A stretch of 64,000 nt of DNA, taken from contig JASFXZ010000016.1 of NCBI GenBank assembly GCA_032209605.1, positions 5,270,001 to 5,334,000 of the forward strand, in the 5' to 3' direction. Positions 1 through 64,000 of the stretch are shown here, piece by piece. The position numbers and the translations under genes were made by a program. Below the pieces are notes generated by a model. The model saw only the letters and a program-made list of their open reading frames with translations. It did no database searches and was not told the DNA's origin. The stretch's first letter is position 1, and each line of letters opens with the position of its first letter. This DNA is from Mactromeris polynyma (lineage: Eukaryota > Mollusca > Bivalvia > Venerida > Mactridae).

Positions 1-2403
1 TATCAGACTATTACACCCAAACTTCCTCTATCAGACTATTACACCCAAACTTCCACTATCAGACTATTACACACAAACTTCCACTAGTACACCCAAACTT
101 CCACAATCAGACTATTACACCCATACTTCCACTATCAGACTATTACACCCAAACTTCCACTATCAGACTATTACACCCATACTTCCACTATCCGACTATT
201 ACACCCAAACTTCCACTATCAGACTATTACACCCAAACTTCCACTATCAGACTATTACACCCAAACTTCCACTATCAGACTATTACACCCAAACTTCCAC
301 TATCAGACTATTACACCCAAACTTCCACTAGTACACCCAAACTTCCACAATCAGACTATTACACCCATACTTCCACTATCAGACTATTACACCCAAACTT
401 CCACTATCAGACTATTACACCCAAACTTCCTCTATCAGACTATTACACCCAAACTTCCTCTATCAGACTATTACACCCAAACTTCCACTATCAGACTATT
501 ACACCCAAACTTCCACTATCAGACTATTACACCCAAACTTCCACTATCAGACTATTACACCCAAACTTCCACTATCAGACTATTACACCCAAACTTCCAC
601 TATCAGACTATTACACCCAAACTTCCTCTATCAGACTATTACACCCAAACTTCCACTATCAGACTATTACACCCAAACTTCCTCTATCAGACTATTACAC
701 CCAAACTTCCACTATCAGACTATTACACACAAACTTCCACTATCAGACTATTACACCCAAACTTCCACTATCAGACTATTACACCCAAACTTCCACTATC
801 AGACTATTACACCCAAACTTCCTCTATCAGACTATTACACCCAAACTTCCACTATCATACTATTACACCCAAACTTCCACTATCAGACTATTACACCCAA
901 ACTTCCTCTATCAGGCTATTACACCCAAACTTCCACTATCAGACTATTACACCCAAACTTCCTCTATCAGACTATTACACCCAAACTTCCACTATCAGAC
1001 TATTACACCCAAACTTCCTCTATCAGACTATTACACCCAAACTTCCACTATCAGACTATTACACACAAACTTCCACTATCAGACTATTACACCCAAACTT
1101 CCACTATCAGACTATTACACCCAAACTTCCTCTATCAGACTATTACACACAAACTTCCACTATCAGACTATTACACACAAACTTCCACTATCAGACTATT
1201 ACACACAAACTTCCACTATCAGACTATTACACACAAACTTCCACTATCAAACTATTACACCCAAACTTCCACTATCAGACTATTACACCCAAACTTCCAC
1301 TATCAGACTATTACACCCAAACTTCCACTATCAGACTATTACACCCAAACTTCCTCTATCAGACTATTACACACAAACTTCCACTATCAGACTTTTACAC
1401 ACAAACTTCCTCTATCAGACTATTACACACAAACTTCCACTATCAGACTATTACACACAAACTTCCACTATCAAACTATTACACCCAAACTTCCACTATC
1501 AGACTATTACACACAAACTTCCACTATCAGACTATTACACCCAAACTTCCACTATCAGACTATTACACACAAACTTCCACTATCAGACTATTACACCCAA
1601 ACTTCCACTATCAGACTATTACACACAAACTTCCACTATCAAACTATTACACCCAAACTTCCACTATCAGACTATTACACCCAAACTTCCACTATCAGAC
1701 TATTACACCCAAACTTCCACTATCAGACTATTACACCCAAACTTCCTCTATCAGACTATTACACACAAACTTCCACTATCAGACTATTACACACAAACTT
1801 CCACTATCAGACTATTACACACAAACTTCCACTATCAGACTATTACACACAAACTTCCACTATCAAACTATTACACCCAAACTTCCACTATCAGACTATT
1901 ACACACAAACTTCCACTATCAGACTATTACACCCAAACTTCCACTATCAGACTATTACACACAAACTTCCACTATCAGACTATTACACACAAACTTCCAC
2001 TATCAAACTATTACACCCAAACTTCCACTATCAGACTATTACACACAAACTTCCACTATCAGACTATTACACCCAAACTTCCACTATCAGACTATTACAC
2101 ACAAACTTCCACTATCAGACTATTACACCCAAACTTCCAATATCAGACTATTACACACAAACTTCCACTATCAGACTATTACACCCAAACTTCCTCTATC
2201 AGACTATTACACCCAAACTTCCACTATCAGACTATTACACCCAAACTTCCACTATCAGACTATTACACCCAAACTTCCACTATCAGACTATTACACACAA
2301 ACTTCCACTATCAGACTATTACACCCAAACTTCCACTATCAGACTACTACACCCAAACTTCCACTATCAGACTATTACACCCAAACTTCCACTATCAGAC
2401 TCT
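1..2403. repeat. 28-bp minisatellite array, truncated by the window edge
   Basis: About 85 tandem copies of a 28-bp unit beginning tatcagactattacaccc and continuing with an A-rich then 'cttccac' tail. Variants recur: caccc or cacac in the middle, 'ttccac' or 'ttcctc' at the end, 'tcagac' or 'tcaaac' at the start. Two units lack 8 bp (near 85 and 329) and lie 244 bp apart, which equals eight full units plus one short unit, so a multi-unit block has been duplicated. The array ends only about 20 bp from a splice donor of the TDRD12-like gene (donor at 2425-2430), so it occupies the start of that intron. The plus strand has no stop codon in any frame from about 345 to 2403, but it has no start codon either and I do not regard it as coding. 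Confidence 0.97.
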
Positions 2404-2430
2404 TATGCCCAAACATATTCATCAACATAC

Positions 2431-5400
2431 CTCCATGCCACATCCCTCAACAGGTTTTGCCAAACGTTGCCATGACAACTCTTCAGATACATTAAGACAA
2501 TGTGACCTTGAACTTGTACTCATCTCCACTACAAGTTTTTCCTTCCCACCAAACTTGGCTGGTTCCCAGCTTTTAACAACAGCTGTGAGATCACGAAGGT
2601 CAGAGTTCACAAAATGACTTAAATCCCACATCACATCACCGCATCTCTCATCCCATGCATCATCTAGATAAAAAAATCAATGTGCAATAATTTAATACAC
2701 AAATTATGTTCATTTACTGGTACAATGAAATCATTTTGTTTATCTATTCAATGCAGCATTTAGACCATTATCAGTGGAATTTTACAGAGAAATGGTCACT
2801 CTATTTCTTTCATGCTTTCCAGCGGTTTACCTTGGAATAACGGTGAATTATTATCTGATAATTCACAGTGAATGGCATCTTATAAAATATTTAGACATTC
2901 AACAGGATATTTGATGTAATTAAGGAGAAAAATAAAAAAGACCAAAATTAAGCATGAAATAAATAATGTATGTGTATGTTTCGATGTAAGATCAAGTTAT
3001 TTCACCTTGAGAGCATCTGACTTAAATTTCACTCGTGGCTACACCTCTCATGAAAATATTCTCTCTGCGGCTCACTTAGTGAAATAACTTTCATCGGAAC
3101 ACAACAACAATCCTATAAATATCTTCCAGTCTGCCAAGGTGACACCTGTTGTCAAAGACTTCCATATAAATGGCTCATTTATTTCAGCCATATTTTCTGT
3201 GATATTAATGAAAATGAATTCAACTACCTTTCTTAAAAATATCTCATCTTGAACAACGCCTGTAACTTACCTATTGGTACAATATCTGCAAGTTTACATT
3301 CAATAGCTTGTAGAGGTAACTCATAGAATTTATCAACAGGAATTTCCCGTACTTTCTCTTTCGGAACCTTATCACTATCCCCATAATCAGCAAAGAAAAC
3401 TTCAAACTCATCTGCTTCAACTTCCAACACCTGTGCTCGATACCATCTGAAAGGTAGAGGAATGTGTTACGGATTAGTAACATGGATGTTCTACATTGCT
3501 CTTGTACTAAGCAATCTTATGTTCTTAAAGTTGTTACTTAACCCCCAACGTCCAAGTATTTATCCGTTATAATTAAAACGTACATTGACTTTAATATCAA
3601 GAAAAGTTGCCTATTCATCAGGCATATCATCTATTTAACAAATCAAAAGACAAGGTCGTGATAAATTTAAAATATGTATGATTTCAAGACAAAGTGACAA
3701 GATCCATGTTTGATCTTAGATAAGTTTTAGAAGCCAAGCCATTACAGCAACAGAAGAACCATTATTAAGAGCAATATGTTAGTCTAAACATTTCAGAAAG
3801 CTGACAAAAGTCATGTGACTCATACTACTGTAAATAAGGAACAGTGGTCGAGAGGTAGAGCACTTGACTCCTGATCTGAACCTCGCAAGTTCGAGCCCTA
3901 CAGTGAGCAGGTTTGATTACGCACTTCAAAATCCTTTAATGTGGCGTGAGTACTGGTTGGCAGCCAGGAAGCAGTTATAGAGAGTGAATAGTATAAGTTG
4001 CAAGAACTTGTTTCACAATCAATGTAAAATAAATAAAGAAAGCTCAGCTACCTCTGGTCAAAGTTAGTATACTGTGCTAGACAGTAACTGCCCACTTTAA
4101 GTTCTATACCAACATCAGTATACACATCATTCTGTTCTATATATGCACCAATATCTGTCATCATCCCTTCTAACCTACAAGTATAACGTTATATATGTTG
4201 GAGTACGCTGAATCTGGGTATAATATGGAGTATTCATCACAGAAGTTCTAAAATATTACACTTGATAGAGTGTTGGAAGGGTCTGTTTTAAATACATTCA
4301 CTAGACAAGGTCTGGGGATTCACGTACATATCTGTGTATAATTAGCTACATGCCTGTCTGAATGAAAGCGAGTGACATGCACTTGCTTAGATAATTTAAA
4401 AAAATCTCATAGCAAATTATCATCACGTAGAATGAAGTCAGACATTTGACAGAATACATGAACAATGTAAGTGCCCTTGCAATCCACTAGTATATAAAAG
4501 ATGAAATGTTGAAAAAAGATTGAAAACAACTTACTCATCACTTTTTTCACTTCTCTGCACAAAGAACAGATCAGGAGTGGAGACGGAGGAAACATAGACC
4601 TCGTGAAATTTTCTTGTAGCTGGTAATACATCGGTATCAAGTAACCTACTTTGTCTGAAAATATTTAGTCAAACATGTGTTAACGAAGGATGGTATTATA
4701 CACACACATATTTTTTTATAAAATGGTTTGAATTCAACCTAACAAACTCCACAAAGGCTTTCATAATCAAGTGACATCCATTACATTTGACAAAAGTGTT
4801 ATCATTAAAATCTAGTACAACATAGTACTGAGGCACATTATTTAGAGGTAGGAAAAATATAATTCTACCCAGAGCTACGTAGGGAAAGTAGCGATGACGT
4901 TTCACAACAGTAAGAAAAGTAGTCCCTATCTTTATATATATAGTGTTATTTGAAAGTGCTAGCTTTGCTAAACAAAATAACGTTCATGCGGAGCAGCCTT
5001 GCTGGTCTGGCGAGCGCATTTTGTAGCTAGCGAAGCGTTTTTTAGACAGCTACCTTTTCTACATAGGCTAACTTTTCTCGCTTACTTCCTCTACCTCTAA
5101 AAACGCACCTCCGGTTACATGTAAATTCCATCTAACACACTCTGTATAGATTTCATATCATATGTTTTATAAAAAACATTATGAAATCAATTTTAAAAGC
5201 AAAATGAACACCTCTAAGGAATCAGTGTTTCACATAATGTACAGTCTGTACAAAGATGAACACAAATTCTGAAAATTTAAACTCAAATTTCACCTTCTTG
5301 AAGAGACTGTTGTATTTTGTTTGAAATTGTTGATATTCAATGATTTTATTTGATACTGATTAAATTGTTGTGGTGTTTGTTTGAACATTAATAAAATTTT

Positions 5401-8400
5401 GATTGAGTGTAAACTGGTGTTTTTACCTCCTTACAGAAGCAGAATAAGTGGAGTTATACATTTACATTTCTTTTTGTACTGACTGTATTTTTATGGACTC
5501 AATACTTTGAGAGACAAAAATGTTGGGCTAGCGTGACAAACAGGCAGCAGACAAGGATAATACTTAAGCACAACAAATGAACATATATTAAAATAACCAT
5601 TGTACAAAATGTCAGCCGACATAACCATCTCTAGAGCAGACATATCAAAGTACCTAAAACTCACATACAGACTCGAAAGAGGAGACAGAGTACTCACTTT
5701 GTTTTAATCAGCAATGCAGTTGGAATGTCAACTTTTCCCTCACATAGTTTGTACAGTCTCTTCAGATGCTTAAAATACCAACGGAAACACCAATATAAAT
5801 ATATTCTTTAATTTTCCAAATCACAAGCATGGACAGTAAGTAAATTATGAACAACTTTCGTATAAAAATTGGTTCAGATTTAAATGATAACATAACAAGG
5901 ATATCGGTGGAACCGATGGATGCTCCCCGAAGTATGGTTATAACTTCGAACAAGACTCTAATTGGAAAATCTCACTTTGTTGAGGGTTACAATCTGAATG
6001 TTATATGCAGCACTGGAAATGTCCTGGATCTCCCAAGAAAATAGGTATACAAAAATGTACAATGAAATTGAGATAGTGAACAATTTAACTACATGCTGGG
6101 CTAGGATAATCCTGCTAACTGAAAAAAAAATGAAAAAAGGAATCTTGCTACAGATATAAGAAGCCTTTATTCACAATTAATTTAAGTGCCCATGTCAATG
6201 CAATGCATACCTTTACAACAAAGACTGTAAGTTGATACAAATCCATATCAGCTGATGATCAAATAAGTATGGTGTTGACAGATGTACCAGTGATTGAATG
6301 TCCTTTTTGTTCAATACTTTTTATCATAATTTAAAAAAAAAAAAGCTTATTGTTTGAGGTTTGACATGAGGTGATCTTGAAAGGTGCCATAAAAACAAGA
6401 AAATAATTTGAAATCAAATATATACATGTATATATTATAAACACTATGTAGACAAACGTTTACCTACAATAAAAACTTACTTGAAAAATTAAAAGAATGT
6501 AATTTTGATTATCTTGCATAGCTGAAAATATTTAATCTATATGTTGCATAATCAAAGGGCCATAACTTTATGAAAAACAGTCCAATCATAATAGGCGCTT
6601 CTCCTCTTTGTAATTAAGCTTTCCATAAAGTTTTGTTGAATTCCTGTCAAAAGTTTCTGAGAATTAGTCCGAACAAGAATGGTACCAAATATGTACTATG
6701 TTGCATAATCAAAGGGCCATAACTCGGTGAAAAATAGTCTGACCAAAACCATGTGAAAATATGAGCATCTCCTCTTAATAGTATAGCTTCCAATTAAGTT
6801 CTGTTGAATTCCAGTCAAAGGTTTCTGAGAATTAGTCCGAACAATAATGGTACCATATATGTACTTTGTTGCATAATCAAAGGGCCATAACTCGGTGAAA
6901 AATAGTCTGACCAAAACCATGTGAAAATATGAGCATCTCCTTTTAATAGTGAAGCTTCCCATGAAGTTTTGTTGAATTCCAGTCAGCAGTTTCTGAGAAG
7001 TAGTCCGGACAAGAATGGTACCATATATACTATGTTGCATAATCAAAGGGCCATAACTCCATGGAAAAAAATTCCAACCAAAACAAAGTGATAACATGCG
7101 CATTTCCTCTTGGTAGTGAAGCTTCCCATGAAGTTTTGTTGAATTCCAGTCAGTAGTTTCTGAGAAGTAGTCCGGACAAGAATGGTACCATATATACTAT
7201 ATGTGGCATAATCAAAGGGCCATAACTCCGTGAAAAAAAGTCCAACCAAAACCGTGTGATAATATGCACATCTCTTCTTGGTAGTGAAGCTTCCCATGAA
7301 GTTTTGTTGAATTCAAGTCACTGGTTTCTGAGAAGTAGTCCTGACAAGAAAAGTGGGACGGACGGAAGGACGGACGGACGGAAGAAGCGGCGACTATATA
7401 CTCCCCCCCCTTCGGGGACGGGGAGCATAATAAACATAAACTAATACAAATGAACAATTAGAGCTCGTTCTGCGACAAACAAGAGTACAAGAATACAAGA
7501 GTAAAGTGTCTTGCCTACTCTCGGTGAAGAAATCACCTCCAATCATAACGTTTTGCTTTGTCCAAAGGGTGCTCGGACTAGGGAGTTTCCACAGTATTAC
7601 TCCTAATAAAATGCTAGTTGTCTTGAAAATGCATACAAGGAATAATTCAGATGTGATAAAATTTCAAGTATTATTTTCACATATTAGTCTGAAAATGTAG
7701 AAACCGGCTCAACATGTACACTCACATCAGGATTTCTGTCAGCATACCCATGGCGTACCAACTCCTCATGTATGTAGAACTGCTGTGATACTGTATTACT
7801 CAGTGGCAGATGTTTCCGTAGCAACAAAGGATCTAACCACATTATACGTCCTACACGTAGAAGTACATTACCAACCAACTCTTCCTCTTTCAGTTTGTCA
7901 TGTATGAACATACTCGCCTGTTGATATAATACTATGTATTCATATTTTGTAAGATAAAATTATGCATTATAAATAATCTTGGTTTTAATTTTGTTTACAT
8001 AATATTGTTTCAGTATAGGCACATAAATCAACTATTAAATCCTTACAACTAAACTCATTACAGTTTTCATACATATATTTATTTGTTATGACAAAATCAT
8101 TTTCTCTTTAATTCAACTATAAATTATTCCCTCTTACATTAACTAAATGATCTGTATCCGAAGAGGGAATTCACTACAACAAGCTAGATTATAGAGAGAG
8201 AAAAGAGAACATTACTTTATAAAGGCTGTAGTCAGATGATTATTTATTACCATACCTGGGTTGTCCATTCTGTATCTTTGTCTACAGGTCTGATCTTGCA
8301 TACAAACACTTCAATGGCCTGTAAATCAATATGATAGTATACACATACAAAGTACACAAACTAAATAACTTCTGATACAATGAACATCAGACAATGTAGC

Positions 8401-11400
8401 TTATGTGAAACCTATAGTCAGACAGGATTCCCAAATGCTGGCCCCTGACATAAATTGCTAGATCCACATATGACACATATTAAATCATCTTGACAATCTA
8501 CAATAACACTGAGGACAGAAAGTAACAAATTAACCATATAACTGCCACCTGTACATTCTCAAATAGGTTTCTAGCAAAATTCAACTATTCCAAGAGTAAA
8601 ACTTCACAAACCTGGAAGGGCAGAGAGTTGATGTGTTCTGGTAGTTCATACAATCTGTATGCTGGAACAACCGTCATACTGCCACTGTCAACAAACAATA
8701 CCTGTATGATACACAAGAAATAAGAACAACTAGTTAGACACAAAATAAAATAACATAATAAATACACTAAACAAAAGTATCTGCTTAGCAATTATAATAA
8801 CAGAGATAACTAGTTTCTGTTTTAGAAAAGGAACCATAATATTGGAGTTGATGAATACACAGTGCAAACATTGTCACATTGGACATATATACCAACTCTG
8901 GAACAAGCCAATATTGTTGCACTACTTGATGTTGCACTACTAGATACAAATTAAAACAGAATTTTACCCATGTCTGCTAAACAAACCCTGCAAACACTTT
9001 CTACATTTCAATTAAGTGTTCGAGCATGTCAGCAAACCGATAACAGTCCACATCAAAGGACCCTATTATGAAAACAAAACATGAGAAATACTCAACTTAC
9101 CTCCAATTTGACACCTTCACAGACATCAGCATCATCAGGATTGACTATAACATTGAAGATTTGTACCCTACATTCAACAACAAAACAAAATGAGTCAATA
9201 CATTGTCACACTATATACTGTGTCATGCAACCAAGACAATAAATAATCTGTAATACAAATGTTTCAATAAAATGTGATCACATTAAGCGAGATATACACC
9301 ATCATGGTATCATTTCAGATGATACAAAATTAACAAAAATATGTTATGGACTCTGCAAAACTTCTGATCATGATAGTTAATGCCCAAGATGGGATTAATC
9401 CTGACAATCTATATAAGAGCTCAAAGCATAACCCAAGCAGTGGTTAAAGCTAGTCGAGGTCCAGAAATAGACATTGACTTCATCATAGTACTTTAAATGT
9501 GTTGCTATAGTAACATACCTGTAAAACAGTTCGTTCTCCTCATAACCACAAACTTTACCCCGATCATAACCATTCAATTCAGGAGCTATAGAATAACAAA
9601 AAACAAGATTGCATACTGAACCAAAATCTAATAATCTTAATACTTTTTTTCACCATATGATGTTTTAATAGCCAGCATGTAACTGGTGCAAGATCAAATT
9701 TGTTAAATGTGATATCTGTTCACTATTGAGGGTCATAGAAAGAATAACTGTGTAATAAAAATAGTAATACAGAAAAGGGGTTCATATAACAAAACAATGT
9801 CATACTTTCGGACTGGGAAGAAATAACCAGTCATTGACAATAAAAACAAGAGTGGCAAACTGTCACAAAATACGCCCGTCATAAGTCAGAGCTCAGAGTT
9901 AAAACAAGACAAATTTTAGGTAATTTCTAAAATCAAAGCGCGATAACTCAAGAGTGACTTGAGCGATATGGCTGGTTAGAGAGCAGACAACATGTGGATG
10001 CCTCCCGCCCGCCACGGGTGTTCCCATAATACATCCCGTTTTTCAAACAGGCGTATAAAAATAATTCCACAGATTAAAGATAAATTCATTGCCTAATTAT
10101 CATCATAACCAACTTTTTTCTAAAATTACCTAACAATTTCTGTTTTTCTTAAAAGTTGATGTAAGGACCTCACAATCAAGCATGAAACATAATACATGTA
10201 GATGCGTCCATAGGACACAGATGCCCCACTACGAACTTTTCAAGCATTATTGTTCAGAAACCAATTTTTTTTGTTGAAATTTAAAAATTACTCCTCGATA
10301 TTTTTTATTCCTATGCTTACGTGCCAAATATGAATTGACTCCATCCATCATTTCACAAGTTATCGATCGGAAACTAATTTTTTGCGAGGATGGACCTTCA
10401 TTAGTCCAGCCACGGACATCATATCTCTATTCTGTCCCTGTACAACGTCCTGCTAAACCATTCACAAAAGTAAAAAGAAGTTCGATTTTTGTTTGCTTCT
10501 ACTCGTGAAATCCCACCTTTTTACTATAGGCTTGCGTGTGGCTCTGTTACGAAGATGCGTGTAAAAGTCGGAGTACAGAGACACGTATGCGGGGGCTAGA
10601 CCTTCATCAACATTAGAATGGCGGGAAAATAAACCAAGTGTTAGGAAACCAAAGAACAGCCCCATCCTGTTTAAAGGTATCACAAAAATATTGAGCAATT
10701 TATTCATGATGATCTTTCAAATAATAGAACAATTTCATAATCAGACTTACTATATCTTTTCTTGTTTTTCAGATTAGAATACCACATTGAGAGCTTCATC
10801 AACATATCAGTATATCTCACAGATAAATCTTCATACTCTTTACATCCTGGGTGCTTTACGCCCAATATACGTACAAAATAATGGCTGGCATCCAGCACAT
10901 AGCTTAGTCGTACCTGAAAAATACAAATTATTCAGCATTGTCCCAGAAAGTAAAAGCACATTTAGCATTCGGCAGTTTTATTTTGGAAATAAATCGAAGT
11001 ACACATTTCCGATCAGCATACAACTGTGTTTTTCTCATTCATGTAAAAGTATATTTTTCTCATTCATGTAAAAGTATGTATTTCACATTCACGTAAAAGT
11101 ATGTATTTCCCATTTATGTAAAAGTATGTATTTCCCATTCATGTAAAAGTATATATTTCTCATTCATGTAAAAGTATGTATTTCCCATTCATATGAAAGT
11201 ATGTATTCCCAGTATGTGTAAAAGTATGTATTTCCAATAAGTGAAAGTATAAAAATCAGAACTTTTATACTACCTTAAGTTCACCTTCCCTAGGCAACCA
11301 ATCAGCATCCTGGGTACAATCAACTTCGGGTATGATTTTATGTCTCAGTTTACATCTCATGCCATCCCTGCAATATCACAGGTCATTTAAACATACGTAT

Positions 11401-14400
11401 TGTTCATACAGAGTAAGCATCTGAGAAATATCTTTAACGCTAAACAAATGTTACAAGAAAACGTATGAAACATATTGACAAGGCTAGGTCAGGAAAATAT
11501 GTCAAACAAAATTATCAGACAAACAGAGCAAACACAATGTTTACAAGTAAGTTTTTTGCAAGTAAGTGGACAGTGTTAAATGATGGCACTGGAAGTTTAC
11601 AACATGATGTTCCATACCTGCACAATCCGAAGGCCATAGTCTGTGTACACATCTCTAGATTGTCATTCTCATCTCTTTGCTGAAAGAAAATTAATTAACA
11701 AATCAAACGCTGTATAAGGATGGAGGTTGTAATGGGCTTATTGCAGTTAAATATAGAATTCTAATCAGCCTTTTCAAAATGTTCAGATTATCAGTCGATC
11801 TAACCAGACAACCAAACAATTACTATCTCAACAAGAGACAACTTGCCCACATCATCCATACTCACTTCTGTTTGATTGCTTGTTTGTTTGAGAAGTCAAG
11901 CCATATTTCAACAGATTTCAGTGATCCATGGTGGTCAGTAGGCTAAACCAGTGTTCCTGGGTAAGCAACCATTACTAATCTGTTATTGCACAAGCAGCTG
12001 AATGCTTTCCCACATCAGAAGTGGAGGGCACATATTATCTTAAGTGAAAATGTCAAGAGCATAATATGCTTCATGCACATTTAAGACTAGGACCTGCAAA
12101 TTGGCAGTCAAGTACTCTAATGACTCCTCTTACAAGACAGGGTCCATCCACACTCGCACATCAACAAAGACACTAACTAAAGATACATATTTACCTCCAT
12201 AGCACCATCCAAAAATGCTTTGAATTTCTCTGTTTTCTCACATTCCACTCGGGATAACAAGGACGTCAATGTCTTCAGCTGTTTGAGGCAATCTGGTGTA
12301 ACCAACAGATGTGCTGTCGGTCGTACCTTGGACTGAAATAACACAAGTACATAACCGAATCAAACAGCTTCATTTCACCACTGTTTAAATAGTAGCAACA
12401 AGTTTCTGACATCATGTTTGTTGGTATATTGCTAAAGAAACTGAATTGCATCCTTCAAGACCAAAGAGAAAATACAATCTATAATACAAAGGCATGAGAA
12501 TGCAAAATTAAGGTTTTAACATTATGTGACATACATTGTATATGAATGTTTTGCACAATTCTTAAGACTTCATTTTCAGATGGCATATTTATTTCGAAAA
12601 AGATTTAAATCAATGAGACCTATTCTTGAAAATTCATAAGAAAATGACAAAAACATATTTCAGGATCAACTTGATACAGATTAGATCCAGATTAGTTGAT
12701 CCTTTGTGAACACAGGGCCAGAGAATGAACACTTTCCAAACTACAGTGATTGACAGGAATAAGAATTACTCAGGGATAATTTGGTAGTTTGGAGAAATTT
12801 GCTGAAATTTTATTGAGTAAAGCAGGTAACAAGTGAAGCAAAAACAGCTGAAACTGTAGATAGGAAAATACATTAACCATAATAATACCTGCTCTTTTAC
12901 AAAGAAGTTGTAGAAATACTTTCTCATACATCCAAGTCTGTTACCAAATTTAGTTTTAGAGTTTGGTAAGTCATAGTGAATCACAGTCACCGCATCCGTA
13001 ATACCTAACTCAGCAGTGTACTCATCCCAACAAACTGAAACAAGTTATGATCACACATTATATAAGAGATTAGTCTTGAAACAATCAACAGTTGCATATC
13101 AACTGTCCGAAGAGTCACCACTGAGAACCATGTACAACTACCTATGGCAAGAGTAACTTCCCTTTACAATGTAGAACATCCATAGACATGTGCACGGTTT
13201 ATTAACAATGTGATATTTTTCAGATATATAAAGTTTACCACCTAATACAACCTGAATAAGTGTGACTAATTAGCATTACTGTGTTTTGAATGTTCTTCTA
13301 ACAAGCAAGCAACAACTGGTTTCCATTATCAGCTGTGGCCATTGAATGACAATATTATCTTCAGTCATTCCAACATCAGTAATGGATGTTTCATTTTCTG
13401 TAAAATCATCGTTCTTAGCTATTGAACTAAACTTCCTGACCACCGATTAATAATAATTTGTTTGCTCTTTCTTTTGATGCAACTAACCATGTGGACTGCC
13501 ACAGGCATAGCATTACTGAGAATTAAAAGGAATACAGTAAAATCTCAATAATACAACCACCCTTTGGACCCTTGCAAACTGGTCTTATTATTGAGGTGGT
13601 ATTAATACCGAGGTCGAATAAAGAGTAAAACGGTGAAAATGGACTTGAAAATTGTGTTCTTAATTTCGAAGTGGTCTTATTATTGAGGTGAGGTTTTACT
13701 GTAGTATGCCATATTATTAATGACAATCTGGGCCAACATTTCCAATGTTAGTACTTGTAGTAACTTATAATAAACAAAAGAGTGTGAGAAAATGCAGTCA
13801 ACAGAATCAAACATTAAATCAAACAAACCCAGTAACGGTACAGGCCATTGTTCCGATACTTTGTGCACTTCAAAACGATCCATATCCTGGTGAACCATCA
13901 AACATGACCGTGATTGTGTCTGCAATGTCTGAAACAATAAGACCAACTGTACAAACATTCTGCAGCAGTTTGACCCACGATAGATTGGTGGACTTTTATT
14001 TGGTATAGATCTAGATATGTACTTAATGAGATTTCAAACTGCAAAATTTGAACTAAGGGATTAAGCCAGCTAAAAGAGTAAGCCAACAGCCACATTCAGG
14101 TTTACATACCTTGGCAACAATGGCTGCCAGAGCGTAATTCTCAATACATGTATATGATATTAGTGAGAAAGAAAGATTACAATGGCATAACACAAAACTC
14201 GTTCTGAGAAAAACAAAAATCATCATAAGACACAATTGTATCATTTACAAAATCGATTTGCCTCCAATGAGATGAAAGCGAAGATGAAACTCAAGGTTTA
14301 TACCCAGTCCATGATCTGATGAAAGATCTCATATAAGATTAGTCTTAACATCAATTTTTTAAGAAAGCAAAGACAATCCAAGTTTAACAAGAGGGAAATG

Positions 14401-17400
14401 ATGGCCTATATCGCTCATACAAGTGTACGGTCATTTTGACTGAATTAAGACCATCTGATGGATCATTCCAGTCGAGTTTCAGTCACATTTCATGTAACAG
14501 TTTTAGGAGGAGATGTCATTTACAGTTTCCACTATACATATATAAGGAACAAGCCTCCTCCCCTGGCATCCATGTTTTTTATGGAACTTAATAATTTATG
14601 CAATCTTGAAAGAATACCACTGGACAATTTTGCTCATTCACACAATTCACAAAAACGTGTGTTTGTGCTAAATTTTCGCCATGCAAAATAAAGTATGCTT
14701 ATAGTAGTGGTGTCAATATGTCTTACTCTAGTCTACATATTTGTACTCTAGATTGTCTGTAATTTGATAAAGATGTCAATTCAAATATATTGTGATATTG
14801 GTCCTAGAACTGTACCCTACCTCTACCCAGTATTGCTCAACATGAATACAATTGTTCTGTTTAGTACACATACCTTATATAACTGTAGGATATCTTTTTT
14901 TACAGAAGCAAATATTATAACCGGATGCTTAGAATCATCGGGTATATTCTCCAGTATCCCTATAGTTGTTCTCATTCTTTCTTGTGATTGACACATATGT
15001 GTTACCTACAATAAAGTATTAAACTACATTGCATGAATTCACCGTCATAATAAGAACTTGTTCAAATTAAACCCAAAGCTTATCATTAATGCATGAGACA
15101 TCAAACCAAAATAAATTCTTTTTGATATTAATAACAAACAAAATGAAATGGGGAGGCGCAGTGGTCAAGGAGTAGAGCGCCCAACTCCTGATTAGATGGT
15201 CGTGAGTTCGAGTCCTTCGACAATCAGGGTTTGATCAAGACATTCATAATTCCAGAATTTGGCGCAAGTACTGGTTGGTAGCCAGGAAGCAGTCATTGAG
15301 AGTGACAAGTATAAGTTGTAAGAACTTGTTTCACAATCGATGTAAAACAAATAGGTTTAAATTAAAATGAAATTTTGTCACATCTGCATGAATTAGCAAA
15401 AGTTAACAAATCTGTTTTTTATAAAGAAGTGACTTTTTCCACAATAAATTCTTTTAAAAATTACTTATCCAAAATTCATATTCAAGCAATAGCTTGAACT
15501 TTTTAACAGGAAACAATCAAGTGATATGTTTATTAATATATACCTGTTTTACACGTCCATATATTGAAGCTTCAAACAGGGAAGTAATAATGAGAATTGG
15601 ATCAATCAAGTTACTTCTCATAAAACCACTCAGGCAAGAATTCCACTGAGCTCCAAAACACAAAATCTGTCGAGGGCAACTCAAGTTCTTCATGTCATTT
15701 TTAATGACAAGATCATAGTCTTCTAGTAACTGACCAATATCACTTCTAAACGTTGCCAAGGTTTGGTCAGCATCATCTACCACCTGTAAAAACACAAACA
15801 GGCATGAGAATGCAAAATTTCAAAATCAGCTGTAAATTCAGAAAAAGGCCCTTAAAGCATCTAAGGTGGCTTAAATTGTCTCAAAACGGCCGTTGCGAGC
15901 GTCAAATCTGCGGATTTGCAGAAATTCTCATGCCTGCACAAATCTCATAGCCGCACTATATCTAGCTGGCAACCATCAAAATTCATAAAAATCTTTAGTT
16001 TATTATTGGTAAACACAAAGAGCAACTTTTGATAAACATTGGACCTTGTTCATTCGAATTCATCGGGTTCAAAATTTTATTTTGACTAATACATGGTTCG
16101 AATAGCCCATTCAATTTGATGTGCCTAAGAAGGTACATCGATACCTGATATTTATTTCGGATGATACCAAGTATTCGCTTAAAAGGTTGTTGAATAAAAG
16201 AGGTCTGACTATATTATTATCACATACCCACTTGAGAACAGCAAATGTGCCACAAAGAGAAAATTAAAAAATCGTTGAAGAAAGAGTAATACATGTAGTG
16301 CTTCAAAGTATTATCCAGACAAAAATGCGAGTAACCGACCGAATGACAGATGGATTTTAGATCAACGTCAAGTTGAGAGATTTCATAAATGGTATCGAAA
16401 CTTACCAGATTACACAATCTTCTCAGATCAATGTATCCAGCCTGTAATATTCTGGTCAAACATGGTGGAGTGGCAATCAAAATCTCACACCCATTCAATA
16501 AATTACACTGAAAACATAGAAAAATACATTTGATTACATGGAGGGTTTAGCTCAAAACTTACTGTGAATGATCATTGACCAAGACTGAAATACAAGAACT
16601 TTGCGCCGAACCCAAACTAGAAGCAGGGCTCTAGAATTTTCTTCAAATACAGTTGTCGGAGACTAGTGTTCATGTTAATTTTGACTTGTCGGACATGGAA
16701 GGCTTGTTGTATGAGCATAGAATATAGTATTTATTAACAGTAAAGTAGGCATGCATAACACACTTGTCCTGGACAAAGTCCAATGCAATTTTTGGTAACC
16801 CAAATTGACAATTAGACTTGTCCCGGATGTCGGGCTAGTGGATTTCCAGAGCCCTGAGGAGTCAGATGGACAACACTGTAATGTTTTCCCCATCAGTAGA
16901 CAACAGAAAACTAATAAAATTCTGAAACAGTGCTTTAAAATAACAAACCCTCCCGTCATCATCACTATAGCAACAATACATACAGCCAACTTCTGTTCCA
17001 TCTGAGCTCCACCATGTATGACGACAGCTTTCAAGTCACGTCTGCTACCAATGATCTTCATTACTTCATCATACACACCTCTCGCACGTTTCCATGTGAA
17101 CGACAATACTATCAAATATGGCTGAAAGCAAAAGGTCAACAGTGAACAAAATAAGTCATGTATGAAGAGTTTCTTACTGAACTTGAGTAGCTCAAACATA
17201 TATATATATTGACTATACTGTACTATCTACCTAATTAGCTGTTTTGATAAACCATAGTCTGACACAATCTTACATAACAAGGATGCTGTTTGTTTGTTTC
17301 CGGTTTTAGGCCGGTTCTCAACAGTATTTCAGTGTCATACGGCGGTTAGTTGACCTAACTAGCGCTCATGGCTTACCAACCAATACTAACCTGTTCCTCC

Positions 17401-20400
17401 ACAAGCAACTGACAACTTGTCCACATAAATCTGAGTTCAGAAGTGGAGGACACATGAGACAAAGATGCAGTATTTTCAGTCAACTTGTCATACATGTCAT
17501 GGCAACATACGCCACACCCGGGTTATGGACCCAAGACCTCAAGATTAGCGGTTGAGCGTTTTCCCACCTGACCTAACCAGACGGCCTAACATGGATGTAG
17601 AGTTTACATGCATTTTTCAAATCAAGGTCACTAATAAATACACATTTCAAATAAATTCTAATCAATGTATTGATCTAAGAGGCCAAACATGGTTGATTTA
17701 ATTCCCAATAACATCCAAAGGTTTTTGGTTTGAATCAGTTCCAGTCACACAATCACTTACACCTTACACTGGCAAAGTGCTTTAATAAGTTAACTCACCC
17801 CTTTTCCATTCCTAGCCACTTGATGATACACCTTTGGGTCAAACAAAGCAGACACAAGGGGACAAAGGTACCCTAAAGTCTTGCCTGACCCTGGTGGGGC
17901 CACCATCACCACATGTCGTCCTCGTGTAATCGAAGGCCAAGAATAAGCTTGCGCCAGAGTCAGGTCAGCAAACTTTCTACCAAGAAAAGCCTGTAACAAG
18001 AGAATAATGTAACAATTTGATGTGGACAGAAAAATAAGATTAGAAATACATTCATTTTGTATTTAAACTACTTTTTACACAATGCATGTTCAATGTGCAA
18101 CTATGTGGGCACAACATGTGAAACTAAAATGAGCATAGATTTCAACAACAGCATCGGTTCCTGGTTCTAGGAAACACTTAAATCAGTAATTTTCTTGTGT
18201 CAACATTTCTGTTCCTACATACTGGAACTTATAAATAATCTGATCAGTTCATAGACAGTGGTGATAATATGCCTATATCTAATGCATGGAAGAAAACTCT
18301 TTAGCATTTCTCACCACAAATAGGTTTCTAAATAAATACAGTCGGACCTCGTTTATTCGACAACCTTCTGTCCAAATATTTGGTATCATTCAAAATAAAT
18401 ATCAGGCCGTAATGTATCTTCTTAACCACTCAAATTGAAATAAGTTATTCAAAACATTGTATTATTAGAAATAAAATTTCGGACCTGATGATTTCAAACT
18501 TATGAGGCCCGACTGTAGAAGGAAAATTCCTATGCTGTTGTATAAATGAATCAAATTACCAGCTGTACGTGTTCAGCCAATTTGGCATTTTTTACATTAT
18601 AGACGGGTTTAGGCGGACGATAACCCTGAACCAACACATCATGACATTTTTCTGAAAACCTGGATTCTTCAACATCAATCTGAAATAGAGATATATTGCA
18701 ACTTTGTGTCCATCAAACCTACCTTACATGAAAACATATACTGACTTTAAACATGAAATACTCGATTGTTTGGATTAAAGCCTATGTGATAGGTTATACT
18801 AAAGGGCAGGCTATAGATGGAAGTATTTATGTTGATACAGGTTTCATTAACAGGCACGAGAATGCAAAATTTCACAATCAGCTGAAAATTCGGCAAGGTA
18901 CCAGGGGGGCACTGAAGCTCCTGGCTAAGATGGTATCTAAGTATCTAAGATGGCTTTAATTGTCTCAAAAACGGCTCTTGTGAGCATAAAAATTCTCACG
19001 TCTGCAATAAGTCAGACAAACAAAACGGAAATTGTTTGAATGATTCACGGATATAAAGTGTAGATGTAGTTTTGTTTTGACATTTCAACGTCGATTTACA
19101 GGCTAATTGATTTATAAAGTAACTTTTTTACAATATTTAAAGAAAAAATCATCAAAATGAATCAAACCAATCTACAGAAATATTTCAACAACACAAAATG
19201 AATATAACAGGCAATACAATTAAAGTGATAAATACCGGATAATACATGATAGAACGTGCTGCTCATCTCAACACAGTCAAATAATATAACTATTAAAATC
19301 CATTTTCGAAAAATTGACTACACCAACTTGTTACTTTATTTAAACATATCGGACGTTTTGGAAAACCTACTTTCAGTTTGAAAAGTAGGTTAATTCTATA
19401 AATAGATCTGAATTCAATTGAGCTATTTATGAAATTGCTGTTTAAATACCCATTCATTTTATCATGAAACATATCCTGAAAGTAAGCATAGCATACAAGC
19501 TATTTATAGAACCAGTATCTATAATTCATGTTCATAAAAACTTTTCTACCTCAGACAGTTTCAAATATATTTTCAAAGAATTTCATAACCCAATAAATAT
19601 CAAATAACAAAGAAAAATCAATACTGACAATATGAATTGTCAGACTGAGGCTATCCTTAATATATTGTTTGTTTGTAGTACCTCAGAGCCAATATAAGAG
19701 TTGAGGCCAAGGGTTGGGTCAGTAAATAGTCTGTACACAATCATTTATTTCAGGATAGCCTTAGTGTATCTCTTCAATCACAAAACTCTAGGGTAGTCAT
19801 TGATACAAATTTCTGCATATCAATGATATTGTTACATTGAATGACAAATATCAACAATATATAGATAATATTTTTAATTTCCTTTAATAGACTATTAACT
19901 CCTGTATTTCTGTATGTTTATGTGTGTATGCCGTTCAACTTGTATTTAATTTTAATCGATAACGAGAAACCATTTAAGTAATTAATTCACATTTTTTAAT
20001 TTCACAGTATCATATTACATTGCCAACATTTGGAATGCACTTTCCATTCGAGCACTGTTAAACAAGCAATTAAGTACTGAGCGACATACTGCTATTTTGG
20101 CACACTATTAGGCTGAACCCATTCTCCTGTTTTTCCTGCCATAATACCAATAATTGTGTGTATTGAATATCGATTGACAAAAAAAATGTTGATATATCGA
20201 TATTGGTTGTATCAATGACAGCCCTAATAAAAATAATGCTGGACTAGAGTATAGAATCTATGTAACACTTGCCTGGATGTAGTGTGGTAATATTACAGGA
20301 GATATCATGCTTACCTGTGATTTCTTAGCAGCATTCTGAAGACGTTTAAGAACTCTGAAAATTAAGGTACTGACAATCATCATCAGAAAGACAGAAAAAC

Positions 20401-23400
20401 ACATTCAAGACCCTAACTATTACCACTGGTCAGAATATCCATTATTTTACACGAAAAAGTAGCTATAAATGTGTGGCTAAAATGCCACTGGTTAGTGCTT
20501 TAGTTCTTACTAACTAGAAACTACCAGTATTTCTACTGGACAGATGCACTAGCAAACACTAGTAGCTTTATTTATGTTTAGAACACTGGTATCCCTTTAC
20601 AAGGCTTAGTAAGACAATTGACCGAACATTTGAATACAAAAACTGACAATCTCTGACATCAGCAGTACCAGCTTATTGATTAATTCAACAACCTAAAATA
20701 GCAGTTATTGAGTTAGTAATTACCAACATCAGCCCAATTCAAAATATCACATTTTTAATTTGAAATATGAAATCTGGAATACTCTTTCAGGGCTCTAGAA
20801 TCTTTTTCAAAGACACTTGTCCCACACTTATGGAAATATAAAATTTGACTTGTCCGACATAGGAAGCTAGTTGTCCGAGAATATTGGTTAATTTAGTAAC
20901 AAATAAACATACACAGTGATAGCTCCACAATCTAAAATTAATATTCACATGTATGTTTTTGTGGGATTCTTAAGGTTTGACTTAAAACGGAACAATTGCT
21001 GATGTTAGTTAGCTTTAACAACAGACTTGTATGGGACTAACTTTAACTCAACTATTGGTAGGCTGATTCAGCATTAGACTAGTCCAGGACGTAGGGCTAG
21101 TGGATTTCTACAGCCCTGTTCTTTAGGTAGTACATGTATAAAGGCAAAAAAGGGACCAATAAAATCGTGAACAAGTCATAACGACTCTCTCATAAAAATC
21201 ACTAACCTGTTGCCTAACATTTCACTGAGCGTTTTTGTCGAGGCCTCAGTGGTAACATTGTAGGAAGCACCATCATCAACACTGTAATACAGTAAAACCA
21301 GTAATCTTAATGTCTTCATTCCCTGTAACATGCTTAAAACACTTGGTTTGATGGGTACACATTTCTCTTTTTTCCTCAGACTGTATTCATTAATTTGAAA
21401 AGGGACAGGGATCAATACATCTGACTTAAATAAATTATAGCCATCATAAAATTGTGGACAGGGGTCAAATGTTATTGTTGGTCAGTTACAGGAAAAGGAC
21501 CAGTAAAATCCTCAGATCCTGAGGTCTATATATATACATGCATTCTTTCTAATTGTTGGGTTTAATACTGTTTTTCAACCTAGTTCATTCAAATAAAAAA
21601 GTGACTCAGTTTTCCATCCAGTACTAACCCTTCTTCTTGAAGCCACTGAAAATTTACCACCGTAAATCAGAAGTAAACAGGAAAATCTTGGGAGTATAAT
21701 GTTAAATTAAAACATATGTTGGAAACAAAAGGTCAAAAGTAACTGTATCATACCAGACAACATTTGTGGCCCCGTTCTGATTCTCGTTCGGTCTTTCCTT
21801 TAATTTCTGCTTAAATTGTGTCATTCTATTTGACTCTGTCTCACTTATATTCGAAGCAGACGACTCGACTTTCTTGGGACTTGGAATTCTTTGTACCAGT
21901 CTCTCATCACATGAAGCACCGGACACAGTCTGATCATGTGACTTCTGGGACGGTGAAGTTAGTTCACTGTTCCGCTGTTTCTCGAGTGCTGAAGGACTGT
22001 ACTTCTTTTGATTAGAAAACCTAGACAAGAAAGTTTATAGAACAAAATGCAGTTGGGATATAATGTTTACTTTACTAATTACATGAAAGGCACAAGATGA
22101 TAAACATCAGGGATCACCCTGATGTGTGTGTTCCGCATCTCGGATGCAATTTTCAGACCAAGGACCTGCATTTATGAACAGGTGTGCATCCTAGGGACCT
22201 GCAAGCATCCAAATAGCCCTTTTCAGAAAATCAGCACTTTTTCGTTATTTAAACGCCTTTGTGGTTATTACTTTCACCTTGCAAGGGTCTCTGTAATACA
22301 TTATCAGTGGCTGATGAAAAAATCACAGCCAAATATTTACTCTAGGGACTCCTAAAATTTATCAGGGACTCCAATTTGAAAAATCCAAGAGAAACAATCA
22401 AAATAGGACCTAATTTTGCATACAATTTCCAACTTTATTCACTAAAGTTAGTGACAACAGCATACCTGGCAGGGCAGAACTCTTGAGACAGTAATCCAAG
22501 CTGGGTCTACATTTCATAATGAAACATAATCTGCATATTTTAAGTTAATGTATCTCAAACAAAACACACTCAAGTAATTTTATTGACACTGATACTCAAC
22601 CAATAATCTGCCAAACCCTAAAGGCTGAAAACACAATATGTTCCATTCTTGAAAACAAGTGTATAAAACTTAATTTCTGTTATAAAAAAAAATGGAACTG
22701 GACATAATTCTACTTCAATGCCATACTATCACTCATTGATTCTTTTATCTTTTAAAATTGTATTAATAATTCTGACACAAGAAATATTAGGAACCTTAGA
22801 TCTTGACATTCACATTGCAAAATTCAAATATATATTACCTGTTTCGGGAGCTATATTCACTGTCAGAAGATTCCCTCGGCAGACGCATTGTTTTAAATCC
22901 AGCTTCGCCTTTAATGTATGCAGCAACTTTGTTTGAAGCAGACGACTCATTTCCTGATGAGGAATGTCTCACTGATTTTTCCCTTCTACTGTCTGATACT
23001 GGAGTTCCTTTTTCGTTATGCATAGACATTTTCTGAGATTCTCTAGAATTCATAGAATCGTCACGCAATATTTCTTTCCTCTGAATACTTTCATTAGCTG
23101 CGTTTGAATTAGGAGATGCTTTAGCGCGTCTTCGGCTTTCCTTTCTTGAGATAGAACCAGACTCACTCTCAGGACAGGTATCAGTGGTGTATTGGGTTCT
23201 CCCAGACAAAGAATTAGCACTTACTTCATTTACTGTTTTTCTTTCCTTTGTAGAATAATTATGGACTATTCCATTAGTTTTTGATATTGATTCCCTGGGT
23301 GGTGAAGTAACAACATTCATATGTTTAATTTTTTCAGATAAAGACTGTCTTCTTGAACCACTATCACTCGACGACATAATCCGATCAGACAAAGTTTCCT

Positions 23401-26400
23401 TACAAGAACTTCCGGCATTTTCAGATCTTATTCTTTCTGACAAACATTTCTGACTAGCACTGATTCCCTGAAAAACCTCACTATCACTGTTTTCACACGA
23501 CACTGGCATACTGGAAGTTACACTATGTGGAGATTTATTCAAGCTAAGTTTCTGATTGGATAAATGACTAAGCAAAGCACCACGACCTTTGCTAGGTAGG
23601 TCGAGGGATGAAGTGTCTGAACTTAAACTACCTAGAGGTGATCGTTTGACTCTATTTATATCGTCTAATGTAAGATAACACTTCTCTGGAGTTGACCGTT
23701 TTGAAATAGTTTTATCATTCACTTGTGAATATCCAACAGTACTCAGTATGGAATCTCCACGTTCATTCACGATTCCACTCATTTCTCTGGAATTCCTAGG
23801 TTCTCTGTTTGAAGCTTGTACTTGTTTAAGTTCCTTCTGCTTCATCATTTCAGTGAGAGTTTTGGGCACAGGAGATGAAGACTTTTTATCAGGCAGCTGA
23901 AATCTACGGTGGCAAATCGCAGAAATACCAATATTGTCTGTTTCATACTCTGCATCAGGTTCTGTCCTATTGACACTATCGGCAGAGTAACTATAGAATT
24001 CAGAATCAGATCTAGTTGCCCTAGCATCAGCGGAACGGTTACCATGTGGCTTTTGATGTTTACGAAAAATCTGTTGAATCATAGCTGTCTCATCAGCAGC
24101 AGGAGCAGACAACATCTGCCGCACCTCTGAAATACAACATTTGTTATTTCAAGACAATTATATACTTAAAGCTATTAAAAGCGCCACTATTTTACTTAGC
24201 CTTCATTTTGTTCCAAGTGTTAAACACGCTTTATTGTTACAAATGTGTAAATCATTCAAAAGAAATCAAACTATGGCCCTAGTATACATATTTCATATTT
24301 GATTAAGTTGAGGAGATTATGTTTGAGAATTAAAACATAATTATTTCTTTATCATGTCACCTTGTTGACGCAGACAATATTCAGTTGGTTATTCAACGTT
24401 GAAGTGCTTTTTACAACTCAATTAAAGAGCATAAAAGGCAAACAAATTCCCAATAAAAGCAGTAAGTCTATATAATACATGATTTTAGACCAATCAAGTC
24501 ATATGTAAATAACCTTATGGCATATTTCTAGTTGATTCATAATCAAATACAGAAATGGCAATACAAGAAATAATTAATTTCCCAATCAAATACCAATTAG
24601 TCATTCAAACCTACCTGGTGTGTTTGAGTCAACAGCATATCGGAGCCTAATCATTGTTTCATTTAAACATGAGAGACCACCACTATGAGTACGAAGGAAC
24701 ATACGGACAGACAGTGAACCATCTGAGAATGAATCCATAACGGTGCATCGAACTTGAAGAGAGGCTAAAAAGTAAGACAAATTAGATGCTTATGTCAAAT
24801 ATAAATAAATGCAAAATATGTAACTAATGTAAATAGTGGTGATATCTTTAACTATAGACGTCAAGTTGAACCATGATAACTCAGTATCGTTCACCTGAAT
24901 TTAATCATTGTGTGTTAAAATATAACAGCCTGTATATCCAGTAAAAATAATTTAACAGGTCAATAACATTTTTGCAAACCTTGTACAGGGCCACAAAATG
25001 AACATTTCAAAGAATCGTTTTCAATTCTGACCACTGGCTTTATAGAAGACTATTTTTGAAGTGATTCCATTCTGCAGCCTGGTTTCTGCAAGGATGTGTT
25101 CCATTCAATGAAATACGGTACAGGACCACCCAAAAGATTGGCTGTGTGGTTTAAAGGAGATGTTGTTTAATACAATTGCTTACAGACAGACGCACGGACG
25201 GACCACATACAACGGATTGAGAGGGATAACAGAAGCCTTTGGTTCTAGGTGAGCAGAAAACATACATGTGCAAATTAGTTCTTTGCTAAAATGAAATAGG
25301 ATAGCAACCTATAACTTAGTCAAATTAACATTTCAAGGATTGGTCTGCTGGTCTTACACTAATTCAGCATAATAAATACATATAGGTATATAAAGAGAAT
25401 ATAAGTGAGATCATGTATTACCTGTCACCATATCGGTCATAAACTTTACAGCAGATTCATCCCACACTTTGGAGGTGCTGTAAATAAAATAGGACATTAA
25501 CAATGGTTAAGGTTTATTCTAATTTATTTTAAATGGATTGTGAAAAAAGTCCCTACAACTTATACTAACTACTCTCAACGACTGCTTCCTCGGTTGATAA
25601 ACACTACAATCATGTACTAACGTCTCACTTATGCATCACAGAACCAGCCACAACAGTAACCTAACATATTTTATTTAATTCATGTCATTGGTTGTGGAGC
25701 CAAAAAATCAATTAAATGTCCCATTATACGAGGTGTTCAACAACAAAACCTGAATTATTGACCAAAAAATCCATTTTCAGATTTTTACATTATCTAACAG
25801 ATATATTTTTATAGTTTTAATAAATACAAAAAATATTAAAATCAGTTGTCTATATATATCAGCTGTCTACTTTTCTTTCTATAGCGATTCCAATAATAAG
25901 AACAAAATACCAAGTTAAACTACAATATGATGATATCGCGTAAAAATTGCTTCACTCAAATGTACACTAGTCCTTTAAAAAAATTCTGTTTTCAAACAGA
26001 AAACACAAATTACTAAACACTTACATACATTTTCATGTTCATTAATTTCCATAAATCAAAATTACACAACCAAAACACTTCTGAGAAAGTTTGTTGTCAA
26101 AACTTTCATCCGAAAATACTCAACGTATTAACCAACGTTACTAATACAGGTTTTGTCATGAAACAACTCATATATGAAATATTTTGCCACCTACCCATAT
26201 GTCACATGTATATCTTCAGGTGATATTCTCATGGTGTATGGTTGAATGCCATGTAAATAGATATCTTTGACTTGGTGCGGCAGCTCCTTGTATTTAGGTG
26301 ATAAGTGTCGCAATCTGTTAAAAACAAGGTAAATAACCTACAAACAACGTGCAATGTCAACCTAACAGATACATGTAACAGAAAATAACAGGAATCTACA

Positions 26401-29356
26401 CATTAATATCATATTTGCAACCTAAAATCACAATACCAATGTATGAAATTTGATAAACAAACATTTCAGTTCATAAATCACCTTCAGTTAAGAGATACTT
26501 AACAAACAAAAAATAAGAATGACAAATTACTCCAATACAGGAATAGTAGTTCCAGTGAGAACTTACCCTGATACAGGAATGGTAGCCTCAAATCCCTCAT
26601 CAATAAAATAACAACTGAAAGAAAATAAAGGGTACATGGAAAATCAGAAGACATTTAAAATAAATCTTTGACATAAAACTTGTTGAACATTCGCATGAAA
26701 TACCCAAACTACTTGTTCTCTTCAGTGAAATTCATTTTACCTTTTTTGCAATTAAACTTTCTTTTAATGCTGATTCACTTATATCATATTCACAACTAGA
26801 AGTAAGTTTATAGAACACAGGTGTCATACCAACTTGACCGTCTATGTCTGTCGAGCGGTTCAGTTACAATAAATGGAGATATCTGTAACGCAATATTGTA
26901 GTTTAATGCTTAAAATTACTAAGTCAAAGGATATAATAAACAGATGTCAAAAACGCAGATACACAACTTCATGTAGTGATTGATACTCCCATCAGTTATG
27001 TTACTCAATATTATAATACTTTTAAGATATGCATGGCAATACTTATGTGTGCTCACACAGTCAAGGGTCATTACTCAGCTCAAATGGATTGAATTCAAGG
27101 TTAAAACATTAGGTACATAACATCATGGCTCTGTAATGTATCAATGAAGTCCTATTAACCCTTGATCACATAATGAACCAGATATGAACTGTACAAACAT
27201 CTGTTGCAGATAAACAAGAGTAAGCCTGAATTGGGTGCACAAAAATATCATTACACACATAAAATATACAAACTGAATCATTTGCTATGTGACTGAAGTA
27301 TGCTACATATTTTAGAGCAAATATCAATTGAAATTATTTTTCACATTCTAGTTAAATGAATCTTAATGTCAAACACACAGACCAATGCTTGCAAAGGAAT
27401 ATAAATATTCTCATGAATGGAAGGAACTTACTCTAGTCTTGTCGACAAATAATTTTTATTCACATTATAAGAACCAGCAGAATCACAATTGCCCTAACAA
27501 TTACCAAAGGAAGCCGAACTATATATGATATATAGTACACCATGCTCAGGGGTGTCAATAAGCCGGGAGCCGGTAAAATAACCGGTTACTTAAGCAGCAT
27601 CACACGGCTACTTTTTTTGTATGACTGATCATAATTAAGGCGAGTACCCCTCAGACCCCCACCTACTCTTGATGATTTCCCTAATTCAAAAATTAGTGAC
27701 ACACCTACATGCTTAATATTTGTATCAACACTTTATCAACATATAGTGAATTCTAGGATTTAGTATGTTTTCTAAGTCAGCATACACTGACATACTTACA
27801 CTGCTACGATTCCATTTCTTACAGTCAGTTTGTTTCTAACTATAACCCTGAACCATTGATGATTGCTGGAACCAGCACACATCTCACCCTACGAGAGAAA
27901 TAAATAGATTGCATGACTGTTTTGGGGGACTGAATGACACTATTACACAGGCTGTCAACTCACATCTTTTCAAAAAGTAGGGATAAAGTAGGGGTATTTT
28001 TAAAGTAGGGCAAAAATATTATTGCCTAAAACTTGGGATGAATCTTACATTTGGATTATCAATAAAACGTAGGGAAAATGTAAGGAGCAAGTAAAAAAGT
28101 TGGAAATTTGGGAAAAGTAAGGCTTACTTGACAGCCTGTATTGCACTATACAAACATATAAAGTAGCAGGAGTTAAATCTATCTGCATTGTTACATGCAT
28201 AACATTTCTAGTGTTTAAAAGTTGAAAATATTGTGGCAAAGCTTATTACTAACTAAACTAGCACTATTAGGTGAATGGCGATTAAAATTTGCCATAAATT
28301 GCCAATTTTATAATAAAATTGCACAAGTTTATCAAATTAATTACTTATATATATCAAATCTGACTACTAACTTTTGAAAACTAGCACCAGCCTAGACATT
28401 ACACAAGATAAAACCTTGTTAAAGTAGTTACTTACAATAGCGGGCGAGTACTTTATAACAGTAATCATTTGATCGTTAGCATAATGCTGTTTCATTTCCA
28501 TTGTCAGGTTTTCATACTCGGCAGATTGTTCATCTTTAACCTTCCCAGTAATCTTCCCATGAGCATCCACCTTAAGAACGTAAATAAAATTTCAATGTAT
28601 TATACGTAGAACAACAAAAGATGCATCAATGATAGAATAATTTTAAACACAATTTTTTCAGTAAAATAATACAAATTTTAAAGCTTTATCTAGCCTAGAA
28701 CACTGTTTCAAGGAACGATGAACATTTGTATGGTATAAATCCTGAATATTTGCAGACCTAAATACAAGATCACTGAAATAAAACATTGAAATACAGAGAA
28801 AATGTGAAAACTGATAATGTAGCAACAACATCTCCTTTTTGATAGTTATTCATTGTTATTTGTAGTAAGAACTCTTTAGCAAGGTACCAAAGACATTACA
28901 GTTGTACCAAAAAATTAACAAGAGCTGTCTGTAAGATTACGCTTGGCTATACAACTACTGTTCAACTACTTTGTTTGCTTGAGGTAACTGTCCGCCATAG
29001 TAGCAGAAATATCACACCAATTGAAAAACTAACATGGATTTTCAAAGTACAAAAAAGGGCAATAATTCTGTCAAAATGGGTGTCAGAGTTATGGGACATG
29101 GCTCCACAGCTTCTTCTTATAACCCTGAACACTAGTGTAAACTATCAATCCAATACTACCGGTAGTTGCAAATATAGTTCACTTAACAAAAAAAAACTTA
29201 AACCGGATACAGACGCCGAAGCGAGTACAATAACCCTCTCCCTATTCTTTGAATAGTCGAGATAAAAATGTATGTTCCCAACATCTCCAAGACATTGAAC
29301 CAGTGAAAATACCTACTTACCTGAACATGCTCAAGGTATATACTTTCTGCATTCAT
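2431..29356 (-). CDS. TDRD12: TDRD12-like Tudor/DEAD-box helicase protein, 34 coding exons, 3' end outside the window
   Basis: Putative ATP-dependent RNA helicase of the piRNA pathway. In animals TDRD12 acts in germ-cell granules, in secondary piRNA production and transposon silencing. Exons joined in one frame, from the start: 29321-29356, 28436-28570, 27800-27888, 26567-26614, 26195-26314, 25422-25477, 24615-24764, 22839-24126, 21754-22020, 21207-21281, 20315-20354, 18560-18679, 17799-17990, 16984-17121, 16406-16507, 15544-15783, 14874-15005, 14110-14139, 13829-13928, 12889-13034, 12195-12332, 11618-11679, 11274-11367, 10751-10913, 9519-9585, 9101-9167, 8612-8701, 8256-8318, 7726-7917, 5698-5768, 4535-4654, 4052-4174, 3271-3446, 2431-2663. 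They total 5163 nt, 1721 codons, and all phases agree. The order Tudor, helicase, CCCH finger, Tudor, Tudor is that of TDRD12, not TDRD9. The carboxyl CS domain expected in the family would lie left of the window. The ATG at 29356 is the first in frame after an acceptor at 29370. Confidence 0.9.
3271..4654 (-). other. TDRD12: TDRD12-like: third Tudor region
   Basis: Exons 4535-4654, 4052-4174 and 3271-3446 encode about residues 1504-1643. The motif run is KFHEVYVSSVSTPDLFFVQ, then VGSYCLAQY, WYRAQVLEV and FFADYGDSDKVPKEKVREIP, with an intact D-Y-G turn and the aromatic residues of a methyl-arginine cage. Of the three Tudor regions this one looks most competent to bind dimethyl-arginine on a PIWI protein (inference). 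The last visible exon, 2431-2663, follows it. Confidence 0.88.
3838..4036 (+). mobile_element. tRNA-derived SINE, copy 1
   Basis: It begins with a tRNA-like head: A box tggtcgagagg and B box gttcgagcc, spaced as in a tRNA promoter. A non-tRNA body with 'tactggttggcagccaggaagcag' character and a 3' part 'agaacttgtttcacaatc' follows, ending in an A-rich aaataaataaag. The body matches the element at 15150-15355. It is intronic and antisense to the TDRD12-like gene. It ends about 15 bp from the donor of exon 4052-4174. Confidence 0.85.
4841..5102. mobile_element. MITE-like element with tttagaggtag ends, copy 1
   Basis: The element starts tttagaggtaggaaaa and ends cttcctctacctctaaa, so the ends are inverted repeats of about 11 bp. 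The interior is shared with 47821-48091, including 'cattttgtagc' and 'agcgaagcg', 'tagacagctacctttt' and 'acttttctcgcttactt'. There is no coding capacity. It is intronic in the TDRD12-like gene. Confidence 0.75.
6541..7437. repeat. Five imperfect units of about 165 bp with a gacgg/C-rich tail
   Basis: Units start near 6541, 6698, 6867, 7032 and 7201, each opening with '(g)ttgcataatcaaagggccataact' and running through 'tttctgagaa(t/g)tagtcc'. After the fifth unit comes a ggacggacggacgg microsatellite and then a small hairpin-like run with cccccccctt and cggggacgggga. The 'aagggccataact' signature recurs in bivalve dispersed repeats. The long minus-strand frames across it are by-products of the repetition. 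Intronic in the TDRD12-like gene. Confidence 0.85.
7726..10913 (-). other. TDRD12: TDRD12-like: second Tudor region
   Basis: Exons 10751-10913, 9519-9585, 9101-9167, 8612-8701, 8256-8318 and 7726-7917 encode about residues 1267-1480. The first exon starts RLSYVLDASHYFVRIL, the usual lead-in of an extended Tudor (staphylococcal-nuclease-like part). The core strand is VLFVDSGSMTVVPAYRLYEL, followed by EHINSLPFQAIEVFVCKI. The aromatic cage is degenerate (D-S-G). The 7726-7917 exon adds a segment that completes the SN-like fold. Confidence 0.8.
9840..10700. repeat. Unclassified dispersed-repeat-like intron segment
   Basis: The stretch has a higher GC content and a different texture from the flanking intron: 'gccacgggtgttcccataa', 'tccataggacacagatgcc', 'ttatcgatcggaaac'. 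The last phrase recurs near 46860 in another repeat-like tract. A short frame at 10462-10707 on the minus strand shows no family I know. No terminal repeats were found. I read it as one or more decayed mobile fragments. Confidence 0.4.
11034..11252. repeat. 25-bp minisatellite in an intron of the TDRD12-like gene
   Basis: About eight and a half copies of a 25-bp unit of the form cattcatgtaaaagtatgt followed by atttcc, degenerating to the right. It lies about 20 bp from the donor of the exon at 11274-11367, so like the array at 1-2403 it begins almost at a splice donor. Confidence 0.85.
11274..11679 (-). other. TDRD12: TDRD12-like: CCCH zinc-finger split over two exons
   Basis: Exons 11618-11679 and 11274-11367 join to give CTQTMAFGLCRDGMRCKLRH, at about residues 1225-1244. 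This is C-X8-C-X5-C-X3-H, a textbook CCCH finger, a class that mostly binds RNA. It lies directly after the helicase and before the second Tudor domain, where TDRD12 family proteins carry such a finger. Confidence 0.85.
11880..12130. repeat. Decayed dispersed repeat related to 17285-17590
   Basis: Shared phrases with 17285-17590 include 'tttcagtg', 'aaccattactaatctgtt' against 'ccaatactaacctgtt', 'caagcagctga' against 'caagcaactga', and 'cagaagtggagg(g/a)cacat'. No clear termini. Both copies are intronic in the TDRD12-like gene. Confidence 0.5.
13535..13701. mobile_element. pogo-like MITE, copy 1
   Basis: Ends are cagtaaaatctcaataat and gaggttttactg, inverted to each other, with TA on both sides (13533-13534, 13702-13703). 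The interior has 'ggtcttattattgaggtgg'-type text shared with 41401-41550 and 46916-47086. Such CAGT-ended, TA-flanked elements fit non-autonomous pogo/Tigger transposons. Confidence 0.8.
14110..14139 (-). other. TDRD12: TDRD12-like: putative 30-nt microexon
   Basis: Between the exons at 14874-15005 and 13829-13928 the frame continues through ten codons reading NYALAAIVAK. The donor is good (gtatgt at 14104-14109). The acceptor is read as 'tattgag', with a ctaat branch-like sequence and a pyrimidine stretch just upstream on the minus strand. The phase is 0 on both sides, so the gene stays in frame with or without it. It supplies the helix that normally follows motif IV, so I include it with reserve. 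Confidence 0.55.
15150..15355 (+). mobile_element. tRNA-derived SINE, copy 2
   Basis: Same family as 3838-4036. A box tggtcaaggag and B box gttcgagtc are present, followed by the shared body (tactggttggtagccagg, agaacttgtttcacaatcg). The two copies differ at many positions, so both are old. It is intronic in the TDRD12-like gene. Confidence 0.85.
15799..15936. mobile_element. MITE with caggcatgagaat ends, copy 1
   Basis: It starts caggcatgagaatgcaaaat and ends gcagaaattctcatgcctg, inverted ends of about 13 bp. The interior 'ggcttaaattgtctcaaaacg' is shared with 18851-19004. A solo end of the family (ggcatgagaatgcaaaat) also occurs near 12491. It lies just upstream of the exon at 15544-15783. 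Confidence 0.75.
16624..16856. mobile_element. hAT-like MITE with cagggctctagaa ends, copy 1
   Basis: It starts cagggctctagaatttt and ends gatttccagagccctg, with inverted ends of about 14 bp. 'gacttgtcggacatgg' and 'gtcgggctagtgga' in the interior are shared with 20788-21118. CAGGG ends are common in hAT elements; I could not confirm an 8-bp target duplication. It sits between two helicase-core exons. Confidence 0.7.
17285..17590. repeat. Dispersed repeat with tRNA-like tail, related to 11880-12130
   Basis: It starts near 'tgtttgtttgtttccgg' and ends near 'acctaaccagacggcc'. The right part, read on the minus strand, has 'gagcgctcaacc'-style order with 'ggtcttgggtccataac', which could be a worn tRNA-derived B-box region. 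Not assigned to a named family. Confidence 0.45.
18339..18515. mobile_element. pogo-like MITE, second subfamily
   Basis: It starts cagtcggacctcgtttattc and ends gaggcccgactg, flanked by TA on both sides. The ends have the general pogo/Tigger look, but the interior differs from the other CAGT elements in the window. Intronic in the TDRD12-like gene. Confidence 0.75.
18851..19004. mobile_element. MITE with caggcatgagaat ends, copy 2
   Basis: It starts caggcacgagaatgcaaaat and ends aattctcacgtctg. The interior carries 'gctttaattgtctcaaaaacg', as in copy 1. Intronic in the TDRD12-like gene. Confidence 0.7.
19005..20314. other. AT-rich intron, no gene seen
   Basis: Intron of the TDRD12-like gene between exons 20315-20354 and 18560-18679. 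It contains AT-rich unique-looking sequence with one inverted pair, 'gaggctatcctt' near 19650 and 'aggatagcctta' near 19752. I see no frame or terminal repeat that supports a gene. Confidence 0.6.
20788..21118. mobile_element. hAT-like MITE with cagggctctagaa ends, copy 2
   Basis: It starts cagggctctagaatc and ends gatttctacagccctg. It shares 'gacttgtccgacat' and 'gtagggctagtgga' with 16624-16856, but is longer in the middle. Flanks are imperfect as a target duplication. Intronic in the TDRD12-like gene. Confidence 0.7.
22839..24126 (-). other. TDRD12: TDRD12-like: 1288-bp exon encoding a long Ser/Arg-rich disordered linker
   Basis: This is by far the largest exon in the gene, about residues 212-641, between the first Tudor domain and the helicase. 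It is rich in Ser, Arg, Asn, Glu and Lys, with many short recurrent S-D-S-x-S and S-x-R-x-S patterns, and has no predicted globular motif that I recognise. It is flanked by a good acceptor (tttcag at the 24127 side) and donor (gtaata at the 22838 side), and both phases fit the neighbouring exons. The composition suggests a phosphorylated, flexible tether, perhaps a granule-scaffold segment; that role is inference. The next exon (21754-22020) continues the same character for about 85 residues. Confidence 0.85.
26195..28570 (-). other. TDRD12: TDRD12-like: amino-terminal Tudor exons
   Basis: Four exons (28436-28570, 27800-27888, 26567-26614, 26195-26314) encode about residues 13-143. The core carries the pattern of an extended Tudor domain: HQWFRVIV as the first strand, CYFIDEGFEATIPVSG where canonical Tudor domains have the V-D-Y-G turn, then LRHLSPKYKELPHQVKDIYL, the typical Tudor tail. 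The aromatic residue after the acidic turn is absent (D-E-G in place of D-Y-G), so binding to dimethyl-arginine is uncertain. A stretch at about 26826-26877 looks exon-like but puts a stop into the frame and was left out. Confidence 0.85.
27948..28138. mobile_element. hAT-like MITE with caggctgtcaactca ends, copy 1
   Basis: It starts caggctgtcaactcac and ends cttacttgacagcctg. The interior is rich in 'aaagtaggg' steps. Flanks tattacac and tattgcac are a 7/8 match at about the 8-bp spacing of hAT target duplications. Intronic in the TDRD12-like gene. Confidence 0.75.
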
Positions 29357-30189
29357 TCTGCTGCAGTTTCTGTAAGTATAAGAGTCATAAAAATAATGGA
29401 ATCAAGAGAGTGAATGTTGATATTTGATGAGGAAGCAACTAATACACATTTTCAGCCCTATAAATCTATTTTGAAGTGAACACAGTTTCACCATCATCTC
29501 AGACAGTCCACATAACTTCTTTTAATCACAATTGTAAGAAATATTCCTTGATGTAATACAATTTCATGAGAAATATTGAAGAATTATTTTTGAAAAACTC
29601 CCAGATTATAAAAATTCATGCAACAATTTCATTTTTATGGCACAAAATATTCAGTTTGTTTACATCGAAAGTTGAGTGTTTATGCTTCACACACTAGTGT
29701 TCCCTCCCAGTCTATATAGTCTGTGTAAAGACAGCCACTGTTCAAGCCAAATTACTCCATCCATTGGTATTTCTTACATGAATGGGATTTTACATTATGT
29801 AAATTTTCAATGTCAGTGCTCTTGTTCATTCAACTTTGACATAATAAAAATTAAGGTATATTCACTTTTAGGACTTGTAAAACCCTTTATTTTTTTCTTA
29901 TAACATGTAGATGACTTTTATGGTATCTATGATTACAGGTCTGTAATACTAGACTAATGTTCTAAGAATAGGAGAGTCCAATAACTGACACCTTCAGGTA
30001 ATGACCGACAATCCACAATGTTTAGACAATAATCATGGAAGTTGTGTGCCATGAAACCAACTACCCTATATTAGAGAAAATAACAAAGTGGTATCAAATC
30101 AGTGAGTTCGCAAACATTTTTAGTAGCCTATTAGGAGTATGACTCAAGTCTTATTTTTAATCAAGTCATATGGAATGCTTTAGACTTAC

Positions 30190-30340
30190 TCTTTGATATA
30201 AAATGAATATTTTTATTTCATGATATTTTACCCTTGCGTGTGATATTTTAGGGGTAATGTGGTTCTTGTTGGTGGCAGGACTTTGACTAGAGCTATGCTC
30301 TGAACCAGTCAAATTTGCATCCATGCATAATAGAAGACAA
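30190..30340 (-). other. Possible 5' non-coding exon of the TDRD12-like gene
   Basis: On the minus strand a strong donor (gtaagt, at 30184-30189) follows an open stretch, and an acceptor at 29370-29372 opens the first coding exon. A start codon near 30316 gives a short frame, but it meets a stop after joining, so this exon can only be untranslated leader. It also overlaps a dispersed element with a second copy near 62573-62720. No transcript evidence is available. Confidence 0.35.
30205..30325. repeat. Dispersed element with ggtggcagg core, copy 1
   Basis: Plus strand order: two 'tgatatttta' steps with gggta or accctt, then gtggttcttgttggtggcag, then tttgact-agagc-tat-gctct-gaacc-agtcaaa, a stem-loop. 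The same order, with diverged bases, occurs at 62573-62720. It lies at the possible leader exon of the TDRD12-like gene. Confidence 0.6.
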
Positions 30341-30647
30341 CTGTGAAAGAAGAAGCAAGTAGCACGATGGCTGTGATTCGCTTAAAACATATGGACAAAG
30401 ACGTAGATTCATCACTGCATTTTTTGGAACAACCATACCTCAAAAACATTTATCAATGATCATAAGAATATTATCAATGGAATATAATTGACCTGTTTAA
30501 CTGTTATTTTAAGGTAATTGGACCTGGTTATAAATAACAATGAAAGGTAGAATCATGACTTTCGTCTTAACTTCGTACATAAAAGGTGATTTAAAACGTC
30601 AAATAACTGCATAGCAATGAATGATGTTAAACAACATCCGAATAGTA

Positions 30648-30698
30648 ATATGTCCGAAATTTATTCGTCCGAAATTTATTCGTCCGAAATGTATTCAA
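30648..30698. repeat. Short tandem repeat of tccgaaatttattcg
   Basis: Three copies of a unit of about 15 bp (tccgaaatttattcg) in the divergent region between the TDRD12-like and MPHOSPH6-like genes. Confidence 0.8.
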
Positions 30699-30883
30699 TT
30701 AAATAAATTAAAAAATAACATTTAATCTAAATGCTCAGTGACTCAAACTTTTGCATTAGATTAAACGATCCATATTGATGTAATATTGCTACAGATAAGA
30801 GTGAGTCATTCGTGTACAAACTTTTAAACACAGTAGGAATTCCGCATTTTCACGATTTTAAATTTTGTTGTTGTTGTAAACGG

Positions 30884-31564
30884 TAAAGGGTCATCTCGGC
30901 CCACTTACAGTCTCGGCCCGGTCTGACTCGGCCCGGTCCGACTCGGCCCACTTTTGAAGTGCCATGAATACGCAAAGTTGTTCACACATTCCGGTCAATT
31001 CGGCATATTAAAGAATGTGATAGAAGTCGTCTTTTTAATAGCAATGACACACATGACTGTAGACGAAGATATTCCAATTATACTGTGCTTATTGCGATTT
31101 ATTGTCTGTGTATGTGCTTATTATTTGTTACATTTATTCTACTTGTGTAATATTTCTGTAAGTGTTTACGGAATTTTGTGATTTGTGAGAATTTCTCGCG
31201 ATGTATCCGTGAAATTTATGAAATGAATATTAAACTTTTTCGTATGGTCTACTTTATTATAACAGATACCAATATACATTTCACGGGGAAATTTCCACTT
31301 TAACGCGAATCTTCAATGCACTGAGAATATTCAGTAATGTTTTCAACTTACATTTAACTTAATAATTAACGATCAATGTATCAAAAATCAACACTTAGAA
31401 TGTTCATATATATCGCATCAATAATGTGAACAACTTTGCCTATTCATTGCACTTCAAAAGTGGGCCGAGTCGGACCGGGCCGAGTCTGACCGGGCCGAGA
31501 CTGTAAGTGGGCCGAGTCGGACCGGGCCGAGACTGTTAGTGGGCCGAGATGACCCTGAATCGTT
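30884..31564. mobile_element. MITE with ctcggccc-rich arms, copy 1, at the MPHOSPH6-like promoter
   Basis: Left end taaagggtcatctcggccc, right end gggccgagatgaccctgaat. Both arms are built from repeated ctcggccc modules and pair over about 100 bp. Flanked by a perfect 8-bp duplication, gtaaacgg (30876-30883 and 31565-31572). The interior is AT-rich without coding capacity and is related to 53248-53798. The right end is 92 bp upstream of the MPHOSPH6-like start codon. The 8-bp duplication suggests a hAT-type transposase. Confidence 0.9.
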
Positions 31565-31656
31565 GTAAACGGTGTTGCACTTACTTTCGCCGGTAAAATT
31601 AATCCGTCCACGTTTTTAGACTGTTTTCAATTTTTGCTCGATTATTATCATTGACA

Positions 31657-34600
31657 ATGGCAGGTGGCGAGACAAAGAATAGTTTATCTAGCAATGTTTT
31701 GCAGATGAAGGTGAAGTATTATGTCTCCCTCTTGATTTACATGTTCTCTCCATGTCTCTTAGCACTTTCCACGTTATCAAAATAGCTATATAGCAGTCGG
31801 TGTCAAATATTTCTGCTGGACAAACTATTTTGTGCTCCTTTATTAAATTGACATTGATATGTTTGAAGGAGAATAGTACATGTTTATTATTAATGTATCC
31901 TATGTTAAATCTTGGCATTACTTTCCAAAGAGACTGGAAACTGTATATATATTTGTGTTTGTAATGGTGTGGGGATCTTGGGTTTGAGCCTCACATCAAT
32001 TTGTCGTTGGGTACACTTCCACCTGATTTTACTTCAGTTGTGACTGAAGTGTTTGACAGCCCATGATGGTTATGCCTCAAATCCAAGAAGGGGAGGAGTG
32101 TGGGGTTAGATGGCTACCTGGTTAACTCAGTCAGTAGTGTGCCTCACATCTGTTTCAGGAGATCTTGGATTGCACCCCTGATCAAGTGCACCGTTTCCCA
32201 TCGATATACTTGTGACAGCAGCAGTTTTTAACAGACGATTGTGGTTGAGCCTCATATGATGGAATGGGGAGGAGTGTGGGGTTCAATAAGCATACTCCCT
32301 GTTAACTTAAGTTAGTTGCATGAGGGCCGTGCTAGGGTTGTGGGGTTGAGGGTTCTAGCCCCACATCATGTGCATTTTCCCCCTTGATTCACTTCAGCTT
32401 GTCCCTTTATATAACTAAAATGTAAACTACTCAGGGACTTAGAGGGCAGCTGATTCTTGACAAATGAGATTTGACAGTCCTGGTGAAATGGCCTCCCTGG
32501 TGAATAGATTGGGGTGTATTTTTGTTTACAAGGAACACCTTACAAGAACATTTCCTGCACAAGGGATTTGACAAAACTCCAGGCTCCAGGGTGGGTACAG
32601 GCCATTTGTCTATTCTCCAGGATTTCCACAAGGCCCTCAATGCGCAAAACAAAACCTTGTGAGTTGCATATATTTTCTGATGGGTAAGTTTAGTCACCTT
32701 AATATGACTGAAAATGTTGGCTGTACTTTACTTTCTTTTCTTGTTTAGGTTGGTGATGTGAGGTTTTCTCACCTGTCTATGTTTATACCCACTTTTGAAT
32801 ACATGTACTACCATCAGTTGATTAATTTTTGTAAACTTTAGAATTGTAATTGCCTAATTGTCATGGTCAAAATATTCTCATAGTCATGTTATAAATTGAT
32901 ATTTCAGTTTATGAAAAGAAGTGCATTTAGAATAGAAAAAGAAAAAAGTGAAGAAGAAAGAAAGCAAGTAATAGATGATGAACACTGGGTACTTGATTTA
33001 CCACCTGTAAACAAGAAAGAGTAAGTCTCGACCCTACTTCAAAGCCATTTGCATTGACTTTTCTCTGTTATATGGCTTAATTAAGTACGTGTACATGCAT
33101 GCATTTTATTTTAACCCTTTTGTGGGTTAAGAAGTCAGAAAAAAACAAAAATAGATGCATGCGCTTATCCAAAAGGGGGGACTGAGATTTTGGTGAAATA
33201 GGGTTGTCCATATCTAATCCTAGATCAAGAGGGGGTCCTAAGTTCAAGGGGCCCCTAGGCGTTAATTGCTGGATCTGTGCATGTAGATGTTCCAAAGTTT
33301 TAGAAGTAATGACTGTAGGTAAGTTAGGGTTGTATGTACCGAAAATAATATTTAAATGAGTTTATTGAAAAAAAAAATTCTGTCATATACCGGTATGTTG
33401 CTAGATAAAATACGGAGCTATTTTCCGCACAGTATAATAACAATGGACAGAATTTAATGGGTTTTTTAATGTTAGAAGTGATGTGTCTCTTGTTTACACT
33501 TTATGGATTTAATAACTATAAGAAAACACATAGAATGGTAATGGCTGCTTTATTCCGGAAGTACTGTACAGAGTGTATATCTGTATATATGTATAGAATC
33601 AACACTAATAGAATGATGGTCTCACATACATGTATATGTAAAGCATACAATGATAGATATATATGATAGGACATAACATCCCTCCTCAACTTAGATAAAA
33701 CTTAAAGTTTACAATTATGCATAGTTTGTCAATTATTCCAGTAGAACAGGTTCCAGTATATCAAATATATTAAATGATAAAATAATATTATAATGAACCA
33801 TATTAATTTGATATAATTCTATAAGAGATTAACAGGTAAGTTTTGCTGATGGAACACACATCATGAACCTAACACTAGTCATGTTCACAAACTTTCTCTC
33901 AGAATTGTCCGAACTCTTGAAACTTGATACCTTGAATGTAAACAGAACACATACCATTTGTTTGTAGATAAAATGGTAACAAGATACAACTAAATATCAT
34001 AGGTAAATCTACTACATGAGCAATATCAAACATTTACACAGTACAAACATGATGTATATCTATATTGTCCAGACTGTTTGTTTACAGAGAACTTTCTTGG
34101 TAATTGTTTATAGAAGTGTAGATTATTCAATCAACTAATGTCTAAGTGTTCATGGAACTATATAAATACAATTATGTTGTACACATTAAGATAACTTGCA
34201 ATGAACTTCTAATGGGATTAGTATGCCCATTTCACTCTGAACTTAACTCTTTATCTTCGCACATAATCCTTTAAGTACACAGGAGGCCGTCTTTCTCGTA
34301 CAGGCCTCTCAGTAGTAATTACATCCGGGTTACTTGAATAATTGTTGGTTTCATCGTCCTCCAAATCAGTCTCTATTTGAACTGCTGTTGATTTGCATTT
34401 CAAATTTTGATTTACTGGCTTCATTACAGAAGAGTTTCTAGTGACACAGTGTCCAGAATCATTTTGTACACTTATCATAGATCCTTTCTTGTTAACGACT
34501 TCATACGACACTGGGTTATATCTGGTAGATATTTTTGTTGGTGTTTCATTCCGTAATAACACTTTGTCACCGATGTTAATTGTGCGTTCCCGGGTATTCA

Positions 34601-37600
34601 ATTTACGATCCTCGTATCTCTTTGACTTGGATTTCGAAATTTCATCATGTCGTCTGGCAATTTCGTCTGCGTGTATATTCTCCCCTATCTTGTTATCAGC
34701 ATTAGGCATACGTGTACCGGGTTCCCTTCCGAACATTAACCTAAACGGCGTATGTCCTGTGGATGTGTGTGGGGTTGCTCTGTATTGACGTAAGAAGCGA
34801 AACATTTCCTGTTTATAGTTTTTCCCCTCCACAAATGCTGACCTGACACTTTTCATCAACGGTTTGTTGAACGATTCAGCCTGAGCATTGGCTCTTGGCC
34901 ATTTTGGTGTGACTTTACGATGAGTAAAACCACAATACTTAGCATAGTCACTAAACGATTTACTGTTAAATGGAGCACCGTTATCAGATTTTACAACCGT
35001 AGGTACACCAAACATAGCAATTACTTTGTCAAAGATTGGTATGACACTATTGGCAGACACACTCCTAATCACTTCAACCACAGGATATCGTGAATATTCG
35101 TCTACAATCACGAAAAGATAATCACCGTTATCTAATGGTCCACAAAAATCAGCACTCAGATTTTTCCATGGTCCTGATGGAAGTTCCGACATCTTCAGAG
35201 GTCCTCGTGATCTGGGTTCCTTGGTATTCGCCTGACACGCAAGACACATTTGTATGGCTGCCTCAACTTCTGCATTCATGTTAGGAAACCATACTTTCGA
35301 CCTTATATAGCTTTTTGTTTTAACCACACCTTGATGTCCTTCATGGCCCAATTTAACTGCCTTCGCTCTTAATACTTTGGGCATTACTAATTTATCATTT
35401 CTTAACAACACAGTTTCACTGTGAACGGTCAGTTCATCCTTGATATTTCGTAAAGCCATCAAGTCTTCCATATCTATGCCAGGATCTACTAATGTCTTCA
35501 GTTCAAACCATTTTCCATTTTTCGTGAATTCAATCGCTTTCTGGATTGTCTTATCGCTGACCGATGCCATTTTAACTTCATCAAGTGTCATTGCATTCGG
35601 TACTGCTTCTGTTGCGATAAATGCCACATATTCATCAGCTAGATTCCTGTTTTCAGCATATTTTAATGGGTGTCTACTCATATAGTCAGACGGATTGTCC
35701 TTCCCTGCCTGGTAAATAATCTTCATTTTAAATGGTTGCAGACGTAAACCCCATCTTTCAATACGTAACGGTGGTTGTTTTTTCGACCAAATCGATGTCA
35801 ACGGTTTATGGTCTGTGATTACTGTGAACATTGGTGCACCCCGTAAATACATCCCATAGTGTTCACACGACCATACTACGGCTAGCGCTTCTCTCTCGGT
35901 TTGACTATACCGTGATTCAGTTGGTGATAATGCACGGCTTGCATATGCAACAACTTGACCTTCCTGTGTAAGTATTCCTGACAATCCTACAGGTGAAGCA
36001 TCTGTGATTATCGTAATATCCTTCGTTGGATCATAGTATCTTATTACCGTATCACTACTTAGTTCCGATTTTAACTTGTCAAATGCATCCTGTTGACATG
36101 TTTCCCATACCCATGCAGTGTCCTTTTTAGTTAATCGGCGTAGTGGTTCTGTGATAGAGGCATAGCTGTTGATGAATCTTGAACAATATGATGTCATACC
36201 TAAAAAACTTCGTAATTCAGATACGTTCATGGGTTGTTCCATAGATCTTATCGCTTCCACTTTCATTGGATCTGCTGATATTCCTGTCCCTTTGAATACA
36301 ACCCCAAAGAATGTTATTTCTGGCCTATTGAACTCGCATTTCTGCTTATTAAGGGTAAGTCCGTTCTTGTGCAAAGCACTGAATACCCTGTCTAATGCCT
36401 TATCATGTTCGGTTTGATTTTTCCCGAACACAATAATGTCATCCGATATATTTTTGGCCCCTTTTATATTTTGAATTAAACAACTTATGGCCTTCTGAAA
36501 AACTTCACTGGCTGAATTTGTTCCAAAATTTAGACGCTTAAATCTATATATTCCCATATGCGTAGAGAATGTTGTAATTGACCTTGATTCTTTTTCTAGC
36601 TCAAGTTGGTTGTATCCACACCGTAAATCCAGCTTGCTAAACACTCGTGCGCCGTTCATGTCGTGTATTAATTCGTCGATGGTAGGCATTGGATGACGTT
36701 CTCTCTCTATTGCCTTGTTTGCCTCGCGCATGTCAATACATAGCCTGACGTCTCCATTTTTCTTAGGTGGCGTCACGATCGGTGATACCCAGGGCGTTGA
36801 TTCATTTCTTACTTCTTCTATTATGTCGTCTTTTACCAATTTGTCTATTTCCTTAGCTACTTTCTCCCTTAGGTGAAATGGTGTCCGTCTATTCCTTTGT
36901 GCAACCGGCATTATATTCTTATTGACATGTAATTTGACCTTTCTGTCCTTTAGTTTGCCTATGCCTGTGTAAATTCCTGGGTACTTGTTTTCTACATCCT
37001 TGCTATCCGTCGTGATACTTTGATTGACGTGAACAAGTTCCAACTCACATGACGTTTCATATCCTACGAGCATACCAAAATTACCTTTGACCAGGTAAAA
37101 TGTTGCGACAGTGAATTTTCCGCATTTATCTATAGTTAGATCACAGGAGCCTAACACCTTGAGATTAGACCCACCTCCGTATGGTAACAATTTGGGCAAT
37201 CTTCTTTTATTCAGGTTTGGTTTCCCCAGAAATTCATAAGACCTTTCGTCTATGATGTTAACTGTTGAGCCAGTGTCAATTGTCATTGTTACTCGTTTTC
37301 CATTTACATTTAAACAAGTTGTTGGCGACTTCTTCGACTTATGGCCGTCAACACGTTTAACTGTAATATTATAGTTGAAACCTTCACTGTCTGAACTGTC
37401 CTGTAAATACTCACAGTTCTGCTGGACTTCATTTACATACTTTCCCCGACAACACTTAGCGAAATGATTCACCTTTTGGCATTTATTACACTTCTTCCCT
37501 TTTGCCGGGCACGGCTTATCTCTGTGTGGATATTCGTAGCCACAATTCCTGCAGACTGCATTAGGCTGTTTATGATCACGTGACGATGCTGCTGAGCTGT

Positions 37601-40600
37601 AGCTGCGTCCTGCTCCACCATTGCCACGCCCTCGATTTTGCTTTTTCCCACGACCCTGGTTATGCCATTTATTCTTTCCACGCTGCGGTGCTTGGACATA
37701 TTGCACTTTTTCAGGCCCCTCTATTGCAGATGCCTGCAATTCTGATTGTTCTAACATACGCCCCAATGTTAAAATATCATTAAGTGACTTATCCGGCTCT
37801 CTTAGTGCACGTCTACGTAACTGATTCGACCTGCAATTTTGAATCACTTGTTGTAGAATTTCTTTGTCTACCTCATTAAACTTACAGTTCTTTGCTAATG
37901 TTCTTAATTCAGTCACAAATTCATCTAATGATTGCGTTTCACTTTGCTTATGTGACCGAAAATTATATATTTCCATTTGCACGTTTTTCTTTGGTGAAAA
38001 ATAGTCTGTAAGCACTTTCTTTGTTGCCTCATATGTTGCTTCAGAATCTCTCTTTTCTGCATCGTATATGTCGTATACCTTTTCTCCAGCATAATGTAAT
38101 AATAAAGCCCGTTGCTGATCACCATCAGCAATTTTCAGTCCAACAAATAGATTTTCTAACCGCCCCATCCATTTTTCCCATTTAGTTCCTGCATTTGACC
38201 TGTCCGTTTCATAGTCAAACGATGGAAAGTGAGGTAAATTATTCATGATGTTTGGTTGTTAAACGTCGTAATCCATCAATTTAACAAATCACAAATAATA
38301 ATCCAACGCGGGTTTGTATTGTTTTAAATATCCTCGTCGCCAGATGATGTGTCTCTTGTTTACACTTTATGGATTTAATAACTATAAGAAAACACATAGA
38401 ATGGTAATGGCTGCTTTATTCCGGAAGTACTGTACAGAGTGTATATCTGTATATATGTATAGAATCAACACTAATAGAATGATGGTCTCACATACATGTA
38501 TATGTAAAGCATACAATGATAGATATATATGATAGGACATAACAAGAAGTACCTTCATGTGTGATTGAACATGGTAATGTTTTGATAAACTAACAATTTC
38601 TGAATTACAGGAGTAAATATGTATCAGAACCAAGTTTTGAGAGATGTATCAACATGATGTATGGCAGAATGTCTTTTCAACAGTATAACCCGGAAGTAGA
38701 GGTGTGAAATTTCTTATCAATTCAGATGAACTTACTTGAAAAATATCACAAAAAAGCTTTGAACATGCTTGACAAACATTGTATGCTGGCAATATAAAAT
38801 CATATTCATATTTCATATTTGCTGCTTGTACAGTAATTCAGGGTTGGCTGGTCACAATTGGTCTTTAAAGAACTTTTACAATATTTATATTTACTGACAT
38901 CTGAACATGGAATGATAGTCATGACTTGGCATTCATCTTTTATGACCAGAGGCATATCAATATACATGTAATATTTAGTGCTTGTTCGATAACCAGTAGG
39001 GTTATGGCCCTTGTTATTGAAAAAAAATTGTCAAAAGTAGCCTTTTTTTTCATTATTTATTTATCCAGGCCGCAGTATTGGGTAAAAATTTCAACATTTT
39101 AAAAGCAGAAAAGTGTGGCTTATTTCAAAGATGATTATACTGATACTGATCAATATATTGCAGACATGTTAGATCTAATGCTATTTTATATTAAAGGTAC
39201 ATAGTCATATACAAATGCATTTTTCTCTCGCCAGAAATTAATGAAGATAAATAATGAGAGACTTAATTTAGAAGAAGCAGAAAGAAAAGAAATTGAGACT
39301 AGTGTGGACGATGAGGAAATGGCTAGAAGGTAATAATGCAGGATTTGTGTTATTTTAGTCATGCATTAGATAGTTTCCACATGTACAATAATTCCCTCCC
39401 TGTTCTTAATCACTAGCAATTTTGATAGGCAAAACTGATAAGCACTTATAGGAGTAATTTCCAAATATGTGATGATTAAGAAAATAGTTTAATATCAAGA
39501 GAATTTGCATGTGACAATCATTTTTCTTCAACTTACTGAGCCAACTGCCCACATGAGCATAATGAATAAGTTATGTCTATATCTGATTATTTTATCTTCG
39601 TTTACATTATATTCCCTACAAACTTTAAGGAAATTTGCCTGTCAATATGGCTGACAATTCAGAACAAGGGAGGTAAATATTTTAAATGTCAGAATTATGT
39701 ATTGTAGTAGTATTCTTGCGGTTGTAGAAATTAGAAGTTAAAATTGATTGTCATTATTCAGTATTACCCATATAACCAGTTGTCCTGGAGATGGCCAATG
39801 TATTTAGGGTAATTTTCAATCAATTTTATTCTGTAAGTGTAAGTGGTTAATTGAAATCAAGTTTTCTGCTAAAAAATCAGGATGATAATGTTTAACTGGT
39901 TTTCCGGGTCTCAATTTTCCTGAAAATCTCATATGTGATTTATCTTATACTCATATGTTTGAGAGCTGATATCAGTGATGGAACACATAGTTAATCAAGA
40001 GAACTAGTATGTGAAGTATAAATATACATGTTACCACTACTCTCAATGATGATATTGTTAGTTGCCTGTTATTTCATGAAATATAATTTTTCTGGAGAAA
40101 ATCTCAATTCGTGAAATTGGGACCTTGTTCTCTTAGCAGCTATGTGATTAAATGTTGCTTCATGATGGGCTGCATTCTGCGTTCACTAAATTCTCAATCC
40201 AACTAACCATTTACATCAGTACAAATAAAAATTTATTAGACAATAATATAATTGATTATTGAGTTTGTTTCTATTATAATAGATGAAATACGTAGTTCAC
40301 AAAAAATGGATTTTTACCATGGCTACAAACAAAATTCAAATTTAGATCCATTGAGTTTCAGACGTTAAATCCTGTCTTCGCTTCATTGCGATTCGAGGAT
40401 GAAGTTAACGGTATATTGTTGTTTGTGCTGCAATATTTGAAAATAAACCCCATAATATTATTTGTACCAATCGGGAGTATTGGGGATTTCCCTGACGCAG
40501 AAATCTCAAGTCCCTTACTCCCTTTTCTTTCTAGGGACTCCCATTTTGAACTTACTGTGCATCCCTGGGACCCCTAAAATAAACTAAAGTCAAGTATAAA

Positions 40601-40854
40601 CAGCATATCTGGGACCCTACAAATTGACCAAGGACCCCCAATTTATCAAACACGAGAGTCCAAGGACCCCTAGCTGAAAAATCCTAGGGAAAACCCCGAG
40701 TATATCTATTGATCTTTATTTCAGATATAAATCATATGATCATATAGCCAAGAAGTTTCAAACAAAACGCGAAAGACGTGAACAGAACTCACAAGATGAT
40801 GGTTCATCCAGTAAGAAGGCAAAGAGACAATTTATTAAACCGGAAGAAGACTGA
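31657..40854 (+). CDS. MPHOSPH6: M-phase phosphoprotein 6 homologue, five exons, 160 aa
   Basis: Cofactor of the nuclear RNA exosome; in yeast and mammals Mpp6/MPHOSPH6 binds the exosome cap and the helicase MTR4 and helps trim the 3' end of 5.8S rRNA. Exons 31657-31710, 32908-33020, 38611-38701, 39235-39329 and 40725-40854 join in one frame to 160 codons plus TGA, the length of the human protein as I recall it. Family signatures are present: LQMKFMKR near the start, HWVLDLP, the hallmark YGRMSFQQYNPEVEKLM, EEMARRY and the basic carboxyl tail ending FIKPEED. The ATG at 31657 begins the conserved amino end. The donor of exon 3 (gtgtga) is weak. Intron 2 contains a whole retrotransposon. A MITE ends 92 bp upstream of the start codon. 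Confidence 0.96.
31940..32420. repeat. Tandem tRNA-like/SINE-like modules
   Basis: Three related blocks follow each other: 'gagtgtggggtt' recurs near 32096 and 32272, 'gagcctcacatc' and 'gagcctcatatgatg' near 31987 and 32249, and 'gccccacatcatgtgca' near 32361. The order of G-rich head and 'ttgagcctca' resembles decayed tRNA-derived SINE units. Intron 1 of the MPHOSPH6-like gene. Confidence 0.45.
33479..33678 (-). repeat. 3' LTR of the Steamer-like element
   Basis: Identical to 38345-38544 over 200 bp. Outer flank agaag is the target duplication. The inner flank is the polypurine tract. Confidence 0.95.
33679..33687 (-). other. Polypurine tract of the Steamer-like element
   Basis: On the minus strand gaggaggga lies directly against the 3' LTR, where plus-strand DNA synthesis is primed in LTR elements. 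Confidence 0.85.
34251..38246 (-). CDS. Gag-Pol polyprotein of the Steamer-like element, 1331 aa
   Basis: One open frame without stop or frameshift. Gag covers about residues 1-230, followed by two zinc knuckles at about 232-268 (CRNCGYEYPHRDKPC, then CNKCQKVNHFAKCC of CX2CX4HX4C type). The aspartic protease has DTGST at about 324. Reverse transcriptase has RLCIDMREAN at about 500 and the catalytic ISDD at about 602, in place of the usual YxDD. RNase H begins near TDASPVGLSG at about 747. Integrase has the HHCC finger ending CLACQ near 1003, then the D, D and E of the core in DFCGPL, SDNGAPF and AQAESFN. No chromodomain and no env frame are seen. Gag and Pol share the frame, so no frameshifting is needed. 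All catalytic residues I looked for are present. Confidence 0.95.
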   Translation of the reverse strand: MNNLPHFPSFDYETDRSNAGTKWEKWMGRLENLFVGLKIADGDQQRALLLHYAGEKVYDIYDAEKRDSEATYEATKKVLTDYFSPKKNVQMEIYNFRSHKQSETQSLDEFVTELRTLAKNCKFNEVDKEILQQVIQNCRSNQLRRRALREPDKSLNDILTLGRMLEQSELQASAIEGPEKVQYVQAPQRGKNKWHNQGRGKKQNRGRGNGGAGRSYSSAASSRDHKQPNAVCRNCGYEYPHRDKPCPAKGKKCNKCQKVNHFAKCCRGKYVNEVQQNCEYLQDSSDSEGFNYNITVKRVDGHKSKKSPTTCLNVNGKRVTMTIDTGSTVNIIDERSYEFLGKPNLNKRRLPKLLPYGGGSNLKVLGSCDLTIDKCGKFTVATFYLVKGNFGMLVGYETSCELELVHVNQSITTDSKDVENKYPGIYTGIGKLKDRKVKLHVNKNIMPVAQRNRRTPFHLREKVAKEIDKLVKDDIIEEVRNESTPWVSPIVTPPKKNGDVRLCIDMREANKAIERERHPMPTIDELIHDMNGARVFSKLDLRCGYNQLELEKESRSITTFSTHMGIYRFKRLNFGTNSASEVFQKAISCLIQNIKGAKNISDDIIVFGKNQTEHDKALDRVFSALHKNGLTLNKQKCEFNRPEITFFGVVFKGTGISADPMKVEAIRSMEQPMNVSELRSFLGMTSYCSRFINSYASITEPLRRLTKKDTAWVWETCQQDAFDKLKSELSSDTVIRYYDPTKDITIITDASPVGLSGILTQEGQVVAYASRALSPTESRYSQTEREALAVVWSCEHYGMYLRGAPMFTVITDHKPLTSIWSKKQPPLRIERWGLRLQPFKMKIIYQAGKDNPSDYMSRHPLKYAENRNLADEYVAFIATEAVPNAMTLDEVKMASVSDKTIQKAIEFTKNGKWFELKTLVDPGIDMEDLMALRNIKDELTVHSETVLLRNDKLVMPKVLRAKAVKLGHEGHQGVVKTKSYIRSKVWFPNMNAEVEAAIQMCLACQANTKEPRSRGPLKMSELPSGPWKNLSADFCGPLDNGDYLFVIVDEYSRYPVVEVIRSVSANSVIPIFDKVIAMFGVPTVVKSDNGAPFNSKSFSDYAKYCGFTHRKVTPKWPRANAQAESFNKPLMKSVRSAFVEGKNYKQEMFRFLRQYRATPHTSTGHTPFRLMFGREPGTRMPNADNKIGENIHADEIARRHDEISKSKSKRYEDRKLNTRERTINIGDKVLLRNETPTKISTRYNPVSYEVVNKKGSMISVQNDSGHCVTRNSSVMKPVNQNLKCKSTAVQIETDLEDDETNNYSSNPDVITTERPVRERRPPVYLKDYVRR
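38325..38342 (-). other. Primer-binding site of the Steamer-like element
   Basis: Two bases inside the 5' LTR the minus strand reads tggcgacgaggatattt, which begins with the TGG complementary to a tRNA 3' CCA. I could not decide which tRNA it matches. Confidence 0.7.
38345..38544 (-). repeat. 5' LTR of the Steamer-like element
   Basis: On the minus strand it runs from tgttatgtcc to agacacatca. It contains TATA-like runs (catatatatc, acatatatac) and an aataaa signal in ggaataaagcagcc, so promoter, poly(A) signal and the R boundary probably all fall in its 200 bp. Identical to 33479-33678. Confidence 0.95.
39369..39700. mobile_element. MITE with gatagttccc ends, copy A
   Basis: It starts gatagtttccacatgtacaa and ends near 'aagggaggtaaatatttt' plus a decayed inverted end. 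The interior 'gagaatttgcatgtgacaat', 'cgtttacattatattccc' and 'aaatttgcctgtca' is shared with 58768-59047 and 60176-60420. Intron 4 of the MPHOSPH6-like gene. Confidence 0.75.
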
Positions 40855-43800
40855 TACATTAATATTTTTATAGAAACTTAAATATGCATGAAAATGTTGA
40901 GCAGTCAAATCTGCTTATTGGTCACCAACGGGTGCTGCTGTATGAAGATTTCAGTGATGTCGGTCTATATATTTGCCATCAGTGTTCATTTGTATAGTTG
41001 TTTAACCATGCAAGCCTTTGCGTGAAAATATGCAAAAACAGGAACACCTACAACTTAGACCGTGTTGACCTACCAGATATTGCTTGAATAAAACCTCAGT
41101 CATGGAATTCAGGCATCAGTTCACCAGTTTTGGCCTTTAAGAAAGTTTATGTTGTCAACTGGAGGTATTGTATTGTAACCATAATAAATGAGTCCAGCTT
41201 TTAATGATTCATCAGAAACTGGCGTCGGTTTCAGTTTTGTTCCTGGTACACGCAAGCAAGTCAGTGTTTTCTGATACACTACTGACCAATTCTTAATATT
41301 GCGATTAAATATGCTGGTATTGAGATGTAATGTGTATCAATGGTTGCTATTGTACCAAGTGTTTGTATTTTTGTCAGGTGATTCAAATCTTTAATATATA
41401 CAGTAGAACCTCACTTTCAACATTAAGAACACAATTTTCAAGTCCATTTGCACTGTTTTGCTTTACATTCAACCGCAATATTAAGACGACATTAATATTA
41501 AGACTAGTTTTCAAGGGTCCCAAGAGTGGTCTTATTATTGGGTTTTACTGTATACGTAAATATTGCCGATTGTGTCAAAACTGTGATTTTTTCATACTTA
41601 TGTAAACATTTTTCTCTTTAATTTATTTAAGGTATTTATAGTATGAAAATAAAGGAATCAAATGACTGATTATGAAATACTAGTAATGATTTGTATATAA
41701 TAATTATTATTTATAAATTGTTAAGCTGATTCATAATTGTTTTGCATTTTTACCCTTTTGTTAATGCACTGTTAAAATTGTGTCTATAAATTTATTGTTA
41801 AAGAATTGTAGCATTGTTGAACATCTCAAATAATGTATTGTTGTATGGTTGTTCCTACTTTATATTTATTTGTATGAAATCATCCTTCAATATTTATTTA
41901 CTGGCTCTGCTTATTTATCACTGAAAATGATATATTTTATCTATATACATGCATCTATCTTATTTATGGAATATGTCTATATTTGGTAGTGTGTATCCTA
42001 CAATGTAAATGTAATATTGGGCCATCCTTAAAAATTTGTTTGTTTGCAGTTACGCGACCGACTCATGAAAAATGCTGCGACTCAATTTATTTTTTCAGGT
42101 TCATTGATGAAAATTACAGTACTAAACTTAAACTCTACCGTCCTACCCACTGTTAATATTCCCGGTCATGTAACCCCGCATACAAGCAATTTTATAAGGA
42201 TAGAATTGTCATGAAATATTTATAAGATGCGTTTGCTTGTTGCAGACGTACATTTTATTACCATACCACAATGTTTTACAATTTTTATATCAAAATCGTT
42301 ATGTGCCTGTATTTCAAATAAATTCATACGTAAATAAACACTTTATATTCTGTGTTATGACTGAAAAATAGTGCATGTCAATTAGATGATGTTTATGCGG
42401 TTTGATTGTGGTTACACACAAATGAATATCATGTCATTTTATTCTTTATAATAACTGATAACCTTACATGGCTTCTTGTTTTTAACTCTATGTCGGATAG
42501 AATCAGAATAAAAACCTTTGCTGGAGTTAGAATGATAGAACTGTCCTAACCTTGGCTTCAAGTGAATGGTTAAATCAAGATGGAGCTGTAATAGAATGGA
42601 CATATACATGTCAGCATCTCAACATTACCATTATATCAAAACTTGTGTCATTGAAATTGTCTGATTTTATGGTTAGACAAGGATTTCAATCAAAATAGAT
42701 CATTCTATTCAATGTATTTATTCAGAAATTAAAGCTAAATTTACAGCACAGTGATATTAATTTGGAACAAGAAAATGCTCATATAACAGTACATCTATAA
42801 CAACTAAGCATACTAACACACCAAGTTACTGTATAACGCAGTCTACAACAGAATGCAACTCCTGTGAAATCTTAAATTAATATCCGCAACACAGACACAC
42901 TAGTTATCTGTTATGTGAATACACATTATGTGACATAAGTTGTTGCAGACCAAATTCTGTGGAGATATAGGGAAGAAAAACATATGTGTACATGTAGTTA
43001 GCAGGTAATCACTACCACCTAGATATGCCCCTGTTATATATACTTAACACCATTAAAAACGCAACTAAAAATTGTTCATATAGATGAAGTTACTTTACAA
43101 AGACTATTCTTTGTTTCACAAACATAATTTCAAAAATCAACCAATAGTGAGATAAAAAATATTTGGTCTAGCGTTGAATAAAGTTTTGAACAAGAATTAT
43201 CACATAGATAACTGTAACACGCTTTTGACAGTTGGTACTACAAAATGACGCCTAGTTCAAATAGTTGCGTTTCAATGGCTTCAAGTATAGTACTGCTCAA
43301 CAGTTGTATGTATTAAATTAATGAAACAAACATTTTCAGATGTTTGATGCTACACTAGTGGAGTTATATTGAACACAATACTTTTTCTCATAAAAATGGA
43401 ATGTTTTCACTCATGGAACAACTAACCCACACAAAGGACAAGTAAGATTTTCTCAGTTATTCACATCATAATACAGCATACATATCAATATCACAAATAT
43501 TTAAGTGTGGACAGCACATATCTCAATATGATTTGGCACAACTAGAAATGTGATATACATTCAAAAAGAGAGAGAAAATATTACATAATTCATTCTATAA
43601 GTTCAAAATCAAAAATAAGTTCATCAAAAAATAAGAAATAGAAATATGATTGACTTGGTTCAAATACTGTTAAATGAAACATATTTCAATTTGAAAAAAA
43701 AATGATGACATATACATGTAATAGTTTAAATATGATAGTACTATGGCAGTATTGCACCGTGGAAGTGTAAGACAATTTATACTAAAACACGCATTTATTT

Positions 43801-44124
43801 TCCGATCAGACAAAATTCTTTGAACATCATTCCGATCAAATCAATACTTGATCTTTAAATCCTTCAATACCATATGACTATTTTAAATAGATCTACATGA
43901 AAAATCATGAAAGGCATTACATGCCTATGTATATCACAGAATTCATTATTAAGCACTTTAGGTCAAAACAGAATAAAACTCAACATGTGAAAAAGGCATC
44001 ATAGTGAGAAATTTCAGCAAATATTAAAAATAAATATCTGATAGATGGACAAGTACGTTATACAAAAAGTAGAGATTGTCCTATTTGATGGAATATTCAC
44101 AATGTTACTTCAGGTGACATATAT
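40855..44124. other. Tail-to-tail intergenic region, MPHOSPH6-like / S28 protease
   Basis: The 3' flanks of two convergent genes. Candidate poly(A) signals for MPHOSPH6 are the aataaa sites near 41091, 41183 and 41650. For the protease, a minus-strand aataaa lies near 43795. Apart from the pogo-like MITE at 41401-41550 the sequence is AT-rich, and I see no gene in it. Confidence 0.6.
41401..41550. mobile_element. pogo-like MITE, copy 2
   Basis: It starts cagtagaacctcactttc and ends gggttttactg, with TA on both sides (41399-41400, 41551-41552). The interior matches 13535-13701 (caagtccattt, ggtcttattattg). It lies in the 3' flank of the MPHOSPH6-like gene. Confidence 0.8.
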
Positions 44125-47100
44125 TTAATCCTTTCTAGCATAAGCTTGATCCAAGAACTGTCCAACTAGTCCAGCAATTTGCTGAAATAGAAATAACGTA
44201 AATTTGTTTCATTTTACTTAATAACTTCAGCATATAGACATGATTTACAATGCATATACTTCAGAAGGGTTTACAAAGATGTGATGTTTAATAGGATATA
44301 CTGTAACAAGGATTCAGTCCGGTTCGAACTATATGAAAGAGTGAGAAACAATATTGGACGACAGATGATGGACGGATGACCTACAATCCCAATAGCTCAA
44401 AATACAAAGATGAAGCATGAAATAAATAGAATTTTTGAATGTCTCGGCTTAAGTATTGAAAGTTATCTGACTTACATAAAATATTGCAGCCACTGCTCAC
44501 TCAGTGAAATAACTTTCAATCTTACACCTGAGTATACAAATATCCTCAATATATTTTCAGCGATTGAGAGTTTGGTATTCAAGTCGAATAAAATTCACAA
44601 ATCTTAGCGTAAGTTAGACAGCTATATATAAATAGAAGAGAGAGTAGCTACAGGGAATGCCACATACATAAGACAGTGCCTCCCCGCACAGACCTCCAGG
44701 AAAACAACAATCCATAAAGCATAAGGCACTTGAGGAGAGGAGGCTCAAGGGTGCATACGTAAGGGAACATAGGCACAAGGAATGGCCTGGCCAACCATAT
44801 GGAATAATTAGGAGAATCAAGAGGACAAACAGTGGGGCGGAATTAATGGATGGAAAAGATCAAAGGACAAGTCCAGACAATGAATCCCAAATCTATACTT
44901 AAATTTGTAGTTGAATTAGAGAATTTAATACCTCTCTAGCTTCCTTCAATGCAGTTATATCAGATTCACGCTGAGGCACCAAGTCTGCACAATGAGCAGT
45001 ACCAGGTATAAACACACTGTATTCACCAATATCTGTCCTGTTTGTAAGTACACTCAACCAATGCCAGGGATCTATAGATCCTGAAATACAACAATAAACA
45101 TAATGTCACCAGAACATAATCATTAATGGAATAATCAAACCAGTTATCAAAATTTGTTCTTACCTGAATGTATAATATATGCCGTACAAGTGGATACTTT
45201 TGCAAGTTAATTAGTTTGCAAATCCATGATTTTGGATGCTGTGCTACCAGAAATGTTTGCGAAACCCAGAAATGAGTATCGTTTCATATAATAGTCAAGT
45301 ATGTGTTAAAACTACTTCTGTAAATGAGGAAAGCTGGCCAAAACTTCAGTGACTTTCTTTACTTCTAAAACATTTCCACTATCACTTACATACAGTATTG
45401 CAAGCACGAATTGCTTCATATTATGTTTGCTTCATTTATACAGATTGAAATACGCAAGAAAGCAGTGCCACTAATATTGGAAATATTGATTGATAATAAT
45501 GTTCTATTAATTATTTTATGGTAGGCTGCATCATAATTGTAACCAACAAACTAATCCACTATTACAACAACTGGCCAGCCGCTTTTGTCTTAGAATACAT
45601 ATTTACTATCCCATTATACAAGCACTTAAATGTCCAGTACAAAAAAGTCCAAGTACCATTAATTGACAATAAAATACAAACAAAAATGTAGCACATTGTT
45701 TCACAGGGGGTTGAGATCATGTCTTAGACAAATCATTTCATCAATAGTTCAATGCTGGGGTGTTTCCCTATACACTAAAAGAGTCTAGAACAGTGCAACT
45801 CAGTAGTAATTGTAAATCATTCAATTCATACATCATTTTTGTAATATTGGGGTGAAGTCTTAAATAAATATACTGTTTACCACAGGAGATTGTCACAAGG
45901 TCTTTCCTTTATCCCATCTAGAGTTCTCTCTCTTTGCCCTTTTATAGTATACACATGTATGTACATGTATAGTACAATATATACATAACTATTGCATGGG
46001 CAAAGGGGGAGAACTCTAGATGGGATAAAATGGGAAATAACTCAAAACAATCTTCAGTACTGTGTACTTGACATTGTCAATGTTAAAATTTCAGATAAGA
46101 AATAAGGTTAACAATTACCATTCACAAACACAATGTTAGATTGTTGTGTATTGTTCCCTCCATAGTAATCATCTGAAAACTGAACAAATTTATCCACATC
46201 AGCTGAATCAATCTTGAATACTGACTGACAGATCTGTATATCGCTGTATTCCAATAACATCAGGTGTGAGAATGGGCAACTTGTGTTCACATCACATGTT
46301 TGATCTACAATTTAATGTATCGCAGAATTGAAAGGGAAACAGAAAAAAATTAATCATTTACACATATTTAATATTTTCAACATACAATTGATTCACTTTG
46401 ATCATGTAATAATTAAACAGTTTTCAACATAAATGTGTTATGCATTTCATCACAGTTTTCAAAATAAACATGTACATTTGTTCCTATCAAGATGAACAAT
46501 AAACTTACAATAACCAAACTGAGAACAAGTCTGGAATGTCCACTGTCGGATACCAGCACCAACAGCGTTCCTATCAACTGTTGAATTCATCATGATTTTG
46601 GTATAATTCATGTAACAATTATCCACACATGTCTCATGGCTCTGTTCCATAAATTCCTATAAATACACATTGAAAATACGACAACATAATTTACAGCAGT
46701 ATAATTTGAATCATATTACAACATGAGGTGTATGTAAAACAGTATGCCCCCTTGTGAACTTGACCTTTGATCCAGTGACCCCATAATCAATAGGGTTCCT
46801 CTTCTACCCAAGATGAATGCGTGGACCAAGTTTGAGGATGATAGGTCGAGGGTTTCTCGATTATTGATCGGAAACGAAAAGGTTACAGACGGACCAACTG
46901 AACTTTTTCAATATGCAAGTAAAACCTCAAAAATAAGACCACCCTTGGGACCCTTGAAAATTGGTCTTCTTATTGAGATGGTCTTAACATTGATGTTGAA
47001 TAAATGGCAAAAATTGACTTAAAACTTGTGTTCTTAATTTTGAGGTGGTCTTATTATTGAGGTGGTCTTTAAGTGAGGTTTTACTGTATTTGAATAAAAT

Positions 47101-50100
47101 CGTTGGACAAAGCAACACCTCAAAACAATAATTCTTAATGTCTATAAAGTGTGTGCTAGGGCAATATTTAACCATGAATTGGCCATGTTTAGAGCAATTG
47201 CTTTGCAGACTGAAACAAATATATCTAAAACAATCTTACACATTCAGTATATTGACTTCACACCAATTGTAAAATGATAAGGGTTTAAGAAACAGGCTAT
47301 TTAAATCACAGGCAACCAACAAAAGTGCTGATGTAAAAATACTTAAGTAACAGTACCTGATTGAGTTTCATCAGGTTGGAATAAGGATCAGTAGATGACA
47401 ACATGACATCACAAACATGTGAAATATTCTGTCCAGGAATCTCATTGTTATATTGCACAACACCCATAAAGTATCCAGCAAGATTTGATACAAACAACAC
47501 GGTATCCTCTCTGTAAATAAGAGTTTATAGTAAATACGTTTACCATCAAATGCACAATGACGTAAAATAGGTCAGTGAAAAGTATAGTCATTCAAATTTT
47601 AAATGCACTTAACTTGACTCATGCAGGAAACTACTTTCAAATTTATGATAAACCTAACTTACATTTGTTTCAAGTTTATCAGTCAATAAATCTTAAATTC
47701 AATGGATGACAAAGCAATTTTGACACAGTATGATATGTGGAGATAAAACTCCAGTTCAAAGACCAGTTGAAGTACTAGGCCAGTTCTTGCTGACTTATTG
47801 TCCTCACCTGAAGTACGTTTTTTAAAGGTGCAAAAATAGAGTTCTACCTAGTGCTACATAGGGAAAAGTAGCAGTGCAGTTTCTTATACATAGAAAAAGT
47901 TGTCCCAATCTTTAGATAGGTAGCGTGATCTGACAGTGCTAGCATCGCTGCACAACATGGCATCAATGCGGAACAATATCGTCTGGTCTGGTGGACGCCA
48001 TTTTGTAGCCAGCGAAGCGATCATGCGTTTTTAGACAGCTACCTTTTTCTTCATAGGCTTACTTTTCTCGCTTACTTCTTCTACCTCTAAAATCTCACCT
48101 CTACACTTGCAGAACATCAAAGAGTTGGACAGTGTAGGAGGCACATGCTGTTAATCATGTGATGTATAAGTTACCATTTCCATGGTGATAGAGCATCAAT
48201 TTTTTCATAGAGATAAAACAAACATTTCCACCTACTTACTTCATGGAGATCATGTTACAAGATTTGAAATCAGTTCTAAGTTGGTCAAACTTTCCTTCAT
48301 TAATCAACACATCTATCATTGAAAAGGCTTTTGTCACAGCATCTAGACACTGAAATTACCAAATGTGCAAATATCAGTACATGTACTTTTGCTTGAAGTA
48401 TCAAAGATTTAGTCAAACTTGTTCCAAACATCAGCTGTTGACAAGACAAAGACAACCTCTTAACAGAAAACAATCTTATAAAAAGACCACATAAGTTTGG
48501 GAATATAAGTATCAAGACTGTCCCCAATGCTTTACACGATCCCGATGTTCTAGAGTGTCACTCAATGACTATTGCTGATAATTCTTAATAATTTATGGTC
48601 AATAATTTCAGAGAATATTTGTTCAGAACTGTAAGGACCTGCTGTGAATTTTGATGGCTGTTCCAAACACATACCTTTTGTGAGCCTCCAACAAGATCGC
48701 TCTTCAAGCTCGCAGCTACAACATTGTTGTAACCTTGAAAGTTTGTCACTGCTTGTACTGGTGCTGATGAAGCTACAGCTCCAGCAACAAGGTGAGGATA
48801 CTGAAAATATAAGTGTTCTCATATTGCATTGTCTCATAAGTTACAGAATAATATCTGTGGTATTAATTCAATTGTGTCGGTAGATCAGTAACTGTATTGC
48901 CAAGATTTAATGACAGCTAACAGAGTTAGAAAAGAGTATCGGATTACTTAAATCTAACTGTGTGACCCAAGAATCTCATAAATATCATCCAAACATTAAC
49001 ATAAGTTTCAAAATATCCATGGCTTACACACTTATCTTATAGTCAATATATTCCCCAGTCATTTTCTCTAAATGCTTTCAAAAGATCAAACCTTAAGTAG
49101 TTTTACTCAGGTGGACTACATAATGTTATATTGTAAATAAGGTTATATTTATTGTTATATTTTTATGTATGTTCTCATTTGTTGTTTTTTCAGGTTTATT
49201 TTTATTTTTTGTGCATCTATTCCCATCTATCATTAATGTTTTGTGCTACATAATGTTATATATATCATAGAGGCTCACAGGGAAGTCTGAGCTTGCCCAA
49301 CTGTGTTGCCTCTTTAAATGAAGTTGTTATTATTCTTATTAATCATTTAGTCAGTGTTAGTGATTTGAGTAGCTTACCTTTAATCTAAACCATGCAGACA
49401 GAGCGCCAGGATAGCTTCCACCAAAACAAATCCATGGAGTTGTATCTGAGATACCATACTTAGTCCGGATGTGACGAACAAATGAGGCAAGGTCAGCTAG
49501 ACTAGGATATAAAATAAATGATGAATAGTCATTTATCATTTACAGGCTGTCAACTCACCTCTTTTCAAAAAGTAAGGATAAAGTAGGGCTTTTTTTAAGT
49601 AGGGCAAAAATAGGGATTTTATTCCCTAAAAGTAGGGATAGTAGGGATTATTTCTTACCTTTGGAATATCAAAAAGGTAACAATTCACTGCACTGTAGGG
49701 AGCAAGTAAAAAAGTAGGGAAAAGTAGGAAAAAGTAGGAAAAAGTAGGGAAAAGTAGGAAATATAGGAAAGCAGGGCCCACTTGACGGCCTGCATTTAGA
49801 TCAGGTGTGGAAAGTCATGGAGGAATTAATGGACTAGACCTAAGTCCAGTGCCCACTGATTTAATTTGATAAGGAGATTTAAGAACATAAGCAGCACTTA
49901 GGGATAAGGAGGAGACAATGTGTCATCAATCAATCTGTAAGGGAATTTAATAGAAAACATGTTATGTTTATTTTATATTTATTAAATGCTGGTGTTTGGA
50001 ATAGCAAGTAGATCCTGTCTGATGTGTGGGGCAAGATAAAATACTGATGTTTTCATTACACATTTGGAGATCAGTCTTATAAGTGACTCATTGTATAAGC

Positions 50101-52846
50101 AATTAAATACAATACAAGTTTAACAGTTTATGTATTTATACATACGCTTGTTGACTGGACAAATGCTGCAACTCTTCTAATTGAAGTCCATCATCATTTA
50201 AACTGGCACCGTAAAATCTGTGCTCAGCTCCTACTAACAATGCTCCATGCTTCTTGGCTAAATCCACAATTTCACCTTGAAATAAATATAGATATATAAA
50301 TTAAAACCAGTGCAAAGCTTTTCACTTATGTAATTTGAAAATACATCTTCCATGGAATGAAGGAAATGGTCATTCATACTAAAAGTACATGATAACATGA
50401 AAAATTAACTCTTTGCAAATTACAATAAAGCTCAAAATAGACCTGTTACAATAATTTCAATATATCAGTACAAAGACATTTAAATGTATTTTGTGTAAGC
50501 ATAACAAATGAGTTAACAATTGCACCAAACAGAGAGCTGAGGTGACCATAATTGGGTACGTAAAATTAAGTAAGAAGCAAAAGCATGTTCAAAGCTTCTA
50601 TGTTAATTCTCTAGTACAACTAATACAGCAACTATACAAGTAGTTGAAACAGGTTTGATCAAATGCATTGGACATTTGTATACCTTGTACAATAGTTCTA
50701 GAAGACAAAGTTCCCTCCCCTCCTATATATAGAAACACAGGGCTGGTCGGACTAAACCAATATTCTGCATTCACATAGTATCTTTGCTTGTAAGTCTTGC
50801 CAAATTCCTGAAAATCACAAAAATATTTAGAAGAGCAGGGCATTTGAAGAACATCTCCAGTAAAAATGTAACACTGAAGTTCTTACAGTTTAAACATTTG
50901 TTAGTTTTAGACCTTAAACCTTACAGAATAATCATAATTATATCATTCAAACATTAATTGCAAGATTAAGTTTAACAAATTCATGTTTTTCTAGGTGTCT
51001 TAAAAAACAATTCTGTACATTTATTGATGTAGGAATAACCTAAGAATTTAAAGAGGCAATTTCTTTGTATTATATTTGTTATGTTTTGTATGTAACATAT
51101 AATAATGAATAAGTTAATAACCAAGATTCAACTATAGTAGAATTTAATGTGTACTTATCAGTATGGCAGTAATACAGCAACTAACTATCAAAGTGGCATG
51201 CATTTATATCTTATACAAGCACTATATGATATTTAAACATGATGATATTACAAGAGAGACAACTATAGAAACTTCCATTTGTTATTTACATTGGAAGAGT
51301 TAACTAAATACTATAACATCTCCCTTTTTTCAGTGATTAAAATAATGATTATTATCACTTAATTTGCTAACAAAATGTTTCCACACATCTGGCACTTGTT
51401 ATGTTTAATGAATGCATTATTATCAAATAATAAAAGATCAGGCTAAGTGTTAACAAAACAAACTAGCATATTGAGTTTACAAATTTGATATTTTGAGGAT
51501 TAAACATGAGTCTAGTTTACTCTCTGTCAAATTAATCCAAGTAATGGGAAATATCAATTCAATCACTGTTGTTGAAACTCTAGTCTGAATTTGTGAGTAG
51601 AATAAACATTGATGTATGATATATTCATAATTTTCAATGTGATTTCAACTGCTCTACTTTTAAATGTTAAAACAATGGCATTTCAGTGTCCATTTTCAAG
51701 TTCATATGAGCTTTACACTCTTATATAAATGTTTCATAGATTGTATTATTTTAGGTTTAACTTGAAGTCCATATCTTGTAATATATGGAGTTTGATTTGT
51801 TTGCTTTGTAGTATTTGCTGATACAGGTGGTTTAATTGGACTGCCTGGTTTTCAATTTTTTTTTTTTTTTTTTAAGTTTCACATATTTTTTACATTTCTT
51901 GCGCGCTAAATGACCAAAGCTGTTGATGCACCATAAAACCACATATAAATAAATTCAATAATTTGTGAAGAATAGAACTAAATAGTAAAGCAAACCTTTG
52001 ACATGGCATTGAAGTGATCAAGAGGTTGTTCCAGAAAATATGTTTCGACTGTTTCTAATTTTATACCCAGCATTTCTTCTGCTCTCTTTTGTCTTGATTC
52101 TTCAACATTTTGTCGGATTTTCCAAAATCTTTTTCCTGAAGAAAATCAATGGTATCAGTAATATATTATTATGCAACAAAATATATCGCCATACAGACTG
52201 AATCATAAGTGCTACAATTGCAGATACTCAATCTCTTTTGTGGTTTTATCTCAGAGATACTTCCATTTTTTAATTTGAGCTCATATTTTCTGACAAGTCA
52301 TGATCATTATGAGCTGGTCCTATTTGTTAATTCTTATTAAAAATACCAAATGGTGGCAATATGCATGAACAACTAGCAACCGAGTGTCAGAAATTTATGC
52401 GTTTATTCTTCTTCTATAGATTGGATCTCAGCTATGTCGTTGAGTAAAATATGAAAATTAGTCTCAGATGAGAGGTATTGCCCCGGTGATGAATAAGCAA
52501 TTATATATTGCCATTTCCTGGTTCACTTTGAAGCTTTCAACATTTAAAATAACAACACAAATTTAATAATTACTGTACATTTGAATGTCAATATATACGG
52601 GCTGCATATACAGTGTCAGTATGTGTATGGTAATTTACAATTAATCTGTTATAATTAAAACAAAACCCTAAACTTTCCATGGCATATTTAATTTGTCCGA
52701 AATTCTCTATCCGAATATAGCGTTATTTATCCCACCACAATGAAGCATTTAGAAGAACTAATGACTGACACATAATTACCTATAAATGCGTCGATCTGTA
52801 CAATGAGTAAAACTACAAAAAGTAACGAAATAAAACTGTAATTCAT
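44125..52846 (-). CDS. S28 family serine protease, PRSS16-like, 12 exons, 504 aa
   Basis: Secreted or lysosomal serine peptidase of family S28, which includes PRSS16, PRCP and DPP7; members act near proline residues at peptide ends. Exons: 52780-52846, 51996-52135, 50684-50807, 50146-50275, 49378-49501, 48675-48800, 48240-48349, 47357-47510, 46509-46656, 46119-46304, 44932-45080, 44125-44181; 1515 nt in one frame. A hydrophobic signal peptide (SFISLLFVVLLIVQIDAF) starts the protein. Family motifs follow: EQPLDHFN, YIGGEG, GAEHRFYG and the nucleophile box GGSYPG with Ser at about 183. Asp at about 440 (SIDPWHW) and His at about 466 (GTAHCADL) complete the triad. Length fits PRSS16. It is close to PRSS16 and to nematode K12H4.7-type proteases; exact orthology is not settled. 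Confidence 0.93.
44620..44890. other. Unclassified GC-richer segment in the last intron of the S28 protease gene
   Basis: The text 'cctccccgcacagacctcc', 'ggaggctcaagggtgcatac' and 'ggcctggccaaccatatgg' differs in composition from the AT-rich surroundings. It may be a fragment of a mobile element. No frame or termini support an identity. Confidence 0.35.
45908..46029. repeat. Foldback element of 122 bp
   Basis: Arms tttatcccatctagagttct and agaactctagatgggataaa are exact inverted repeats, continued by 'ctctctttgccc' and 'gggcaaagggggag'. The loop is an AT-rich 'acatgtatgtacatgtat' run. It is intronic in the S28 protease gene and may be a small MITE; no second copy is seen in the window. Confidence 0.8.
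46740..46915. repeat. Dispersed bivalve-type repeat fragment
   Basis: The phrases 'gtgaacttgacctttgatcc', 'agtgaccccataatcaatag' and 'gacggaccaactgaac' are typical of a dispersed repeat I associate with bivalve genomes. It abuts the pogo-like MITE at 46916. Intronic in the S28 protease gene. Confidence 0.45.
46916..47086. mobile_element. pogo-like MITE, copy 3
   Basis: It starts caagtaaaacctc (one extra A compared with the others) and ends gaggttttactg followed by TA. The interior 'ggtcttattattgaggtgg' is repeated near the right end. It lies in an intron of the S28 protease gene. Confidence 0.75.
47821..48091. mobile_element. MITE-like element with tttagaggtag ends, copy 2
   Basis: Second copy of the element at 4841-5102, in the same orientation, with a decayed left end (tttaaaggtgcaaaa) and an intact right end (ttctacctctaaa). 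It lies in an intron of the S28 protease gene, about 150 bp from the exon at 48240-48349. Confidence 0.75.
49543..49792. mobile_element. hAT-like MITE with caggctgtcaactca ends, copy 2
   Basis: It starts caggctgtcaactcacc and ends cacttgacggcctg. An 'aaaaagtaggg' run is expanded compared with copy 1. Both flanks carry 'cattta', a possible remnant of a target duplication. It lies about 40 bp upstream of the S28 protease exon with the catalytic serine. Confidence 0.75.
50808..51995. other. AT-rich intron 2 of the S28 protease gene, no gene seen
   Basis: AT-rich sequence with an 18-bp T run near 51857. On the minus strand this is an A run, so it is not a splice signal. No frame or terminal repeat was recognised. 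Confidence 0.6.
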
Positions 52847-52929
52847 TTTAAAACAAAACAGATGGGAATTATATTCCGTCTTCGAGCAGTAGGGGTGCAA
52901 AGTTCAATTTGTTGGTGTCTGACCTCAAG
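52847..52929. promoter_or_regulatory. 83-bp divergent gap, probable bidirectional promoter
   Basis: The start codons of the S28 protease (52846, minus) and the SLC7A6OS-like gene (52930, plus) face away from each other with 83 bp between. The leader sequences and core promoters of both genes must lie here or overlap the first exons. No clear TATA box is seen, as is usual for housekeeping promoters. Confidence 0.6.
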
Positions 52930-55900
52930 ATGGCGACGGTGGTAAGAGTGAAACGTAGAAGAAACGAAGATCCATTGGAGGTTTTGTTACTTGCGGCAAA
53001 ACGACATAAAGGTGTGGGCGAGGGAAGCAATTCGGATGTACCTGTCATTGATAAAAATGCATTTAAGTTCGCAGGAACAGTTGCGTCAAAGGTAAACCAA
53101 TAAGTCATATGTTTTCGCGATTTGTTTGAAATTGCGCAATAAAGAAATCGTTATTACATGCTTGTATCTCTGACTTCATCCTTCTCCTTATAAAATAAGA
53201 AAGTTCTATAAATTGCAAGGCATTGACTAAGGTACAGGTCAAGATGGTAAAGGGTCAACTCGGCCCACTTACAATCTCGGCCCAGTCCAACTCGGCCCAC
53301 TTTTGAAGCGCAATGAAAAGGCAACGTTGTTCACACATTCGGCATACTAAAGAAGGTGATAGTAGTTGTCTTTTGAAGCGCAATGAAAAGGCTTGTTTGT
53401 TATTTATACCAATATTATGAAATAAATATTAAAGGTTTTCGTATCGTCTAATAGTACTTTGTTTCAAATCTTTAAAGAATAAAATAATGATACCATGTGA
53501 AAGAAATACCTCTCATAATTAGTTTTGAGTAAAAACAGCGTGACAAGCATGTTCAAATTATAACAGATACCAAAATATTTTCACAGGGAAATTTCCTCTA
53601 TTGAGCTGGAAATTTCCACTGCACCGCGAATCTTCAATGCACAGGGAATATTCAATAATGTTTTCAACTTACATTTAATTGGTTTTAACTTAAATATTAA
53701 TGATCATTGTATCAAAATTCAACACATAAAAGGTTCATATATATCGCCTCAATTATTGGGCCGAGATTGTAAGTGGGCCGAGTTGACCCTGAATCGTGCA
53801 AGATGGATAATTATTTCAAAATCTATTCAACACCACTAAAGTCTAAACTTGTGTATTTGGTCATCCAAAATATATGTGGGACAATAGACAGACAAACAGC
53901 TGATCACCATGCAATTCATCAAATTGTCTAATTCAAGCATCTTTCTCAGCGACATCTTGTAGGCATGAATCACCTGAGACAGTGTTAACTTGTATGATAT
54001 TGTCCAAATGGAAGCTGACAATCATATTTGTAATCCAAATTTGCTGCACACCTTTTATACTCCAGAAAGCATCTAGCTGATTAATTGAGCAGAAAGTTAC
54101 AGTTACAAATGTACTTTGATATGACATACATACGCTTTACTTGACAGGCATACATATCCAATGTTATGAAGGATGTTATCCTATATTTTGACAAATCTAA
54201 TTGAATGGTATTATTTGATTTGATACAGGATGATGGTATTTCTGTTCAAGTTCGAGACGCCATCAGGAAGGAGAAACTTGAGAGAGAGTACAAACAACAC
54301 CAATCTAGAATAGTTGGTGATGTACGACAAGAATCTAGACAACAATTTCGTCAGGTAATCTGTTGTGTTTACTTGGGTATGCATGTAATTCAATATCATG
54401 TACGTTTTTCTGTAATTGAGTTGTATTTTTTTATCTGTGTATTTGTCATGTTTGTGCTATCTTCTGTTCTGTGTATATAACCAAAGGCATTGTAAGCCGA
54501 ATTGTAAATAAAGGAAAGTATGAGTGCCACAGCTGCATTTAAATGCACAGTGTTTTTACTAAATGCAACTCCAGCTGTATGGAAAGTTTTATCACAGGCA
54601 TGAGATTTTTTTGCGGATTGGCAGATTTGGTGCTAAAATTCAAGAACTGATAAGTTTGTGATCAAATCTCATTTAATTCTAAACGCTCAACCAATATGCC
54701 TCTCAGATATAGTATGGCACAAATAATTATCAAGGGGTGGAAGTGAAACAAGTCTATCTGCTTCTTTTTTATGCACAGAGAGGCTAGTTTCCCTTTTAAC
54801 CCATTCTGTGCACTTCCTGTGCAAGTCAAGGGATTTACCTGATGCAGAAATCTTGAGTCTCTGACTCCATTTTCTTTCAAGGGACTCCCATTTTCAACTT
54901 GCTGTGCATCCCTGGCACAAGTACTGTTAAGTAACCCTGGAAGCAGCCATTGTGAGTGATGTTATAAGTAGTAAGCACCTTTTTCGCAATAGTAAAATGT
55001 AAGTGCGAACTAAGAGGCAGTTATATAGCTTTGTGTTTGAATTACATTGAAAATACTTGGTGTGTTTTTTCAGAAATCACAACAGAACAGATTAAAGGTC
55101 ACATTCAAGCATAGAGCTTTAGAACTTAACAGTCTAGATAATATAGAAATAAAAACAGAATCCACAAGTGATAAGGTATGTCCCAACTGTGGGCTGCCTT
55201 TGTCTGTTGATGGAGGGGATGACACAGATGAAACAATTGAACTCAAACAGCAGGAAACTACAGAAGAAATTAAGGATAATTCTGATAAGAGGGATACAGT
55301 GATTGCAAACAATGAACCAGGGTTAGTGACTGGTGGAAATGCAGATACTATTTCGAAAAATCAGGACAAATTAACTGTTGTAAAGGATGTTAAAGAGAAT
55401 ATTAAATGTGAAGGGAGTGATAAACAAAGTGGGGACAACACTCGAGATGAAACTTCTGTTCATAAAGATAAACTTTCAAATGGCAAGGACATTTCATCTG
55501 ATATTTGTAAGTGCAAAGACCGAACTGCAGTAAAGTCGAGCATTCATGAGAAATTCACTAAACAAAATAAACAAAAGAGTTTGACTACAACTGACAACGA
55601 TCATTCAAATGCAGAGAATGGAAGCACTGGAGATGGACCTGTATTCTGTCTGGTTGACATGGAGACTGATAATGATACAGCAAGGCAACCAGTGGTGAGC
55701 TATCTTTGTATCAAATGTGTCGGAAGAAATTTTATAAGTTCTTGATTTTTAATGTACTGTATGGCTTCAATTTACTAGAAAAACAATTGTTTTAATTTTA
55801 CTTCCCAATGAACAATTTAGAATGACAGTGAAAATGCAAATTTGAGAAAATAGTGAAATTATTTTTAATCAACAGTACTGTATATCTGTGTATTTTCGTA

Positions 55901-57834
55901 ATCTAAAGAAACTTATCATTAAGATCCTACCTTATTCACCTTTTACTAGATTGTAGCAAAAACACTGACTACATTATCTCTAGGCTTTATTTGAAAAGGG
56001 TTTTAAATGTTATGCTATAAATATTTTTTCATGATTTCAGGTAAGTTCCTTGACGGACCAGATCACATGCAACTCCGAGCCAATGGTCTGTGAATTTGTG
56101 TCGGAACAAAGAGATGATGATTATGTTTATGACATTTATTACACAAACAGTCGAGAATTTGACTTCCGTTTGTTTGAACGAGATCTGACTTTCGAGGCCT
56201 TCGATAGTGATTTAATGATTGCTCGTGCTGGTAATAATGACGATGATGAATTTGTTTACGCAGATGATAATGATGATGAAAATGCTGAAAGTAATTGGAG
56301 AAATGATTATCCTGATGAAGATCCAAGATACTATGAAACAGACCGATCCAGATACAACTATGAAACTGGTTTGTTCCCTCTAACTATTTCAGATTGAATA
56401 CATGAATTTTATAGAATTGTCATCAAAAAAGTTGTTTTACCCAGCAAACTTGATATCATGTATATCCTGTTGCTTCATTATATAGTGCAGGTGTGTGGTC
56501 ATTTTGAGTCTGCTGTCATGTGAAGGCTAGATGATCGAGTGGCTTGATCATGTACATAATCCCTAAATTGTATCATAAATTTTGTTAGTAAAAATAATGT
56601 TTTCTTTCGTAGTTGCAGCAGCCATCACTTCAAGGCGTTTGTGACTTCATATGGTCTGGATTGGCTATTGTGTTATTAAAGGTGTGTGACATCATAAAAT
56701 GTTTAAAAGTCTTATTTATGATATCAAACAAGTCAATAGGCCGCTATTGTATACTTTACCTCAATGTATTTCAGACATGACCGAGTATGAAGCATTTGAA
56801 ACAGAGACTGGTAATCAGCTGGCTGATTGGATGTCATGGAGATGTAATATTGGTGAGTTGTCATCTAAATCATTTTATTGTATATACATATGAGCGCCAT
56901 GTAAAATTTCCAACCTCTTATTTAAATGACGTCATTTCCATAAAACGTCATATGTGACGTCATCATGTACTGACAGTATAAAGCAATATGAAAACGAAGT
57001 GACCATATGAGTAAATATGGTTTCATGCTTGCAAATAGTGACATATGTTGCGTTTTCTTGAAATGTCACTTACAAACGAGGTTGTAAATAATCCAAAGTT
57101 TAATGTACTCTTGTCTTTGTTTAATGAATAGTTTAAAATTGTGTTTCATTTCTAATAACACATTTTTATTCCTGTAAACTGCACAGACAACCGTCTTCTC
57201 ATTGATTGCTGTGCAGGTATTGCTTTGATGTAGATTTCTTGTCAGATTTTATCATCGAGTCCATAGGTTCCATATAAGGTAATACAGCATACTTGTGAAT
57301 GTATGTAAATTCATGATTCATACAAAATACATGTTGAGATATTTTATAATACTGGGACCTAGCATGATACAATGTGGCTGAGAAGTTGAATCTTAAGGTT
57401 GTCATGACAACAACTTGATCCATGACCTGTGTGATTAGCCATCAAATACATTATGCTTTGTCCTGTTACTATAAGGACTGTCCTGGACAGGTCAAACCTT
57501 GGTGCTCATCTGGTGATTCTGAGTTCGAACCCAGATGTGGGCATGTTCTCTATGCAAGGAAATGGTCACATGATTATAGCAGAATAGGCTGGTACTGGTT
57601 TGGTTACAAGGCTGTTGGATAAGCTGCCTAGTTGCCATGTATATCTGAAACACTTTGCTTAATCCTGATCAATATTTAACTTTCTCAGATGCTGGTGAGA
57701 TATCAAGTGACGATGATGAAGTTGTCGATCACTATGGAGACAGAGGCTCATCATTTGATGCTTACTATAGACGTGTGAAGAGGGAAACTGAAGAAAATGA
57801 TGGCGAGGACTCTGGGAAACTTGATATCTTGTAG
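52930..57834 (+). CDS. SLC7A6OS: SLC7A6OS/Iwr1 homologue, six exons, 486 aa
   Basis: Homologue of yeast Iwr1, which guides assembled RNA polymerase II into the nucleus. Exons 52930-53091, 54229-54354, 55074-55694, 56041-56368, 56775-56852 and 57689-57834 join to 486 codons plus TAG. Exon 1 has the basic amino-terminal motif VVRVKRRRNEDPLEVLLLAAKR, shortened here as VVRVKRRRNEDP then LLLAAKR, which serves as a nuclear import signal in Iwr1. Exon 4 holds the acidic Iwr1 core: DDDYVYDIYYT and NWRNDYPDEDP. Exon 6 continues SSDDDEVVDHYGD. The protein is longer than the human one (309 aa as I recall), mainly because exon 3 encodes a 207-residue low-complexity insert with one CPNCG knuckle. The ATG is chosen because the basic motif begins there. 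Exon 4 starts with gtaagt, a donor-like sequence after the acceptor. Confidence 0.93.
53248..53798. mobile_element. MITE with ctcggccc-rich arms, copy 2
   Basis: Left end taaagggtcaactcggccc, right end gggccgagttgaccctgaat. Flanked by a perfect 8-bp duplication, caagatgg (53240-53247 and 53799-53806). The arms hold fewer ctcggccc modules than copy 1. Shared interior: 'gttgttcacacattc', 'cggcata', 'tatatatcgc'. It lies in intron 1 of the SLC7A6OS-like gene. Confidence 0.9.
54355..55073. other. Intron 2 of the SLC7A6OS-like gene with repeat fragments
   Basis: It contains a solo 'caggcatgaga' end of the MITE family at 15799 (near 54597) and a fragment 'tcaagggactcccatttt' to 'tgctgtgcatccctgg' (54836-54912) that is also found at 40490-40570 and, more decayed, near 22190-22380. 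No gene seen. Confidence 0.55.
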
Positions 57835-58767
57835 CATTCTTCTGTTAAAGGGCATCCAGTTCCAGTTATTTGTCAAAAAATTTAAATTTAGAAATAAGCT
57901 CATAAGTCATTGAGATTGAAATGAATACATCTGATAATTTGTAAACTCTCTCCACCCATTGTGAGAAAATGGTTTTGTAAAGCTAGTAATTTGATGTGAT
58001 TTTTTTTCTTACCATTGACATTTCGGACCATTTAGAATCAGGTGTCCAGTGTATTAATCACCGATCTCAGTATCAGTCATGTTTGGTTTATTTTTACCTG
58101 CCCATGGGCTTTAAGGTTGCTGGAGTTGATTCTCTCTTCACCTCTCTGTTGTGTAGTGTTTCTAAGTGCTTAAATTGGTGATATGTATGTAAAATAATGT
58201 TATGGTCCATAAATAAATGTATTTTTCATTGAAATGTTTTAGTTTGTATGTAATGGACCAATCTGCACTACATTCTGTAGTTATCTGTGATGTTTGTTGC
58301 CAGAGAGTCATACTGAACAGTTTGTCTGTAATGGTTGCATTGTATTGTTGAATATAAACTGGAAATAATGATTTAATGTCAAAATGCTTGATGATACAAA
58401 ATAGGCTCGTAGAAGACTGAGGTGTCATTGTTGTAGCCTCAAAATTTGAAACAAATGCCATCATGTACATATTTGTGTTGTTTTAAACCTTAGTTGGTGT
58501 ATCCTCATTTGACAATGGTGGCGACCTGCTTCATAACATCCAGACTTCATCATTTAAAGTTGTCCTTTACCAGTGGCTAAAAACTTGTGATACCGTCTGG
58601 TCCACCTTAACTTCCGACTATAGAGCGACACTGTTGGAAACCTTGATACATTTGTAGTACAAAAGTCAGAGACATCGATTATTCCTGTGTACAAGCCTAC
58701 TACATGTAGTATATAACACTAAATATTTTATTTGTATTCTTATCGACAAATGCTTGGAAGAACAATA

Positions 58768-59047
58768 GATAGTTCCCACATCTACAATATTTACCTCCCT
58801 TGATCTTATTCATCAGCCATTTTGCCTATGATCATTTGTGAAAATACTGAAGAGAATTTGCATGTGACAATGACTTTTTCTTAAACTTTCTGAGCCACCC
58901 CCGGCATGAACATGATGAATAAGTTATTTTTATATACCCGATTTTATTTTATCATTGTTTACATTATATTCCTATAAGGAAATTTGCCTATCATATGGCC
59001 GACTATTTAGAACAAGGGAGGTAAATATTGTAAATGTGGGAACTATC
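58768..59047. mobile_element. MITE with gatagttccc ends, copy B (both ends intact)
   Basis: It starts gatagttcccacatctacaa and ends taaatgtgggaactatc; the inverted ends pair over about 35 bp, through 'tatttacctcccttg' and 'caagggaggtaaata'. It lies in the intergenic region downstream of the SLC7A6OS-like gene. Confidence 0.85.
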
Positions 59048-60175
59048 GATTCAAATCCAAATAGAACAAATATTGTTTACAACTGTCTCCATAAAATTGG
59101 TACCGACTATCAATTATACATGTCATACAGTATATGTATGGAGTGTTTTACTCCAATTGTGTCCTGGTACATGTAATGAACATTGCTTCCTTGGGAAAGG
59201 AAGAAAACTTAAGGTCCTATACGTAGTGATGGATAATCTGACAAATTTCTTAATGGATTATCAGATCAGTTTGAAAACTCATAATCGATAATCCTATCAG
59301 AAATAATCAAAATATTGAGCTTTTTTGTATAAGAATAATGCTGACAGTTTAATTCATTATACAAATTTATTTATCTTTTTTTTTAACTACATTTAACATC
59401 GATGGGGTTTTACATGAGTATTATATCATAAGAACATTTTATCATTCAATAAATATTTGACTACTATTGACTAGATGTTTTGTACATATAACGTTAAAAT
59501 TTAAATATATATAATATCCTAATTATTGAAATAACACTTCAGTCAAAATTCATGATCATAATCTATTATTGCAGTTCATAATTGATTGTCGCCGACGTCG
59601 GATGTCTAGCGACGATTTTTCGATTATTTTCGATGATCGCGCCATCACTGCCTATTGGTGTAATTTTTCTCCACCTAAACTGTAAACATTGAAATGTATA
59701 CATACATAAGAAACAGATTTGCTTTTTTTGGCTGATGGCTTTTAAACATTTCTGTGTCATCTTTTGAAAAACAAATGCAATACTTCAAATATGCCATGTA
59801 TGACCATTTTGTGATTTCTGTAAATTACTAGTATGCTTCCGTAACTACTGTATGTGTATTAAATATCTGCGCACAAGTATTGATGACATTAAAACTAAAA
59901 TATACTAACATATTTTAATCTGTGATCTGTGATGTTAAGTAACATGCTTCTGTGCAAACGTCGGAGTGTAAAGAAAAACACGAGAAACTAAGTTTAACTA
60001 ATGTTTCGACATTGATACCGAATTTGGGGTGTATTTAAATTTGAGAATATTATTGATAATGCAGGTATTTGTAAACTAATTGTATTTACGACCCTTAATA
60101 ATAAGAAACAGAAAAAAATGTAAACTTGTGTTGGCCTATACTCCTATACAAAGTTTGGTATGAAATATTGCAATA

Positions 60176-60420
60176 GATAGTTCCCATATCTACAATATTT
60201 ACCTCCCTTGTTCTTAATCATCAGCCATTTGATAGGAATAACCGATAAGCACAATCATATTGGAGCTGCATGTGGCAACCACTTTCTGAGCCAACTTCCC
60301 ACATGGGCACAATGAAATATTTACTTTATATATCTGATTTGATTTTATCACCGTTTACATTATATTCCCTGTGAACTTTCAGCAATTTGCCTATCACTAT
60401 GACCGACAATTCAGAACAAT
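60176..60420. mobile_element. MITE with gatagttccc ends, copy C (right end lost)
   Basis: Left end gatagttcccatatctacaa and interior match copies A and B up to 'gacaattcagaacaa', where the family's right inverted end should begin; the sequence then diverges. Intergenic, about 460 bp from the stop codon of the glycosyltransferase. Confidence 0.8.
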
Positions 60421-60883
60421 ACTATAGTTTACTTCTCGTGCATGCCCTGAAGCAGTACTGTCACACAGACGGACGATCAAAACGGAAATATTTGGCTACA
60501 CCACAAGCTTCAGCGGTGTTAACTTAAACGCGACATTAACATAGACAAGCTTATGTAGTAATACATGTACATACGATAAGTAAACCTGCATCTCGAAATG
60601 AGTAACCGAGTCCGAAAATACCAGTCTTGTTCCAACCGCAGAGGACTAATTTCCATCATATAATCTAACTGGTGCTGATGACGGAAAACTGGGCACACGT
60701 TCAGAAATTCATTAGATATGAAACTTGAATGAAAAAGACGAACTTCAACTCCTTCTTCATTGTTTTATGCCGCCCAACGTAAATTGCTCCACTATTTAAC
60801 ACTATTCATTTTAATGGAATGTGGGAGCGGTTCTATGATGATCGGTGTTGCTATGATGCTCCTCCACGTGACTGCTTCAACAC

Positions 60884-61793
60884 TCAGTGCATATCCATGG
60901 GAACATCGTCAAGATAGGTCCACACCGTCTGCACATTGCTTATCAACTCTGCTCCAAACTTGTCCGGAATTACTGTGTCAACAACCTTCTTATTAGGCTT
61001 GTCTTGACCACCGCCAAAGCTTCTATAGTGATGTAAAAATGAAATATTAATTGGTACGGATTGAACATGAAGCCACTTCACTTCATGAATCATAATCTGA
61101 GAAACTGTTGCAGTTCGAGCTATGTACTTTGATCTCATTCTAGAAACATGAAACAGTCTTTCATGCTCAAGTTTCTGTAAGGTAACAAGCTTGTACTTGT
61201 CCACTAATGTTTTGTTCATTGAAGCAGTAACTCCACCTACCCATTCTTTTCTGAAGAAAGTGTTTCTGAAGAGATAGGCTTCAGCATTGCCATCTAAACT
61301 CTCCAACATGTCCGACCAGTTGTTCGTCTGTTCTGAATGCGGAATAATGAATTCATCCAAATCTAGGTTCACTATAAACTCAGATTTATTTTTATTTCGA
61401 TATAAACAATCATTTAAAGCAGCGACTTGTCCGAAATAATGAATGTCAGTGCCCATTGGAAGCTGCCAGTTCACGACTTCCGTTATGCCTCGTTTTGAAT
61501 AAAATTTCAAAACTTTTGCAACGTTGTCAGCAATGGAATTGTTGTACACGATTATCTTTTCAGCCCCTAGCATTCTATTTAACTCTATCCATTCTACAAT
61601 TTCATACGCGCGAGCATACATTAAATTTAATGGCGACAGACAAATTGTGAATTTACGAACATCCTCTTTCGCTATACTGTTCCTTTCAACAGTCATCAAA
61701 TTTGTTGGCGTGTCACAACTAGTTGTTACCATGGATACGTACAATGGTACTTGTTCTGATGACAACCGACAATTGTACAGACGTACAGTATAA
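60884..61793 (-). CDS. Glycosyltransferase family 92 protein, terminal exon (302 codons)
   Basis: GT92 (formerly DUF23) enzymes are Golgi type II membrane proteins; nematode GALT-1 adds galactose to core fucose. The exon opens at an acceptor (ttttcag, 61794-61800 side) and runs to TGA at 60884-60886. Family motifs in order: EIVEWIELNRMLGAEKIIVYNNS, split here as WIELNRMLGAEK and IIVYNNS; HYFGQVAALNDCLYRNK; and the metal-binding DLDEFIIP, with YLFRNTFFRKEW after it. The frame enters the exon in phase 2, so at least one upstream exon, carrying the cytosolic tail and membrane anchor, is missing; I could not identify it between 61794 and 64000. The catalytic domain appears complete. Sugar and acceptor are not predictable from sequence. 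Confidence 0.85.
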
Positions 61794-62572
61794 CTGAAAA
61801 GAAAATGAACAGATTAAACTTAATTCACACCAACCACTGGGTATATGGTCGTCCCTAAATTCGAAAATAGGCGGACAAGTACCTCCATTAGTTTGTGTGT
61901 TGGTTTCGAGAAAACTTACTGACTGGGAAGTTTCACTCATAAACTTCCTTGCGTATTTAAGGAAGTTTGTAATTTTGAAATATAATTCATGGACCTTACA
62001 AGAATTTATAGCAATCACATCTATTTCGAAACTTCTCGAAGTTTACTTTCGCTGTTAATAGCATGTTCAAAGTTTGTAATAAGTTTTTAAGATCGTTTGA
62101 GGTAAATTCTTATTTCGGAGTAAAATATCATGATGATGCATGTATGCGGCGACTAACAGAGTATTTAATTTTCTATTAGACAAAGTACGCGGTCGGAATA
62201 GTTAACCTAATTTCTTATGCAGTCAAGCTGATGCCTCAGTCCGGGTGGGGAACATTTTATTATGAGTCTTGTAACACAGAAAATGTCGAATCAGTGTACT
62301 TGTAATGTAGCAAACTTGTATGGAGACAAACCTTAAATATATTGAGATCAGTATTTTATCTCATAAACGATGTTTTATCTACATTTATAAACTAGGGTTA
62401 CTAATATTTACTTGATGATATTATGATTATCAATATTCGGACTTTCAGCTAAACTGGTTGGTAAAGATCTTAAAGATTATTTTTGAATTCTGTCTTGATT
62501 TGACAAGGTTGCGAGGTTATAACTAAAACGAAATCAATCGTTAGACAAGTTTTTCACACTCTTTTACCTGTC

Positions 62573-62638
62573 CTGTGGTATTTCATGGGTCACGTGGTAT
62601 TTCATGGGTCACGTGGTATTTCATGGGTCACGTGGTTG
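62573..62638. repeat. Three 19-bp repeats, each carrying a CACGTG E-box
   Basis: Three copies of cacgtggtatttcatgggt-type units stand in a row, giving CACGTG at 62591, 62610 and 62629. CACGTG is the palindromic binding site of bHLH-zipper factors (USF, MAX, TFEB, CLOCK type). It lies about 800 bp upstream of the known glycosyltransferase exon and is joined to a dispersed element extending to about 62720. Confidence 0.8.
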
Positions 62639-62720
62639 TTGGTGGTGGCAGGGATTTGTTTTAGACCTGTTCTCGGAACAAGTCACATTGAAATATGCGG
62701 AGGTTTTATATTTACATGAT
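62573..62720. repeat. Dispersed element with ggtggcagg core, copy 2
   Basis: Same order as 30205-30325: 'gtggtatttcatgggtcac' steps, gtggttgttggtggtggcag, then a hairpin tgttc-tcg-gaaca followed by agtcacatt. It lies upstream of the glycosyltransferase, in the same orientation relative to the gene as copy 1. Confidence 0.6.
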
Positions 62721-64000
62721 TGTCTGTATTCGGAGGATGACTTCTGTTCACGTTTGATTGGTTTCTGTTGATGAATACTAAGATGAATAAATTAACGCCA
62801 TTCTACAAGAAGAGTTGAAACTGTAATCTAGGGATAAATTGCACAATTAGAAACTCGGTGAAGTCATAGGCACATCACGAAATGTGAAGGGCTTTGATTA
62901 TAAACACTAGCTACTATCTCTGTGCTGTAAGACTGACCGCGAACTGGTGTTTGAATTTATTTTCAGGACCGATCCATATCAATTTAGGTAAATAAATACT
63001 CGCGTGCAAAAAAAACCTCTAACGGCTGTTTGGGTTTATTTTTTTATATCAAAACACAACCGTGGCCTTTTCACTGTCAAGTGAACATTTCAATTTACCT
63101 ATTTTGAAATGTAATGGTCCAGGTAAAAAAAACAGAACTATGTATGTAAGGTACTCAATGATGCTAATAAACAGAACCACAACGGAGAACGTTGAAAATA
63201 CGATTTAACACGATTTCTGGTTTATAATATTTACAATGTTATACTCTTTATATTCGTAGCTAGAGTATAATATACATTGTATGTGTAATATGTTGGAAAT
63301 GGTATCCTGCAGTATAATGCGATGGGATAGCAAAATGGTTTCAATGTTACACACCATATATAGGCCTATGTCTTTTTCGGCACAGCCGTATCACACCCGT
63401 TAATATCACCACAACATTCGCGTTATGGGTTAAAAATGTCCCAGTACGACTTCCGTTGTGGTGCCAATCGTCAAAAAAATGGATGTTGAAAGTGAGCATG
63501 ATCAGAAACCTGTAAGCAGGATTTAAAACAACCTGGGAATGAAGTGCTACGCAAATACGTCCAGGCTTTAATTTAAATGCAAAATATTGAGCAAATAGCA
63601 AAATCCGACCTTGTAGATCCCGCACCCGTTGTGCTCGAGCAAGGGTGTTGATCATATCAAAATCTGAATTGTAATCAATAATATTAAATTAATACTTGTT
63701 AAGATGATCCTATTTTTAGTTTTTCGGTACCACAACTAGTTCTATGTCAATTTTCGTCAGTCGCATAGCCTTAATACGATAACTGCTTTTCCGGAAGTGG
63801 CGCAAGAATAACATGTAAGTGAATCGGTTAAAAAATAGTTCAACATCTGAGCGTAACCTGCATAACATACTCAATACTGGTGGTAATATTTACTGCGCGA
63901 CAATAATGATTCGTACCTTCTGTGAGTCTGGAAGTATTGAATACAAAACTAGTGTTACTTGCCGAAAAACTTAAGAGCTTTCAGCGCTTTGATTTATCAA
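62721..64000. other. Right end of the window, no gene recognised
   Basis: AT-rich sequence with no exon I can defend. A 102-codon minus-strand frame at 63347-63655 has no recognisable family, no signal or membrane segment, and no clear splice context. The missing first exon of the glycosyltransferase may lie here or beyond the window. Confidence 0.5.

Follow-up and report, generated by a model that had tools for sequence, protein, structure and literature searches.

A complete Ty3/Gypsy retrotransposon, probably of the Mag lineage, in the clam Mactromeris polynyma and its likely expansion in a recent burst

Described relatives and structure of the element

The elements of the Steamer family, which are 4,543–4,968 bp in length and carry a single Gag-Pol frame, have long terminal repeats (LTRs) of 153–219 bp that start with TGTAACA and end with TTAAACA or ATAAACA, and a primer-binding site (PBS) for tRNA-Leu, TGGTGTCAGAAG, directly after the 5' LTR; the only reliable criterion for membership is grouping with the Steamer element of Mya arenaria in the reverse transcriptase (RT)/RNase H region (PMC8905726). 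For the Steamer-like elements of Dreissena polymorpha, eight copies with intact frames between their LTRs, a position in the Mag C clade as sister to Steamer, and at least three inferred horizontal transfers have been described (PMC9210306). The element MchSLE1 from Mytilus chilensis is described as a sequence of 4,758 bp with a 1,376-aa frame, 185-bp LTRs and five copies (PMC11046912). Among the Mag-like elements of Culex quinquefasciatus, the LTRs are mostly short, many elements measure about 5 kb and have 5-bp duplications, and the PBS corresponds to tRNA-Ser or tRNA-Leu, with one case of tRNA-Arg (PMC3286476).

The window analyzed here comprises 64,000 nucleotides of M. polynyma (GCA_032209605.1, contig JASFXZ010000016.1, positions 5,270,001 to 5,334,000). 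The COX1 sequence of the host agrees with that of the mactrid Spisula (now Pseudocardium) sachalinensis. At 33479–38544 of this window, on the minus strand, there is an LTR retrotransposon of 5,066 bp. With a probability of about 0.87, we consider it to be a complete Ty3/Gypsy element of the Mag lineage of this mactrid clam, and one of 19 copies of essentially one master sequence that were produced in a recent burst. Its parts are as follows.

33474–33478, no strand: target-site duplication agaag, 3'-LTR side
33479–33678, minus: 3' LTR, 200 bp, sense TGTTATG...ACATCA
33549–33554, minus: AATAAA within the 3' LTR
33679–33687, minus: polypurine tract, sense GAGGAGGGA, adjoining the 3' LTR and ending in GA
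33688–34250, minus: non-coding, from stop codon to polypurine tract, about 560 bp
34251–38246, minus: Gag-Pol frame, 1331 aa and stop
34917–35381, minus: integrase, H2C2 zinc-binding region and core (Pfam)
35730–36032, minus: RNase H domain (Pfam)
36297–36767, minus: reverse transcriptase domain RVT_1, motif ISDD (Pfam)
37269–37277, minus: aspartic protease active site DTG, residues 324–326 (Pfam protease match below cut-off)
37449–37553, minus: two nucleocapsid zinc knuckles, CCHC-type, residues 232–246 and 253–266, the first CX2CX5HX4C
38247–38329, minus: 5' untranslated, PBS to start codon
38330–38342, minus: PBS, sense TGGCGACGAGGAT, presumably serine type, 2 nt (TC) from the 5' LTR
38345–38544, minus: 5' LTR, 200 bp, same sequence as the 3' LTR
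38545–38549, no strand: target-site duplication agaag, 5'-LTR side

The structural features reported in the first-pass annotation were borne out in this analysis. The LTRs do not differ at any of their 200 bases, and a chance origin of two such repeats is ruled out; a perfect agaag duplication is present on either flank; the PBS and the polypurine tract are in place after the 5' LTR and directly before the 3' LTR, respectively; and the Gag-Pol protein is encoded by one frame of 1331 codons that has no internal stop. We take the PBS sequence to be complementary to the 3' end of tRNA-Ser(GCU). The matches of Gag-Pol to the Pfam models for RT, RNase H and integrase were above the curated cut-offs, whereas those for Gag and the aspartic protease were below them. 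The domains follow the Gypsy-type order of RT, RNase H and integrase, which is common to all Ty3/Gypsy elements and is not specific for Mag, and the solved structures that are most similar to this protein include the Gag-Pol of Ty3-G (7q5b). The catalytic motif of the RT is ISDD and not YxDD; as SDD is present in 114 of the 121 aligned rows, comprising the nearest matches of the element, a motif of this type is normal in this group. In the integrase, the zinc-binding H2C2 residues are H968, H971, C1001 and C1004, and the core residues D1033, D1088 and E1124 show the D-D35-E spacing, with E1124 lying slightly beyond the Pfam match. A matching structure was found at 15 further loci of the same genome with both LTRs complete.

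Relationship to Steamer and other elements

Among the best 120 of 2,907 matches, the nearest named protein was P0001 of Mya arenaria, a K02A2.6-like protein with 79% identity over RT/RNase H, and a second K02A2.6-like protein from this species (P0007) showed 69% identity over the same region. Both come from another species and subfamily and were compared here at the protein level. No match named Steamer was present among the best 120 of 2,907 and the best 120 of 2,746 matches from two protein searches. In the RT tree, the element was part of a clade of 7 rows (support 100/100) that included P0001 and also proteins from Mytilus, Pinctada and Saccostrea. The position of P0007 was unstable, as it branched as a sister in one tree (96/97) but not in a later one. 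Fish rows were outside a set of 71–75 rows (SH-aLRT 99) containing the element in two trees, and the set joined by the fish rows in one tree was not stable in the other. Two RT trees left out the fast rows P0065, P0068, P0083, P0088, P0115 and P0119, and also P0246, which is a short match. Viral and microbial contigs were scanned for relatives or for the Steamer LTR/PBS junction; no relative was found, and one of the scans gave two matches in microbial records, which were taken as chance.

The element probably belongs to the C-clade, which also holds Steamer and SURL. Its assignment to Mag and to this clade is based upon the K02A2.6-like annotation of its neighbors and the presumed PBS type, and not upon Mag, SURL or Steamer references included by name in the trees. 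The PBS type of this element is also found in relatives from the same genome that are spread over three RT branches, and a PBS for tRNA-Leu (at most two mismatches, at the expected place) was present in none of 12 loci, consisting of one copy of this family and 11 relatives. The K02A2.6-like annotation has been linked to the C-clade (PMC8905726).

In the first-pass annotation, this element was described as Steamer-like, which is supported for its size, layout and broad lineage but not for strict membership of the Steamer family (PMC8905726). Like members of that family, it is a Ty3/Gypsy element of about 5 kb from a bivalve with a single Gag-Pol frame, a low copy number and an open frame in some of the copies, and its 200-bp LTR falls within their size range. 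However, the LTRs differ at both termini, starting with TGTTATG and ending with ACATCA, the PBS is presumably of the serine type and follows the dinucleotide TC, and the length of 5,066 bp is marginally above the family range, in which Steamer has 4,968 bp and the others less. From these sequence comparisons, the element seems to be related to Steamer but distinct from it. The alternative of genuine membership in the Steamer family, with a PBS and LTR ends that have become altered, is rather unlikely in view of these differences, although the size, the LTR length, the single frame and the 5-bp duplications all fit with it. It also draws upon the observations that both Mya arenaria proteins exceed the minimum RT/RNase H identity of 55% between Steamer elements, and that the RT clade of the element contains Mytilus, Pinctada and Saccostrea, while mytilid and oyster groups are part of the published family (PMC8905726). 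The placement of fish elements near Steamer (PMC8905726), with fish rows here lying outside the set containing our element, is a weak argument against membership, because the set joined by fish is unstable and the support for Steamer+C9+C10 is only 52–54 (PMC8905726).

Of the other described systems, the Steamer-like elements of D. polymorpha, which were compared by their published description, are similar in that several intact-frame copies are present in a bivalve genome. MchSLE1 shares the single-frame layout, but it is reported to carry a YxDD box and a PBS complementary to tRNA-Asn (PMC11046912), in contrast to the ISDD and the presumed serine type of our element. The peptides translated from the primers given for MchSLE1/2 (PMC11046912) were not found as a set in any of 210 Gag-Pol matches, the best total being 21 of 37 residues. 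The Mag-like elements of C. quinquefasciatus are from an insect, and their likeness to our element is drawn from their published description.

Copies in the host genome and their age

The first-pass annotation had called for a count of the copies, and 19 of them were found in the host genome on 18 contigs, with the two on contig C248 about 250 kb apart; an LTR search of the same genome gave 36 matches with at least 98% identity. Both LTRs are complete in 16 of these copies, and none of the 16 LTR pairs shows any difference. Perfect 5-bp target duplications flank 13 of the 16, with 12 distinct sequences among them, and the flanks differ from site to site. Based upon an RT piece, the 19 copies are 99–100% identical, the next relatives are at 74–77%, and no copy was found between 77% and 99% among the 90 of 1,445 candidates that were scored, the count of distant relatives thus being a lower bound. 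Of the 25 variable internal sites (14 copies and 4,568 sites, substitutions only), 24 are private to a single copy, and the regions outside the LTRs are as young as the LTRs. Three coding pieces are free of stops and indels in 11 of the 16 LTR-complete copies and the frame is broken or deleted in the other five; a stop-to-stop frame of 1335 aa is present in 12 of the 19 copies.

Because nearly all of the variable sites are private, the copies appear to be related in a star-like manner and to derive from a recent burst, in accordance with the very recent insertion proposed for this locus earlier. With its identical LTRs, target duplications and near-identical dispersed copies, the family shows the sequence marks of a recently active LTR retrotransposon, and the element may be transcribed and active at present. 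The high identity of the 19 copies, the gap below them and their star-like differences could also indicate a recent horizontal transfer, by which the family reached this clam lineage from a marine animal not yet sampled, with immediate spread from one founder; we regard this as improbable.

The copies are known from a genome assembly alone, and the first-pass annotation had named gene conversion and assembly collapse as possible sources of the LTR identity. However, an origin by conversion or an assembly artefact, in place of recent insertion, is highly improbable given the dispersal of the copies over 18 contigs with different flanks, the 12 different sequences among the 13 perfect duplications and the equally young sequence outside the LTRs, and the star-like private variation, which is not expected after homogenization, provides a strong argument against both. 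That the copies are somatic in the sequenced animal can likewise be given very little credence, for although Steamer amplifies in Mya cancer cells to 275–460 sites as compared to 5–11 in healthy animals (PMC10663159), the 19 copies are far fewer and their assembly would require a high allele fraction for each of them.

Integration and significance of the family

For a Mag-lineage element that has spread in a recent burst, the proposed cycle would begin with the LTR driving the genomic RNA and with the aspartic protease cleaving the single Gag-Pol protein. A host tRNA, presumably for serine, would prime minus-strand DNA at the PBS, and the polypurine tract, spared by RNase H, would act as the plus-strand primer. 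The integrase would then trim the cDNA by two nucleotides on either side and insert its TG...CA termini at a target site that is cleaved with a stagger of 5 bp. In the remaining three of the 16 LTR-complete copies, the duplication is replaced by 3 nt and GA, which is the dinucleotide preceding the 3' LTR (the last two bases of the polypurine tract), and such scars may represent a retained two-base overhang from integration. Steamer is described as preferring CATN-5bp-NATG for insertion (PMC10663159). In our small sample of 13 sites, CAT was present on one side in one, ATG on the other side in one, and both in none, counts that at this number of sites would agree with the presence as well as the absence of such a preference. 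With a GC content of 0.54, these 13 duplications looked richer in GC than the window, for which the value is 0.35 (P 0.001 by a binomial test, from a single post hoc look).

The element is mainly of comparative interest. It cautions that the size and layout implied by the term Steamer-like do not make an element Steamer, as the type of primer tRNA and the LTR ends differ. If confirmed by reads, the GA scars would directly record the presence of two-base overhangs during the integration of an element of this kind. The results point to a bivalve retroelement family in an early burst, outside the clam species in which this group is tied to transmissible cancer, with copies of like age in sufficient number to study how the ends are processed, which insertion sites are preferred and whether horizontal spread has taken place.

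Structure of the element and features of the window

The retrotransposon at positions 33479–38544 of the window (5,066 bp, minus strand) is bounded by two 200-bp long terminal repeats (LTRs) that show zero differences between them, and the sequence agaag is present on either flank. Together with other features of the window, its main parts are as follows:

1–2414, tandem array in which a 28-bp unit occurs about 87 times, beginning at the first base of the window
6588–7350, second array, of 168-bp units
33479–33678 and 38345–38544, LTRs of the element
38246 to 34251, minus strand, Gag-Pol frame of 1331 codons without an internal stop, the sole long frame in the region
56035–56394, plus strand, likely host exon, Iwr1
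60884–61765, minus strand, likely host exon, glycosyltransferase family 92

The first-pass annotation had described the LTRs as identical, the target duplication as perfect and the Gag-Pol frame as undamaged. These observations are sound, and its account of structure and recency is largely right. In a Pfam search of the element protein, RVT_1, RNase H and integrase passed the curated cut-offs, and the matches to Gag and aspartic protease fell under them. The protein contains two zinc knuckles, the motifs DTG and ISDD, and the integrase residues H968/H971/C1001/C1004 and D1033/D1088/E1124, with a spacing of 35 residues between D1088 and E1124. The presence of ISDD instead of YxDD is the usual state for the closest matches of the element; SDD was observed in 114 of the 121 aligned rows of nearest matches (67 of these ISDD), and YLDD in one row.

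Copies in the Mactromeris polynyma genome and their age

The window is part of contig C68 in an assembly of 299 contigs and 792.8 Mb. COX1 on contig C73 of this assembly, translated with the invertebrate mitochondrial code, matches Spisula sachalinensis (Pseudocardium sachalinense at NCBI, taxid 81899, Mactridae) at 100% identity across 98% of the query, and Lutraria, Mactra and Raeta follow among the named matches at 81–83%; as a single protein, it is a good guide to the lineage but not to the specimen. The LTR search of the clam's own genome identified 36 places, all with identity of at least 98%, which correspond to 19 copies across 18 contigs. Both LTRs are complete in 16 of these copies, and the other three are truncated (the 5' LTR is missing from one and the 3' part from another, and the third has a cut 3' LTR). 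A search with the reverse transcriptase (RT) protein, in which 90 of 1,445 candidates were scored, recovered the same 19 copies at 99–100%; the next matches among those scored were at 77%, 76% and 74%, followed by others at 61% or less, down to 37%. The LTR pair is identical in all 16 LTR-complete copies (0 differences in 3,200 bp), and a perfect 5-bp duplication flanks 13 of them. The same five bases are duplicated in two of these 13, at sites whose flanks differ.

When the aligned parts of the copies were compared with the window element, 0–2 mismatches per copy were found in the RT piece (1,410 nt), 1–4 in the Gag-protease piece (1,200 nt; 17 copies), 0–2 in the integrase piece (1,386 nt) and 0–1 in a 3' stretch (572 nt; 17 copies, one copy being without it). 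Three copies also have small indels within their integrase piece. The three coding pieces are free of stops and indels in 11 of the 16 LTR-complete copies, and the remaining five contain stops, small indels or large deletions. This count agrees with the RT protein search, where a 1335-aa stop-to-stop frame is kept in 12 of the 19 copies, the twelfth being the copy with the cut 3' LTR.

A comparison of substitutions only, based upon 14 copies (the LTR-complete copies minus two with large deletions), revealed 25 variable sites out of 4,568, of which 24 are private to a single copy. This star pattern indicates a single source and a short time. Along with the identical LTR pairs and the 19 copies at 99–100%, it upholds the earlier view that the insertion is very recent. 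Given the zero differences in the LTR pairs, a rate of 1e-8 substitutions per site per year puts the 95% upper bound on the age of this burst at about 47,000 years, and a rate of 1e-9 puts it at 470,000 years. Both rates are assumed rather than measured for this clam, and the bound applies to the mean age of the pooled pairs. Ages calculated from the private changes are similar, at 38,000–375,000 years, and are over-estimates because copying errors are counted in.

GA scars at three integration sites

In the three LTR-complete copies whose duplication is imperfect, the bases before the 5' LTR and after the 3' LTR are GCTGA/GCTGG, ACAGA/ACAAT and ATTGA/ATTCT (contigs C46, C232 and C248 of this genome). 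In each of them the first three bases of the 5' duplication are retained and the remaining two are replaced by GA. The same dinucleotide lies at the polypurine tract, directly ahead of the 3' LTR, including in these scarred copies. The chance that base composition would give GA at all three of these dinucleotides is about 2e-4, a value computed after the pattern was seen, and TC was not found at the start of the right flank in any of the 16 LTR-complete copies. In the proposed reading, both ends of the linear cDNA would extend past TG...CA by two bases, with GA at the left end and TC at the right end, where the primer-binding site (PBS) starts two bases past the LTR. Integrase would trim the 3' ends of this cDNA, and in the scarred copies the unpaired left overhang may have been retained, with gap repair filling three bases only. 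The GA scars in these three copies could thus possibly represent a retained two-base integration overhang.

Relatives of the element and its relationship to Steamer

Relatives were sought with the RT/RNase H region (residues 420–860). Among the matches listed, the top one is a K02A2.6-like protein from Mya arenaria (79%), followed by five proteins of other sources at 75–78%, and a second Mya protein is at 69%. In a tree of 57 rows, the element and the first Mya protein are part of a seven-row clade (100/100), inside which there is no firm branching order, and the second Mya protein joins next (96/97). With own-genome relatives added, the clade comprises 11 rows (SH-aLRT 99), and the other Mya protein moves further out. 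In this clade, three or more lineages from this clam are intermixed with one Mya protein and other rows, which indicates that several subfamilies predate the burst.

Other related lineages in this genome include many copies of near-equal score with long open frames (1315 aa, 7 rows; 1333 aa, 13 rows; 1368 aa, 11 rows), which suggests that recent amplification in the clam may have involved several Gypsy families. Two relatives located 49 kb apart on contig C227 of the same assembly, G000 (5327764–5329074 and 5376446–5377756), have equal RT scores and one TGA each, and they may stem from a segmental duplication and not from separate insertions. Gag-Pol proteins grouping with animal retrotransposons were also observed in MAGs of Candidatus Thiodiazotropha endolucinida (P0120, P0242) and Sedimenticola (P0064); in these bacterial symbiont MAGs they likely represent host DNA in the bins.

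The PBS of the element, TGGCGACGAGGAT, is presumably of the tRNA-Ser type. Of 12 loci tested, one from the family itself and 11 from relatives, nine have the same serine-type PBS (at most one mismatch) close to the expected position, and two of the nine resemble one duplicated locus. It is common to the relatives L119, L121, L122, L123, L125, L126, L127 and L129, and it was not found near the expected place in L120, L124 and L128. The 11 relatives are spread over three branches of the RT tree, and since the serine-type PBS is present in each, it appears to be widespread in that part of the tree. Culex Mag-like elements are described in the available text of PMC3286476 as primed by tRNA-Ser or tRNA-Leu.

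According to the available part of PMC8905726, the Steamer family, to which the Mya arenaria element Steamer belongs, is recognisable by tree alone; its LTRs start with TGTAACA and end with TTAAACA or ATAAACA, its PBS is TGGTGTCAGAAG, and C9 and C10, branches adjoining Steamer, have these LTR ends and PBS too. In contrast, the LTR of our element starts with TGTTATG and ends with ACATCA, and its PBS differs from the tRNA-Leu type PBS of Steamer. The element is taken as a probable sister lineage within the same large group as Steamer. The earlier designation "Steamer-like" fits in the broad sense only, a usage that the same source, in the part available, ascribes to earlier authors; as a strict name Steamer appears to overreach on present evidence.

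No earlier description of the element was found in the open-licence literature on Spisula sachalinensis, Pseudocardium, Spisula retrotransposons, Mactridae/Steamer or Steamer horizontal transfer, as judged by titles and abstract openings. In the portions available of the respective sources, Dreissena is already reported to have intact copies of Steamer-like elements, together with horizontal transfer (PMC9210306), Steamer copy numbers and the insertion motif are given in PMC10663159, and MchSLE1 in PMC11046912. The element is ordinary in kind, and what makes it interesting is how large and how fresh the burst is, along with the GA scars and a possible recent arrival.
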